Shown here piece after piece: positions 1 to 39,427 of a stretch of DNA of 39,427 nt. This stretch comes from Pseudonocardia sp. SCN 73-27. Its GTDB lineage: Bacteria > Actinomycetota > Actinomycetes > Mycobacteriales > Pseudonocardiaceae. The translations under genes were made by a program, and so were the position numbers. Each line of letters starts with the position of its first letter. Position 1 is the stretch's first letter. The stretch spans positions 1 through 39,427 of the forward strand of contig MEGH01000042.1 of assembly GCA_001725415.1 (NCBI GenBank), given 5' to 3'. Below the pieces are notes generated by a model. The model saw only the letters and a program-made list of their open reading frames with translations, ran no database searches and had not been told where the DNA came from.

Positions 1-1
1 G

Positions 2-85
2 GCCAACCGCCACGCCCGACCCAAGAAGCGCTTCGCTCCCGAGTCCAGGATCCGCAGGCCCGATTACCTACCGAACGTTGCCTGA
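2..85 (+). CDS. possible C-terminal end of a gene cut by the window edge
   Basis: An open frame enters from the left edge and stops at TGA 83-85, giving 27 residues that end in RRPDYLPNVA. It is basic and uses codons such as AGG, CTA and GTT that are rare elsewhere in the window, so it may belong to a mobile or foreign gene. I do not recognise the family. It is too short to be sure it is coding. Confidence 0.2.
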   Translation, partial: ANRHARPKKRFAPESRIRRPDYLPNVA

Positions 86-272
86 CGAGGCACTAGTCGC
101 GGTCACCCGCACCACCCGGATCTGAGCGTCCGGGTCGGGATGGCGGCGGTCACGTCGTGACGTCGATCACGAGGGACCGCGACGACACCGACGACGTCGA
201 CGACCCGCAGGGGCGGCCCGTCGCGGGCCGGTACCCGCACTCGCCGTGGCCGCGCGATGCGCCGCCCGGCGC

Positions 273-419
273 TCACCTCGCGGACAGCTGTGGGGGCGCG
301 GTCGTGGCGTGCGCGATCAGGTCGCGCAACGACGTCGTGCTGCCTGAGCTCGCCGAGGAGGTCTGCGCGCACGTCGACGAGAAGGCGTTCACCGCGGCGA
401 GGTCGGCGGTGTCGATCAT
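273..419 (-). pseudogene. remnant of a mycothiol-dependent maleylpyruvate isomerase (TIGR03086-like) N-terminus
   Basis: A 48-residue frame from ATG 419 begins MIDTADLAAVNAF and contains TTSLRDLIAHATT before stopping at 273-275. This follows the opening of TIGR03086/TIGR03083-type proteins, in which a helix (DTADLxAVNAL...) is followed by a W-T-x-R-D-L-[IV]-A-H motif carrying a mycothiol or metal ligand. The usual C-P-x-W before RDL is lost and the remaining ~150 residues are absent. Its ATG overlaps the stop of the fragment before it (ATGA). I read this as a decayed gene end; the rest of 86-272 shows nothing I can identify. Confidence 0.4.
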
Positions 420-508
420 GGCGATACCGACGCGCTCGCCGTCTGAACGCCCTCGATCTCACCGCCGGCGCGGAACTGCTCGATGACACGGCGGTTGATC
501 GTGGCGAG
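416..508 (-). pseudogene. fragment resembling the N-terminus of F420-dependent nitroreductase-family proteins
   Basis: Just after the stop of the GH13 gene, the minus strand reads LATINRRVIEQFRAGGEIEG before dissolving into non-matching sequence and a stop at 416-418. The pattern VIxxFRAxGGxxxG is typical of the first residues of the deazaflavin (F420)-dependent nitroreductase family. There is no start codon and no downstream domain, so if the resemblance is real this is a remnant. The match is short and the call is tentative. Confidence 0.25.
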
Positions 509-512
509 TCGA

Positions 513-2744
513 TCAGGCGTCGTCCTCGGTGTCGACGACCACGGGGACCGTGACCAGCAATGAGTGCCCCTGGTGCGGCTCGAGGTCGATCGTGAAGCCG
601 AGCAGGTCGTCGACGATCCCGACCTCGCGGTCGGTGAACATGTCGGTGACGACGGAGCCGGGGACGAGCTGCTCGGACCGCACGGTCGCCGACACGTGCT
701 CGTTGGCGAAGTTGAGCACGCTGACGTGCAGGCCGGCGTCGTCGACGAGCCGGTGCACCATCACCAGCGTCCCGCGGTGGGACACGTCGGGGACGTCGAT
801 CTGCTCGCTCGTCGCGATGCCGTAGCGGTTGCGGACGGCGAGGATGGCCTGCAGCTGGCGGGCGAAGCTGGTCTCGTCGGCGAGCTGCTCGGGCAGCGTG
901 CCGTAGAGCGAGCGGCCGCGGGGCATGCCCGCGGTGCTCCGCGTGGCGGCCGGGTCGGCGCCCATGAGGTCGTGCGCGCCGCGGTTGATCCAGCGGGTGT
1001 CGCCGTGGTCGAGCAGCGTCGACACCTGCGACGGCGGCAGCGTGAGGATGCCGCACAGGTCCCAGCCGGAGAGCGCGAAGACGCCGGGCTGCAGCGCGTT
1101 GAACATCGCGAGCAGCAGGTGGGCCCGCATGACCCGGGCGCGGACCGCGTCGTCGATGCCGTCGAGCTCGGGCACGCCGAGGATCGCCGCGATCGCGGAC
1201 GTCGTCGTGCAGGCGATGCCGTTCGTCGTGAAGATCAGGTTGTAGGGGTGGTCGGGGCCGGTGAGGGCGGCGACGAGGTCGGCGCGGACGGCCTCGGCGA
1301 TGTCCTCGCCCCGGGTGGGGGCGCCGCGGAACGGGTAGAGGTCGTCGCGGTGCCCGGTCGACCAGTGCAGCAGCTCGTAGGTGAGCTCGTCGTGGTTCTG
1401 CATGGCGTGCACGAGCCCGGCCGGGTCGACTCCCAGCGCCAGCGAGGTGCGCAGCGTCAGCCGCAGGAACTCGCTGTCCCCGGTGGCCAGGGCGTGGTGG
1501 TAGGCGGGCCGGTTGACGAAGTCGTAGGACAGGTCGGCGCCGGCCTCCGACGTCTGCTTGATGTCGTCGATCGTGAGGTTGAGCTCCTGGAACGTGAACC
1601 CACCCAGCTTGCGGACCATGCTGCCGATCAGGTGGTTCGCCGCTTGCGACAGCGGGTGCCCCTCCGACCAGGCGGGCGAGCCCTCGGTCGACTTCTCGAC
1701 GCCCAGGAAACCGTTGGCGTCCAGGCGGAGCGCTCCGGAGCCGAGGTCGGCCAGCGAGTGCAGCGCGTCGCCGATGACCAGCCGCATCCCGGCGAACGAC
1801 GGGTCGAGCCAGTTGATCGACGGCTGCCCGTCCTTGAAGTAGTGCAGGTAGACCCAGCGCCGCGGGGTGCCGTCGACACCGACGACGGGCGCGGTCACGC
1901 TCCAGTTGGTCTCCTTGACGCCCTCGGCGAAGAAGATGACGCGCTGCAGCCGGCCGATGATGTAGCCGGCCTTCTCCAGCTGTTCCTCGGTGGCGACGTC
2001 GAGGTTCGCCGAGTCGCGGCCCGCGGGCACGTCGGGCAGCAGGTTCCAGTCCTCGGGCTCGATCTCCACCATGTGGTAGATGCCCGGGTAGTCGCCGTAC
2101 TTCATCTCGGCGAGCCGGAAGTCGGCACCCTTGCCGGTGTGGCCGGGGACGATGTCGTCGATGATCGTGCCGCCGTGCCAGGTGGCCATGCCGCACATGG
2201 CGCGGAACTCGGCCTCGGTGCCGAAGGCGGGGTCGATCTCGGTGGCCATCCGGTCGAAGTGGCCGTCGACGCTGGGGGTGGTGCGCCAGCCGCTGATGCC
2301 GCCCGCGCGCTTCACCGGCCCGGTGTGGACGCCCTCGATCCCGATGTCGGAGAACGCCTTCCACAGGTCTTCGTCGGCCAGCGCAGCGAGGAACGACTCG
2401 TCGGGCCGGGTGATCAGCGACAGCGGGTAGGCGGTGAACCACACCGACGCCGTCTCGACCGCCTGGCGGGGGCCGGGGTTGGCGAACGGGTTCTGCCACA
2501 TGGTCCCCGACCCGGAGAACTGGCGGGAGATCTCGTTGGCGTCGGCCAGCATCGACTGCGACAGCAGCCATGACACGTAGGCCGGGTTGGTGCCGGTGGG
2601 CTCGCCGTCCTGGACGACGGAGCGGCGGGGGACCGGGCTCTTGACGCGGGCCCGGTGGCGCAGGCTGCGCGGGCGGGCCGGATGGTAGTGCTCGGCGTAG
2701 GTGATCTCGCTGCGCTCGTGCTCGTGGGACTGCTCGTCTGACAT
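513..2744 (-). CDS. GH13 alpha-amylase-family enzyme, trehalose synthase-like (maltose alpha-D-glucosyltransferase)
   Basis: This 743-residue protein is a GH13-family glucanotransferase or hydrolase; the closest role I recognise is actinobacterial trehalose synthase-like enzymes that interconvert maltose and trehalose in the cytoplasm. All four GH13 signature regions are visible: region I near D197-IVPGH202, region [10 protein letters not shown] with the nucleophile D342 and R340, region III FTFQELN with acid/base E387, and region IV QNHDE with H451-D452. Around residues 570-590 a WDLCGILTL stretch precedes the C-terminal beta domain. There is no signal peptide. The ATG at 2744 is chosen because the Ser/Glu/His-rich N-terminus ([13 protein letters not shown]) starts there and the upstream reading loses protein character. 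It stands alone, with no treY/treZ or glgE nearby. Substrate is inferred from overall likeness only; another GH13 activity is possible. Confidence 0.85.
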
Positions 2745-2908
2745 CAGGGGGACTCCGAAGATCGCCTCGCCCGGCGGGCCGCCGCACCGGGCCCGTCGCA
2801 GGGGTGAAAGGTACCGGTGCGGCTTCGGATCCGCGGGGTGGGCGGGCCCGCGTTTCGCCGTCGCCGAGCGGTCGTGTGAGACGCGCCGCGATGGCGGTGC
2901 GACGACCG

Positions 2909-4138
2909 TCAGGCGACGGGTTCGACGTCGCTGCGGACGAGCTGGCGGTTGCGCCCGGCGAGCCACCCGGCGATGCCCTGCGGGACGTAGAGGACGAGCA
3001 GCACGATCAGGGGCACGGTCCAGCCGTCGGTGAGGTCGTGCAGGGCGCCGACGACGAACGGGCCCATCGCGGCGACCGCGTACCCGATGCACTGCGCCAT
3101 TCCTGACAGCTGCGCGGCGTGGGCGGCGTCCGGACTGCGCAGCCCCATGTAGATCAGGGCCAGGCCGAGCGCTGCGCCGAAGCTGACGCCGGCGAGGACG
3201 CACGCGACGATCTCCAGCCCGGGCACCAGCACCAGGCCGATTCCGGCGGCTCCGAGCAGTGTGATGGCCAGTGACAGCCGGCGCTGGTCGCGGGAGCGCG
3301 CCCCGAGCAGCGGTGCCCCGATGCCGCCGAGCAGGCCCGTGACGCTCACGACGGACACGAGCGCGCCTGCCGCGGTCGGGGACCAGCCACGGTCGATGAA
3401 GATCGACGCGAACCAGGCCGACGCCGAGTAGAAGCCGAGCGACTGCAGCCCCATGTAGGCGGTGACCTGCCAGGCGAGGGCCTGCCGGGCGACGCCGCGG
3501 ACCTTGGTCCCGGGGACCGCCGGCCGGGCCACCCGACGCAGCTGCGGGAGCCAGCACAGCACACCGAGGACGGCCCACAGGGCCCAGGCGCCGAGGGCGA
3601 GGCGCCACCCCAGGCCGGCCGCATCGGCGAGCGGCACCGTGACAGCGGCGCCCAGGGCGCCCGAGAACGAGATCGCCGACGAGTACACGGCCGTCATCAG
3701 GCCGGTGCGGTGGGCGTAGTCGCGCTTGATCAGTGCCGGCAGCAGGACGTTTCCCGAGGCGATGGCCGTGCCGATCATCACGGTGCCCAGGTACAGGCAC
3801 GGCACCGTCGGGACCATGCGGACCAGGCAGCCTGCGGTGAGCAGGACGAGGACGGCGAGCAGTGCGCGTTCGATGCCGATGCGCCGGGCCATCCGCGGCG
3901 CGATCGGTGCGAGCAGGCCGAAACAGAGCACCGGCAGCGCCGTGAGGATGCCGCCGGCGGTCGCCGACAGCGACTGGTCGGCACGGATCTCGGTGAGCAG
4001 CGGCCCGACGCCGACGACGGAGGCGCGCAGGTTGAGCGCCACGACGACGATCGCCGCGGCGGTCCACGCCATCGTGCGGGGTGAGGGTCGCCGGCCGTCG
4101 GCCGCGGCGACGTCGGCTGTGGGGTCGACGGCGGTCAC
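2909..4138 (-). CDS. CynX/NimT-family MFS transporter
   Basis: A 409-residue integral membrane protein with about 12 hydrophobic helices. The N-terminal stretch [18 protein letters not shown] followed by [25 protein letters not shown] is characteristic of the CynX/NimT (cyanate / 2-nitroimidazole) subgroup of the major facilitator superfamily. The first six helices end near residue 190, a short basic loop follows, and the second half repeats the fold. The GTG start at 4138 overlaps the stop of the upstream GntR gene by 4 bp (GTGA), so the two are translationally coupled and the regulator very probably controls this transporter. The substrate cannot be told from sequence; small anions or drug-like compounds are typical for the family. 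Confidence 0.85.
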
Positions 4139-4830
4139 GGCTGTCGTTCGACGATCGTGCGGGCGACGTCGAGGTAGGTGTTCGCGGCGGCCAGCGCGGC
4201 CCGCGGGTCGCCCGCGAGGATCGCGGCGGCGAGCTCGTCGTGGCCGGGGAAGTCCGCACGGTCGCCGTAGAGGCGATCGATCTCGGTGACGGACCGCTCG
4301 ACGGCCTCGGTCAGCCCGTCGTAGAGGTCGGCGAGGACGGGGTTGCCGGTGGCGGCGACGACCGCGCGGTGGAACGCGAGGTCGGCGGCGACGAAGGCCT
4401 CGGTGTCGCCGACGTCGCACGCCGCGCGACGGACGCGGGCGGCCTCCGTGACGCGCTCGGCGTCGGCGACGCTGCGGTTGCGGGCGGCGGCCTCGGCGGC
4501 GGAGCGTTCGAGGCTGGCCCGGACCTCGAGGACGTGGAGCACGTCGGTCTGGCGGGCGCGCCGGTAGACGGCGGCGCCGAGTGCGCTGGTGGCGCGGACG
4601 TAGGTGCCGTCGCCACGGCGGGGTTCGAGCAGACCGGCGTGCTCGAGGGCGCGGACGGCCTCGCGCACGGTGTTGCGGCCGACGCCGAGGGCGGCGGTGA
4701 GTTCCGGCTCGGTCGGGATGCGGCTGTGGAGCGGCCACGTCCCGTCGAGAATGCGTTCTTCGAGCTGGGCGATCACCGCGTCACAGGCCCGGCCGGTCCG
4801 GACCGTGGTCAGCCCCGCGTCCACCGTCAT
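4135..4830 (-). CDS. GntR-family (FadR/FCD type) transcriptional regulator
   Basis: The 231-residue protein has an N-terminal winged helix-turn-helix (residues ~13-75, with the GntR signature [31 protein letters not shown]) and a C-terminal all-helical FCD ligand domain (~85-225). FCD domains usually bind a metal through Asp and three His. DLAFH and GHDEL supply the first ligands, but the last expected His is a Tyr here (ANTYLD), so metal binding may be altered. It heads a two-gene operon with the MFS transporter, whose GTG start overlaps its stop. A short palindrome immediately upstream of its ATG is a plausible autoregulatory operator. Effector unknown. Confidence 0.88.
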
Positions 4831-4840
4831 GGCGAAAAAC

Positions 4841-4857
4841 CTAACATCCCATGTTTG
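4841..4857. promoter_or_regulatory. candidate GntR operator (AACAT-n3-ATGTT)
   Basis: The inverted repeat AACAT CCC ATGTT (4843-4855), with an outer C/G pair, lies 10-26 bp upstream of the GntR ATG and is distinctly AT-richer than its surroundings. GntR-family proteins bind short palindromes of this kind at their own promoters. The role is inferred from position and symmetry. Confidence 0.4.
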
Positions 4858-4896
4858 GCGATCCCGACCGTTCGTGACGCATCTCCCGCCGCCTGC

Positions 4897-6714
4897 TCAG
4901 CGGTACGCGGCGGCCTGCAGCTCGTACAGCTCGGCGTAGCGGCCACCGGCGTCGACGAGCTGCTCGTGGGTGCCGAGCTCGCGGATCCGCCCGTCCTCCA
5001 GCACCACGACGAGATCGGCCATCCGCACCGTCGAGAAGCGGTGTGAGACCAGCACCGTCACCGCACCCGTCAGCGAGGCGCCACGACGGGCCGCGGTCGC
5101 GTAACGCTCGAACAGGGCATGCTCGGTGGGGGCGTCGAGGTTCGCCGTCGGCTCGTCGAGGACGACGAGCAGCGGGTCGTCGCGCATCATCGCCCGCCCC
5201 AGCGCGAGCTTCTGCCACTGCCCGCCCGACAGCCCGTGCCCACCGGTCCAGCTGGACCCGACGAGGGTGTCCAGCCCGTCGGGCAGCTGCTCGGGGACAG
5301 CGGCCGCGCCCGCCCGGTCCAGCGCGCCGGTGACGGCGGCGGTGTCGTGCAGCCGCGGGAGGTCGCCGACGCCGACGGTCTCGCGGACGGGCAGGTGCAG
5401 CCGCGCGAAGTCCTGGAACGCGGCCGTCGACCGGCTCCGCCACGCGGCGGGGTCGATGTCGCGCAACGGCTTTCCGTCGACCTCCACGCTGCCGGAGTCC
5501 GGGGTGTACATCCCGAGCAGCAGCTTGACCAGCGTCGTCTTGCCCGCGCCGTTCTCGCCGACGATCGCGACGGTCGACCCGGCGGGCAGCGTGAGGTCGA
5601 CGCCGTCGAGCACTGGAGCGTCGGCGCCGGGATAGGTGAACGACACGTCGCGCAGCCGGACCCCGTCGCACAGCGCCGCCGGGGCGGGGTCGCTGCCGCG
5701 GACCGCGGCGTCGGCGGCGGCGTGGTCCTCCAGCCAGAACATCCGGTCGGCGATGGTCAGGGTGGTGAGCAGCGCGCCGGAGCGGACGGCGGCCGTCGCG
5801 AGCTGGGCGCGGGAGCGGCGGATCAGTGTCACCGCCATCAGCAGGGCGCCGGCGGACAGGACCCCGTGCGTGGTCTCGACGACCACGAACGCGATCGCGG
5901 CCATCAGCCCGGCCGCGTAGATCGTCCAGCCGGTGCCCTGGATCGCGAGCACCTTGAGCGCCTCGCCGCCGGTGCGCCGGTCGACCGCCGCAGACAGCCG
6001 CGCGTGCTCGGCCGCGACGTGGTCGGCCAGCCCGTAGGAGCGGAGCTCGGCCGCGGACCCTGTCGTCGTCGCCAGGGAGAACAGCAGTGCGGCGCGACGC
6101 TGGTCGTGCGCGACCTCGTCCTCGTTGCGCCGGATGATCTTCTTGGCCCACCGGTCGGCCAGCAATGGCGGGATCGCCGCGACGGGGAGCAGCAGCAGCC
6201 ACGGCGACACCGACGCGAGCAGCACCAGCAGCGCCACGATCCGCGCCGCCGACGCGATGTTGCCCATCAGCTGGCGCGGCGCCCCCGCGAGCAGCCGCCG
6301 TCGCGTGCTGATCTGCTCGATCTCCGACAGGTACTCCGGACGTTCCAGGTGCCCGACCCCGGCCGTGCCGCTGACCAGCCGCACCAGCCGGGCGGTGTGG
6401 AAGATGCTGACCCGGTCGGTCAGCGCCATCGCCTCCGTCGCGCCGATCGCCTGCAGCACCCACGACAGCGCGATCAGCCCGCCGACGAACACCGCGCCCC
6501 ACACCAGCTCGCCCGTGTCCTGGGCGAGCGCGCCGTCGAGCAGGATGCGGAAGCCCAGCGGGTAGCAGGTGGCCGCGACGCCGCCGAGGATCAGCAGGGC
6601 GGTCACCGCCGTCATCAGGCCGGGTGCGGCGCGGAACCCGTCGAGCAGCATCAGCCGGAGCAGGCGGATCGCGCGCCGTGGGATGCGGTCGCCGGGCTCG
6701 GGGAGAGCCGTCAC
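4897..6714 (-). CDS. ABC transporter, fused membrane and ATPase domains (second half-transporter)
   Basis: The 605-residue protein has an N-terminal six-helix exporter membrane domain (residues ~30-320) and a C-terminal nucleotide-binding domain: Walker A GENGAGKT (386-393), signature LSGGQWQKLALGRA (495-508), Walker B LLVVLDEP with E521, and the switch histidine in VSHRFST (558). All ATPase residues are intact. It starts at GTG 6714, overlapping the stop of the preceding ABC gene by 4 bp. The pair therefore very likely forms a heterodimeric exporter of the kind seen with peptide, lipid or antibiotic export. No peptidase C39 domain or lantibiotic gene is visible nearby, so the cargo is unknown. 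Confidence 0.9.
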   Translation of the reverse strand: MTALPEPGDRIPRRAIRLLRLMLLDGFRAAPGLMTAVTALLILGGVAATCYPLGFRILLDGALAQDTGELVWGAVFVGGLIALSWVLQAIGATEAMALTDRVSIFHTARLVRLVSGTAGVGHLERPEYLSEIEQISTRRRLLAGAPRQLMGNIASAARIVALLVLLASVSPWLLLLPVAAIPPLLADRWAKKIIRRNEDEVAHDQRRAALLFSLATTTGSAAELRSYGLADHVAAEHARLSAAVDRRTGGEALKVLAIQGTGWTIYAAGLMAAIAFVVVETTHGVLSAGALLMAVTLIRRSRAQLATAAVRSGALLTTLTIADRMFWLEDHAAADAAVRGSDPAPAALCDGVRLRDVSFTYPGADAPVLDGVDLTLPAGSTVAIVGENGAGKTTLVKLLLGMYTPDSGSVEVDGKPLRDIDPAAWRSRSTAAFQDFARLHLPVRETVGVGDLPRLHDTAAVTGALDRAGAAAVPEQLPDGLDTLVGSSWTGGHGLSGGQWQKLALGRAMMRDDPLLVVLDEPTANLDAPTEHALFERYATAARRGASLTGAVTVLVSHRFSTVRMADLVVVLEDGRIRELGTHEQLVDAGGRYAELYELQAAAYR

Positions 6715-8579
6715 CGGGCCCGCCTCTCACGGAACCGCGCCGCCTGCACCTCGTACATCTGCGCGTAGGTGCCGCCGAGGGCCACGAGCTCGTCGTGGGT
6801 GCCCTGCTCGGAGATCCGGCCGCCGTCGAGGACGCAGATCGTGTCGGCCCGGCGGACCGTCGAGAACCGGTGGGAGATGACGACGGTCGTCAGCCCGGCC
6901 GTGATGTCCAGGAACCTGGCGTAGAACTCGGCCTCGCCGCGGACGTCCAGGGCCGCGGTCGGCTCGTCGAGGACGAGCACCCGGGCGCCGTGGCGCGTCG
7001 CGAACAGCGCCCTGGCCAGCGCGAGCCGCTGCCACTGCCCGCCCGAGAGGTCGACGCCGCCGGGCAGCTCCGGGGTCAGGACCGTGTCCCAGCCGTCGGG
7101 CAGGGTGTCGACGACCGCGCCGAACCCGGCCTGGACTGCCGCGGCGTGCACGCCGTCGACGTCGTCGCGGTGCTCCCACGCGCCGTAGGCGACGTTGTCG
7201 AACGCCGACGCCGGGTAGTGGACGGGTTCCTGCGGCACCACCGCGACCTGCCGCTGCCAGCGGGCCGGGTCGAGCTCGCGGGCGTCGGTCCCGTCGACGA
7301 GCACCCGCCCCGACACGGGGTCGCGCAGCCGCGACAGCAGCCCGACCAGCGTCGTCTTGCCCGCACCGTTGACGCCGACCACCGCCGTCGACGTTCCCGC
7401 CACCAGTTCCAGGTCGACGCCGGCGAGGACGTCGTCGGGCCGTCCGGGGTAGCGGAAGGACACGTCGTCGAAGCGGATCGCGTCCCGGGGCAGGCCTGCC
7501 GCGTCCCGCGCCCCGCCCGGTGGCGCGGCCTCGCGGCCGAGGTCGCGTTCCAGGCCCTCGACGTCGGGCAGCCCCGACATCGTCCAGGCCACCGTCATGT
7601 CGTCGAACGTCACCGAGCCCGCCGACATCGTGACCGCGAGCATCGGCAGCAGCGTCGCGATCGCGGCCAGCCCGATCCCGCGGTCGTGCGCGTCGGCCCC
7701 GATCACCAGCAACGCCCCGACCAGCGCGGCGGCGACCAGGACCAGGCAGCCGAGCGCGCGGCGGTGCAGCCGGCGCATCTCGCCCAGCGCCGAGTCGATC
7801 GCCGTCCCGTACTCGCTCGCATAGCGGTCGGCGACGAACCCGTCGAGACCGAAGACGCGGATCTCCTTGGCCGCCTGCGCCCGCGTACCGAGCGCGGCGA
7901 AGTACCCGGCGCGGCGCATCGCCGTCGTCTGCCCCCGGTGCTCGGTGGCCAGCACGATCACTTGCCGCAGCATCAGCCGCCGCACCACCACCCACGTCAC
8001 CAGCAGCGCGAGCCCGACCCACCACTCGTAGACGGCGACGACCCCGCACGCCAGCCAGCCCGACGCCTGCGTCGCGACCGACCCCGCCCAGGTCACGGGC
8101 GCGTCGCCGGGGAACATGCCGGTGAGCCGGCCCTCGGCGCGGGCCAGCCGGTCGAGCACCTCGCCGTCCTCGAGATGGGCGACGCCGACGGGCTGCGACA
8201 CCGCGTGCAGGAGCCTGCCCTGCAACGCCCCCGTGATCCGGGTGCGCACGGCGATGCCGATCGCGCTGCCGGCGGGGTCGAGCACCAGCGAGAACGCGTA
8301 CAGCGCCGCGGCGACGACCAGCGCGACGACGAGCCGCTGTCCGTCGGGCGAGCCGAGCCCGTTCCGCGCGGCCGCCGGGACCTCGCCGACCACCACGCCG
8401 AGCGCGACCACGACCGCCGCCGGTGCCACCGCCGTGGCGGCCGCCCACGCGCCCGTCGCCCACGCCAGCGGCCGGCTCGTCGCGGCCAGCAGCCGCAGCA
8501 CCTCGCGTCCCGACGCGCGCCGCCCGGGCTCGGCGTGGTGGCTGCCGACGACCGTGCGCGTGCCCCCCAATGTCGTCAC
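6711..8579 (-). CDS. ABC transporter, fused membrane and ATPase domains (first half-transporter)
   Basis: The 622-residue half-transporter has six hydrophobic helices within ~35-330, an EIRVFGL coupling-helix region near residue 235, and a nucleotide-binding domain with Walker A GVNGAGKT (402-409), signature LSGGQWQRLALARA (511-524), Walker B VLVLDEP (534-540) and switch His in ISHRFST (570). It starts at GTG 8579. An AGGCTA block (TAGCCT on the coding strand) ends 7 bases before that GTG, the spacing expected for a leaderless transcript. Its last codon overlaps the next ABC gene (GTGA), so the two subunits should be made in equal amounts. Confidence 0.9.
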   Translation of the reverse strand: MTTLGGTRTVVGSHHAEPGRRASGREVLRLLAATSRPLAWATGAWAAATAVAPAAVVVALGVVVGEVPAAARNGLGSPDGQRLVVALVVAAALYAFSLVLDPAGSAIGIAVRTRITGALQGRLLHAVSQPVGVAHLEDGEVLDRLARAEGRLTGMFPGDAPVTWAGSVATQASGWLACGVVAVYEWWVGLALLVTWVVVRRLMLRQVIVLATEHRGQTTAMRRAGYFAALGTRAQAAKEIRVFGLDGFVADRYASEYGTAIDSALGEMRRLHRRALGCLVLVAAALVGALLVIGADAHDRGIGLAAIATLLPMLAVTMSAGSVTFDDMTVAWTMSGLPDVEGLERDLGREAAPPGGARDAAGLPRDAIRFDDVSFRYPGRPDDVLAGVDLELVAGTSTAVVGVNGAGKTTLVGLLSRLRDPVSGRVLVDGTDARELDPARWQRQVAVVPQEPVHYPASAFDNVAYGAWEHRDDVDGVHAAAVQAGFGAVVDTLPDGWDTVLTPELPGGVDLSGGQWQRLALARALFATRHGARVLVLDEPTAALDVRGEAEFYARFLDITAGLTTVVISHRFSTVRRADTICVLDGGRISEQGTHDELVALGGTYAQMYEVQAARFRERRAR

Positions 8580-8592
8580 AGGCCGCAGGCTA
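8580..8592 (-). promoter_or_regulatory. -10 box of a probable leaderless promoter for the ABC pair
   Basis: On the minus strand TAGCCT (8592-8587) is followed by seven bases and then the GTG start at 8579. A TANNNT -10 box 6-8 bases before the start codon is the standard arrangement for leaderless actinobacterial mRNAs, and no Shine-Dalgarno sequence is present. Confidence 0.45.
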
Positions 8593-8643
8593 GGACGGCT
8601 TCCGCCGTGCGGCGAGCCGGTTGATCAGGCAGGAACGGGAGGC

Positions 8644-9390
8644 TCAGGACACCGTCGACCCGCCGTCGATCACCCACGACGCCCCGTTGACGTGCGCCGC
8701 GGCGTCGGAGGCGAGGTAGGCGACGACGCCCGCGACCTCTTCCGGCTCCGCCTCCCGGGTGGGGACGGCACGGGCCACACCTCCGCGGTCGGCGGCCATC
8801 GCGTTGATCGACGCGATCATCCGCGTCCGCACCGGCCCGGGCAGCACGGCGTTGACCCGCACCCCGGTCCCGGCGACCTCCGCCGCTGCGACGCGGGTCA
8901 GTCCGAGCACGGCGTGCTTGCTCGCGACGTACCCGCCCAGGTTCGCCCGCCCGCGGATCGACGACGTCGACGCCGTGTTGACGATCGCCCCCGACCCCGC
9001 GGCGAGCATCCCGGGCAGCACGTGGCGCAGCCCCAGGAACACCCCGCGCACGTTGACGCCCATGACGGCGTCGAACGTCTCCAGCGGGTAGTCGGCCAGC
9101 GGTGCGACGACGCCCTCGATGCCGGCGTTGTTGGCCAGGACGTGAATGCGCCCGGTGTGGCGCAGCGCCACCTCCACGTAGCGCTGCACGTCGGCCGGAT
9201 CGGAGACGTCGGCGACCACGACCTCACCGGCGCCGCCGGCCTCCTCGACCTCTGCGACCGTCTGCGCCGCAAGGGATTCGTCCCGGTCGACGACGACCAC
9301 CGCCGTCCCGGGAGCCGCGAGGGCGCGGGCGATGGCCCGCCCGATCCCGCCACCGCCGCCGGTCACGACGGCGACCCTGGCGACCGCCAT
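8644..9390 (-). CDS. SDR-family NAD(P)-dependent oxidoreductase
   Basis: A 248-residue classical short-chain dehydrogenase/reductase. The Rossmann cofactor motif TGGGGGIG is at 10-17, the acidic residue D35 after beta-2 suggests NAD preference, NNAG is at 87-90, and the catalytic residues are S141, Y154 and K158 (YVASK). The family ending GxSWVIDGGSTV is present. The ATG at 9390 shares one base with the stop of the upstream YchJ gene (TGATG), so the genes are coupled; the reading frame continues upstream but loses SDR features. Its substrate is unknown; ketone/alcohol oxidoreduction is typical. Confidence 0.9.
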   Translation of the reverse strand: MAVARVAVVTGGGGGIGRAIARALAAPGTAVVVVDRDESLAAQTVAEVEEAGGAGEVVVADVSDPADVQRYVEVALRHTGRIHVLANNAGIEGVVAPLADYPLETFDAVMGVNVRGVFLGLRHVLPGMLAAGSGAIVNTASTSSIRGRANLGGYVASKHAVLGLTRVAAAEVAGTGVRVNAVLPGPVRTRMIASINAMAADRGGVARAVPTREAEPEEVAGVVAYLASDAAAHVNGASWVIDGGSTVS

Positions 9391-9800
9391 CAGTCCTCGG
9401 TCCCGTCGAAGTACAGCCACACCCCGTCCTCGCGGACGAACCGGCTGTGCTCGTGCAGCACCCCGGGCCGGCCACGGTGGGTGTAGTGCGCGCTGAACTC
9501 GACGATCCCGTGCGTGGTGAACAGGACGCCCCCGCTGCGGGTGTGGATCTCCAGCCGCGTCCACACCTGGTCGGGCTCGAGCGTCAACCTTCGCGGCCGC
9601 GTCCGCGGATGCCACGTGCGGCACAGGTAGTCGACGTCGCCCACTGCGAAGGCGGAGTAGCGGGAACGCATCAGCAGTTCCGCGGTCGACGGCGACGCCA
9701 CCCCGGTGTGGAAGCGTCCGCAGCAGTCGTCGTAGGGCTCCGGGAGGCCGCACGGACACGTCCCCCCGACTTCTCTCGGCGGCGTCGACGCTCCACTCAC
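9390..9800 (-). CDS. YchJ-family protein with SEC-C-like zinc motif
   Basis: This 136-residue protein belongs to the YchJ (UPF0225) family. The N-terminus CPCGLPEPYDDCCGRFH carries a SEC-C-type zinc ligand set (C15, C17, C26, C27 or H31), followed by the family motif TAELLMRSRYSAFAVGDVDYL and an NTF2-like fold with WTRLEI and GIVEFSAHY. The function of the family is not established. The start is GTG 9800. It is the first gene of a two-gene unit with the SDR downstream, joined by a 1-bp overlap. Confidence 0.88.
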   Translation of the reverse strand: MSGASTPPREVGGTCPCGLPEPYDDCCGRFHTGVASPSTAELLMRSRYSAFAVGDVDYLCRTWHPRTRPRRLTLEPDQVWTRLEIHTRSGGVLFTTHGIVEFSAHYTHRGRPGVLHEHSRFVREDGVWLYFDGTED

Positions 9801-9839
9801 CCGATCATCGTGGCAGGTCCGGACCGGGCATGGACAGTC

Positions 9840-10730
9840 TCAGCCCCGGGGCATCGACGGGCTGTCCTCACCGACCCAGATCGGCTCCCACTCGGAGACC
9901 TCGTGGTAGCGCCGCAGCTCCGGCAGGCCCGACAGCCAGCCCAGCCAGGCGTCGTGGGGCGGCCGGTCCTCGTCGAACCCGCTCTGGACCAGCGTCAGCC
10001 GGGTGTGGCCCGCCGACCCCTCCAACTCCCATCGCACGACCATGCCGCCCAGGTCGATCCCCAGCGCACGCCCGGGCTCGAACTCCGTGATCCTGCCCGG
10101 GTTCGGGTTGGTGTCCAGGTCGCCCATGGCCCAGCGCCCGCCGACCCGCGGTTCGATCCCCATTCCGGCGCCGAACCAGCTCTCGAAGACATCCGGTTCG
10201 ACGAGCGAGGCGAAGACGGCACCGGGGTCGGCAGCGATGTCGAGACCGACCTCCATCCGTGTCGACGTCAGATCGGGCCGGGCGATCAGGGGACGACCGG
10301 CGATGTGGTCGTCGAGGGTCGCGATCGCCAGCGCCCACCACGTCGGCAGGAGCGACAGCGGGCCAGTTCCCTCCATCACCGCGGGCCAGCCGGGGAAGTG
10401 GGTCTGCGACAGCGTGACCAGCGTCGACCGGTCGTCGTCGTGCGGTTCGAGGGCGAACTCGGCGGTCGTGTCGGTGTCCTCGAGCCGCCAGGTGAACCGG
10501 AGGTTGTCACCGTCGACGTGCACCGGCGTCTGGTGCGGTGCGTGGCCGTCGGGGACGTCGCGGCCCCAGAACTCCCACGTGCCGGGCAAGTCGACGGTGG
10601 CGTGTTCGGCGAGCCACGCGGTGAGCTCGGCCGGCTCGGTGAGGGCCTGGTGGACACGGGCGGGTGCCGCCGCGATGCGGGCGCGGGTGACGGCGACGTC
10701 GTCAGCGGGTGGGATCGTCGGTCCGGGCAT
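9840..10730 (-). CDS. SRPBCC/AHSA1 (START-like) protein with two tandem domains
   Basis: The 296 residues contain two copies of the AHSA1-type SRPBCC fold: the first at ~10-150 (VHQALTEPAELTAWL), the second at ~165-285 (DPGAVFASLVEPDVFESWFG ... GGRWAMGD). These domains form hydrophobic ligand cavities. The gene overlaps the preceding ArsR-type regulator by 29 bp, and such pairs are common in actinobacteria, the regulator controlling its SRPBCC partner. The ATG at 10730 matches the start of the first domain. Ligand unknown. Confidence 0.85.
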   Translation of the reverse strand: MPGPTIPPADDVAVTRARIAAAPARVHQALTEPAELTAWLAEHATVDLPGTWEFWGRDVPDGHAPHQTPVHVDGDNLRFTWRLEDTDTTAEFALEPHDDDRSTLVTLSQTHFPGWPAVMEGTGPLSLLPTWWALAIATLDDHIAGRPLIARPDLTSTRMEVGLDIAADPGAVFASLVEPDVFESWFGAGMGIEPRVGGRWAMGDLDTNPNPGRITEFEPGRALGIDLGGMVVRWELEGSAGHTRLTLVQSGFDEDRPPHDAWLGWLSGLPELRRYHEVSEWEPIWVGEDSPSMPRG

Positions 10731-11304
10731 GGTTCTCTCCCTCGTCGAAGGAATGCGGGTAGCAGGCCACGGCCAGCCGGAAGGTGTCGCCCTCGCGGCC
10801 GCCGTGGCGCGTGAACAGGTCCTGCAAGGTCGATTCGAGATCGGCCAGGAACGCCTGCCGACGCTCGGGCGGGACGCGGATCTCCCCGCTCACCCCCACC
10901 GACGGCAGATCGGCCGCGCTGCCGTCGGTCCTGGTGCGGTCGAGTGCCGCGACGTCGCGCTGCACCTGCTCGGCCAGGTCGACCAGATGACCCAGGCTCA
11001 GCTCGGACGCGGCGTCATGACCCAGCCGGCCCACGACCCGCGGGGACACCCAGTACGCCCGCGCGGACGCCCGGTAGATCCCCTCGGTGATGCCGCGGAC
11101 GCGGCGCTCGGCGACCTGTTCGACGAGCTCGGCGTCGACCAGGCGTTTCACGTGGTAGTAGACGCGCTGCGGCGTCTGCGACAACACGGCTGCGACCTCG
11201 GTGCACGACCGCGGCACGGGCAGCTGCCGCAGCACCTCGATCCGCTGCGGCTTGAGCAGCGCCTCGGCCTGCTCCACGCGTTCCACATACAGGACGTCTC
11301 TCAT
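10702..11304 (-). CDS. ArsR-like helix-turn-helix transcriptional regulator
   Basis: A 200-residue regulator with a winged helix at residues ~8-75: AEALLKPQRIEVLRQL, then SCTEVAAVLSQTPQRVYYHVKRLVDAELV. This is the ArsR/HTH_20 type, without the Cys metal site of the ArsR metalloregulators. The C-terminal part (residues 90-200) is helical and probably dimerises or binds the ligand. The ATG at 11304 is the first start after a good sigma70-type promoter. It overlaps the downstream SRPBCC gene by 29 bp, implying a two-gene operon and probable autoregulation. Confidence 0.82.
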   Translation of the reverse strand: MRDVLYVERVEQAEALLKPQRIEVLRQLPVPRSCTEVAAVLSQTPQRVYYHVKRLVDAELVEQVAERRVRGITEGIYRASARAYWVSPRVVGRLGHDAASELSLGHLVDLAEQVQRDVAALDRTRTDGSAADLPSVGVSGEIRVPPERRQAFLADLESTLQDLFTRHGGREGDTFRLAVACYPHSFDEGENHARTDDPTR

Positions 11305-11314
11305 GACGAAATCG

Positions 11315-11343
11315 ATCCTGTACGTAAAAAAATTTCTTGTCAA
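11315..11343 (-). promoter_or_regulatory. sigma70-type promoter of the ArsR/SRPBCC operon
   Basis: On the minus strand a consensus -35 TTGACA (11343-11338) is separated by exactly 17 bases from CAGGAT (11320-11315), which ends 10 bases before the ATG. The spacer has a long A/T run, exceptional in this GC-rich window, and contains the palindrome TACGTA. The -35 overlaps the stop codon of the upstream WYL gene. Confidence 0.6.
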
Positions 11344-12296
11344 CGGCCGACGAGCTGCTCCGCGCCGGTTCGCAACCGCGTCAGCTCCGCGACGAGCTCC
11401 TCCGAGCCCTCCACCAGCTCCGCCTCCGCGTCGAGCCGGACCAGGCTCAGCGCGAGCCACTCCAGGTTGTCCGCACCCGCCCTCAGCAGGCACGTCCCGT
11501 CGGCGTCCGGCGTCAGCTCACCCATCCAGCGCGGAATGCGGTCCCGCAGCTCGTCGACCGACCCCCGCACCCGCAGCAGCGCCGTGAACGGCTGCGGCCG
11601 CGACCGCAGCGCCGCGTTCACGAAGCTCACCGCGTCCTCGGCCGGCAGCTCCCGTGGCGGCACCCGCACCCCGTTGGCGAACGGGCGGGTCACGCGGTCG
11701 GCGCGGAACGTCCGCCAGTCGCCCCGGTCGACGTCCCACGCCACGAAGTACCAGCGCCGGTACCGAGACACCAGCCGGTGCGGCTCCACCAGCCGCGACG
11801 TCTCCGACCCGTCGTTCGCGGTGTAGTGGAAGCGCAGCTGCTCCGACCCGCGGCAAGCCTGTGCGATCGTCAGCAGGGTGTCCGGGTCGACCGACTCGCT
11901 GTAGCCCGACGCCGCCTCCGTCGCCACGGCGAGCGCTTCGACCCTGAGCCGCAACCGGTTCGGCAGCACCTGCTGCAGCTTGGCCAGCGCCCGCACCGAC
12001 GTCTCCTCGATGCCCGACACCGCCCCGTTCGCCGCGGTCCGCAACCCCACCGCGATCGCGACGGCCTCCTCGTCGTCGAGCAGCAGCGGGGGGATGCGGG
12101 TGCCCGCCGCCAGCTGGTATCCGCCGTAGGTGCCCCGGCTCGTCTCGACGGGATAGCCCAGCTCCCGCAGACGTTCCACGTCCCGACGCAGCGTCCGCGG
12201 GCTGACCTCCAGGCGGCCGGAGAGCTCGTCGCCGGACCAGTGCCGGTAGGTCTGCAGCAGCGAGAGCAGACGCAGGATTCGGGCCGTCGGGTCCAT
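11340..12296 (-). CDS. WYL-domain transcriptional regulator (YafY/DeoR type)
   Basis: The 318-residue protein has an N-terminal HTH_11 domain (residues ~5-60: TARILRLLSLLQTYRHWSGDELSGRLEVS, with RTLRRDVERLRELGYPV as recognition helix and wing), a WYL domain at ~140-220 (RRWYFVAWDVDR carries the W-Y-x core and conserved Arg residues follow), and a C-terminal WCX extension. WYL proteins often sense nucleic-acid or nucleotide ligands and control stress or defence genes. The ATG at 12296 gives the standard length. The ArsR promoter starts inside its last codons. Its target is not evident; it could regulate the FUSC gene upstream. Confidence 0.85.
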   Translation of the reverse strand: MDPTARILRLLSLLQTYRHWSGDELSGRLEVSPRTLRRDVERLRELGYPVETSRGTYGGYQLAAGTRIPPLLLDDEEAVAIAVGLRTAANGAVSGIEETSVRALAKLQQVLPNRLRLRVEALAVATEAASGYSESVDPDTLLTIAQACRGSEQLRFHYTANDGSETSRLVEPHRLVSRYRRWYFVAWDVDRGDWRTFRADRVTRPFANGVRVPPRELPAEDAVSFVNAALRSRPQPFTALLRVRGSVDELRDRIPRWMGELTPDADGTCLLRAGADNLEWLALSLVRLDAEAELVEGSEELVAELTRLRTGAEQLVGR

Positions 12297-12347
12297 GCCT
12301 GCGAGCCTGCCAGACCTTGTGGCCGGATCCTGGCCTGAAGTGCCGGG

Positions 12348-12395
12348 CGCAACCTCACTGTCGTCGGCGCGCGTCCGGAGAGCAGTGAGGTTGCG
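12348..12395. terminator. 13-bp perfect inverted repeat, possible terminator between FUSC and WYL genes
   Basis: CGCAACCTCACTG (12348-12360) and its exact complement CAGTGAGGTTGCG (12383-12395) flank a 22-base loop. It lies between the stop of the FUSC gene (12415) and the start of the WYL gene (12296), where a terminator or a regulator site would sit. There is no U-tract, so a WYL operator is equally possible. Confidence 0.4.
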
Positions 12396-12414
12396 GCCGA
12401 TCTGTTGCGCGCGG

Positions 12415-14670
12415 TCAGTGGGGTGTCGGCGCAGGGAAATCCGCCGGGTCGGGGACGGCACCCAGGTCGACGGCCAGCCCGACGACGGCCTGGTCGATCC
12501 GCCGCAGGTAGCGCACCGCGGCCAGCAGCTCGACGCGGCGACGATGGTCCGGGCAGCGGGCGGCGTGGCCCTCGGCGGCGTCGACCAGATCCTCGGCCGA
12601 CACGATCTCCGCGGGCGGCCCGACGGTGTCGACACGCGGGATGCTCCCGGTCTCGCTGCCCAGGACGGGCGCGATGGCGGCGCCCCGGCCCGAGTTCGTG
12701 ATCCCCGCGACGAGATGGTCGCGCAGCCCGTCGAGGTTGGCGCGGACCCGGTCGGCCGCCGGGCGCAACGTCGGCTCCCAGTCCGGGTCGACCACGGAGT
12801 CCGACGTCCGGGCGAGATCGCGCACATAGTGGTCGACCGCCGTCAGCACCCGCAGCGCCCGCTCGTAGCTGGAGCGGCCCCGCCTGCGCGGCAACGGGTT
12901 CCCCAACGGCTTGACCCGCGCCCGCAACGTCGCGAGCGACTCGTCGAGGTCGCGGGCCAGCTCGACCGGGGTCGTCGACGGGTCGCGCCCCGTGAGCCGG
13001 GCGACGGCCGCGTCGAGGGCCGCATCGGAGGCGTCGACCGCCGCATCCAGGGCCTCGCCGAACGCCTCCCGGGTGCGTTTGGGCAGCACCAGGTAACCCG
13101 CGAGCATGCCCAGCGCGGCACCGACCGCGGTCTCCTCGATCCGCACCAGCAGCGTCCCGGCGGAGAACTGCCCGATCAGCCCGTAGAGCAGCGCGAGGAC
13201 CGTCGTGATCCAGAACGCCATGAGCGCCTGCGAGATCCGCACCAGGTACAGGGCGAGGAACACGCACGCGAACAGCAGGACGATCGCGACGAGCCGCTGG
13301 TCACCCACGAGCGCCGCGAGCCCCATCCCCGCGATCACCCCGCCGATCGTGCCGACGACACGCTGCGCCCCCCGGTTCAGGACGTCGCCGCGGCTCGCGG
13401 TCCCGGCGAACACGATGAACGCCGCGATGACCGCCCAGTACCAGCGCGACGGCGAGATCAGCTCGCCGCCGACGATCGCCAGGCTGGTGGCGACGAGCAC
13501 CTGCACGGCCTGACGCGTCGTCAGCTCGAGCCCGCCGCCGGCGCCGTCGTCCTTCACCTCGTCCTCGTCGGCGGGTTCGTCCGCGTCGGCAGGTCCGGCA
13601 TCGGCCGCCTCGCGGGAGTCGCGGGCCTCGCCGAGCGCATCGGCGAGGCGGGTGATCGCGAACGCCACACGCTGCGCCCGCTCCGAGGCGCCGTCGGTGT
13701 CGGCCGCGAGCGTGTCGACGCTGCGCCGGGCCCCGTCGAGCAGCGCCGGGACCCGCTCGGCCGGGGTCGGCGTGGCCGTCGCCCGGCTCAGCCCGCGCAT
13801 CCCCGCCGCGAGGGAACGCAGCACGAGCCGGTCGGGCGGCGGGTCCTCCTGCAGCAGCCGCCGCGTCGCGATCGCCAGCCGCTCCGTCGCCAGCTCGGTG
13901 TCGACGACACGCAACGGCAGATCGCCGGGGGAGGGGGAGTCGCGGTCGAGATGTTCGAGCTGGTCGACGACCTGCAACGCCGTGTCGTTGAGCCGCACCC
14001 GGGCCCGGCGCACCGCCGCCAGATCCGACTCCGACGGCCCCGGCCCCTCGGCCAGCACGTCCCCGACCGCCTCCACGACCGCGTGCACCCGGGCCCGGAA
14101 CGCCCGCACCAGACGCTCCAGCACACGTTCGGGCTTCTCGGCCAGCAGCCACCCGCGCAGCAGCAGTGTCGACCCGATCCCGACGACCGCGGCCAGCAGC
14201 AGCCACGGCAGCTCCGCGGCGCTCGCCTGCAGGAACTGCGTGAAGAAGTACGGCATGAACGCGGCCATGCCGAGCGCGAACCCGCGCGGCCCGAACCGGC
14301 GCACCCACACAGCACCCGCCATCACCAGCACGAACACGATGTCGGCGAGCACCGGTGTCGGTGCGAGCAACGTCCCCGCCGTGATGGCCGCCGCGGCGGG
14401 CAGCAGCATCAGCGCCGTCGTCAGCCGGCGCGCCGGCAGCTCGGGCTCGTTGACCGACAGGTTGGCGATCATCGCGACGACCGCCGCGAACAGCAGCACC
14501 GTGACCGGCTGACCGGTGAGGGCGCGCACCCCGGCCATGACCAGGGCGGCGAGCACCATCGCGGCCGTCGCCGTCGCGGCCATCCGCAGCCTGCCAAGGC
14601 CCGGGTCGACACCGGTCAGCGTGGTCCGCACCTCCGTGCGGAGCTCCCGCAACCACGCCCCCGGCGGCAC
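12415..14670 (-). CDS. FUSC-family integral membrane protein (aromatic-acid/fusaric-acid exporter type)
   Basis: A large membrane protein of about 751 residues with the duplicated FUSC layout: a first block of hydrophobic helices soon after the N-terminus (MAATATAAMVLAALVMAG...), a long soluble helical region with an acidic linker (ADADEPADEDEVKDD), a second membrane block (SRWYWAVIAAFIVFAGTASRGDVLNR and YLVRISQALMAFWITTVLALLYGLIGQ), then a cytosolic tail ending in APTPH. The motif RGDVLNRGAQRVVGTIGG is characteristic. Such proteins export aromatic acids or toxic amphiphiles. The frame is open to ATG 14814, but that codon overlaps the start of the divergent gene and the extension runs through a repeated intergenic motif. 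I therefore prefer GTG 14670; ATG 14799 and GTG 14772 are alternatives. Confidence 0.82.
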   Translation of the reverse strand: MPPGAWLRELRTEVRTTLTGVDPGLGRLRMAATATAAMVLAALVMAGVRALTGQPVTVLLFAAVVAMIANLSVNEPELPARRLTTALMLLPAAAAITAGTLLAPTPVLADIVFVLVMAGAVWVRRFGPRGFALGMAAFMPYFFTQFLQASAAELPWLLLAAVVGIGSTLLLRGWLLAEKPERVLERLVRAFRARVHAVVEAVGDVLAEGPGPSESDLAAVRRARVRLNDTALQVVDQLEHLDRDSPSPGDLPLRVVDTELATERLAIATRRLLQEDPPPDRLVLRSLAAGMRGLSRATATPTPAERVPALLDGARRSVDTLAADTDGASERAQRVAFAITRLADALGEARDSREAADAGPADADEPADEDEVKDDGAGGGLELTTRQAVQVLVATSLAIVGGELISPSRWYWAVIAAFIVFAGTASRGDVLNRGAQRVVGTIGGVIAGMGLAALVGDQRLVAIVLLFACVFLALYLVRISQALMAFWITTVLALLYGLIGQFSAGTLLVRIEETAVGAALGMLAGYLVLPKRTREAFGEALDAAVDASDAALDAAVARLTGRDPSTTPVELARDLDESLATLRARVKPLGNPLPRRRGRSSYERALRVLTAVDHYVRDLARTSDSVVDPDWEPTLRPAADRVRANLDGLRDHLVAGITNSGRGAAIAPVLGSETGSIPRVDTVGPPAEIVSAEDLVDAAEGHAARCPDHRRRVELLAAVRYLRRIDQAVVGLAVDLGAVPDPADFPAPTPH

Positions 14671-14673
14671 AGC

Positions 14674-14746
14674 CGCGAGTCTCGCACGCGTCGCGCCTGC
14701 CCGCCGCCACGGCTCGCGCGGTCGGCACCGCGCGAGTCTCGCACGC
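14674..14746. repeat. two copies of CGCGAGTCTCGCACGC with an embedded hairpin
   Basis: The 16-mer CGCGAGTCTCGCACGC occurs identically at 14674-14689 and 14731-14746. Next to the second copy CTCGCGCGGT (14713-14722) pairs with ACCGCGCGAG (14727-14736) around a 4-base loop. Repeated short palindromic blocks of this kind are typical intergenic elements, which argues that 14671-14812 is not the N-terminus of the FUSC protein. Confidence 0.5.
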
Positions 14747-14798
14747 AGCGGGCCGACCCGCCGTCGAGACACCGCGCGCCGTCGTGATCCTTCAGGCA

Positions 14799-14812
14799 TA
14801 GGCTGCGGCGCC
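14799..14812 (+). promoter_or_regulatory. -10 box of a probable leaderless promoter for the YciO gene
   Basis: TAGGCT (14799-14804) is followed by eight bases and then ATG 14813, with no Shine-Dalgarno sequence. This is the geometry of a leaderless actinobacterial start. Confidence 0.4.
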
Positions 14813-15436
14813 ATGGCACGGTACTTCGACGTCCACCCCGTCGACCCGCAGCGACGCGCGATCGGGCAGATCGTCGACCTGGTCCGCGACGACGGGCTGA
14901 TCGCCTACCCCACCGACTCGCTGTTCGCGCTCGGCTGCCGGCTCGGCAACGCCGAGGGGATCGCCCGCATCCGCGAGATCCGCCACCTCGACGACAAGCA
15001 CCACTTCACGCTGGTGTGCCGCGACTTCGCCCAGCTCGGGCACTTCGTCACCGTGTCGAACAGTCTTTTCCGGACGCTCAAGGCCGCGACCCCGGGCAGC
15101 TACACGTTCATCCTCCCCGCGACCCGAGAGGTGCCCCGGCGGCTGCTGCAGGCCAAGAAGAAGACGGTCGGCGTGCGCATCCCGGAGCACACGGTCGTCC
15201 GCGCGCTGCTCGACGAGCTCGGTGAGCCGCTGCTCAGCTCCTCATTGCTGCTGCCCGACGAACCGGAGCCGCTCACCCAGGGCTGGGAGATCAAGGAACG
15301 CCTCGACCACCAGGTCGACGCCGTGGTCGACTCGGGGGACTGCGGCACCGAACCGACGACCGTCATCGACTTCTCCGGTCCCGAGCCGGAGATCGTGCGG
15401 CGCGGGGCGGGCGACGTGTCACTGTTCGAACAGTGA
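14813..15436 (+). CDS. Sua5/YciO/YrdC-family protein (L-threonylcarbamoyladenylate synthase-like)
   Basis: A 207-residue single-domain YrdC/YciO-fold protein. The family core is clear: LIAYPTDSLFALGCRLGN (residues ~29-46), IREIRHLDDKHHFTLVCRDF with the Lys/His nucleotide-binding segment, PGSYTFILPATREVPRRL, and VGVRIPEHTVVRALL. Length and the KHHFTLVCRD variant fit the YciO branch rather than full-length Sua5, which makes threonylcarbamoyl-AMP for tRNA t6A37. The role of YciO is less certain than that of TsaC/Sua5. It converges with the beta-lactamase-fold gene, and the last 18 bp of both genes are the same palindrome. Confidence 0.85.
   Translation: MARYFDVHPVDPQRRAIGQIVDLVRDDGLIAYPTDSLFALGCRLGNAEGIARIREIRHLDDKHHFTLVCRDFAQLGHFVTVSNSLFRTLKAATPGSYTFILPATREVPRRLLQAKKKTVGVRIPEHTVVRALLDELGEPLLSSSLLLPDEPEPLTQGWEIKERLDHQVDAVVDSGDCGTEPTTVIDFSGPEPEIVRRGAGDVSLFEQ
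15419..15436. terminator. 18-bp perfect palindrome shared by two converging gene ends
   Basis: TCACTGTTCGAACAGTGA is its own reverse complement. Its outer triplets are the stop codons of the plus-strand YciO gene and the minus-strand serine hydrolase, so both proteins end in SLFEQ. It could be a minimal bidirectional terminator or a protein-binding site; there is no U-tract. Confidence 0.55.
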
Positions 15437-16561
15437 GATCGCGCTCTCGCGGAAGTCGCCCATGAGCCGCATCAGCGGCTCGCAGAACATGCGTTGGGTC
15501 ATCAGGACAGCGACGCCGCCCGTTGCCGGGTCGGTGAACCAGCTGGTGCCGAAACCGCCGTCCCAGCCGTAGCGGCCCGCCGGGTCGACAGCCACGCCGA
15601 GGCCCCAGCCGCGATCGCCGAGCAGCATCGACCCGTGCTGCGGGCCGGCCAGCCGGTCGACGCGCATGCGAGCCACGGTCGTCGGCGCCAGCAGGTCGCC
15701 CGCGGCGAGGGCCGTTGCGAAGCGGGCGTAGTCCCCGGCCGTCGACAGGAGACCGCAGCTGCCCGCGGGGAACGCGGGCGGCCGGGTCCACCGGCCGCCG
15801 TCGTCGACGCGCTCGGGGCCACCGGCCGGGGCGTCGGCATAGCAGGCCGCGAGCCGCCCGGAGTCGGGACCGGACACGTGGAAGGCAGTGTCGCGCATGC
15901 CGAGCGGACGAAACACGTGGTGTGCGAGCACGTCGGGCAACGATGCGCCGGCGGCCCGGGCGACCAGCACGCCGAGGACGTCGGCGGAGGTGTCGTAGAG
16001 CCAGCGCGCACCCGGCTGTGCGAGCAGCGGCAGCGTGCCCAGCCGGCGCAGCCACTCGTCGGGGGCGTGCGGCGACCCGGGCACCGGCGGGCCGACCGCC
16101 AGCCCCAGCTCCGCCGCCGCAGCGAAGTACGGGCTGGTGGGGAAGCCGAGGTCGAGGTCGAAGCCGAACCCCGCCCGGTAGCTGAGCAGGTCCTCGACGG
16201 TGATCGGCCGAGCCGCGGGAACGGTGTCGTCGAGGGCACCGGTGGGGTCGCTGAGGACACGACGGTCGGCGAGCTCGGGGAGAAGGTCGTCGACGGCCTC
16301 GTCGAGGTGCAACGTCCCGTCCTCGACGAGCAGCAGCGTGGCCACCGCCACGACCGGCTTGGTCATCGACGTGATCCGGAACAGCGTGTCCGCGCCCATC
16401 GGGCGGCTGTCGGGCTCGGCGTCGAACGCGGTGCGCCCGATCGCATCCACCTCGACCCGCCCGCCCCGGGCGATCGCGGTGACCAGGCCAGGCGCCACAC
16501 CGGCGGAGACGTGCGCGGCCATCCGGGTGTGCAGGGCGTTCGTGGTGGTGGCCTGGGTCAT
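15419..16561 (-). CDS. class C beta-lactamase-fold serine hydrolase (beta-lactamase-related/esterase)
   Basis: The 380-residue protein has the penicillin-binding/beta-lactamase C fold: catalytic SMTK at 65-68 (FRITSMTKPV), the active-site Tyr in WLYDTSADVLG near residue 180 in place of the usual YxN, and a GWDGGFG motif near the C-terminus in place of HTG or KTG. It has no signal peptide, so it is probably a cytoplasmic esterase or amidase rather than a resistance enzyme. The ATG at 16561 is preceded by a strong ribosome-binding site (GAGGAGGAG, 3-11 bases before). Its 3' end shares an 18-bp palindrome with the YciO gene. Confidence 0.85.
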   Translation of the reverse strand: MTQATTTNALHTRMAAHVSAGVAPGLVTAIARGGRVEVDAIGRTAFDAEPDSRPMGADTLFRITSMTKPVVAVATLLLVEDGTLHLDEAVDDLLPELADRRVLSDPTGALDDTVPAARPITVEDLLSYRAGFGFDLDLGFPTSPYFAAAAELGLAVGPPVPGSPHAPDEWLRRLGTLPLLAQPGARWLYDTSADVLGVLVARAAGASLPDVLAHHVFRPLGMRDTAFHVSGPDSGRLAACYADAPAGGPERVDDGGRWTRPPAFPAGSCGLLSTAGDYARFATALAAGDLLAPTTVARMRVDRLAGPQHGSMLLGDRGWGLGVAVDPAGRYGWDGGFGTSWFTDPATGGVAVLMTQRMFCEPLMRLMGDFRESAISLFEQ

Positions 16562-16586
16562 GGCTCCTCCTCGGGCGGGCGACACC

Positions 16587-17042
16587 ATGTACGACGTCGC
16601 CGGGGGCCGCGACTCATCGGTCCGCCACGGATCCACCGGCCACGTCGACACCGCGCCGGTCACCGCCCTCGCCGACGCGGTGGCCGACGCCGTCGACGGC
16701 GCCGGACCGCTCGCCTGCACCCTCGGCCCGTGCACCGAGCGCCTGGACGGGCAGTGGGTCGGCGTCCCCGCCCACGGGCTCGACGACATCGCCGCCGACG
16801 TGTTCGGTGCCACCTCCGCGATCGTGCCCGTCACCCACCCGCAGCCGTTCCGCCCCGACCTCGTCCTCGCGCGCGGCCGTGCCCCCGCCGACCTCGCCGG
16901 GACGGTCGTCGACATCCGGTGGGCGGTCGAGCAGGTCGTTCTCGTCGCCGACCGGTCATCCCCGCACGGGCCCCGGCTCGTGGATCTCGTCGGCGTGCCG
17001 TTGGCAAGCACTCCGTCGGCGTGTCGCCGCGCGGACCCTTGA
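16587..17042 (+). CDS. hypothetical protein, divergent from the serine hydrolase
   Basis: A 151-residue frame with strongly GC-biased third positions starts at ATG 16587, 26 bp from the divergent hydrolase start. It is mostly Ala/Val/Asp with conserved-looking segments (GPLACTLGPCTERLDG, FGATSAIVPVTHPQPFRPDLVLARG, GTVVDIRWAVEQVVLVAD). There is no signal peptide or membrane helix, and I do not recognise the family. The lack of a clear ribosome-binding site and the divergent position leave some doubt. Confidence 0.5.
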   Translation: MYDVAGGRDSSVRHGSTGHVDTAPVTALADAVADAVDGAGPLACTLGPCTERLDGQWVGVPAHGLDDIAADVFGATSAIVPVTHPQPFRPDLVLARGRAPADLAGTVVDIRWAVEQVVLVADRSSPHGPRLVDLVGVPLASTPSACRRADP

Positions 17043-17193
17043 TTTCGCGCCGAAGGCCCCGTCACGCGTTGCGCGGCGGGGTAGCCTTCACCCTTCACGA
17101 CGCCGGATCGCAGCTCCCCCGTCGGCACCAGCGTCCCGGTTCCCACATGGGCCGGGTCGGGGCGGCGATCGCAAGCCGTTCGGAGGGATCGCG

Positions 17194-19032
17194 GTGCGAG
17201 ACTCGGGGCAGGGTGAGCCGCTGGGCGGCTCCACCGATCTCTGGGGTGACGTGGCCGCCCGGTCCGGGCAGGCCCGCGGGACCGCCGCATGGCCGAGCCG
17301 GCCCGCCGGTCACGACGACGACCTCGCAGCCGCACCCGAGCACTCCGGCGGCTGGGAGCCCGGGGCCGACGCGTCGTCCGACCCGTTCCCACAGGACAGG
17401 ACGTACGGAGACTCCGGATCCTTCGCGGACCCGTTCGCAGGCCGCGCCCCCCGGCCCACGCCGCCCGCCGGCTACCCGTACCCGCCGGACGCCCCGTCGG
17501 CCACCGGTGGCTGGGCCGCCGCAGGGGAGCCCCGGTCCGCGCCGATGCCTGTCGTGCCCCCCGGGGTCGCGGTCGACGGCGTGCTGCTCGGCGTCATCCG
17601 TCGGCTGCGCGCCCAGGCGGCACGCCAGGCCGCCCTCGCCGAACGCCTGCGCGCCAACGAGAACCGCCCCGGCCCCCTGGCCGACCTCGCGGAGCTCGCC
17701 GCTGTCGCCCGGCGCACCCGCCGCGACAGCGACACCGTCCTCACCCTCGCCGGAGCCGAACCCGTCCGCCGCGCCGGTGGACCCGTCCCGCTCGCCGCGC
17801 TCGTCGAGGAGGTGCTGTCCGGGGTCGAGGACGCGCCGCGCGTCGTCGTCTCCCCGCCCGCCGCCGCGCTCCTCGCCCCCGCCCCCGCCGACGGACTCGG
17901 CGCCGTCCTCTCCGAGCTGCTCGCCCACACCGGCGCCACCACCGCGCCCGGTGCCCGGATCGACCTCGTCAGCCATTGGACGCACGACGGCGGCCTGGCC
18001 GTCGAGGTCCTCGTCGCCGGCGTCGCGCTGCGCGGCGAGGAGTCCGACGACCTGCAGTACCGTCTCGACGACCCCGCTCCCGGGGGCATGATCGCGGCCG
18101 ACCGGGTCGGGCTCTTCGCGGCCGCCCGGCTCGCCCGCCGCGCGGGGCTCCGTGTCGACGTCCGGGTCGATCCCGAACACCCGCCCGCGCCCGGGCTCGC
18201 GCTCGTGGCCGGAGTGCTGTGCCCGCCCGCCGTGCTCGTCGCCCCCGCGGAACAGTCCCCGCACGACGCCTTCGGCACCGGCGCGTTCGGCGCCGTCGCC
18301 CAGGCGCCGTCGTCCGGCTCCTTCGCCGCCGTCGCACCCGACGAGCACGGTGTCGACGACCCTTCCGGCCCCATCTCCTTCGAGAAGGCCTCGTTCGACC
18401 AGGTGCCGAGCGGCGACCTCCCGGAGTCCCCGACCACCACAGTCGATGTGGGACAACGGTTCCCCGACTCGGCGACGCGGACGATCTCCGCACACGATTC
18501 CTTCGGCGCCCGTAACGGCACCGCATCCGGCGCCACCCCCGGCGACCAGGAGGTGCCTCCGATCCGGATCGAGGAGACGCCGCTGTTCGCCGCAGCCAGC
18601 GCGGCGGTCGCCACCCCGACCGAGGGGGACGCCGCCCTGTTCGGGCCGCTCGACCCGAGGTCGCTGCCCGCCGACGCCTGGAGCCCCATCTACGAGGAGA
18701 TGGCCTCGGCCTGGTTCCGCACCGACGAGGACGGCGGCGCACACCGCAGCCCCTCCGACGCCGACTGGGGCGACGACGGGGGGTGGGGCGCCGCCGCGCG
18801 GCTCGCCACCGAGCCCGAGGACCTGCCCACCACCGCCAGCGGCCTCCCGCAGCGCCGCCCCGGCCGCCAGATGGTGCCGCCGCCGCGCAACGAGACCGTC
18901 GAGGGCGGGGTCGGTGTGGGGGCCCGCGTCGAGCGCGTCCCCGACCGCGTCCGCAGCCGGCTGAGCAGCTACCAGCGCGGCCTGCAGGAGGGCCGCCACC
19001 GCGCCGGCGGCGAGGACGACTCCGAGGACTGA
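17194..19032 (+). CDS. soluble histidine-kinase-like protein lacking the usual catalytic residues
   Basis: This 612-residue protein starts at GTG 17194 behind a good ribosome-binding site (GGAGGG, 17182-17187). Residues 1-120 are low-complexity Gly/Pro/Asp sequence. Residues ~126-335 follow the dimerisation and ATPase region of actinobacterial nitrate-sensor/CvnA-type histidine kinases (LRANENRPGPLADLAELAAVARRTRRDSDTVLTLAG, then the ATPase region). Two features are missing. The phosphoacceptor segment, normally LDHLATRMRR, reads LAAVARRTRR. The N-box, normally ELLDNA, reads ELLAHTG. There is no membrane domain. The tail (~340-612) is acidic and disordered, ending in a basic/acidic patch. I infer a regulatory pseudokinase or scaffold; no response regulator or Cvn-type roadblock gene is adjacent. 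Confidence 0.65.
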   Translation: MRDSGQGEPLGGSTDLWGDVAARSGQARGTAAWPSRPAGHDDDLAAAPEHSGGWEPGADASSDPFPQDRTYGDSGSFADPFAGRAPRPTPPAGYPYPPDAPSATGGWAAAGEPRSAPMPVVPPGVAVDGVLLGVIRRLRAQAARQAALAERLRANENRPGPLADLAELAAVARRTRRDSDTVLTLAGAEPVRRAGGPVPLAALVEEVLSGVEDAPRVVVSPPAAALLAPAPADGLGAVLSELLAHTGATTAPGARIDLVSHWTHDGGLAVEVLVAGVALRGEESDDLQYRLDDPAPGGMIAADRVGLFAAARLARRAGLRVDVRVDPEHPPAPGLALVAGVLCPPAVLVAPAEQSPHDAFGTGAFGAVAQAPSSGSFAAVAPDEHGVDDPSGPISFEKASFDQVPSGDLPESPTTTVDVGQRFPDSATRTISAHDSFGARNGTASGATPGDQEVPPIRIEETPLFAAASAAVATPTEGDAALFGPLDPRSLPADAWSPIYEEMASAWFRTDEDGGAHRSPSDADWGDDGGWGAAARLATEPEDLPTTASGLPQRRPGRQMVPPPRNETVEGGVGVGARVERVPDRVRSRLSSYQRGLQEGRHRAGGEDDSED

Positions 19033-19197
19033 CCCGGCCGGTCTCCGCGGGACTCCGCCGAGTTCGCCGTCGGACTGCTTCGGTCATGGTCGGGAGCAGC
19101 TCCTGTCGAGCTCGGCGGTGGGCGCGTGCCCGGATGCTGTGGCCTGTCCGGTCGTAGGGGACCTGCCCGTCCGACCGGGTCGGCCCACATCCGCGAC

Positions 19198-19227
19198 TTT
19201 CGGCACCCAGTGCCGAAATGCTAGGTT
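19198..19227 (+). promoter_or_regulatory. palindromic operator overlapping the mftD promoter
   Basis: TTTCGGCAC (19198-19206) and GTGCCGAAA (19210-19218) form a perfect 9-bp inverted repeat around CCA. Four bases further comes TAGGTT (19222-19227), a plausible -10 box, so the palindrome covers the -35 region. This is typical of a TetR/GntR-type repressor site. The rest of 19033-19261 shows nothing else I can identify. Confidence 0.5.
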
Positions 19228-19261
19228 GCCGGGGACGGGACAGCCTGGCGAGGGAGCGGGG

Positions 19262-20440
19262 ATGGCGAGCACGAGCGAGTGGTTCGAGACGGTCGCCGAG
19301 GCGCAGCGGCGGGCACGCAAGCGGCTGCCGAAGTCCGTGTACATGGCGCTGGTCGCGGGCAGCGAGCGTGGCGTTACCACCGAGGACAACGTCGACGCGT
19401 TCGCGGAGCTGGGTTTCCGCCCGCGCATCGCGGACCTTCCGCAGGTGCGCGACCAGTCGACGTCGGTGATGGGCCAGGACATCGCGTTCCCGGTCGTCAT
19501 CTCGCCGACGGGTGTGCAGGCTGTCGACCCCGAGGGTGAGGTCGCGGTCGCGCGGGCGGCAGCGGGCATGGGCACGGCGATGGGACTGTCGTCGTTCGCG
19601 AGCCGCGCGGTGGAGGACGTCGCCGCGGCGAACGACAAGTTGTTCTTCCAGATGTACTGGGTCGGCTCGAAGGAGCGGATCCTCGCGCGTGCCGAGCGGG
19701 CGCGGGCGGCGGGCGCGAAGGGTCTGATCATGACCCTGGACTGGTCGTTCTCCAACGGCCGGGACTGGGGCAGCCCGATGATCCCGGAGAAGCTGGACCT
19801 GAAGGCGATGCTGCGGTTCGCACCGGAGGGCGCGCTGCGGCCGCGTTACCTGGTGAACTGGCTCAAGCACGGCAAGCTGCCGGACCTGACGACGCCGAAC
19901 CTCGCGCTGGGCGACGAGGAGGCCCCGACGTTCTTCGGCGCGTACGGCGAGTGGATGGGCACCCCGCTGCCGACGTGGGAGGACATCGCCTGGCTGCGGG
20001 AGAAGTGGGGCGGCCCGTTCGCGATCAAGGGCATCACGCATCCCGACGACGCGCGCCGCGCGGTCGACGCGGGCGCGACGGCGATCTCGGTGTCGAACCA
20101 CGGCGGCAACAACCTCGACGGCACGCCGGGCGCGATCCGGTTGCTGCCCGCGGTGGTGGACGCGGTGGGCGACCAGGTCGAGGTGCTGATGGACGGCGGT
20201 GTCCGCCGCGGCAGCGACGTCGTGAAGGCGTTGGCGCTGGGTGCGCGGGCGGTGCTGATCGGACGCGCCTACCTGTGGGGCCTGGCCGCCAACGGCGAGG
20301 CCGGTGTGGCGAACGTGCTGCAGCTGCTGCGCCAGGGCATCGACTCGGCGTTGCTGGGGCTGGGCAAGTCGTCGATCCACGAGCTGAGCCGCGACGACCT
20401 GATCATCCCGGCCGACTTCAGCCGGACAGGCAAGCTGTAA
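19262..20440 (+). CDS. mftD: pre-mycofactocin synthase MftD-like, FMN-dependent alpha-hydroxy-acid oxidase family
   Basis: The 392 residues belong to the FMN-dependent alpha-hydroxy-acid dehydrogenase superfamily and follow mycobacterial MftD closely along the whole length (WFETVAEAQRRARKRLPKSVY; GRDWGSPMIPEKLDLK; FFGAYGEWMGTPLPTWEDIAWL). MftD oxidatively deaminates the AHDP intermediate to pre-mycofactocin, a peptide-derived redox cofactor. FMN/catalytic features include K256 (IKG), H280 in SNHGGNN, and DGGVRRGSDVVKALALGARAVLIGR. The ATG at 19262 has GGAGCGGGG just upstream. No mftA, B, C, E or F gene is in the window, so it is either isolated from the main cluster or a paralogue with another substrate. 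Confidence 0.82.
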   Translation: MASTSEWFETVAEAQRRARKRLPKSVYMALVAGSERGVTTEDNVDAFAELGFRPRIADLPQVRDQSTSVMGQDIAFPVVISPTGVQAVDPEGEVAVARAAAGMGTAMGLSSFASRAVEDVAAANDKLFFQMYWVGSKERILARAERARAAGAKGLIMTLDWSFSNGRDWGSPMIPEKLDLKAMLRFAPEGALRPRYLVNWLKHGKLPDLTTPNLALGDEEAPTFFGAYGEWMGTPLPTWEDIAWLREKWGGPFAIKGITHPDDARRAVDAGATAISVSNHGGNNLDGTPGAIRLLPAVVDAVGDQVEVLMDGGVRRGSDVVKALALGARAVLIGRAYLWGLAANGEAGVANVLQLLRQGIDSALLGLGKSSIHELSRDDLIIPADFSRTGKL

Positions 20441-20461
20441 GCCCGAGCACGCCGCCCACCC

Positions 20462-21433
20462 TCACCGATCGGCGGCCGGCCCGTCGACGGATTTCGGGGG
20501 TCGCCCGGCCACCCACCCCGCGTGGTCGTCCCATGCCTGCAGGGCCAGCGCGCTGGTGAAGGCCCGGTCCTCACCGGTCACGGGGTCGGTGAAGGCGAGC
20601 GTGCGGGCACACAGCTGCAGGGGGCGGGTCCAGTCGTCGAGCGCGGTGTCGTGCAGCTCGGGGTAGAAGCGGTCGCCGAGAATCGGGACGTCGAGCCCGG
20701 CCATGTGCAGGCGCAGCTGGTGGGTGCGGCCGCTGTGCGGGGTGAGCCGGTAACGGCCGATCCCGTCGCGGTGCTCCAGCAGCTCGACGAGGGTCTCGGC
20801 GTTGGGCGGGCCGTCGACCTCCTGGGCGAGGATCACGCCCCGTTCCTTCACGATCCGGCTGGTCACGGTGCGCGGCAGGATCAGCGTGGGGTCGTGCGGG
20901 GCGAGGGCCTCGTAGGTCTTGGCGACGCGGCGGTCGCGGAACATCGTCTGGTAGGCGCCGCGGTCCTCGCGCCGGACGACGAACATCAGCAGCCCCGCGG
21001 TGACCCGGTCGAGCCGGTGGGCGGGGGAGAGGTCGGGCAGGTCGAGGTCGCGCCGCAGCCGCACGAGCGCGGTCTCGACGACGTGGCGCCCGCGCGGGAT
21101 CGTCGACAGGAAGTGTGGTTTGTCGACGACGAGCAGGTGCTCGTCGCGGTGCACGATGCCGATCGGGAAGGGGACGGGCACCTCGTCGGGCAGGTCGCGG
21201 TGCAGCCACACGAACGTGCCGGGGACGAACGGGGAGTCGGGACGCAGCGGCCCGTCGACGCCGGCGATCTCGGCGTCGGCGAGCATCTCGTCGATGCGTT
21301 CGGGCTCCACGCGCGGCAGGCGCTCGACCAGGTGGTCGCGCATGAGCGTCCAGGGGCCGTCGTCGGGGGTCCGCAACCGGACCGCGTCGAGCCCGTGCCG
21401 CGGGGGCAGCGGCGAGCGCAGCGTTCGCCTCAT
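20462..21433 (-). CDS. RluA-family RNA pseudouridine synthase
   Basis: The 323-residue protein contains the RluA catalytic motif HRLDRVTAG at 139-147 with the nucleophile D142, the preceding IVHRDEHLLVVDKP strand pair, and SGRTHQLRLHMAGLDVPILGDRFYP near residues 230-255. It isomerises uridine to pseudouridine in rRNA or tRNA; the target base cannot be told. An N-terminal region of ~90 residues precedes the catalytic domain in place of a clear S4 domain. A TAGGCT box sits nine bases before ATG 21433, so the transcript may be leaderless. It converges with mftD, 21 bp away, and diverges from the hydrolase gene. Confidence 0.88.
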   Translation of the reverse strand: MRRTLRSPLPPRHGLDAVRLRTPDDGPWTLMRDHLVERLPRVEPERIDEMLADAEIAGVDGPLRPDSPFVPGTFVWLHRDLPDEVPVPFPIGIVHRDEHLLVVDKPHFLSTIPRGRHVVETALVRLRRDLDLPDLSPAHRLDRVTAGLLMFVVRREDRGAYQTMFRDRRVAKTYEALAPHDPTLILPRTVTSRIVKERGVILAQEVDGPPNAETLVELLEHRDGIGRYRLTPHSGRTHQLRLHMAGLDVPILGDRFYPELHDTALDDWTRPLQLCARTLAFTDPVTGEDRAFTSALALQAWDDHAGWVAGRPPKSVDGPAADR

Positions 21434-21474
21434 CAGTGCGCGAGCCTAACCGGCCCGACCGGCACACTCGTCGC

Positions 21475-22236
21475 ATGTCCCGATCATTCGGCGTCACCGT
21501 CCGTGGCCACCGCACCCGGATCGTCGACGCGGGGCGCGGCGAGCCGGTGGTGCTCGTCCACGGGACGCCGCTGGATCTGACGTCGTGGGACGGTGTCGTC
21601 GCCGCGGTGCCGGGGCGCCGGACGGTGCGCTACGACGTCCGTGGTCACGGCGCCGCGGCGGGTACCCCCGTGCCGGGCCCGCAGGAGCTGGCCGCCGACC
21701 TCGTCGCCGTCCTCGACGAGGTGAATGTCGAGGCCGCGCACCTGGTCGGGCACTCGTGGGGCGGCGAGATCGTTCTGCAGACGGCGCTGGACCATCCGCA
21801 GCGGGTGTCGCGGCTGTCGGTGGTGTGCTCGCGGGCGGCACCGTTCCCGGCGTTCCTCGACGTCGCCGCCGGGTTGCGGGCGGGGACGGCGGACCGGACG
21901 GTGTCGCTGGCCCGCTGGTTCACCGCCGACGAGCTGGCCGCGGACGGGCCGGTCGTCGCGGCGGTGCGGACCCGGCTGGAAACGGCGGACGCGCAGGCGT
22001 GGGCGGGTGCGCTCGACATGATCGCCGGTTTCGACGTCATGGCCGCACTGCCCGCGATCACGGTGCCGGTCGACGTCGTCGCCGCCGAGTTCGACGGCGT
22101 CGCGGTGCCCGGTCACATGGCCGCGATCGCGGCGGCGCTGCCGCGCTCCCGGTACCTGATGGTCACGGGTGCGCACCATCTGCTGCCGATGCAGGAGCCC
22201 GGTCTGGTCGGCGGCGTGCTGACCGCCGGCGACTGA
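21475..22236 (+). CDS. alpha/beta-fold hydrolase
   Basis: A 253-residue alpha/beta hydrolase with the oxyanion motif VLVHGTP (27-33), nucleophile elbow GHSWGG with S94, an acidic residue near 206 (AAEFDGVAVPGH) and the catalytic histidine in GAHHLLPMQEP near 228. The cap region (residues ~125-185) is short. ATG 21475 is chosen because the family's N-terminal strand (VTVRGHRTRIVDAG) begins shortly after. It is divergent from the pseudouridine synthase with 41 bp between. Substrate unknown. Confidence 0.87.
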   Translation: MSRSFGVTVRGHRTRIVDAGRGEPVVLVHGTPLDLTSWDGVVAAVPGRRTVRYDVRGHGAAAGTPVPGPQELAADLVAVLDEVNVEAAHLVGHSWGGEIVLQTALDHPQRVSRLSVVCSRAAPFPAFLDVAAGLRAGTADRTVSLARWFTADELAADGPVVAAVRTRLETADAQAWAGALDMIAGFDVMAALPAITVPVDVVAAEFDGVAVPGHMAAIAAALPRSRYLMVTGAHHLLPMQEPGLVGGVLTAGD

Positions 22237-22372
22237 GCCGCCGACGACTGAGGGTCACACGCCGACGACCTGCGGTGTTCACTCGTTCGTGGACCCCGGT
22301 CGTCAACGGTCGTGACCTGTTTGAGACCTTGGAGGAGCCCCCGACAGCTCCCCGAAATTCCTGGAGGTAGGC

Positions 22373-22474
22373 ATGCGCAAGTTTCGTCGTCGCGTCGGAC
22401 GCACCCTGAACGGCCTGGTGGAAGGCCTGTCCGTCGTCGCAGGGTGGAACCGCGGGAAGGGTCGCAAGCGCTGA
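22373..22474 (+). CDS. 33-residue basic small protein
   Basis: ATG 22373 follows a near-consensus ribosome-binding site (TGGAGGTAGGC, GGAGG seven bases before the start) and opens a 33-codon frame to TGA 22474. The peptide starts MRKFRRRVGRTLNGL, has a short amphipathic middle (VEGLSVVAGW) and ends in NRGKGRKR; about a third of its residues are Arg or Lys and it has no acidic residue except one Glu. The strong start signal in a 430-bp gap between larger genes argues that it is translated. The charge suggests nucleic-acid, ribosome or membrane binding. I recognise no family. Confidence 0.6.
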   Translation: MRKFRRRVGRTLNGLVEGLSVVAGWNRGKGRKR

Positions 22475-22668
22475 CCGCGCCCGTAGTGTCGCCCGCCCCA
22501 GCAGGGGCACCGTCCGCCGCACGAGCTCCCCACGGTCGCGGCGGGCGCTGAGGAAACGGACTGATCGCATTACTCTCGAGGGTCACGGCCCGGTGCAGGA
22601 GATGTACCCCGGGTGGTGCACAGGACCGCACGGTCCCGTGCCGACGAGACGGAAGTTGTGATCCGCGG

Positions 22669-24468
22669 GTGATCAGCCGCAGCAAGGACGCCGACATGGA
22701 CCGCGCCGCCACCGGCCTCGGTGGTGGCGCGGTCGACGGTGCCCTGCCCACGCGGTACGCCGCGACCGTGCCGGTACCCGCGACCCGGGCCGCGGCCCCG
22801 GCCGCCGCGCCCGAACCCAGCCTCGCCGAGCGCCTGCTGGACGGGATCGCCGAAGGCGTCGTGGCGTGCGACGAGCGCGGGGTCGTCCGCTCGGCCAACG
22901 AGGTCGCCGTCCGGATGCTGCCCGGCCTGCGGGTCGGTGAGCTGGCCACGGTCGCGATGACGCGGGTCGTCGGCGGGTACACCGACGCCGCGACCCGGCC
23001 CGGGCCGGGGCAGGACGTCGAGCTGGTCCTCGCCGATCGTGCCGTCGCCGTGCGGCGTCGCGCGCTGTCCGGCGGCTGGACCGCCTGGCACCTGCGCGAC
23101 GTCACCGAGGAACGCGCCCGCCTCGACAGCCTGCTGGCCGAGCGCGCCCGGTCGCGGTTCCTCGCCGCGGCCAGCCGCCGCCTCGGCCTGTCGCTGCACC
23201 CCGGCCGCACCGCGCGGGCCGTCGCCGAGCTGGCGGCCGACGAGCTGGCCGAGGCCGCCGTCGTCGTGCTGCCCGTGCACGGCGGCACCGTCGACTGGTA
23301 CCGCTGCGAGCACGACGGCCCGTCGAGCGCGGGCCAGACCACCGCGCGCACGCTGCCCGAACCGGTGGCCCGCGCGCTCGCCGGGCTCGACACCGGCCCG
23401 CAGCTGCTGCTGGCAGGCGAGCTCGACGTCGAGCCGTGGCGGCACACCGCAGCCGCGAGCGGTGCCGCGCTGATGGCGCTGCCCGGCAACGGGAAACCGG
23501 CCGGTGCGCTCGTGCTGCTGCGCTCCGACGCCGGCGACCCGTCCGCACCCGCGTCGGGGGCCACCGACGTGGCGCTCGTCGAGGAGTTCGCGCAGCGCGC
23601 CGGGATCGCGCTGGCCGCCGCCTCGCTGTACGCGGGGCAGGCGCGCACGGCCGCCGTCCTCAAGCGCAGCCTGCTGCAGCCCGAGCTGCCGGTCGTCGAC
23701 GGTGTGACCGTCGGCGCGGCCTACCGGCCCGCCGAGCAGGGCATGCTCATCGGTGGCGACTTCTACGACGTGCACCCCGACCCGTCGGGGCGCGGCGCCA
23801 CGTTCATGCTCGGCGACGTGTGCGGCAAGGGTGTCGACGCCGCCGTCAGCACCGGGCAGCTGCGGCACTCGGTACAGGCCCTGCGCCGGCTGGAGACCGA
23901 CCCGGTCCGCCTGCTCGGCCTGCTCAACGACACGATGCTCGAGTCCACCGCCGACGATGACGATCCCGGCTTCGCGACGGTCGTCATCGGCTCGGCGGTC
24001 CCGCTCGAGTCCGGCGGGTTGCGGCTGCGCCTGGCCGGTGGCGGGCACCCGCCGCCCGTGCTCGTCCGCCGGGACGGCGTCGAGACCGTCGAGATCGGCG
24101 GCACGCTGGTCGGCGCGATCCCGTCGGCCCGGTTCCGGGCGCGCACCGTCGACCTCGCCCCGGGGGAGTCGTGCGTCCTCTACACCGACGGCGTCACCGA
24201 GGCGCGCGGCGGCGTCGACGGACGGGAGGAGTACGGCGAGTCCCGACTGGTCGACCTGCTGGCCGGCTGCCACGTGATGCCCGCGGCGGCGATCGCCGAA
24301 CGGGTCACGCTGCACGCGTCGCGCTGGAACGCGAACGGAAGCCGCGACGACATCGCGGTCCTGGTCGTCCAGGCCCCGCTGCACGCGACGCCGCCGGGTG
24401 CGTCGCGCCGACATCTGCACTCGGTGCGCGTCTCGGAGCCGCCGCGAGGCGAGGAGGGCACCGCGTGA
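22669..24468 (+). CDS. RsbU-type serine phosphatase with PAS and GAF sensor domains
   Basis: The 599-residue protein starts with a low-complexity stretch, then a PAS domain (~52-148: LLDGIAEGVVACDERGVVRSANEVAVRML ... HLRDVTEERA), a GAF domain (~160-325) and a PP2C/SpoIIE phosphatase domain (~335-580). Metal-site motifs are IGGDFYD (362-367), LGDVCGKG with D383, YTDGVTEA and NGSRDDIAVLVV. Such enzymes dephosphorylate STAS anti-sigma antagonists, releasing them to capture an anti-sigma kinase. GTG 22669 is the first start; ATG 22696 is possible. Its stop overlaps the next gene's GTG (GTGA), and a STAS protein lies two genes down as the obvious substrate. No RsbW-type kinase is in the window. 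Confidence 0.87.
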   Translation: MISRSKDADMDRAATGLGGGAVDGALPTRYAATVPVPATRAAAPAAAPEPSLAERLLDGIAEGVVACDERGVVRSANEVAVRMLPGLRVGELATVAMTRVVGGYTDAATRPGPGQDVELVLADRAVAVRRRALSGGWTAWHLRDVTEERARLDSLLAERARSRFLAAASRRLGLSLHPGRTARAVAELAADELAEAAVVVLPVHGGTVDWYRCEHDGPSSAGQTTARTLPEPVARALAGLDTGPQLLLAGELDVEPWRHTAAASGAALMALPGNGKPAGALVLLRSDAGDPSAPASGATDVALVEEFAQRAGIALAAASLYAGQARTAAVLKRSLLQPELPVVDGVTVGAAYRPAEQGMLIGGDFYDVHPDPSGRGATFMLGDVCGKGVDAAVSTGQLRHSVQALRRLETDPVRLLGLLNDTMLESTADDDDPGFATVVIGSAVPLESGGLRLRLAGGGHPPPVLVRRDGVETVEIGGTLVGAIPSARFRARTVDLAPGESCVLYTDGVTEARGGVDGREEYGESRLVDLLAGCHVMPAAAIAERVTLHASRWNANGSRDDIAVLVVQAPLHATPPGASRRHLHSVRVSEPPRGEEGTA

Positions 24469-25526
24469 CCGCATCCCCGACGCTCCCCACCCGGTTCGGT
24501 TCCGTCGCGCCCGAGTTCCTCGAGGCGCTCGGCCGTGCCGACGAATGGCGGGCCTGCGAGCTCGCCCTCGGTCTGCTCGACGACGGTGTGCCCGCGGCCG
24601 ACGTGCTGGTCGGCCTCGTCGGCCCCGCCGCGCGGCGGATCGGTGCGCTGTGGGAGTCGGGCGACTGGAGTGTGGCCCAGGAGCACGCGGCGACGTGTGT
24701 GAACGAACGGGTCGTCGCCGCGATCGGCGCTCGCATCCCCGCCGGGGGTGCGCGCGGCTCGATCGTCGTCGGCTGCCTCGACGGGGAGTGGCACGCCCTG
24801 CCGGCGCGGATCGTCGCGGAGGTGTTGCGCGCCAAGGGGTGGGCGGTCACGTTCCTCGGCGCGAGCGTGCCGGCCGAGCACCTGGCGTCGTACCTGCACC
24901 AGTTCGGTCCCGACGTCGTCGCGCTCAGCTGCGCGCTGCCGATCCACCTGCCCGCCGCGCACCGGACCATCGTCGCCGCGCAGCGCACCGGCACCCCGGT
25001 GCTCGCGGGCGGGCCGGGTTTCGGTGCCGACGGCCGCTGGGCCCGCAGCCTGGGCGTCGACGCCTGGGCCCCCGGGCCGGTCGAGGCCGCGGCGCTGCTG
25101 GAGCAGGAGCCGTGGCGCGGTGCCGCCCCGCCGGCATCGACGATCACCGGTGCGAGCGCGGAGTACGTGGGCCTGCAGGAACGTCGTGGCGCACTCGTCG
25201 CTGCGGTGGTCGACGCGCTGGAGGGGCTCTCCCCGTTCGCGGGCGCACCGGGCAACCCGCTGGCGACCGACCCGGTCCAGGACGCCGAGCAGGTCGTCGA
25301 CTTCCTGGCCGCCGCCACCTATCTGTCCGACGACGAGCTGTTCGCCGACTATCTGCGGTGGCTCGCGTCGGCCCTGAGCTCCCGCGGTATCTCGACCGCC
25401 GCCCTGCACACGGTGCTGGGTGAGCTGGCAGCGGGCCTGCACGACTTCCCTTTCGCGCTCGGCTGCCTGCGGCAGGGTCGCGAGCAGCTGCGACGGGGTC
25501 ACACGAACGGAGGGGACGAGCGTTGA
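24465..25526 (+). CDS. cobalamin-binding sensor protein (CarH/LitR-type B12 module without HTH, extra C-terminal helical domain)
   Basis: This 353-residue protein has a methionine-synthase-type helical cap (~15-92) with W63-x9-E73-H74 (ALWESGDWSVAQEH), the signature of light-sensing CarH/LitR proteins. A Rossmann-like B12 domain follows (~98-215): the axial histidine motif appears as E108-W-H110-A-L-P113 in place of DxHxxG, followed by the SxL-like SCAL at 155-158 and AGGPG at 181-185. The MerR-type DNA-binding domain of CarH is absent. Residues ~225-353 form an extra helical domain (TYLSDDELFADYLRWLASAL) I cannot assign. The start GTG overlaps the phosphatase stop, and its own stop overlaps the STAS start. 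I infer a B12 sensor, possibly photoactive, feeding a partner-switch. Confidence 0.8.
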   Translation: MTASPTLPTRFGSVAPEFLEALGRADEWRACELALGLLDDGVPAADVLVGLVGPAARRIGALWESGDWSVAQEHAATCVNERVVAAIGARIPAGGARGSIVVGCLDGEWHALPARIVAEVLRAKGWAVTFLGASVPAEHLASYLHQFGPDVVALSCALPIHLPAAHRTIVAAQRTGTPVLAGGPGFGADGRWARSLGVDAWAPGPVEAAALLEQEPWRGAAPPASTITGASAEYVGLQERRGALVAAVVDALEGLSPFAGAPGNPLATDPVQDAEQVVDFLAAATYLSDDELFADYLRWLASALSSRGISTAALHTVLGELAAGLHDFPFALGCLRQGREQLRRGHTNGGDER

Positions 25527-25906
25527 GCGGCCATCCGGAGCCACTCCATCTCGACGTCGGGACCGATGTGGACGGCAGGCCGTGCGTCACGGTGCGCGGC
25601 GAGCTGAGCTACACCACCGCACCCGCCCTCGACGAGCAGCTGCGCGCCCTGCCGGGCCCTGGCGACGGGGTCGTGGACGTCGTGCTCGACCTCGCCGGGG
25701 TGTCCTTCTGCGACTCGTCCGGGCTCGCCGCCCTGATCTCCGCGCACCGTCGCACCCGCCGCCGCGGCGGGACGGTGACGTTGCGCGGCCCGCACGGCCC
25801 GATGCGCCGCATCCTGCGGCTGACCGGTGTCGAGGTGCTCTTCGAGATCGAGGAGACGGGCACCGGCGAGGACTCCCGCGTCGAGGCCGCCGGAGGTCAG
25901 GCCTGA
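25523..25906 (+). CDS. STAS-domain anti-sigma factor antagonist (SpoIIAA/RsbV type)
   Basis: The 127-residue protein is a single STAS domain: CVTVRGELSYTTAPALDEQLRAL then VVLDLAGVSFCDSSGLAALISAHRR. D64-S65-S66-G67 is the conserved phosphorylation loop; S66 aligns with the serine phosphorylated in SpoIIAA. In the unphosphorylated form such proteins sequester an anti-sigma kinase. It starts at TTG 25523, overlapping the previous stop (TTGA), with GGAGG upstream. Co-translation with an RsbU phosphatase and a B12 sensor says these are its regulators. The C-terminus (GEDSRVEAAGGQA) is acidic and flexible. Confidence 0.88.
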   Translation: MSGHPEPLHLDVGTDVDGRPCVTVRGELSYTTAPALDEQLRALPGPGDGVVDVVLDLAGVSFCDSSGLAALISAHRRTRRRGGTVTLRGPHGPMRRILRLTGVEVLFEIEETGTGEDSRVEAAGGQA

Positions 25907-26877
25907 GCACGCTCGACCGGCCCGTCCCGACCTTCGCCGACGTCGAGGCAGCCGCCCGCGGGCTGGCCGGGGTCGCGCACCGCACGCCCGTGGTGACGTC
26001 GCGGACGCTCGACGGCATGGTCGGCGCGGCGGTGTTCCTCAAGTGCGAGAACCTGCAGCGCGGCGGTGCCTTCAAGTTCCGGGGTGCCTACACGGCGCTG
26101 TCGCGGCTCTCCCCGGAGCAGCGGGCGGCGGGGGTGCTGGCGTACTCGTCCGGCAACCACGCGCAGGCCGTCGCGCTGGCCGCCCGCGAGCTGGGGATGT
26201 CGGCGACGATCGTGATGCCGCTCGACGCGCCGGCGTCGAAGGTGGCCGCGACCCGGGGGTACGGCGCGGAGGTCGTCACCTACGACCGCTACAGCGTCGA
26301 CCGTGAGGAACTGGCCGCGCGACTCGCCGCCGAGCGCGGTCTCGCCCTGATCCCGCCCTACGACCATCCCGACGTCCTCGCCGGCCAGGGTACCGCGACG
26401 ATGGAGCTGATCGAGGACGCCGGCCCGCTCGACGCGCTGTTCGTGTGCCTCGGCGGGGGCGGCCTGCTGTCGGGGGCGATCCTGGCGGCGCGGGCGCTCT
26501 CGCCGGGGGTGCGCATCCACGGCGTCGAGCCGGAGGCGGGCGACGACGGCATGCGGTCGTGGCAGGCGGGGGAGATCGTCCACATCGACGTGCCCCGCAC
26601 CATCGCCGACGGCGCCCAGACCCAGCACCTGGGCCGCTACCCGTTCGCGATCATCCGCGAGGGTGTCGACGAGATCCTGACGGTGCCCGACGACGCGCTC
26701 GTCGACGGCATGCGGTTCATGGCGAGCAGGTGCAAGCTCGTCGTGGAGCCGACGGGCTGCCTCGCGCTGGCCGGAGTGCTCGCCCGGCGCGACGAGCTGG
26801 CAGGGAAGCGGGTCGGTGTGATCGTGAGCGGCGGCAACGTCGACCTCGACCGGTTCGCGGCCCTCGTCACGGCATAG
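25903..26877 (+). CDS. PLP-dependent threonine/serine dehydratase-like enzyme (fold type II)
   Basis: A 324-residue fold-type II PLP enzyme with the Schiff-base lysine in GGAFKFRGA (K58), SSGNHAQAVALAARELG, the phosphate-binding loop GGGGLLSG and the ending SGGNVDLDRFA. Length and lack of a regulatory ACT domain fit catabolic threonine deaminase, serine racemase or threo-3-hydroxyaspartate ammonia-lyase. The only in-frame start near the family N-terminus is CTG 25903, preceded by GGAGG and overlapping the STAS stop as CTGA, the third 4-bp overlap in this operon. A genuine CTG start is rare. Its link with the signalling genes may be regulatory or only positional; tandem hairpins follow the stop. 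Confidence 0.82.
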   Translation: MSTLDRPVPTFADVEAAARGLAGVAHRTPVVTSRTLDGMVGAAVFLKCENLQRGGAFKFRGAYTALSRLSPEQRAAGVLAYSSGNHAQAVALAARELGMSATIVMPLDAPASKVAATRGYGAEVVTYDRYSVDREELAARLAAERGLALIPPYDHPDVLAGQGTATMELIEDAGPLDALFVCLGGGGLLSGAILAARALSPGVRIHGVEPEAGDDGMRSWQAGEIVHIDVPRTIADGAQTQHLGRYPFAIIREGVDEILTVPDDALVDGMRFMASRCKLVVEPTGCLALAGVLARRDELAGKRVGVIVSGGNVDLDRFAALVTA

Positions 26878-26880
26878 GGA

Positions 26881-26922
26881 CACGGGCTGTGTCAGCCCGG
26901 GCCCGCACGGGCTGCGTCAGCC
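26881..26922. terminator. tandem repeat of two hairpins after the dehydratase gene
   Basis: The 17-mer CACGGGCTGTGTCAGCC (26881-26897) is repeated with one change at 26906-26922, separated by the palindrome CGGGCCCG. The first unit folds as CGGGCTG-TGT-CAGCCCG (7-bp stem, 3-base loop), the second as GGCTG-CGT-CAGCC. It lies four bases after the dehydratase stop and covers the stop codon of the converging MFS remnant, so it may terminate both directions. Confidence 0.55.
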
Positions 26923-27390
26923 GGAGGACGGCGAACCCGCGCCCGGGGCCCGGGTGACCGGCTTGCGCACGCCGAGCGGCGACACGACGTCCTCCAGCGC
27001 CTTGCCCTCGGCGTCGACACCCAGGAACCAGGCCACCAACCCGCCGATGGCCATGATCACCGCGCCCATCAGATAGCCGATGAACAGCAGGACGGGACGG
27101 GAGCCGTCGTCGGGGAGGGTGCGGCCGGTCTTGCGGACCTCGTCCTCGATGTAGGTGATGGACCCCTCGGCGGCCTCCCGCTTGCCGTTCATGATCTGCC
27201 AGCGCGGGCTCTCCGGCAGGTTGCGACGCACGACGACGATGATCAGTCCGAGTACCGGGCCGAGCAGGAACCCGAGCCGCCAGCCCAGCGACGGGTGCAC
27301 GGCGTCGAGCAGGATGAACGTGCCGAGGGTGCCGAGGATCGCGCCGAACCAGTAGGTCCCGTTGACCGCGATGTCGACGCGGCCGCGGGA
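26917..27390 (-). pseudogene. remnant of an MFS transporter (5' truncated, internal deletion)
   Basis: The minus strand reads GRVDIAVNGTYWFGAILGTLGTFILLD, then RRNLPESPRWQIMNGKREAAEGSITYIEDEVRK, which is the middle of a sugar/metabolite MFS transporter with the conserved PESPRW motif. It then jumps to YLMGAVIMAIGGLVAWFLGVDAEGKALEDVVSPLG, which looks like the last helix and tail. The first ~130 residues and the helices between these blocks are missing, so only about a third of a normal protein remains. Upstream of 27390 the frame loses all similarity. It lies head-to-head with another pseudogene. Confidence 0.7.
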
Positions 27391-27478
27391 GCGGGCGGTT
27401 TTGTGATCTCGGGACTGCGGCCCCCCGGGCCGGGGGAGAAACGCGGCTACGGTCGCACCGAGCACCCGTGAGGACCTC

Positions 27479-28024
27479 ATGATCGCCGTCGTCGGCAGCG
27501 TCAACCGCGACCTCGCCCTGTCCGTCGACGCGTTGCGGCCGCGGGGTCGACCGTCGCCGCCGGCCCCGTGCACCGCGGGCTGGGCGGGAAGGGCGCGAAC
27601 CGGGCCGTCGCGCCGGCCCGGCTGGGCCGGCCCGTCGCGATGGTCGGCGCGGTGGGCGACGATCTCGACGGTGACCTGCTCCGCGATGCGCTCGTCGCCG
27701 AGGGGATCGACGTCGGCGCCAGTCGTCGTCGACGACGGTGTGGTGCAACGGGTCCCGGTCGTGCCGGGCGAGCTGGTCGACGCCACGAGCGCGGGTGACT
27801 CGTTCGTCGCGGCCCTCACCGACGCCCTCCTCGACGGGGCCGGTCTCGTCGGCGCCGCGGGCTGGGCGGCCCGGGTGGCGTCGGTGACCGTGTCGCGTGC
27901 CGGGGCGTCGGAGTCGCTGCCCTTCCGTGAGGAGCTGCCCGTCCGCGAGGAGGTTCCGGACCTTCCGGGCAGGCGCGCAGCCTGGGATCGGCGGGGCCAG
28001 GCAGCGGCGCCCTGGCGGCACTAA
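27479..28024 (+). pseudogene. ribokinase/PfkB-family sugar kinase, frameshifted and internally deleted
   Basis: Three reading frames carry successive pieces of one PfkB kinase. MIAVVGSVNRDLALSVDAL starts at 27479. GLGGKGANRAVAPARLGRPV with AMVGAVGDDLDGDLLRDALV continues in another frame (27568-27720). VVPGELVDATSAGDSFVAAL, with the catalytic-base motif (A/G)AGD, reads in the first frame again. About 120 residues between the substrate-binding N-terminal half and the catalytic loop are missing. The gene is therefore dead and could not phosphorylate ribose or a related sugar. With the neighbouring MFS remnant it suggests a lost sugar-uptake locus. Confidence 0.75.
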
Positions 28025-28069
28025 CGTCGGAGGGGAGGAGACCCCTTTCCGACAGGAGAAGACCACAGC

Positions 28070-28942
28070 ATGAAGATCGGCCTGCACATCGCTGACTTCA
28101 CCTGGCCGGGCGGCCCGCAGAACCTGGCCGCCGACCTCGCCCGCGTGGCGACGACCGCCGAGGACGTCGGCGTCACGAAGATCAGCGTCATGGACCACGT
28201 CTGGCAGATCCGCGGCGTCGGTCCCGAGGAGAACGACATGCTCGAGGCCTACACGGCCCTTGGCTTCCTCGCGGCGCACACCAAGAAGGCGGAGCTGCTC
28301 GCCTGGGTCACCGCTGTGACCTACCGTGAGCCCGGCATGCTCGCCAAGATCATCTCGACGCTGGACGTCCTGTCCGGCGGCCGTGCCTGGCTGGGCATCG
28401 GCGCCGCCTGGAACGACGAGGAGTCCCGCGGCCTCGGCCTGCACTTCCCGCCGACGGCCGAGCGGTTCGAACGCCTGGAGGAGACGCTGCGCATCTGCCT
28501 GCAGATGTGGAGTGACGACGACGGCCCGTTCGAGGGCACCCACTACACGCTGGGCCGCACGCTCGACTCGCCGCACCCGCTGCGCCGCCCGCACCCGCCG
28601 ATCCTGATCGGTGGCGGCGGGGAGAAGAAGACGCTGCGGCTCGTCGCCCAGTACGCCCAGGCGTGCAACCTGTTCGGCGGTCCCGAGGTCGCGCACAAGC
28701 TCGACGTGTTGCGCGGGCACTGCGAGGCCGTCGGCCGGGACTACGAGGAGATCGAGAAGACCGTCATGTTCCCGCTCGACCCGGGGACCGACGGCGAGAA
28801 CGTCGACACGATCCTGGAGCAGATGGCGGGCCTGGCGAAGCTGGGCGTCACCCACGTGCACGGCTGGGTGCCGGGCGTCTCGGCGATCACGCCACTGGAG
28901 ATCCTGGGCGAGAAGGTGATCCCGGAGGCCGACAAGCTCTGA
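28070..28942 (+). CDS. LLM-class F420-dependent oxidoreductase (TIGR03560-like)
   Basis: A 290-residue luciferase-like monooxygenase-fold protein. It opens MKIGLHIADFTWPGGP, contains SVMDHVWQI, VTYREPGMLAKIISTLDVLSGGRAWLGIGAAWNDEE and PHPPILIGGGGEKKTLRLVAQYAQACN, which are the cofactor-binding strands of F420-dependent LLM oxidoreductases. Actinobacterial members act on aldehydes, ketones or xenobiotics using F420H2; the substrate here is unknown. ATG 28070 has AGGAGA about ten bases upstream. It converges with the hydrolase gene, stops 6 bp apart. Confidence 0.9.
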   Translation: MKIGLHIADFTWPGGPQNLAADLARVATTAEDVGVTKISVMDHVWQIRGVGPEENDMLEAYTALGFLAAHTKKAELLAWVTAVTYREPGMLAKIISTLDVLSGGRAWLGIGAAWNDEESRGLGLHFPPTAERFERLEETLRICLQMWSDDDGPFEGTHYTLGRTLDSPHPLRRPHPPILIGGGGEKKTLRLVAQYAQACNLFGGPEVAHKLDVLRGHCEAVGRDYEEIEKTVMFPLDPGTDGENVDTILEQMAGLAKLGVTHVHGWVPGVSAITPLEILGEKVIPEADKL

Positions 28943-28948
28943 CCCTGC

Positions 28949-29635
28949 TCAGGCGAGGTCGAGCAGGATCGACGCCAGCTCGGACGGCCGGTTCTCCGGG
29001 ACCATGTGGCCGGTGTCGATCTCGTGGTAGCGCCACGCGGGCGAGGCTTTCGCCCGCGCGGCGGCCGCCTCGAACGCCACGCTCGGCTCGGCCGTCGCGC
29101 GGACGTAGGTCAGGCCGAAGGGGCCCTCCTCCAGCGGCGTGCCGAGCCGGACCGGCTCGCTGAAGGTCCGCGCGGGCTGCGGGGTGCGGCGCGGGATCGA
29201 GAACGCCGCGATCTCCGGCGACTCGTACTCGCGCTCGCTCGGCGGGATCAGCCACGGCGCGCCGAGCCCTTGCGGCACATCACGTGCCGGAGCCAGCGAC
29301 ACGACGCTCTGGCCGTCGGCGGGGACGAACGCGTCGAGGTAGACCAGCTCGCGCACCCGGTCGCCGATGGCGTCGAGCGCGCCTGTCACGACCATGCCGC
29401 CGTAGGAGAACCCGAGCAGCACCATGTCGTCGAGGTCCTCGTAGCGGACCGTGTTGACGACGTCGAGGACATGCGTCGTGAGCGAGACCAGCGGACCGGT
29501 GAGATGGGAGCGTTCGCCGATGCCGGTCAGGCTCGGCGTGAACACCTCGTGGCCCTGCGCGCGCAGCAGCGGCCGGACCTTGCGGAAGCCGTAGGACCCG
29601 CCCCACGCGCCGTGCACCAGAACGAACGTCGTCAT
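28949..29635 (-). CDS. alpha/beta-fold hydrolase (salicylate esterase/hydroxynitrile lyase-like)
   Basis: This 228-residue hydrolase starts TTFVLVHGAWGGSYGFRKV and has GFSYGGMVV as its nucleophile elbow (Ser near residue 79), GIGERSHL typical of the plant-esterase/EstX-like group, LVYLDAFVP, and the catalytic histidine in DTGHMVPENRP near the C-terminus. ATG 29635 fits the family N-terminus exactly. It lies 11 bp after the cds1-like gene on the same strand, so they are probably co-transcribed. Substrate unknown. Confidence 0.87.
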   Translation of the reverse strand: MTTFVLVHGAWGGSYGFRKVRPLLRAQGHEVFTPSLTGIGERSHLTGPLVSLTTHVLDVVNTVRYEDLDDMVLLGFSYGGMVVTGALDAIGDRVRELVYLDAFVPADGQSVVSLAPARDVPQGLGAPWLIPPSEREYESPEIAAFSIPRRTPQPARTFSEPVRLGTPLEEGPFGLTYVRATAEPSVAFEAAAARAKASPAWRYHEIDTGHMVPENRPSELASILLDLA

Positions 29636-29646
29636 GACGACCAGTC

Positions 29647-30777
29647 CTACCCGAGTGTGCCGGTGCGGTGGAACTCGTCGAGCCGCCGGAGGTAGGGCGT
29701 GATGTCGAGGCCCGCCGACTCCAGCCACGTGTCGGAGTAGTAGGTCTCGGTGTAGCGCTCGCCGGAGTCGCACAGCAGGGTGACGACGCTGCCCCCGCGC
29801 CCGGCCGCGACCATCTCCGAGACGATCCGGTAGGCCGCCCACAGGCCCGTTCCCGTCGACGCGCCCGCCTTCCAGCCCGCTTTGGCCGCCAGGTCACGCA
29901 CGGCGGCGATCGCGGCGGCGTCGGGCACCCGGACCATCCGGTCGATCGCCGTGCCGACGAAGCTCGGCTCCACCCGCTGGCGTCCGATGCCCTCGATGCG
30001 CGACGACACCGGGGTGGTGACGCTCGCGTCGCCCTCGCGCCAGCCCGGCATGAACGCCGAGTTCTCCGGGTCGGCGACGCAGATGCCGGTTGCGCGTCCG
30101 GTGTAGACGACGTAGCGCGCGATCGTCGCCGACGTACCGCCGGTGCCCGCGGTCGCGACGACCCACGCCGGCTCGGGATGGCGCTCCTGCGCCATCTGCG
30201 CGAACAGGGACTCGGCGATGTTGTTGTTGCCGCGCCAGTCGGTGGCGCGCTCGGCGTAGGTGAACTGGTCCATGTAGTGCCCGCCGGTCTCGCGGGCGAG
30301 CCGGGTGGCCGTCTCGTAGACCTCCGACGCGTGGTCGACGAGGTGGCAGCGGCCGCCGTGCAGCTCGATCAGCTCGATCTTCTGCCGGCTGGTCGAGCGG
30401 GCGACGACGGCGATGAACGGGACGCCGATGAGCCGCGCGAAGTACGCCTCGGACACGGCGGTGGAGCCGCTGGAGGCCTCGATGACCGGCCGGTCGCGGC
30501 GGACCCAGCCGTTGCACAGCGCGTGCAGGAACAGCGAGCGGGCGAGGCGGTGCTTGAGCGAGCCCGTCGGGTGCGTCGACTCGTCCTTGAGGTAGAGGTC
30601 GACGTCCCACTCCGGGGGCAGCGGCACCGTGAGCAGGTGGGTGTCCGACGACCGGTTCGTCTCGGCCTGGATGCGCGCCACCGCCTGCACGACCCACGCC
30701 CGGTGGTCGGGGTCGTAGCGGTCGACGTCCTCGCCGAGCCGGACCTCGGGGCACGCGCTGCTGTCGACGCTGGTCAT
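29647..30777 (-). CDS. cds1: PLP-dependent cysteine synthase-family protein, Cds1-like L-cysteine desulfhydrase
   Basis: The 376-residue fold-type II PLP enzyme closely follows mycobacterial Cds1 (Rv3684 type), which breaks L-cysteine into H2S, pyruvate and ammonia. Features are [20 protein letters not shown] with the PLP lysine K75, [45 protein letters not shown] and the phosphate loop [11 protein letters not shown] near 205. ATG 30777 follows a GAGGAGA ribosome-binding site. A role in cysteine homeostasis, H2S production and redox balance is inferred from that similarity. The small hydrolase gene follows 11 bp downstream. Confidence 0.85.
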
Positions 30778-30888
30778 GGTTCTCCTCATCGGTGACTGAC
30801 GTGGAGCGCCGCTGCCCGCGATCACCCTAGCGCCCCGCTCGTCCCGCGCACCGGGATCGAGGCTCCGAATGTCCGGTCATCAGAGCCG

Positions 30889-30928
30889 GTGAGTGGCGAT
30901 GGTCGCCATGGCGACCATCGCCACTCAC
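30889..30928. repeat. 40-bp perfect palindrome upstream of the Jet-like cluster
   Basis: Every base of 30889-30928 pairs with its mirror position; the left arm begins GTGAGTGGCGATGGTCGCC and the centre is CCATGG. It lies between the divergent cds1-like gene and jetA-like gene. A related half-copy occurs at 39303-39330. It looks like an intergenic repetitive palindrome, possibly also a strong cruciform or bidirectional terminator. Confidence 0.75.
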
Positions 30929-30960
30929 GACCTCTGGCCGGGACCGTCGGACCCGGTGGC

Positions 30961-31002
30961 TACCCTCCGTTCGGGCCCTGCAGGACGAAACGCTGCAGGA
31001 CG
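30961..31002 (+). promoter_or_regulatory. candidate promoter and direct repeats before jetA-like gene
   Basis: A TACCCT -10-like box (30961-30966) is followed by two identical copies of CTGCAGGACG (30978-30987 and 30993-31002), 15 bp apart, just downstream of the expected transcription start and before GCGAGGGAC and the ATG at 31020. Two half-turn-spaced repeats in this position could bind a repressor. Inference from position only. Confidence 0.35.
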
Positions 31003-31019
31003 GACAGCCGGCGAGGGAC

Positions 31020-32567
31020 ATGACGGGTGCGTACGGGGGCGTGATCTCGCCCGCCGCCGACGCGTCCGCGCGCGACCGCTGGCGGGCCCTCGCGTTGACC
31101 GACCCGGTGTCGCGGCTGGTGCGCAACGCCGCCCACGCCGGAATCGACGACGCCGACTACGACCTGCGGCTGCTCGCCCTCGCGGCGGTCGACGTCGTCG
31201 TCGGCTCCATGGGGTTCGCCCGCGAGGCCACCCTCGACGACGTCGTCGACGAGCTCACCGGCCTCGCGTCGCGGATGTGCCCAGGACGGCCCGACCAGGC
31301 CCGCGACGCCGCGCAGACCGTCGTGCGCGGCCTGCTCAACGACGCCCACGACCAGCGCCGCTTCAGCTACCGCTTCGCCGACCTCGGCGCGCCCGGTGAG
31401 ACCGTGCGCTGGGAGTCCTACAGCTTCCGGCTGCTGTCGCTGCGCGAGGCCGAGTACGGGCCCGTCGTCGTCGCGAGCGACCAGGCGGTGACGCTGTTCC
31501 TCAACGGCCTCGACGTCGACCTCGAGGACGCCGACCGCGCACTGGCCCACGTCCTGCAGCGCCAGCTCGACGACCGCCGGTTCGACGCCGCCGCCCGTAC
31601 CGCGGCGCAGGCCGAGCGCACGAGCGTCGGCATGTCCGCGACGCTGGCCGAGCTGCTCGACGCCACTCGCCGCGACGTCGGCTCGCACGACTGGGAGCAG
31701 GAGGTCCCCGAGCGGCTGGTGCGGGCGCGCCGCCACGTCGAGGCCCGCATCGGCGAGGACGACCGGCTGCTGGAGCACGTGCAGAGCGGTCTCGACGCGG
31801 AGACGTCGCCGGAGGTGCGGGCGGTGTCGGGGCGCATCGTCGACCTGATCGGTCGGGCCCGGCGCGTGCACCTCGACCTGGAGCGCCGCCTCGTCGGCGC
31901 CCGCGAGGTGTTCCTCACCGCGCAGGTGCGCCAGCGGCTCGCGCGGCGGCGCCGGCTGCGGATGCTCGCGCTGCGCGACGAGGTGCTGGTCCCGGTGCTG
32001 GCGCTGCCCCGGCCCGTCGCGGTCGCGGTCACGACGGCGTTCGCCGACCGGGCGCTGGGCGTGTCCGTTCCGCGGCTGGTTCGTTTCGACGACATGGTCG
32101 ACATGCTGTGGGCGCCGCCGCGGGCGCGGGAGTCGGCCGAGCCGGACGTCGAGATCGTCCCCGACGTCGACGAGGCGCACGACGTGCAGCGCTACCCCGA
32201 GCCGGTCGTCGGTGCGGCCCGGGAGGTGCTGTCCGCGGTGACCGGTGGCGAAGAGATCAGGCTCTCCGCGCTGCTGGACGCCGTGCCGGACGCCGCGTCC
32301 GTGGACGCGGAGATCGACGAGGGCGAGGTCGCCGAGCTGGTGCTGCTGTCGGCGCTGTGGGCGTTCGCCCCGGACGTGGTGGCCGAGGCCGAGGGTGACG
32401 TGGCGGGGGAGATCGACGTGCTGGCGGGTGGGATCGAGGCGCGTCGCGACGACCGGTTGCTCGCGCGGTCGGGGGTCGGGGGACCGGACCTGCTGGTGCG
32501 GCTGCGCGGCGGCCGGGTCGTCGAGGCCGCCGATCCGCTCGACGACGAGAGCGAGCCCGTCGCATGA
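31020..32567 (+). CDS. JetA/MksF-like kleisin candidate of a Wadjet-type SMC system
   Basis: First gene of a four-gene coupled cluster, 515 residues. It is almost all helical: an N-terminal region that looks like a winged helix (RLVRNAAHAGIDDADYDLRLLALAAVDVVVGSMGF), a long central bundle (~130-330, with FLNGLDVDLEDADRALAHVLQRQL and repeated Arg/Leu heptads), and a C-terminal domain (~400-515) with an acidic end. This matches the layout of MukF/MksF/JetA kleisins, which bridge SMC heads. The sequence does not match the DUF3375 or DUF2397 openings I associate with known Wadjet JetA types, so assignment rests mainly on position next to SMC and Toprim genes. ATG 31020; stop overlaps jetB-like start as ATGA. 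Confidence 0.7.
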   Translation: MTGAYGGVISPAADASARDRWRALALTDPVSRLVRNAAHAGIDDADYDLRLLALAAVDVVVGSMGFAREATLDDVVDELTGLASRMCPGRPDQARDAAQTVVRGLLNDAHDQRRFSYRFADLGAPGETVRWESYSFRLLSLREAEYGPVVVASDQAVTLFLNGLDVDLEDADRALAHVLQRQLDDRRFDAAARTAAQAERTSVGMSATLAELLDATRRDVGSHDWEQEVPERLVRARRHVEARIGEDDRLLEHVQSGLDAETSPEVRAVSGRIVDLIGRARRVHLDLERRLVGAREVFLTAQVRQRLARRRRLRMLALRDEVLVPVLALPRPVAVAVTTAFADRALGVSVPRLVRFDDMVDMLWAPPRARESAEPDVEIVPDVDEAHDVQRYPEPVVGAAREVLSAVTGGEEIRLSALLDAVPDAASVDAEIDEGEVAELVLLSALWAFAPDVVAEAEGDVAGEIDVLAGGIEARRDDRLLARSGVGGPDLLVRLRGGRVVEAADPLDDESEPVA

Positions 32568-33292
32568 GCAGCGTCGCCGCCGACCTCACGCAGGTCCGGG
32601 CCGCCGCCGAGCTGCTCGGTTTCGCCCTGGCCCGCCGCGCGCGTCCCGTCGAGGGCGGGCAGTACCGCGCGCTGCTCGACCGATACCGCAGCGAGCTGGG
32701 GTTCAAGGACGTCGTCGACACCATGGCCGAAGGCCTCGGGCTCGAGGTGCTGGGCGTCCCGCGGTCGGGGATGGTGCTCGCCCCCGAGCCGGGCGGGGCG
32801 TTCGCGACGCGGCTCGCCGACCTGCGCACCACCATGGACGCCGACGACCGGCTCGTGTTCGGCCTGGTCCTCATCGGTGTCGCCGCGTTCGCCTACCCGA
32901 CCGACGCCGACTTCGACGACCCCGAAACGCGGCTGGTGGAGATCGTGCGGGTCGACGAGTTCATCCGCGGCTCCCTCGACGCCCTCGGCGGGCTCGGCGG
33001 GGTCGAGGGCAGCCCCGAGGAACGCGCCCGCGCCGCCGCCCAGGTCTATGCGGACCTGCCGCAGCTGATCACCACCCAGACCGGGCGGCGGGCCCGGGGC
33101 TGCACGCTCAAGGCGGTCGAGGAGGTGTTCGGCTGGCTCGTCGAGCAGGGCGCCGCCCGCGAGGCCGGCACGCTCGGGCCCGACACCTTCCACCTCACCG
33201 ACCGGTTCCGGCTGCTGGTCGCCGACAGTGCGGGCGGGGCGGCACTCGACGCGCTGCGCGACGTGCGCAGCGCGGAGGTCGCGTCCTCGTGA
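32564..33292 (+). CDS. JetB/MksE-like small winged-helix subunit candidate
   Basis: 242 residues, the expected size of MksE/JetB (KITE-type) subunits, which bind the kleisin. The N-terminus (ADLTQVRAAAELLGFALARR) and the central FGLVLIGVAAFAYPTDADFDDPETRLVEIVRVDEFIR are hydrophobic helix-strand segments. The C-terminal part (RARGCTLKAVEEVFGWLVEQGAAREAG ... FHLTDRFRLLVA) reads as a winged helix. The ATGA overlap with the preceding gene and the GTGA overlap with the SMC gene show obligatory coupling. I could not match it to DUF4194 by eye, so the identity is inferred mostly from context and size. Confidence 0.68.
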   Translation: MSSVAADLTQVRAAAELLGFALARRARPVEGGQYRALLDRYRSELGFKDVVDTMAEGLGLEVLGVPRSGMVLAPEPGGAFATRLADLRTTMDADDRLVFGLVLIGVAAFAYPTDADFDDPETRLVEIVRVDEFIRGSLDALGGLGGVEGSPEERARAAAQVYADLPQLITTQTGRRARGCTLKAVEEVFGWLVEQGAAREAGTLGPDTFHLTDRFRLLVADSAGGAALDALRDVRSAEVASS

Positions 33293-36200
33293 GTGCCACC
33301 GTTCCGGTGATGTGGACGATGCGCCGCGTCCGGCTGCACCGCATCGGCCCGGCCGCGGCCCGGTTCGTCGACGTCACCCTGGAGCTGACCGGCGAGGACG
33401 GGCAGCCGCTGCACTCGATCCTGTGGCTGCGCAACGGCGGCGGCAAGTCGACGGTGCTGTCGCTGATCTGCGCGGTCGTCCGCCCGCACCGCCGCGACTT
33501 CCTCGCCACGTCGACGACCGGCAAGCACCTCGAGGACTACGTCCTGGGCTCGGACACGGCGCACGTCGTCGTCGAGTGGTCGGGGCCCGGGGGCGCCACA
33601 CTCGTCACCGGCGCCGTCTACGAATGGGCCGACCGCGTCCAGCCCGCCGACCCCAACCGCGACCACGACCGCCTCGGCGCCCGCTGGTACGTGTTCCGTT
33701 CGCCGGCCGGGTCCGAGGCGACGTTGGACGCGCTGCCGTTCGACTCCGTCGACACCCTCGAGCCGGCGCCGACCTCGTTGCGGGACTTCGTGTCCGCGGT
33801 GAAACGGTGGGGCGCGATCCCCGACTGCGGCGCCGCCGTCACCGACTCCCAGGACCGCTGGGCGCAGCTGCTCGACGACCACGGTCTCGACCCGTCGATC
33901 TTCACCGCGATCCTGCAGATGAACGCCACCGAGGGCGGCATCGAGGGGCAGTTCCAGTTCCGTGGGCCCGACCAGTTCGTCCGCTACCTGCTGGAACTGA
34001 TCGTCGACCCCGAGGTGCCGGCGGCGGTCTCCCAGATCCTGGAGAAGGTCCGCGAGGGGCTTGCCGCACGGCCGGAGATCCTCGCCGACCTCGCGTTCGC
34101 CGACGAGGCGGCGCCGCTGCTCGGCGAGCTGGCCGCCGCCCGCGCCGCGCACGACCACGCCGGCGTGGCCGTCGGCGCCGCCGAGTCCGCCGCGCGCGAC
34201 CTGGCCACGGCGCTCGCCGCCGCCACCCGGCGGGCGGAGGCCGACGCGGACGGCCACGCCGAACGCGTCGCGTCCCTCGCCGACGTCGCCGCGCGCCACG
34301 AGGCCGACGCCGCCGGCGACCGGCGCGCCGAGGCCTCGGCCCGGCACCGCGCGGCCGCCGCCCGGGTCGCCGCCGCGAAGGTGCGTGCCGCGAGCCTGGC
34401 CGACGAGCAGGCGGCCGCGTCCGCACTGGTCGCGGGCTGGAACGCCGTCGCCTCCGTCGACGCCGCCCGGCAGGCCCGGCGCCGCGTCGTGTCGCTGGAG
34501 GAGCAGCTCGCCGCGGCGACTGCCGAGGCGGCGCCGCTGCGCGCCCGCCTCGACGAGACCGCCGCCGGCTACGCGCGGGCCCTCGACACGAGCATCGCCG
34601 GGCTCGACGCCCGCGCCGCGGCCCTCGACGACGAGGTCACGCAGGCCCGCGACGCCGAGCGGGCGGCACGCGCCGCGTCGCAGGCCGCGTCGGAACAGCG
34701 CGGCGCGCTCGCCGGTGAGCTGACCGCGGTGACCCACGCCCTCGCCGACCTGGAGGCCGACCTCGCCGCCGCGTCCGCCCACCTCGACCACGCCCCCGCG
34801 GTGAGCGTCGACGCCGCGACCGTCGAGGACGCGATCGCCCGCAACGAGCAGGTCGACGCCGACGCCACCGACGAGCTCGACCGGCTCGCCACCGAACGGG
34901 CCAAGCTGCGCGAACGCCGCCAGGAGCTGACCGCGTCGGCCGACAGCGTCGCCGCCGCCCGCCGCGCCGCCGAGCGCACCGCCGAGTCCACCGCCGCGCG
35001 GGCCGCGGAGCTGCGCGAACGCGTCGCCGAGCTGGCCGCCGACGAGCGGCTGCGCACCCTCGCGGGCGGCACCGACATCGACCCCGTCGCCGAGGCAGCC
35101 GACCTCGCCGCGCTGCTCACCGCCGCCGTCGCCCGTGCCGAGCGGGGCCGCGTCGAGCTGGCCGTCGCCGACGCCGAGGACGAACGCGCCCTCGCGACCC
35201 TGGGCGCCGACCGGCTGCTGCCGCCGACGCTCGACGTCGTCCGCGCCGCCGACGTCCTCGACCGCGCCGGCATCCCGGTCACGACGGGCTGGCGCTATCT
35301 CGCCGACTCCGTGCCGCCCGAGCGGCGCGCCGACCTGATGGCGGCCGCGCCCGCGCTCGCCGGTGGCCTGCTCGTCCACGAGGAACGCGACCTGCCCGCG
35401 GCCCGCACGGCGCTCACCGGGGCGGGGCAGCGGCCGACGTCGCCGGTTGTGCTGGCGACGACCCGTGATCTGGAGAACGCCCTCGGCGCCGGCGTGACGG
35501 GCTGGCTGCTGCCGCCCGCCGCCGCGCTGACCGACCGGGCCGCGGCCGGCGCGGAGATCGACCGCCGGGAGGCCGCCCGCGCCCACCGCGCGGATGCCGA
35601 CGCCGAGCTCGTAGCCCGCCGCGACGCCGACGCCGACCGGCGCCGCCGCCTCGACCGGCTGCGCGCCGACTGCCCGCCCGGCACCCTCGACGCGCTCGAC
35701 GCCGCCGCCGCGGAGGCCGCCCAGGCCGTCGCCACCGCCGACGCCGACCTGGTCCGGATCGGCGCCGAGGTCGCAGCCGTCGGCGAGCGGGAAGCCGACG
35801 CCGATACCCGTCGCGGCGAGCTGGAACGCGCCCGCCGGGCCGCCGCTGCGGCGATCGCGACGCTGTCGGCGCTGCTCCCGCGCGTCCGTGACGCGGCGGA
35901 GCGCCGGGCCCGCGCGGCCGAGCTGCCCGCGCTCATCGCCGAGCGCGGTGCCGAGATGGACCGCGCGACCGCCGACGAGGCCGACGCTCGCGACGCTGCC
36001 GCGGCCGCATCCGAGCAGGTCACCGCGGTGCGGCGGGTGCTGGCGGAGCAGCGTGACGTCCGCGGCTCGCTGCCCGACCCCGGCCCTCCAGCAGCGTCAG
36101 CAGAGGCCCCGGACTCCCTCGACGACGCCCGTCGCGCCTGGGAGAGCGCCGACCAGGCCTACCGGCGCGAGGTGTCGGAGTCCTCGCTCGCCGTCGCGCT

Positions 36201-36369
36201 GGAAGAGGCCCGTCGAGCGGAGCGCTCGCCGCGCCCGCCGCCCGGGTGTCCGACCTGCGGGCCGAGGTCCGGGAGCGCGCCGAGGCGCTGCTCGACGGGC
36301 CCGACGGCGCCGACGCCGCCACCCGCGACGCCGCCGCCGCACGGGCGCAGTCCGCGGCCGAGCGGCTGA
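33289..36369 (+). CDS. JetC/MksB-like SMC ATPase, N-terminal part (gene split by a frameshift)
   Basis: Starting at GTG 33289 (overlapping the jetB-like stop), this frame carries the N-terminal ATPase half of a MukB-like SMC protein. The Walker A region is SILWLRNGGGKSTVLSL (N49-GGGKST), with Leu in place of the first Gly of the P-loop, as in other JetC/EptC-like proteins. After HRRDFLATSTTGKHLEDYVLG and the head domain comes ~650 residues of Ala/Arg/Glu/Asp-rich coiled coil, interrupted near residues 630-740 by a hinge-like globular segment (LPPTLDVVRAADVLDRAGIPVTTGWRYLAD). True sequence ends about residue 978 (RRAE, 36222). The remaining 48 residues (RSPRPPPGCPTCG...) are out-of-frame nonsense. 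Restoring one base would join it to the next feature, making ~1474 residues. Confidence 0.75.
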   Translation: MSATVPVMWTMRRVRLHRIGPAAARFVDVTLELTGEDGQPLHSILWLRNGGGKSTVLSLICAVVRPHRRDFLATSTTGKHLEDYVLGSDTAHVVVEWSGPGGATLVTGAVYEWADRVQPADPNRDHDRLGARWYVFRSPAGSEATLDALPFDSVDTLEPAPTSLRDFVSAVKRWGAIPDCGAAVTDSQDRWAQLLDDHGLDPSIFTAILQMNATEGGIEGQFQFRGPDQFVRYLLELIVDPEVPAAVSQILEKVREGLAARPEILADLAFADEAAPLLGELAAARAAHDHAGVAVGAAESAARDLATALAAATRRAEADADGHAERVASLADVAARHEADAAGDRRAEASARHRAAAARVAAAKVRAASLADEQAAASALVAGWNAVASVDAARQARRRVVSLEEQLAAATAEAAPLRARLDETAAGYARALDTSIAGLDARAAALDDEVTQARDAERAARAASQAASEQRGALAGELTAVTHALADLEADLAAASAHLDHAPAVSVDAATVEDAIARNEQVDADATDELDRLATERAKLRERRQELTASADSVAAARRAAERTAESTAARAAELRERVAELAADERLRTLAGGTDIDPVAEAADLAALLTAAVARAERGRVELAVADAEDERALATLGADRLLPPTLDVVRAADVLDRAGIPVTTGWRYLADSVPPERRADLMAAAPALAGGLLVHEERDLPAARTALTGAGQRPTSPVVLATTRDLENALGAGVTGWLLPPAAALTDRAAAGAEIDRREAARAHRADADAELVARRDADADRRRRLDRLRADCPPGTLDALDAAAAEAAQAVATADADLVRIGAEVAAVGEREADADTRRGELERARRAAAAAIATLSALLPRVRDAAERRARAAELPALIAERGAEMDRATADEADARDAAAAASEQVTAVRRVLAEQRDVRGSLPDPGPPAASAEAPDSLDDARRAWESADQAYRREVSESSLAVALEEARRAERSPRPPPGCPTCGPRSGSAPRRCSTGPTAPTPPPATPPPHGRSPRPSG

Positions 36370-37712
36370 CGTCGGCGGGCGGGGAGCTGCGCGCCGAACA
36401 GCGCGACGCCGACGCGGAACTGGCTGCCCACCCGGCTGCGGACTTCCCGCAGGACGACCTGCCCGACGAGCCCGGCGAACTCGACGCCGCGCGCACCCGC
36501 GCCCTCGACTCGGCCGCCGAGGCTGCCGCTCGCGTCGCCACGCACATCGCCGCCAAGGCCGCCGCCGAGGACAGCGCCCGCGACGCGGAGACGTTGCGCG
36601 GCAGCGCCCGCGAACGCGCGACGGGCCTCGCGCACCTGCTGGAGCTGCTGCGGGTCGACCATGCTCCGGACGGCTCGGACGCCTCCGACGTGGGGTCCCT
36701 CGACGACGCCCACACCGCCGTCACCGGCGCCCGCGCCGCCGTCGACGCCGCCCTCGCCGAAGCCCGCAAGGCGTCACGCACCGTCGAGGACGTCGCGCGC
36801 CGCATCGTCGTCTGGGCCGCGTCCGACCGGTTCGCCGCCGTCAAACCCGATGTGCGCGACCGGTTCCGCGTCGCCGACGTCGCCGGCGAGCTCGCCCCCG
36901 TCGCCGACACCCTCGCCGCCGACCTCGCCGTCTACGCCACCAACCTGCGCGAGCGCCTCACCGACCTGGAGGAGGACAAGGCCGTCGTCGTCACCGCGAT
37001 GACCGGCATGGTCCGCCAGGCGCTGCGGTCGCTCGCCCGCGCGCAGTCGCTGTCGGAGCTGCCGCCGACGCTGGGGGAGTGGGCCGGGCAGCGGTTCCTC
37101 GAGGTCGGCCCGAGGGCGAGCGTGGAGACCGCCGACGCCGTCGTCCGCGACCGGTGCGCCCGGCTCGTCGACGCCCTCACCGCCCGCGGCGCCGAGGTCC
37201 CCCGCGGGCTGGAGCTGCTGTGGCAGGCCACCGACGCCGTCGTCGGGGACGGCAACTGGAGGGCCCGCGTCCTCAAACCGTCGACGACGTTCGCCGTCGA
37301 ACGGGTGTCGGTCGAGCGGATGCGGAAGTGGTCGGGCGGGGAGAAGGTGACGATCTCGCTGCTGCTGTTCTGCATGGTCGCCAAGCTGCGCGCCACCAGC
37401 CGCGGCCGCGACGTCCCGGGCCTGGGCGCGCTCCCGCTCGACAACCCGCTGGGCAAGGCCAACTACGTCGTGTTCCTCGACCTGCAGCGCAAGGTCGCCG
37501 CCGCCAACGGCGTCCAGCTGATCTTCCTCACCGGCGTCGGCGACCTGAAAGCCGTCGGCCGCTTCCCCAACATCATCCGGATGCGCAACGTCGCGGGCCG
37601 GGGACGCCGGTACGTCCGCCAGGAGGAACGCATCCTGGCCGGTACGGACCCGTCCGACGCCGTCGACACGACCCGGGTCTGGCGCGCGGACCCCGTCATG
37701 ACCCTGATGTGA
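36246..37712 (+). CDS. JetC/MksB-like SMC ATPase, C-terminal part (other side of the frameshift)
   Basis: The coiled coil resumes in the next frame (readable from about 36222 as ALAAPAARVSDLRAEVRERAEALL) and runs into the C-terminal ATPase half. It carries the ABC signature W-SGGEK (363-367 of the 488-residue frame, RKWSGGEKVTISLLLF), then Walker B as LPLDNPLGKANYV with D399, and QLIFLTGVGDLKAVGRFPNIIRMRN. The DNP(L/F)GKA form of Walker B is typical of JetC/MukB-like proteins. GTG 36246 could start a separate peptide, but its N-terminus would begin in the middle of a coiled coil without a ribosome-binding site, so I treat it as the severed end of one gene. Confidence 0.75.
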   Translation: MSDLRAEVRERAEALLDGPDGADAATRDAAAARAQSAAERLTSAGGELRAEQRDADAELAAHPAADFPQDDLPDEPGELDAARTRALDSAAEAAARVATHIAAKAAAEDSARDAETLRGSARERATGLAHLLELLRVDHAPDGSDASDVGSLDDAHTAVTGARAAVDAALAEARKASRTVEDVARRIVVWAASDRFAAVKPDVRDRFRVADVAGELAPVADTLAADLAVYATNLRERLTDLEEDKAVVVTAMTGMVRQALRSLARAQSLSELPPTLGEWAGQRFLEVGPRASVETADAVVRDRCARLVDALTARGAEVPRGLELLWQATDAVVGDGNWRARVLKPSTTFAVERVSVERMRKWSGGEKVTISLLLFCMVAKLRATSRGRDVPGLGALPLDNPLGKANYVVFLDLQRKVAAANGVQLIFLTGVGDLKAVGRFPNIIRMRNVAGRGRRYVRQEERILAGTDPSDAVDTTRVWRADPVMTLM

Positions 37713-37713
37713 G

Positions 37714-38781
37714 GTGACCGTGACCGCCCCCGCAACCGAGACGCTCTCGCCGCTGGCCACCCGCCTGGCCGACGTGATCGGCGGCGCCCGCACCGGCCGC
37801 ATCCCCCTCGACGTCCTGTATGCCGCCGCGCATCGCGCCGACACGAGCCTCGCCGGTGCCGACGACGCCCGCGCCCGACTGCGCGCGGTGTGCGACGAGC
37901 TGGCCGCGGCCGGGATCGTGCGGCTGCCCCGCGTCGGCGGCACCGGCTGGGAGACGCTTCCGCGCCCCGCCCTGCCGCGGTTCGTGACGCGCGTCGGCCG
38001 TCCCGGGCTCGTCGCCGACCCGCCCGACGTCCGCCCCGCCACCGCGACCGCCTGGCACGCCGACCTGCGCTGGGTGCCCGCCTTCCTGCGCGACGAGTAC
38101 CCCACCCCCGGCGAACGTGCCCTGCTCGACGGGGTCCAGGAGCTCCTGGCCTCCGGCGGTGCCGACGACGTCGTCCCCGTCCAGGAACGTTCGGTGCGGC
38201 TCACCGGCGACGAGAAGGCGCTGGGCCGGCTGCTGCGCGGACGGCTGTTCCGCGAGGGCCGGCTCACCCGGGAGCTGCTCGGTGTCCGCCGCGCCCGCTG
38301 GCAGCCGACGTCGCGCCACGTCGGCGACGGCCCCATCACGCTGGTCGTCGAGAACGTCGCCACCTGGGAGTCGCTGGCCGACGCGCTGCCCGACGACGGC
38401 ACCGTCGGCCAGGTGGTGTGGGGGATGGGCAACCAGCTCGGCGTCGTGCTGGAGGCGCTGGCCGAGGAGGAGCCGGAGGAGCTGTCGTACTTCGGCGACC
38501 TCGACGTGGGCGGCCTCGAGATCGCCCGCCGCGGCGAGATGACCGCCGAGGCGCTCGGGCTGCCGGCGCTGCGCCCGTCGACGCTCTACGCGTGGCTGCT
38601 CGACGAGGGCGACCCCCAGCCCGCGAGCCCGTTCGCCGGCGACATCACCGAGCTGATCGCGTGGCTGCCCGACGGGCTGCGCGGCGCCGTCGCCGACCTG
38701 CTGCGCAGCGACACCCGGCTGGCGCAGGAGTGGATCGGCCGCGAGCAGCTCGTCGAGACCGACCTGCGCGACCTGCGCTGA
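37714..38781 (+). CDS. JetD-like Toprim nuclease subunit (DUF2220-type) of the Wadjet-type system
   Basis: This 355-residue protein has an N-terminal helical/arm region (1-150), the JetD-like segment VPVQERSVRLTGDEKALGRLLRGRLF (155-180), and a C-terminal Toprim domain: VVENVATW with the catalytic E213, then SYFGDLDVGGLEIARRG with D262-x-D264. JetD cleaves plasmid DNA that the SMC motor has extruded, so an intact nuclease site is informative. GTG 37714 starts one base after the SMC stop; a second GTG at 37720 with GAGGTG before it is an alternative start. It converges with the macrodomain gene without overlap. Confidence 0.8.
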   Translation: MTVTAPATETLSPLATRLADVIGGARTGRIPLDVLYAAAHRADTSLAGADDARARLRAVCDELAAAGIVRLPRVGGTGWETLPRPALPRFVTRVGRPGLVADPPDVRPATATAWHADLRWVPAFLRDEYPTPGERALLDGVQELLASGGADDVVPVQERSVRLTGDEKALGRLLRGRLFREGRLTRELLGVRRARWQPTSRHVGDGPITLVVENVATWESLADALPDDGTVGQVVWGMGNQLGVVLEALAEEEPEELSYFGDLDVGGLEIARRGEMTAEALGLPALRPSTLYAWLLDEGDPQPASPFAGDITELIAWLPDGLRGAVADLLRSDTRLAQEWIGREQLVETDLRDLR

Positions 38782-39291
38782 CTATCCGACGGCGGCCCGG
38801 AAGGCGTCCATGACGTCCTCGGAGAACAGCACGAACCGCGCCTCACGCACCCGGGACCCGGTGGCGTGCACCGTCTCCACCGCGGTCAGGGCGGCGTCGG
38901 CGAGCGGCCAGCCGTAGATGCCCGCCGACACCGCCGGGAACGCGACCGTCGCCGCGCCCAGCTCGTCGGCCACCCGCAGCGACTCCCGATAGCACGACTC
39001 GAGCAGGTGCCGACGGTTCTCCGTCGTCGCGTACACCGGCCCGACGGTGTGGATCACCCACCGCGCCGGCAGCGTCCCGGCGGTGGTGGCAACGGCCTGG
39101 CCGGTCGGCAACCCGTCGCGATACCGGGTGGCCCGCAGCTCCTGGCACTCGCGCAGGATCGCGGGCCCGCCGCGGCGATGGATGGCGCCGTCGACACCTC
39201 CGCCGCCGAGCAGCGACGAGTTCGCCGCGTTGACGACGGCGTCGACCTCCACCTCGGTGATGTCCCCACGTACGAGCACGATCTCGGTCAT
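38782..39291 (-). CDS. macrodomain protein, O-acetyl-ADP-ribose deacetylase/ADP-ribosyl hydrolase-like (YmdB/MacroD type)
   Basis: A 169-residue single macrodomain with all family motifs: GDITEVEVDAVVNAANSSL, LGGGGVDGAIHRRGG (MacroD-type catalytic loop), ARWVIHTVGPVY and AFPAVSAGIYGWP. It removes ADP-ribose from proteins or nucleic acid, or deacetylates O-acetyl-ADP-ribose. ATG 39291 is chosen because AGGAGG lies five bases before it; the longer GTG at 39297 would overlap that site. It converges on the JetD-like gene. Macrodomains reverse ADP-ribosylation used in some toxin and phage-defence systems, but no ADP-ribosyltransferase is visible here. Confidence 0.9.
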   Translation of the reverse strand: MTEIVLVRGDITEVEVDAVVNAANSSLLGGGGVDGAIHRRGGPAILRECQELRATRYRDGLPTGQAVATTAGTLPARWVIHTVGPVYATTENRRHLLESCYRESLRVADELGAATVAFPAVSAGIYGWPLADAALTAVETVHATGSRVREARFVLFSEDVMDAFRAAVG

Positions 39292-39302
39292 GTCCACCTC
39301 CT

Positions 39303-39330
39303 GTGAGCGGCAATGGTCGCTACAGCGGCC
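39303..39330. repeat. half of an intergenic palindrome, related to 30889-30928
   Basis: The stretch beginning GTGAGCGGCAATGGTCGC matches the left arm and centre of the 40-bp palindrome before jetA at 22 of 28 positions. The expected right arm is absent: after TACAGCGGCC the sequence becomes the end of an IS-like element. Confidence 0.5.
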
Positions 39331-39335
39331 TGTTC

Positions 39336-39381
39336 TGTCTCAGCACATGTGCGACAGGTTTGTCTCAACACATGTGAGACA
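39336..39381. repeat. two tandem TGTCTCA...GACA palindromic units, probable IS end
   Basis: Units of 21 bp at 39336-39356 and 39361-39381 share TGTCTCA then CACATGTG; the second has perfect 7-bp arms TGTCTCA/TGAGACA. They precede a transposase-like C-terminus on the minus strand, so they are probably part of the terminal inverted repeat or transposase-binding region of an insertion sequence. Confidence 0.5.
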
Positions 39382-39386
39382 GGTGG

Positions 39387-39427
39387 TCATGGCCTGATGA
39401 TCCGCTGGTAGCGGATCGTCGGGTCGA
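39387..39427 (-). mobile_element. C-terminal end of an IS481-family-like transposase, cut by the window edge
   Basis: The minus strand reads DPTIRYQRIIRP then TGA (39387-39389). IS481-family transposases of actinobacteria commonly end LDPTRDYQP-like, and the adjacent tandem TGTCTCA palindromes fit an IS end. Only 12 residues are visible, so the family call is tentative. Confidence 0.4.

Follow-up and report, generated by a model that had tools for sequence, protein, structure and literature searches.

A photocobilin-type B12 protein encoded beside a SpoIIE/RsbU-type phosphatase in Pseudonocardia suggests light switching through protein contact

A photocobilin-type B12 protein is encoded directly downstream of a SpoIIE/RsbU-type PPM phosphatase, and this sensor and phosphatase unit is supported by the genes present, by family assignments from sequence and predicted fold, by retained chromophore residues, and by the conservation of the gene pair. 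These data suggest that light switches the phosphatase by contact between the two proteins and not by way of a DNA-binding repressor. The window is the whole stretch of DNA analyzed, 39,427 nt from the soil actinobacterium Pseudonocardia sp. SCN 73-27 (assembly GCA_001725415.1, contig MEGH01000042.1, positions 1 to 39,427, forward strand). The two consecutive 4-bp overlaps that a sequence-only reading had described in the phosphatase, B12 protein, and STAS trio are present as GTGA and TTGA. A threonine-dehydratase gene lies close behind the trio in the window and in two related genomes. The genes and their junctions are as follows.

22669..24468, + strand: SpoIIE/RsbU-type PPM phosphatase gene, GTG 22669 to TGA 24468, 599 aa (Pfam SpoIIE, 6.3e-42)
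24465..25526, + strand: photocobilin (B12 protein) gene, GTG 24465 to TGA 25526, 353 aa (photocobilin structures 8j2x/8j2w, E = 2e-87)
25523..25906, + strand: STAS-domain antagonist-like gene, TTG 25523 to TGA 25906, 127 aa (Pfam STAS_2, 1.7e-20)
24465..24468, + strand: GTGA overlap of the phosphatase stop and the photocobilin start (same overlap type in 66/80 best homologous loci)
25523..25526, + strand: TTGA overlap of the photocobilin stop and the STAS start (same overlap type in 18/52 loci with STAS)

Pfam identified B12-binding (6.9e-21) and B12-binding_2 (3.6e-12) domains in the product of the middle gene, and three domains were delineated.

24504..24731, + strand: four-helix bundle with W63, E73, and H74, residues 14–89 (Pfam, SasPcob residue comparison, model)
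24759..25103, + strand: Rossmann-type B12 domain, residues 99–213, containing the cobalt-ligand motif E108-x-H110 and also H139 (Pfam, residue comparison, model)
25158..25505, + strand: globin-type domain, residues 232–347, in which D273 and W299 correspond to SasPcob biliverdin contacts (residue comparison, model, fold match)

The W63-x9-E73-H74, E108-x-H110, and GG (182–183) motifs were all found as the earlier reading had listed them, and Pfam agreed with it that a MerR DNA-binding domain is lacking. Residues ~232–347 form a helical domain of their own, and it can be aligned with the globin domain that binds bilin in photocobilins; this last third of the protein did not appear in the sequence-only reading. 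The 8j2x/8j2w match extends across residues 16–342, and the window protein is identical to SasPcob at 166 of 325 residues (51%) over nearly its full length. The predicted structure superimposes on the solved photocobilin structures with TM scores of 0.82–0.85. All seven SasPcob chromophore residues checked are kept, and the biliverdin contacts H137, D270, and W296 correspond to H139, D273, and W299. The alignments and the model thus identify a photocobilin-type protein, a CarH-type B12 part (bundle plus Rossmann domain) fused to a globin-type bilin domain, with W63, E73-H74, and E108-x-H110 supplying the W, EH, and E/DxH motifs. The CarH/LitR-like light sensing proposed earlier survives as a B12 photosensor, but the sensor is of the photocobilin type, with a B12 and a bilin site. 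A plain CarH-type domain was rejected because the SasPcob alignment includes the globin domain.

Light sensing by the window photocobilin is very probable because it is a SasPcob homolog in which every chromophore residue checked is kept, and it probably uses a bile pigment as well as B12 to do so. Its homologs likewise point to cobalamin binding and a light response. The W, E, and H of the adenosyl pocket, which are tied to the photoresponse, are retained in 80/80 loci, and the biliverdin Asp is retained in 78/80 loci and in 53/65 SpoIIE-linked proteins of the class sample. A viral-contig scan for close relatives of the single query protein found none.

Heme oxygenase (PF01126) was not found in the genome of the window. 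The family occurs in 39/71 photocobilin genomes compared to 141/323 others (Fisher p = 0.089), in 34/58 genomes with a SpoIIE-linked photocobilin compared to the same 141/323 (p = 0.045), and within the genus in 6/9 compared to 6/27 (p = 0.036), all three uncorrected for relatedness. The 58-genome count excludes the genome of the frame-shifted locus L227, and the 39 positive photocobilin genomes come from a list comparison by eye and include at least two weak matches (G355 and G383). The enrichment is mild, and heme oxygenase was rejected as a strict companion of photocobilins.

The upstream gene encodes a phosphatase with a predicted sensor region at its amino terminus.

22822..23100, + strand: PAS-like domain, residues 52–144 (model; Pfam PAS_8 at 0.045, below cut-off)
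23200..23526, + strand: GAF-like domain, residues 178–286 (model; no Pfam GAF match in the window protein)
23569..23670, + strand: 34-residue linker helix ahead of the PPM domain, residues 301–334 (model; position like the RsbU/RsbP linker)
23704..24372, + strand: PPM phosphatase domain, residues 346–568 (Pfam, model; nearest solved structure the Rv1364c RsbU domain, 3ke6)

Pfam matched PAS_8 at E ≤ 0.01 in 14/48 related phosphatases and GAF at the same threshold in 20/48 of those aligned. The SpoIIE match scores 144.1 bits (cut-off 25), and the PPM fold carries the metal-binding aspartates D364, D383, D507, D560, and D561. These five residues and G363 and G508 are invariant in all 48 aligned phosphatases. 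The modeled order of PAS, GAF, long helix, and PPM domain resembles that of phosphatases which partner proteins switch by way of a linker, and we count this in favor of phosphatase gating. Family membership suggests that this SpoIIE/RsbU-type enzyme would dephosphorylate a STAS antagonist.

Gene neighborhoods were compared in the 80 best homologous loci kept and in an even class-wide sample of 79 rows with 78 scored genes. A SpoIIE phosphatase gene lies directly upstream of the photocobilin gene in 80/80 best loci, in 64/78 scored class-sample genes, and in 22/22 in-class places of a phylum sample that includes the window; it was found at 0/18 places of the phylum sample outside the class. Two of the 14 scored genes lacking it are tandem second copies, and another (L228) starts 67 bases from a contig end, which puts its upstream gene out of sight. 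The 80/80 linkage, with its 66/80 overlaps, marks the arrangement as no accident. STAS genes follow in 52/80 best loci and in 36/64 of the class sample. A trio rarely found together had been named beforehand as the outcome that would count against the sequence-only reading, and these frequencies favor it. The SpoIIE and photocobilin pair persists across many genera at 42–86% photocobilin identity and recurs in a second copy in the window genome. Phosphatase–photocobilin fusions were sought as direct proof of coupling, and none occurred in the 80 loci or the 79 class-sample rows.

Photocobilin and phosphatase distances correlate with r = 0.916. In a tree built from 83 SpoIIE domains, a single change accounted for photocobilin linkage, compared to 17 in shuffles, and the linked phosphatases group together on a branch with a support of 0.

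The third gene product has STAS_2 (73.4 bits, cut-off 29.2) and NCBIfam ant_ant_sig (TIGR00377, 66.9 bits, cut-off 53.45) matches and is a likely phosphatase substrate. Its D64-S65-S66-G67 motif has the D-S-S/T-G form and a phosphorylatable Ser/Thr; by analogy with SpoIIAA, the phosphorylated Ser would lie within this motif. Ser/Thr occupies the second motif position in 39/53 linked STAS proteins, the window protein included, and is absent in 14/53. Our own HATPase model, used to look for the linked anti-sigma kinase of a partner-switching sigma module, had no match in the window and had matches near 9/140 sources scanned. The window genome has kinase genes at other places, with 46 HATPase_c_2 matches. 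The trio may have a sigma-factor output.

The reading we favor, and consider reasonably probable, is that the photocobilin gates the phosphatase by contact in trans according to light and B12 state, with the STAS protein dephosphorylated downstream. In the dark, the photocobilin would be a dimer holding adenosylcobalamin, plus biliverdin if available. Light would break the Co–C bond and shift the oligomeric state. The output would be the co-translated phosphatase, touched in trans at its PAS–GAF–helix part, a contact region that would include the 34-residue linker helix, and the light/B12 state would decide the pairing and activity of two PPM domains. The phosphatase would then dephosphorylate the neighboring STAS protein, or another antagonist where the STAS gene is missing, and the dephosphorylated protein would act on an anti-sigma-type kinase encoded elsewhere. 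We infer the photochemistry, the phosphatase contact, and the STAS substrate from homologs. The light-on polarity is a guess borrowed from a published light-activated photocobilin–cyclase fusion, and only a guess because SasPcob lacking biliverdin had the opposite light effect on its test enzyme (PMC10979010).

The photocobilin might instead report mainly B12, or B12 and bilin, availability, controlling the phosphatase through AdoCbl occupancy with light as a side effect. AdoCbl alone is described as reducing the cyclase activity of the published fusion compared to the apo form, and the red-light channel may be idle in a window genome that lacks PF01126. We consider this unlikely given the photoresponse W, E, and H in every one of the 80 loci and a biliverdin Asp retained in all but two of them and in 53 of the 65 linked class-sample proteins.

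A contact with the STAS protein or its kinase in place of the phosphatase would fit the position of STAS as the next gene, overlapping by 4 bp in the window and downstream at 52 loci. However, STAS is missing from the downstream spot in 28/80 loci and the phosphatase is constant, which makes the phosphatase the likelier contact. For 15 of the 28, and for the second copy in the window genome, ORFs of at least 70 aa within ~1.6 kb downstream were searched with HMMER filters off, and no hidden STAS was found (best E = 0.68). A STAS-side target is therefore improbable. Equally improbable is mere co-transcription with a photocobilin that has another, unlinked target. Four-base overlaps are common in high-G+C operons, and the dehydratase gene close behind the trio could be read in the same way, but that gene was present in 3/13 loci searched (2 genomes), and the phosphatase pair is kept over the wide range of genera and identities given above and in the second copy.

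If contact gating is correct, the conserved phosphatase is a concrete, testable answer to the function of standalone photocobilins, and B12/bilin light sensing would feed into the partner-switching networks of genera such as Pseudonocardia, Micromonospora, and Streptomyces and of some Mycobacterium species. A natural pair of light sensor and phosphatase also suggests itself for optogenetics. A broader generalization seems to us evenly balanced: SpoIIE-linked standalone photocobilins may be dedicated trans-acting, light/B12-gated PPM phosphatase switches, photoreceptor counterparts of RsbT and RsbQ. They would have spread across the Actinomycetes as a cassette of two genes, sometimes present twice per genome, with varied STAS targets, and many hosts, including that of the window, would use B12 alone or bilin from another source in place of a canonical heme oxygenase.

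The closest known protein is SasPcob, the standalone photocobilin of Saccharothrix syringae, which senses light via B12 and biliverdin (PDB 8J2W dark, 8J2X light; PMC10979010). It has the same domain order of four-helix bundle, B12 Rossmann, and globin domains, and a congener of its host, Saccharothrix algeriensis, has the SpoIIE–photocobilin–STAS order of the window. Chromophore binding and light response were measured for SasPcob, whereas those of the window protein are assigned by homology. The same 2024 paper describes the role of standalone photocobilins as less clear, proposes that SasPcob might interact with STAS and SpoIIE, and reports that isolated photocobilins altered the activity of a separate cyclase in trans and dissociated its dimer. 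The photocobilin family and the STAS/SpoIIE interactor idea are thus already published, and what is new here is a further member and a sharper, testable function. The 2022 photoglobin paper or the photocobilin supplement may already contain the SpoIIE/STAS gene order. Photoglobins are described as globin–B12 fusion proteins grouped with bilin-associated globins (Schneider et al. 2022, via PMC10151467 and PMC10979010). AbDPcob (PDB 8J2Y), a photocobilin–diguanylate cyclase fusion with published light control of its output enzyme, has a photocobilin part homologous to the window protein (E = 9.5e-44), but its output domain is fused and a His replaces the biliverdin Asp that is D273 in the window protein. 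CarH/LitR proteins have the W-x9-EH and E-x-H motifs and the B12 domain fold in common with the window protein, which differs in scoring 53.9 bits against the NCBIfam CarH cut-off of 400, in having no MerR-type DNA-binding domain (Pfam), and in its additional globin domain. The RsbU/RsbT and RsbP/RsbQ systems combine a PPM phosphatase, N-terminal sensor domains, a helical linker, and a STAS antagonist substrate with a separate protein as the switch (PMC12143880), and the window system would share that last feature as proposed here. Its predicted phosphatase architecture fits an RsbU/RsbT-like pair, and it would differ from RsbT and RsbQ in that the proposed switching partner is a photoreceptor.

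The B12-binding protein is encoded by the middle of three consecutive genes joined by stop/start overlaps, GTGA between the phosphatase and B12 genes and TTGA between the B12 and STAS genes.

22669-24468, plus strand: SpoIIE/RsbU-type phosphatase, 599 aa
24465-25526, plus strand: B12-binding protein, 353 aa
25523-25906, plus strand: STAS protein, 127 aa

The residues that the sequence-only reading cited in the B12 protein, W63, E73-H74, and H110, are confirmed at these positions. A sequence search of solved structures matched residues 16-342 to 8j2x and 8j2w (E 2e-87), followed by 8j2y (9.5e-44). These three are the photocobilins SasPcob (Saccharothrix syringae) and AbPcob, B12 light sensors with an extra globin-type bilin domain. 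The next matches were the MerR-family B12 protein 8jbs (1.4e-13), 1y80 (7.7e-11), and CarH 5c8a (1.1e-7). Photocobilins are also the first fold matches of the predicted model (pLDDT 88 from 16 sequences), with TM scores of 0.85 and 0.82 to SasPcob. The window protein and SasPcob are identical at 166 of 325 aligned positions and at all seven chromophore residues checked, which were taken from the SasPcob paper (PMC10979010). SasPcob W61, E71, H72, and H108 correspond to W63, E73, H74, and H110, and SasPcob H137, D270, and W296 correspond to H139, D273, and W299. The weak biliverdin binder AbPcob carries His at the D270 position (PMC10979010), where the window protein has Asp. Among the best 80 of at least 537 homologues, the B12-site W, E, H, E, and H are each present in 80, and the bilin-site residues H137, D270, and W296 in 76, 78, and 78. 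In an even sample of the class, the 65 proteins linked to an upstream SpoIIE gene (both tandem copies of L209/L210 included, L227 excluded) have Asp at D270 in 53, His at H137 in 53, and Trp at W296 in 64.

Genome contigs were scanned with the window protein, giving at least 596 stretches, at least 537 of which encode a relative. The best 80 of these, chosen by how similar they are to the window protein and with near-copies (L046/L047) among them, are 42-86% identical and come from Pseudonocardia, Micromonospora, Actinoplanes, Mycobacterium, Streptomyces, Saccharothrix, Nocardiopsis, and other genera. In all 80, the gene immediately upstream is a same-strand SpoIIE gene; the two genes overlap by 4 bp in 66 loci, and none is a fusion. 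A same-strand STAS gene follows in 52 and is missing in 28; the photocobilin/STAS junction is a 4-bp overlap in 18 of the 52. The class sample had matches at E <= 1e-35 in 71 of 394 genomes. Partial hit L240, at which no SpoIIE was seen, was unscored, and two of the 79 other rows are parts of a single frame-shifted gene, so that 78 genes were scored. Of these, 64 have SpoIIE directly upstream, and STAS is downstream of 36 of the 64. In two of the 14 exceptions the gene is the second of a tandem photocobilin pair and is followed by STAS, and another exception (L228) is at a contig end with the upstream gene beyond view. A phylum sample, which shares genomes with the class sample, had 40 matching places in 33 of 396 genomes, with SpoIIE upstream at 22/22 places within the class compared to 0/18 outside. 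Among 61 close genomes, 15 of the 16 matches besides the window's have SpoIIE upstream. Six further B12-binding loci in the window genome served as a control; taken with 1.5 kb on each side, they contained neither SpoIIE nor STAS, and the genome as a whole gives 14 SpoIIE hits in 6.95 Mb. The second photocobilin of this genome (G000:C12:6744-7736; L023, L037) is 42% identical; its gene also immediately follows a SpoIIE gene, but no downstream STAS gene was found. The three genes had been proposed to act as one module. These data bear out the phosphatase link, but the STAS gene is less constant and is an optional part of the module.

Several loci differ in detail. At L209 and L210, tandem photocobilin genes are flanked by SpoIIE and STAS, and at L227 (G650) the photocobilin gene is split across two frames by decay or sequencing error. 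In many Micromonospora loci (for example L049, L053, and L060), one or two extra STAS genes lie upstream of the SpoIIE-photocobilin pair in the opposite orientation. In L182, L184, and other homologues from outside the class, the globin-type hit precedes the B12 part or is absent, and SpoIIE is not upstream; they are other photocobilin or B12 architectures. In the window, a 33-aa basic ORF (MRKFRRR...; 22373-22474, plus strand) precedes the phosphatase gene, with matches in 3 of 13 loci searched, from two related genomes. A threonine-dehydratase-like gene (25903-26877, plus strand; function named by eye) follows STAS and could begin at a CTG overlapping the STAS stop (CTGA); in the same two genomes, matches to its product begin at residue 1 or 4. 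Contig C6 of the window genome (L008, about 1000-1770) encodes a LitR/CarH-like B12 regulator with W-x9-EH and E-x-H motifs, a MerR-like helix-turn-helix stretch read by eye, and LitR 3whp as best solved match (2.5e-9). This genome thus seems to encode a DNA-binding B12 receptor in addition to two photocobilin modules.

The photocobilin-linked phosphatase looks like a dedicated partner. Mapped onto a tree of 83 SpoIIE domains, linkage (64 domains) requires one change compared to 17 in shuffles. Both linked phosphatases of the window genome group with other linked ones, apart from the genome's 11 others used (the weakest of its 14 hits was omitted). A single origin is not established because the branch that sets the linked domains apart has support 0. 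On a second tree, built from 98 photocobilin-like proteins, linkage to SpoIIE requires 3 changes compared to 25 when shuffled, and a 72-row set (SH-aLRT 87) holds the 61 labelled linked rows, four unlinked rows, the unlabelled rows, and SasPcob. Photocobilin and phosphatase distances correlate across 61 pairs (r 0.916; maximum of 2000 permutations, 0.316), although much of this is owed to shared descent of adjacent genes. Five genomes have two modules, and for each copy we compared its five closest photocobilin rows with its five closest phosphatase rows. The shared rows per copy were 5 and 5 (G042), 4 and 5 (G643), 3 and 2 (the window genome), 1 and 4 (G431), and 2 and 0 (G383). Agreement is good in two genomes and partial or poor in three.

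The predicted phosphatase model (pLDDT 85 from 48 sequences) has the following order.

Before the PAS-like domain: disordered N-terminus
Residues 52-144: PAS-like domain
Residues 146-172: helix
Residues 178-286: GAF-like domain
Residues 301-334: 34-residue helix
Residues 346-568: PPM domain

At E <= 0.01, Pfam finds SpoIIE in 48/48 aligned phosphatases, GAF in 20/48, and PAS_8 in 14/48; the window phosphatase has SpoIIE only, with PAS_8 at 0.045. The nearest solved structure is the RsbU domain of Rv1364c. Weaker fold matches over residues 52-286 (22822-23526) include phytochrome PAS-GAF parts (TM about 0.2, large rmsd), which probably reflect only the common domain order.

The STAS protein, with its D-S-S-G motif, is the obvious candidate for the phosphatase substrate. 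The phosphorylated residue would be the motif Ser that corresponds to the one used in SpoIIAA; in 14 of 53 linked STAS proteins, the second motif position is neither Ser nor Thr. Any sigma-factor output is assumed, since our own HATPase model detected no anti-sigma kinase in the window and had hits near only 9 of 140 sources scanned, which include the window, its duplicate L001, and control loci.

In photocobilins, AdoCbl and biliverdin are bound next to each other; AdoCbl confers a green-light response, and the two chromophores together a red-light response as well, whereas B12-only forms respond to green but not red (PMC10979010). The window genome (99.99% complete by tool estimate, 99 contigs) has no match to the heme oxygenase family PF01126, a biliverdin source, whereas three control genomes were positive; it has one PF14518 protein. 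Co-occurrence of PF01126 with photocobilins is weak, and the D270 Asp is kept in 22 of 29 linked proteins whose genomes lack PF01126 compared to 31 of 36 whose genomes have it. Bilin would therefore come from another enzyme or uptake, or the protein may be able to switch with B12 alone.

The photocobilin family, with STAS, SpoIIE, and PP2C-like phosphatases named from network analysis as potential SasPcob interactors, is already published (PMC10979010). In the literature covered, which includes passages of PMC11796333 and PMC10151467 but neither the 2022 photoglobin paper nor the photocobilin supplement, the link to the phosphatase had been tested neither by gene order nor functionally. Our data add evidence that the phosphatase is the standing partner of the photocobilin. 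Isolated photocobilins act in trans on a separate cyclase, changing its activity, and one of them dissociates the cyclase dimer (PMC10979010); therefore, control of a dimer-dependent phosphatase is plausible. The SasPcob light state is monomeric (PMC10979010). The polarity of the light effect is uncertain, because a photocobilin fusion was activated more than tenfold by light but biliverdin-free SasPcob had the opposite light behaviour on the test enzyme (PMC10979010). In RsbU, a partner protein orders a linker like the 34-residue helix of the window phosphatase into a coiled coil, leading to PPM dimerisation and an active phosphatase, and the same linker mechanism is proposed for RsbP with RsbQ (PMC12143880). 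The photocobilin may switch its phosphatase as RsbT or RsbQ does for RsbU or RsbP, and the signal conveyed would be light and the B12 state.
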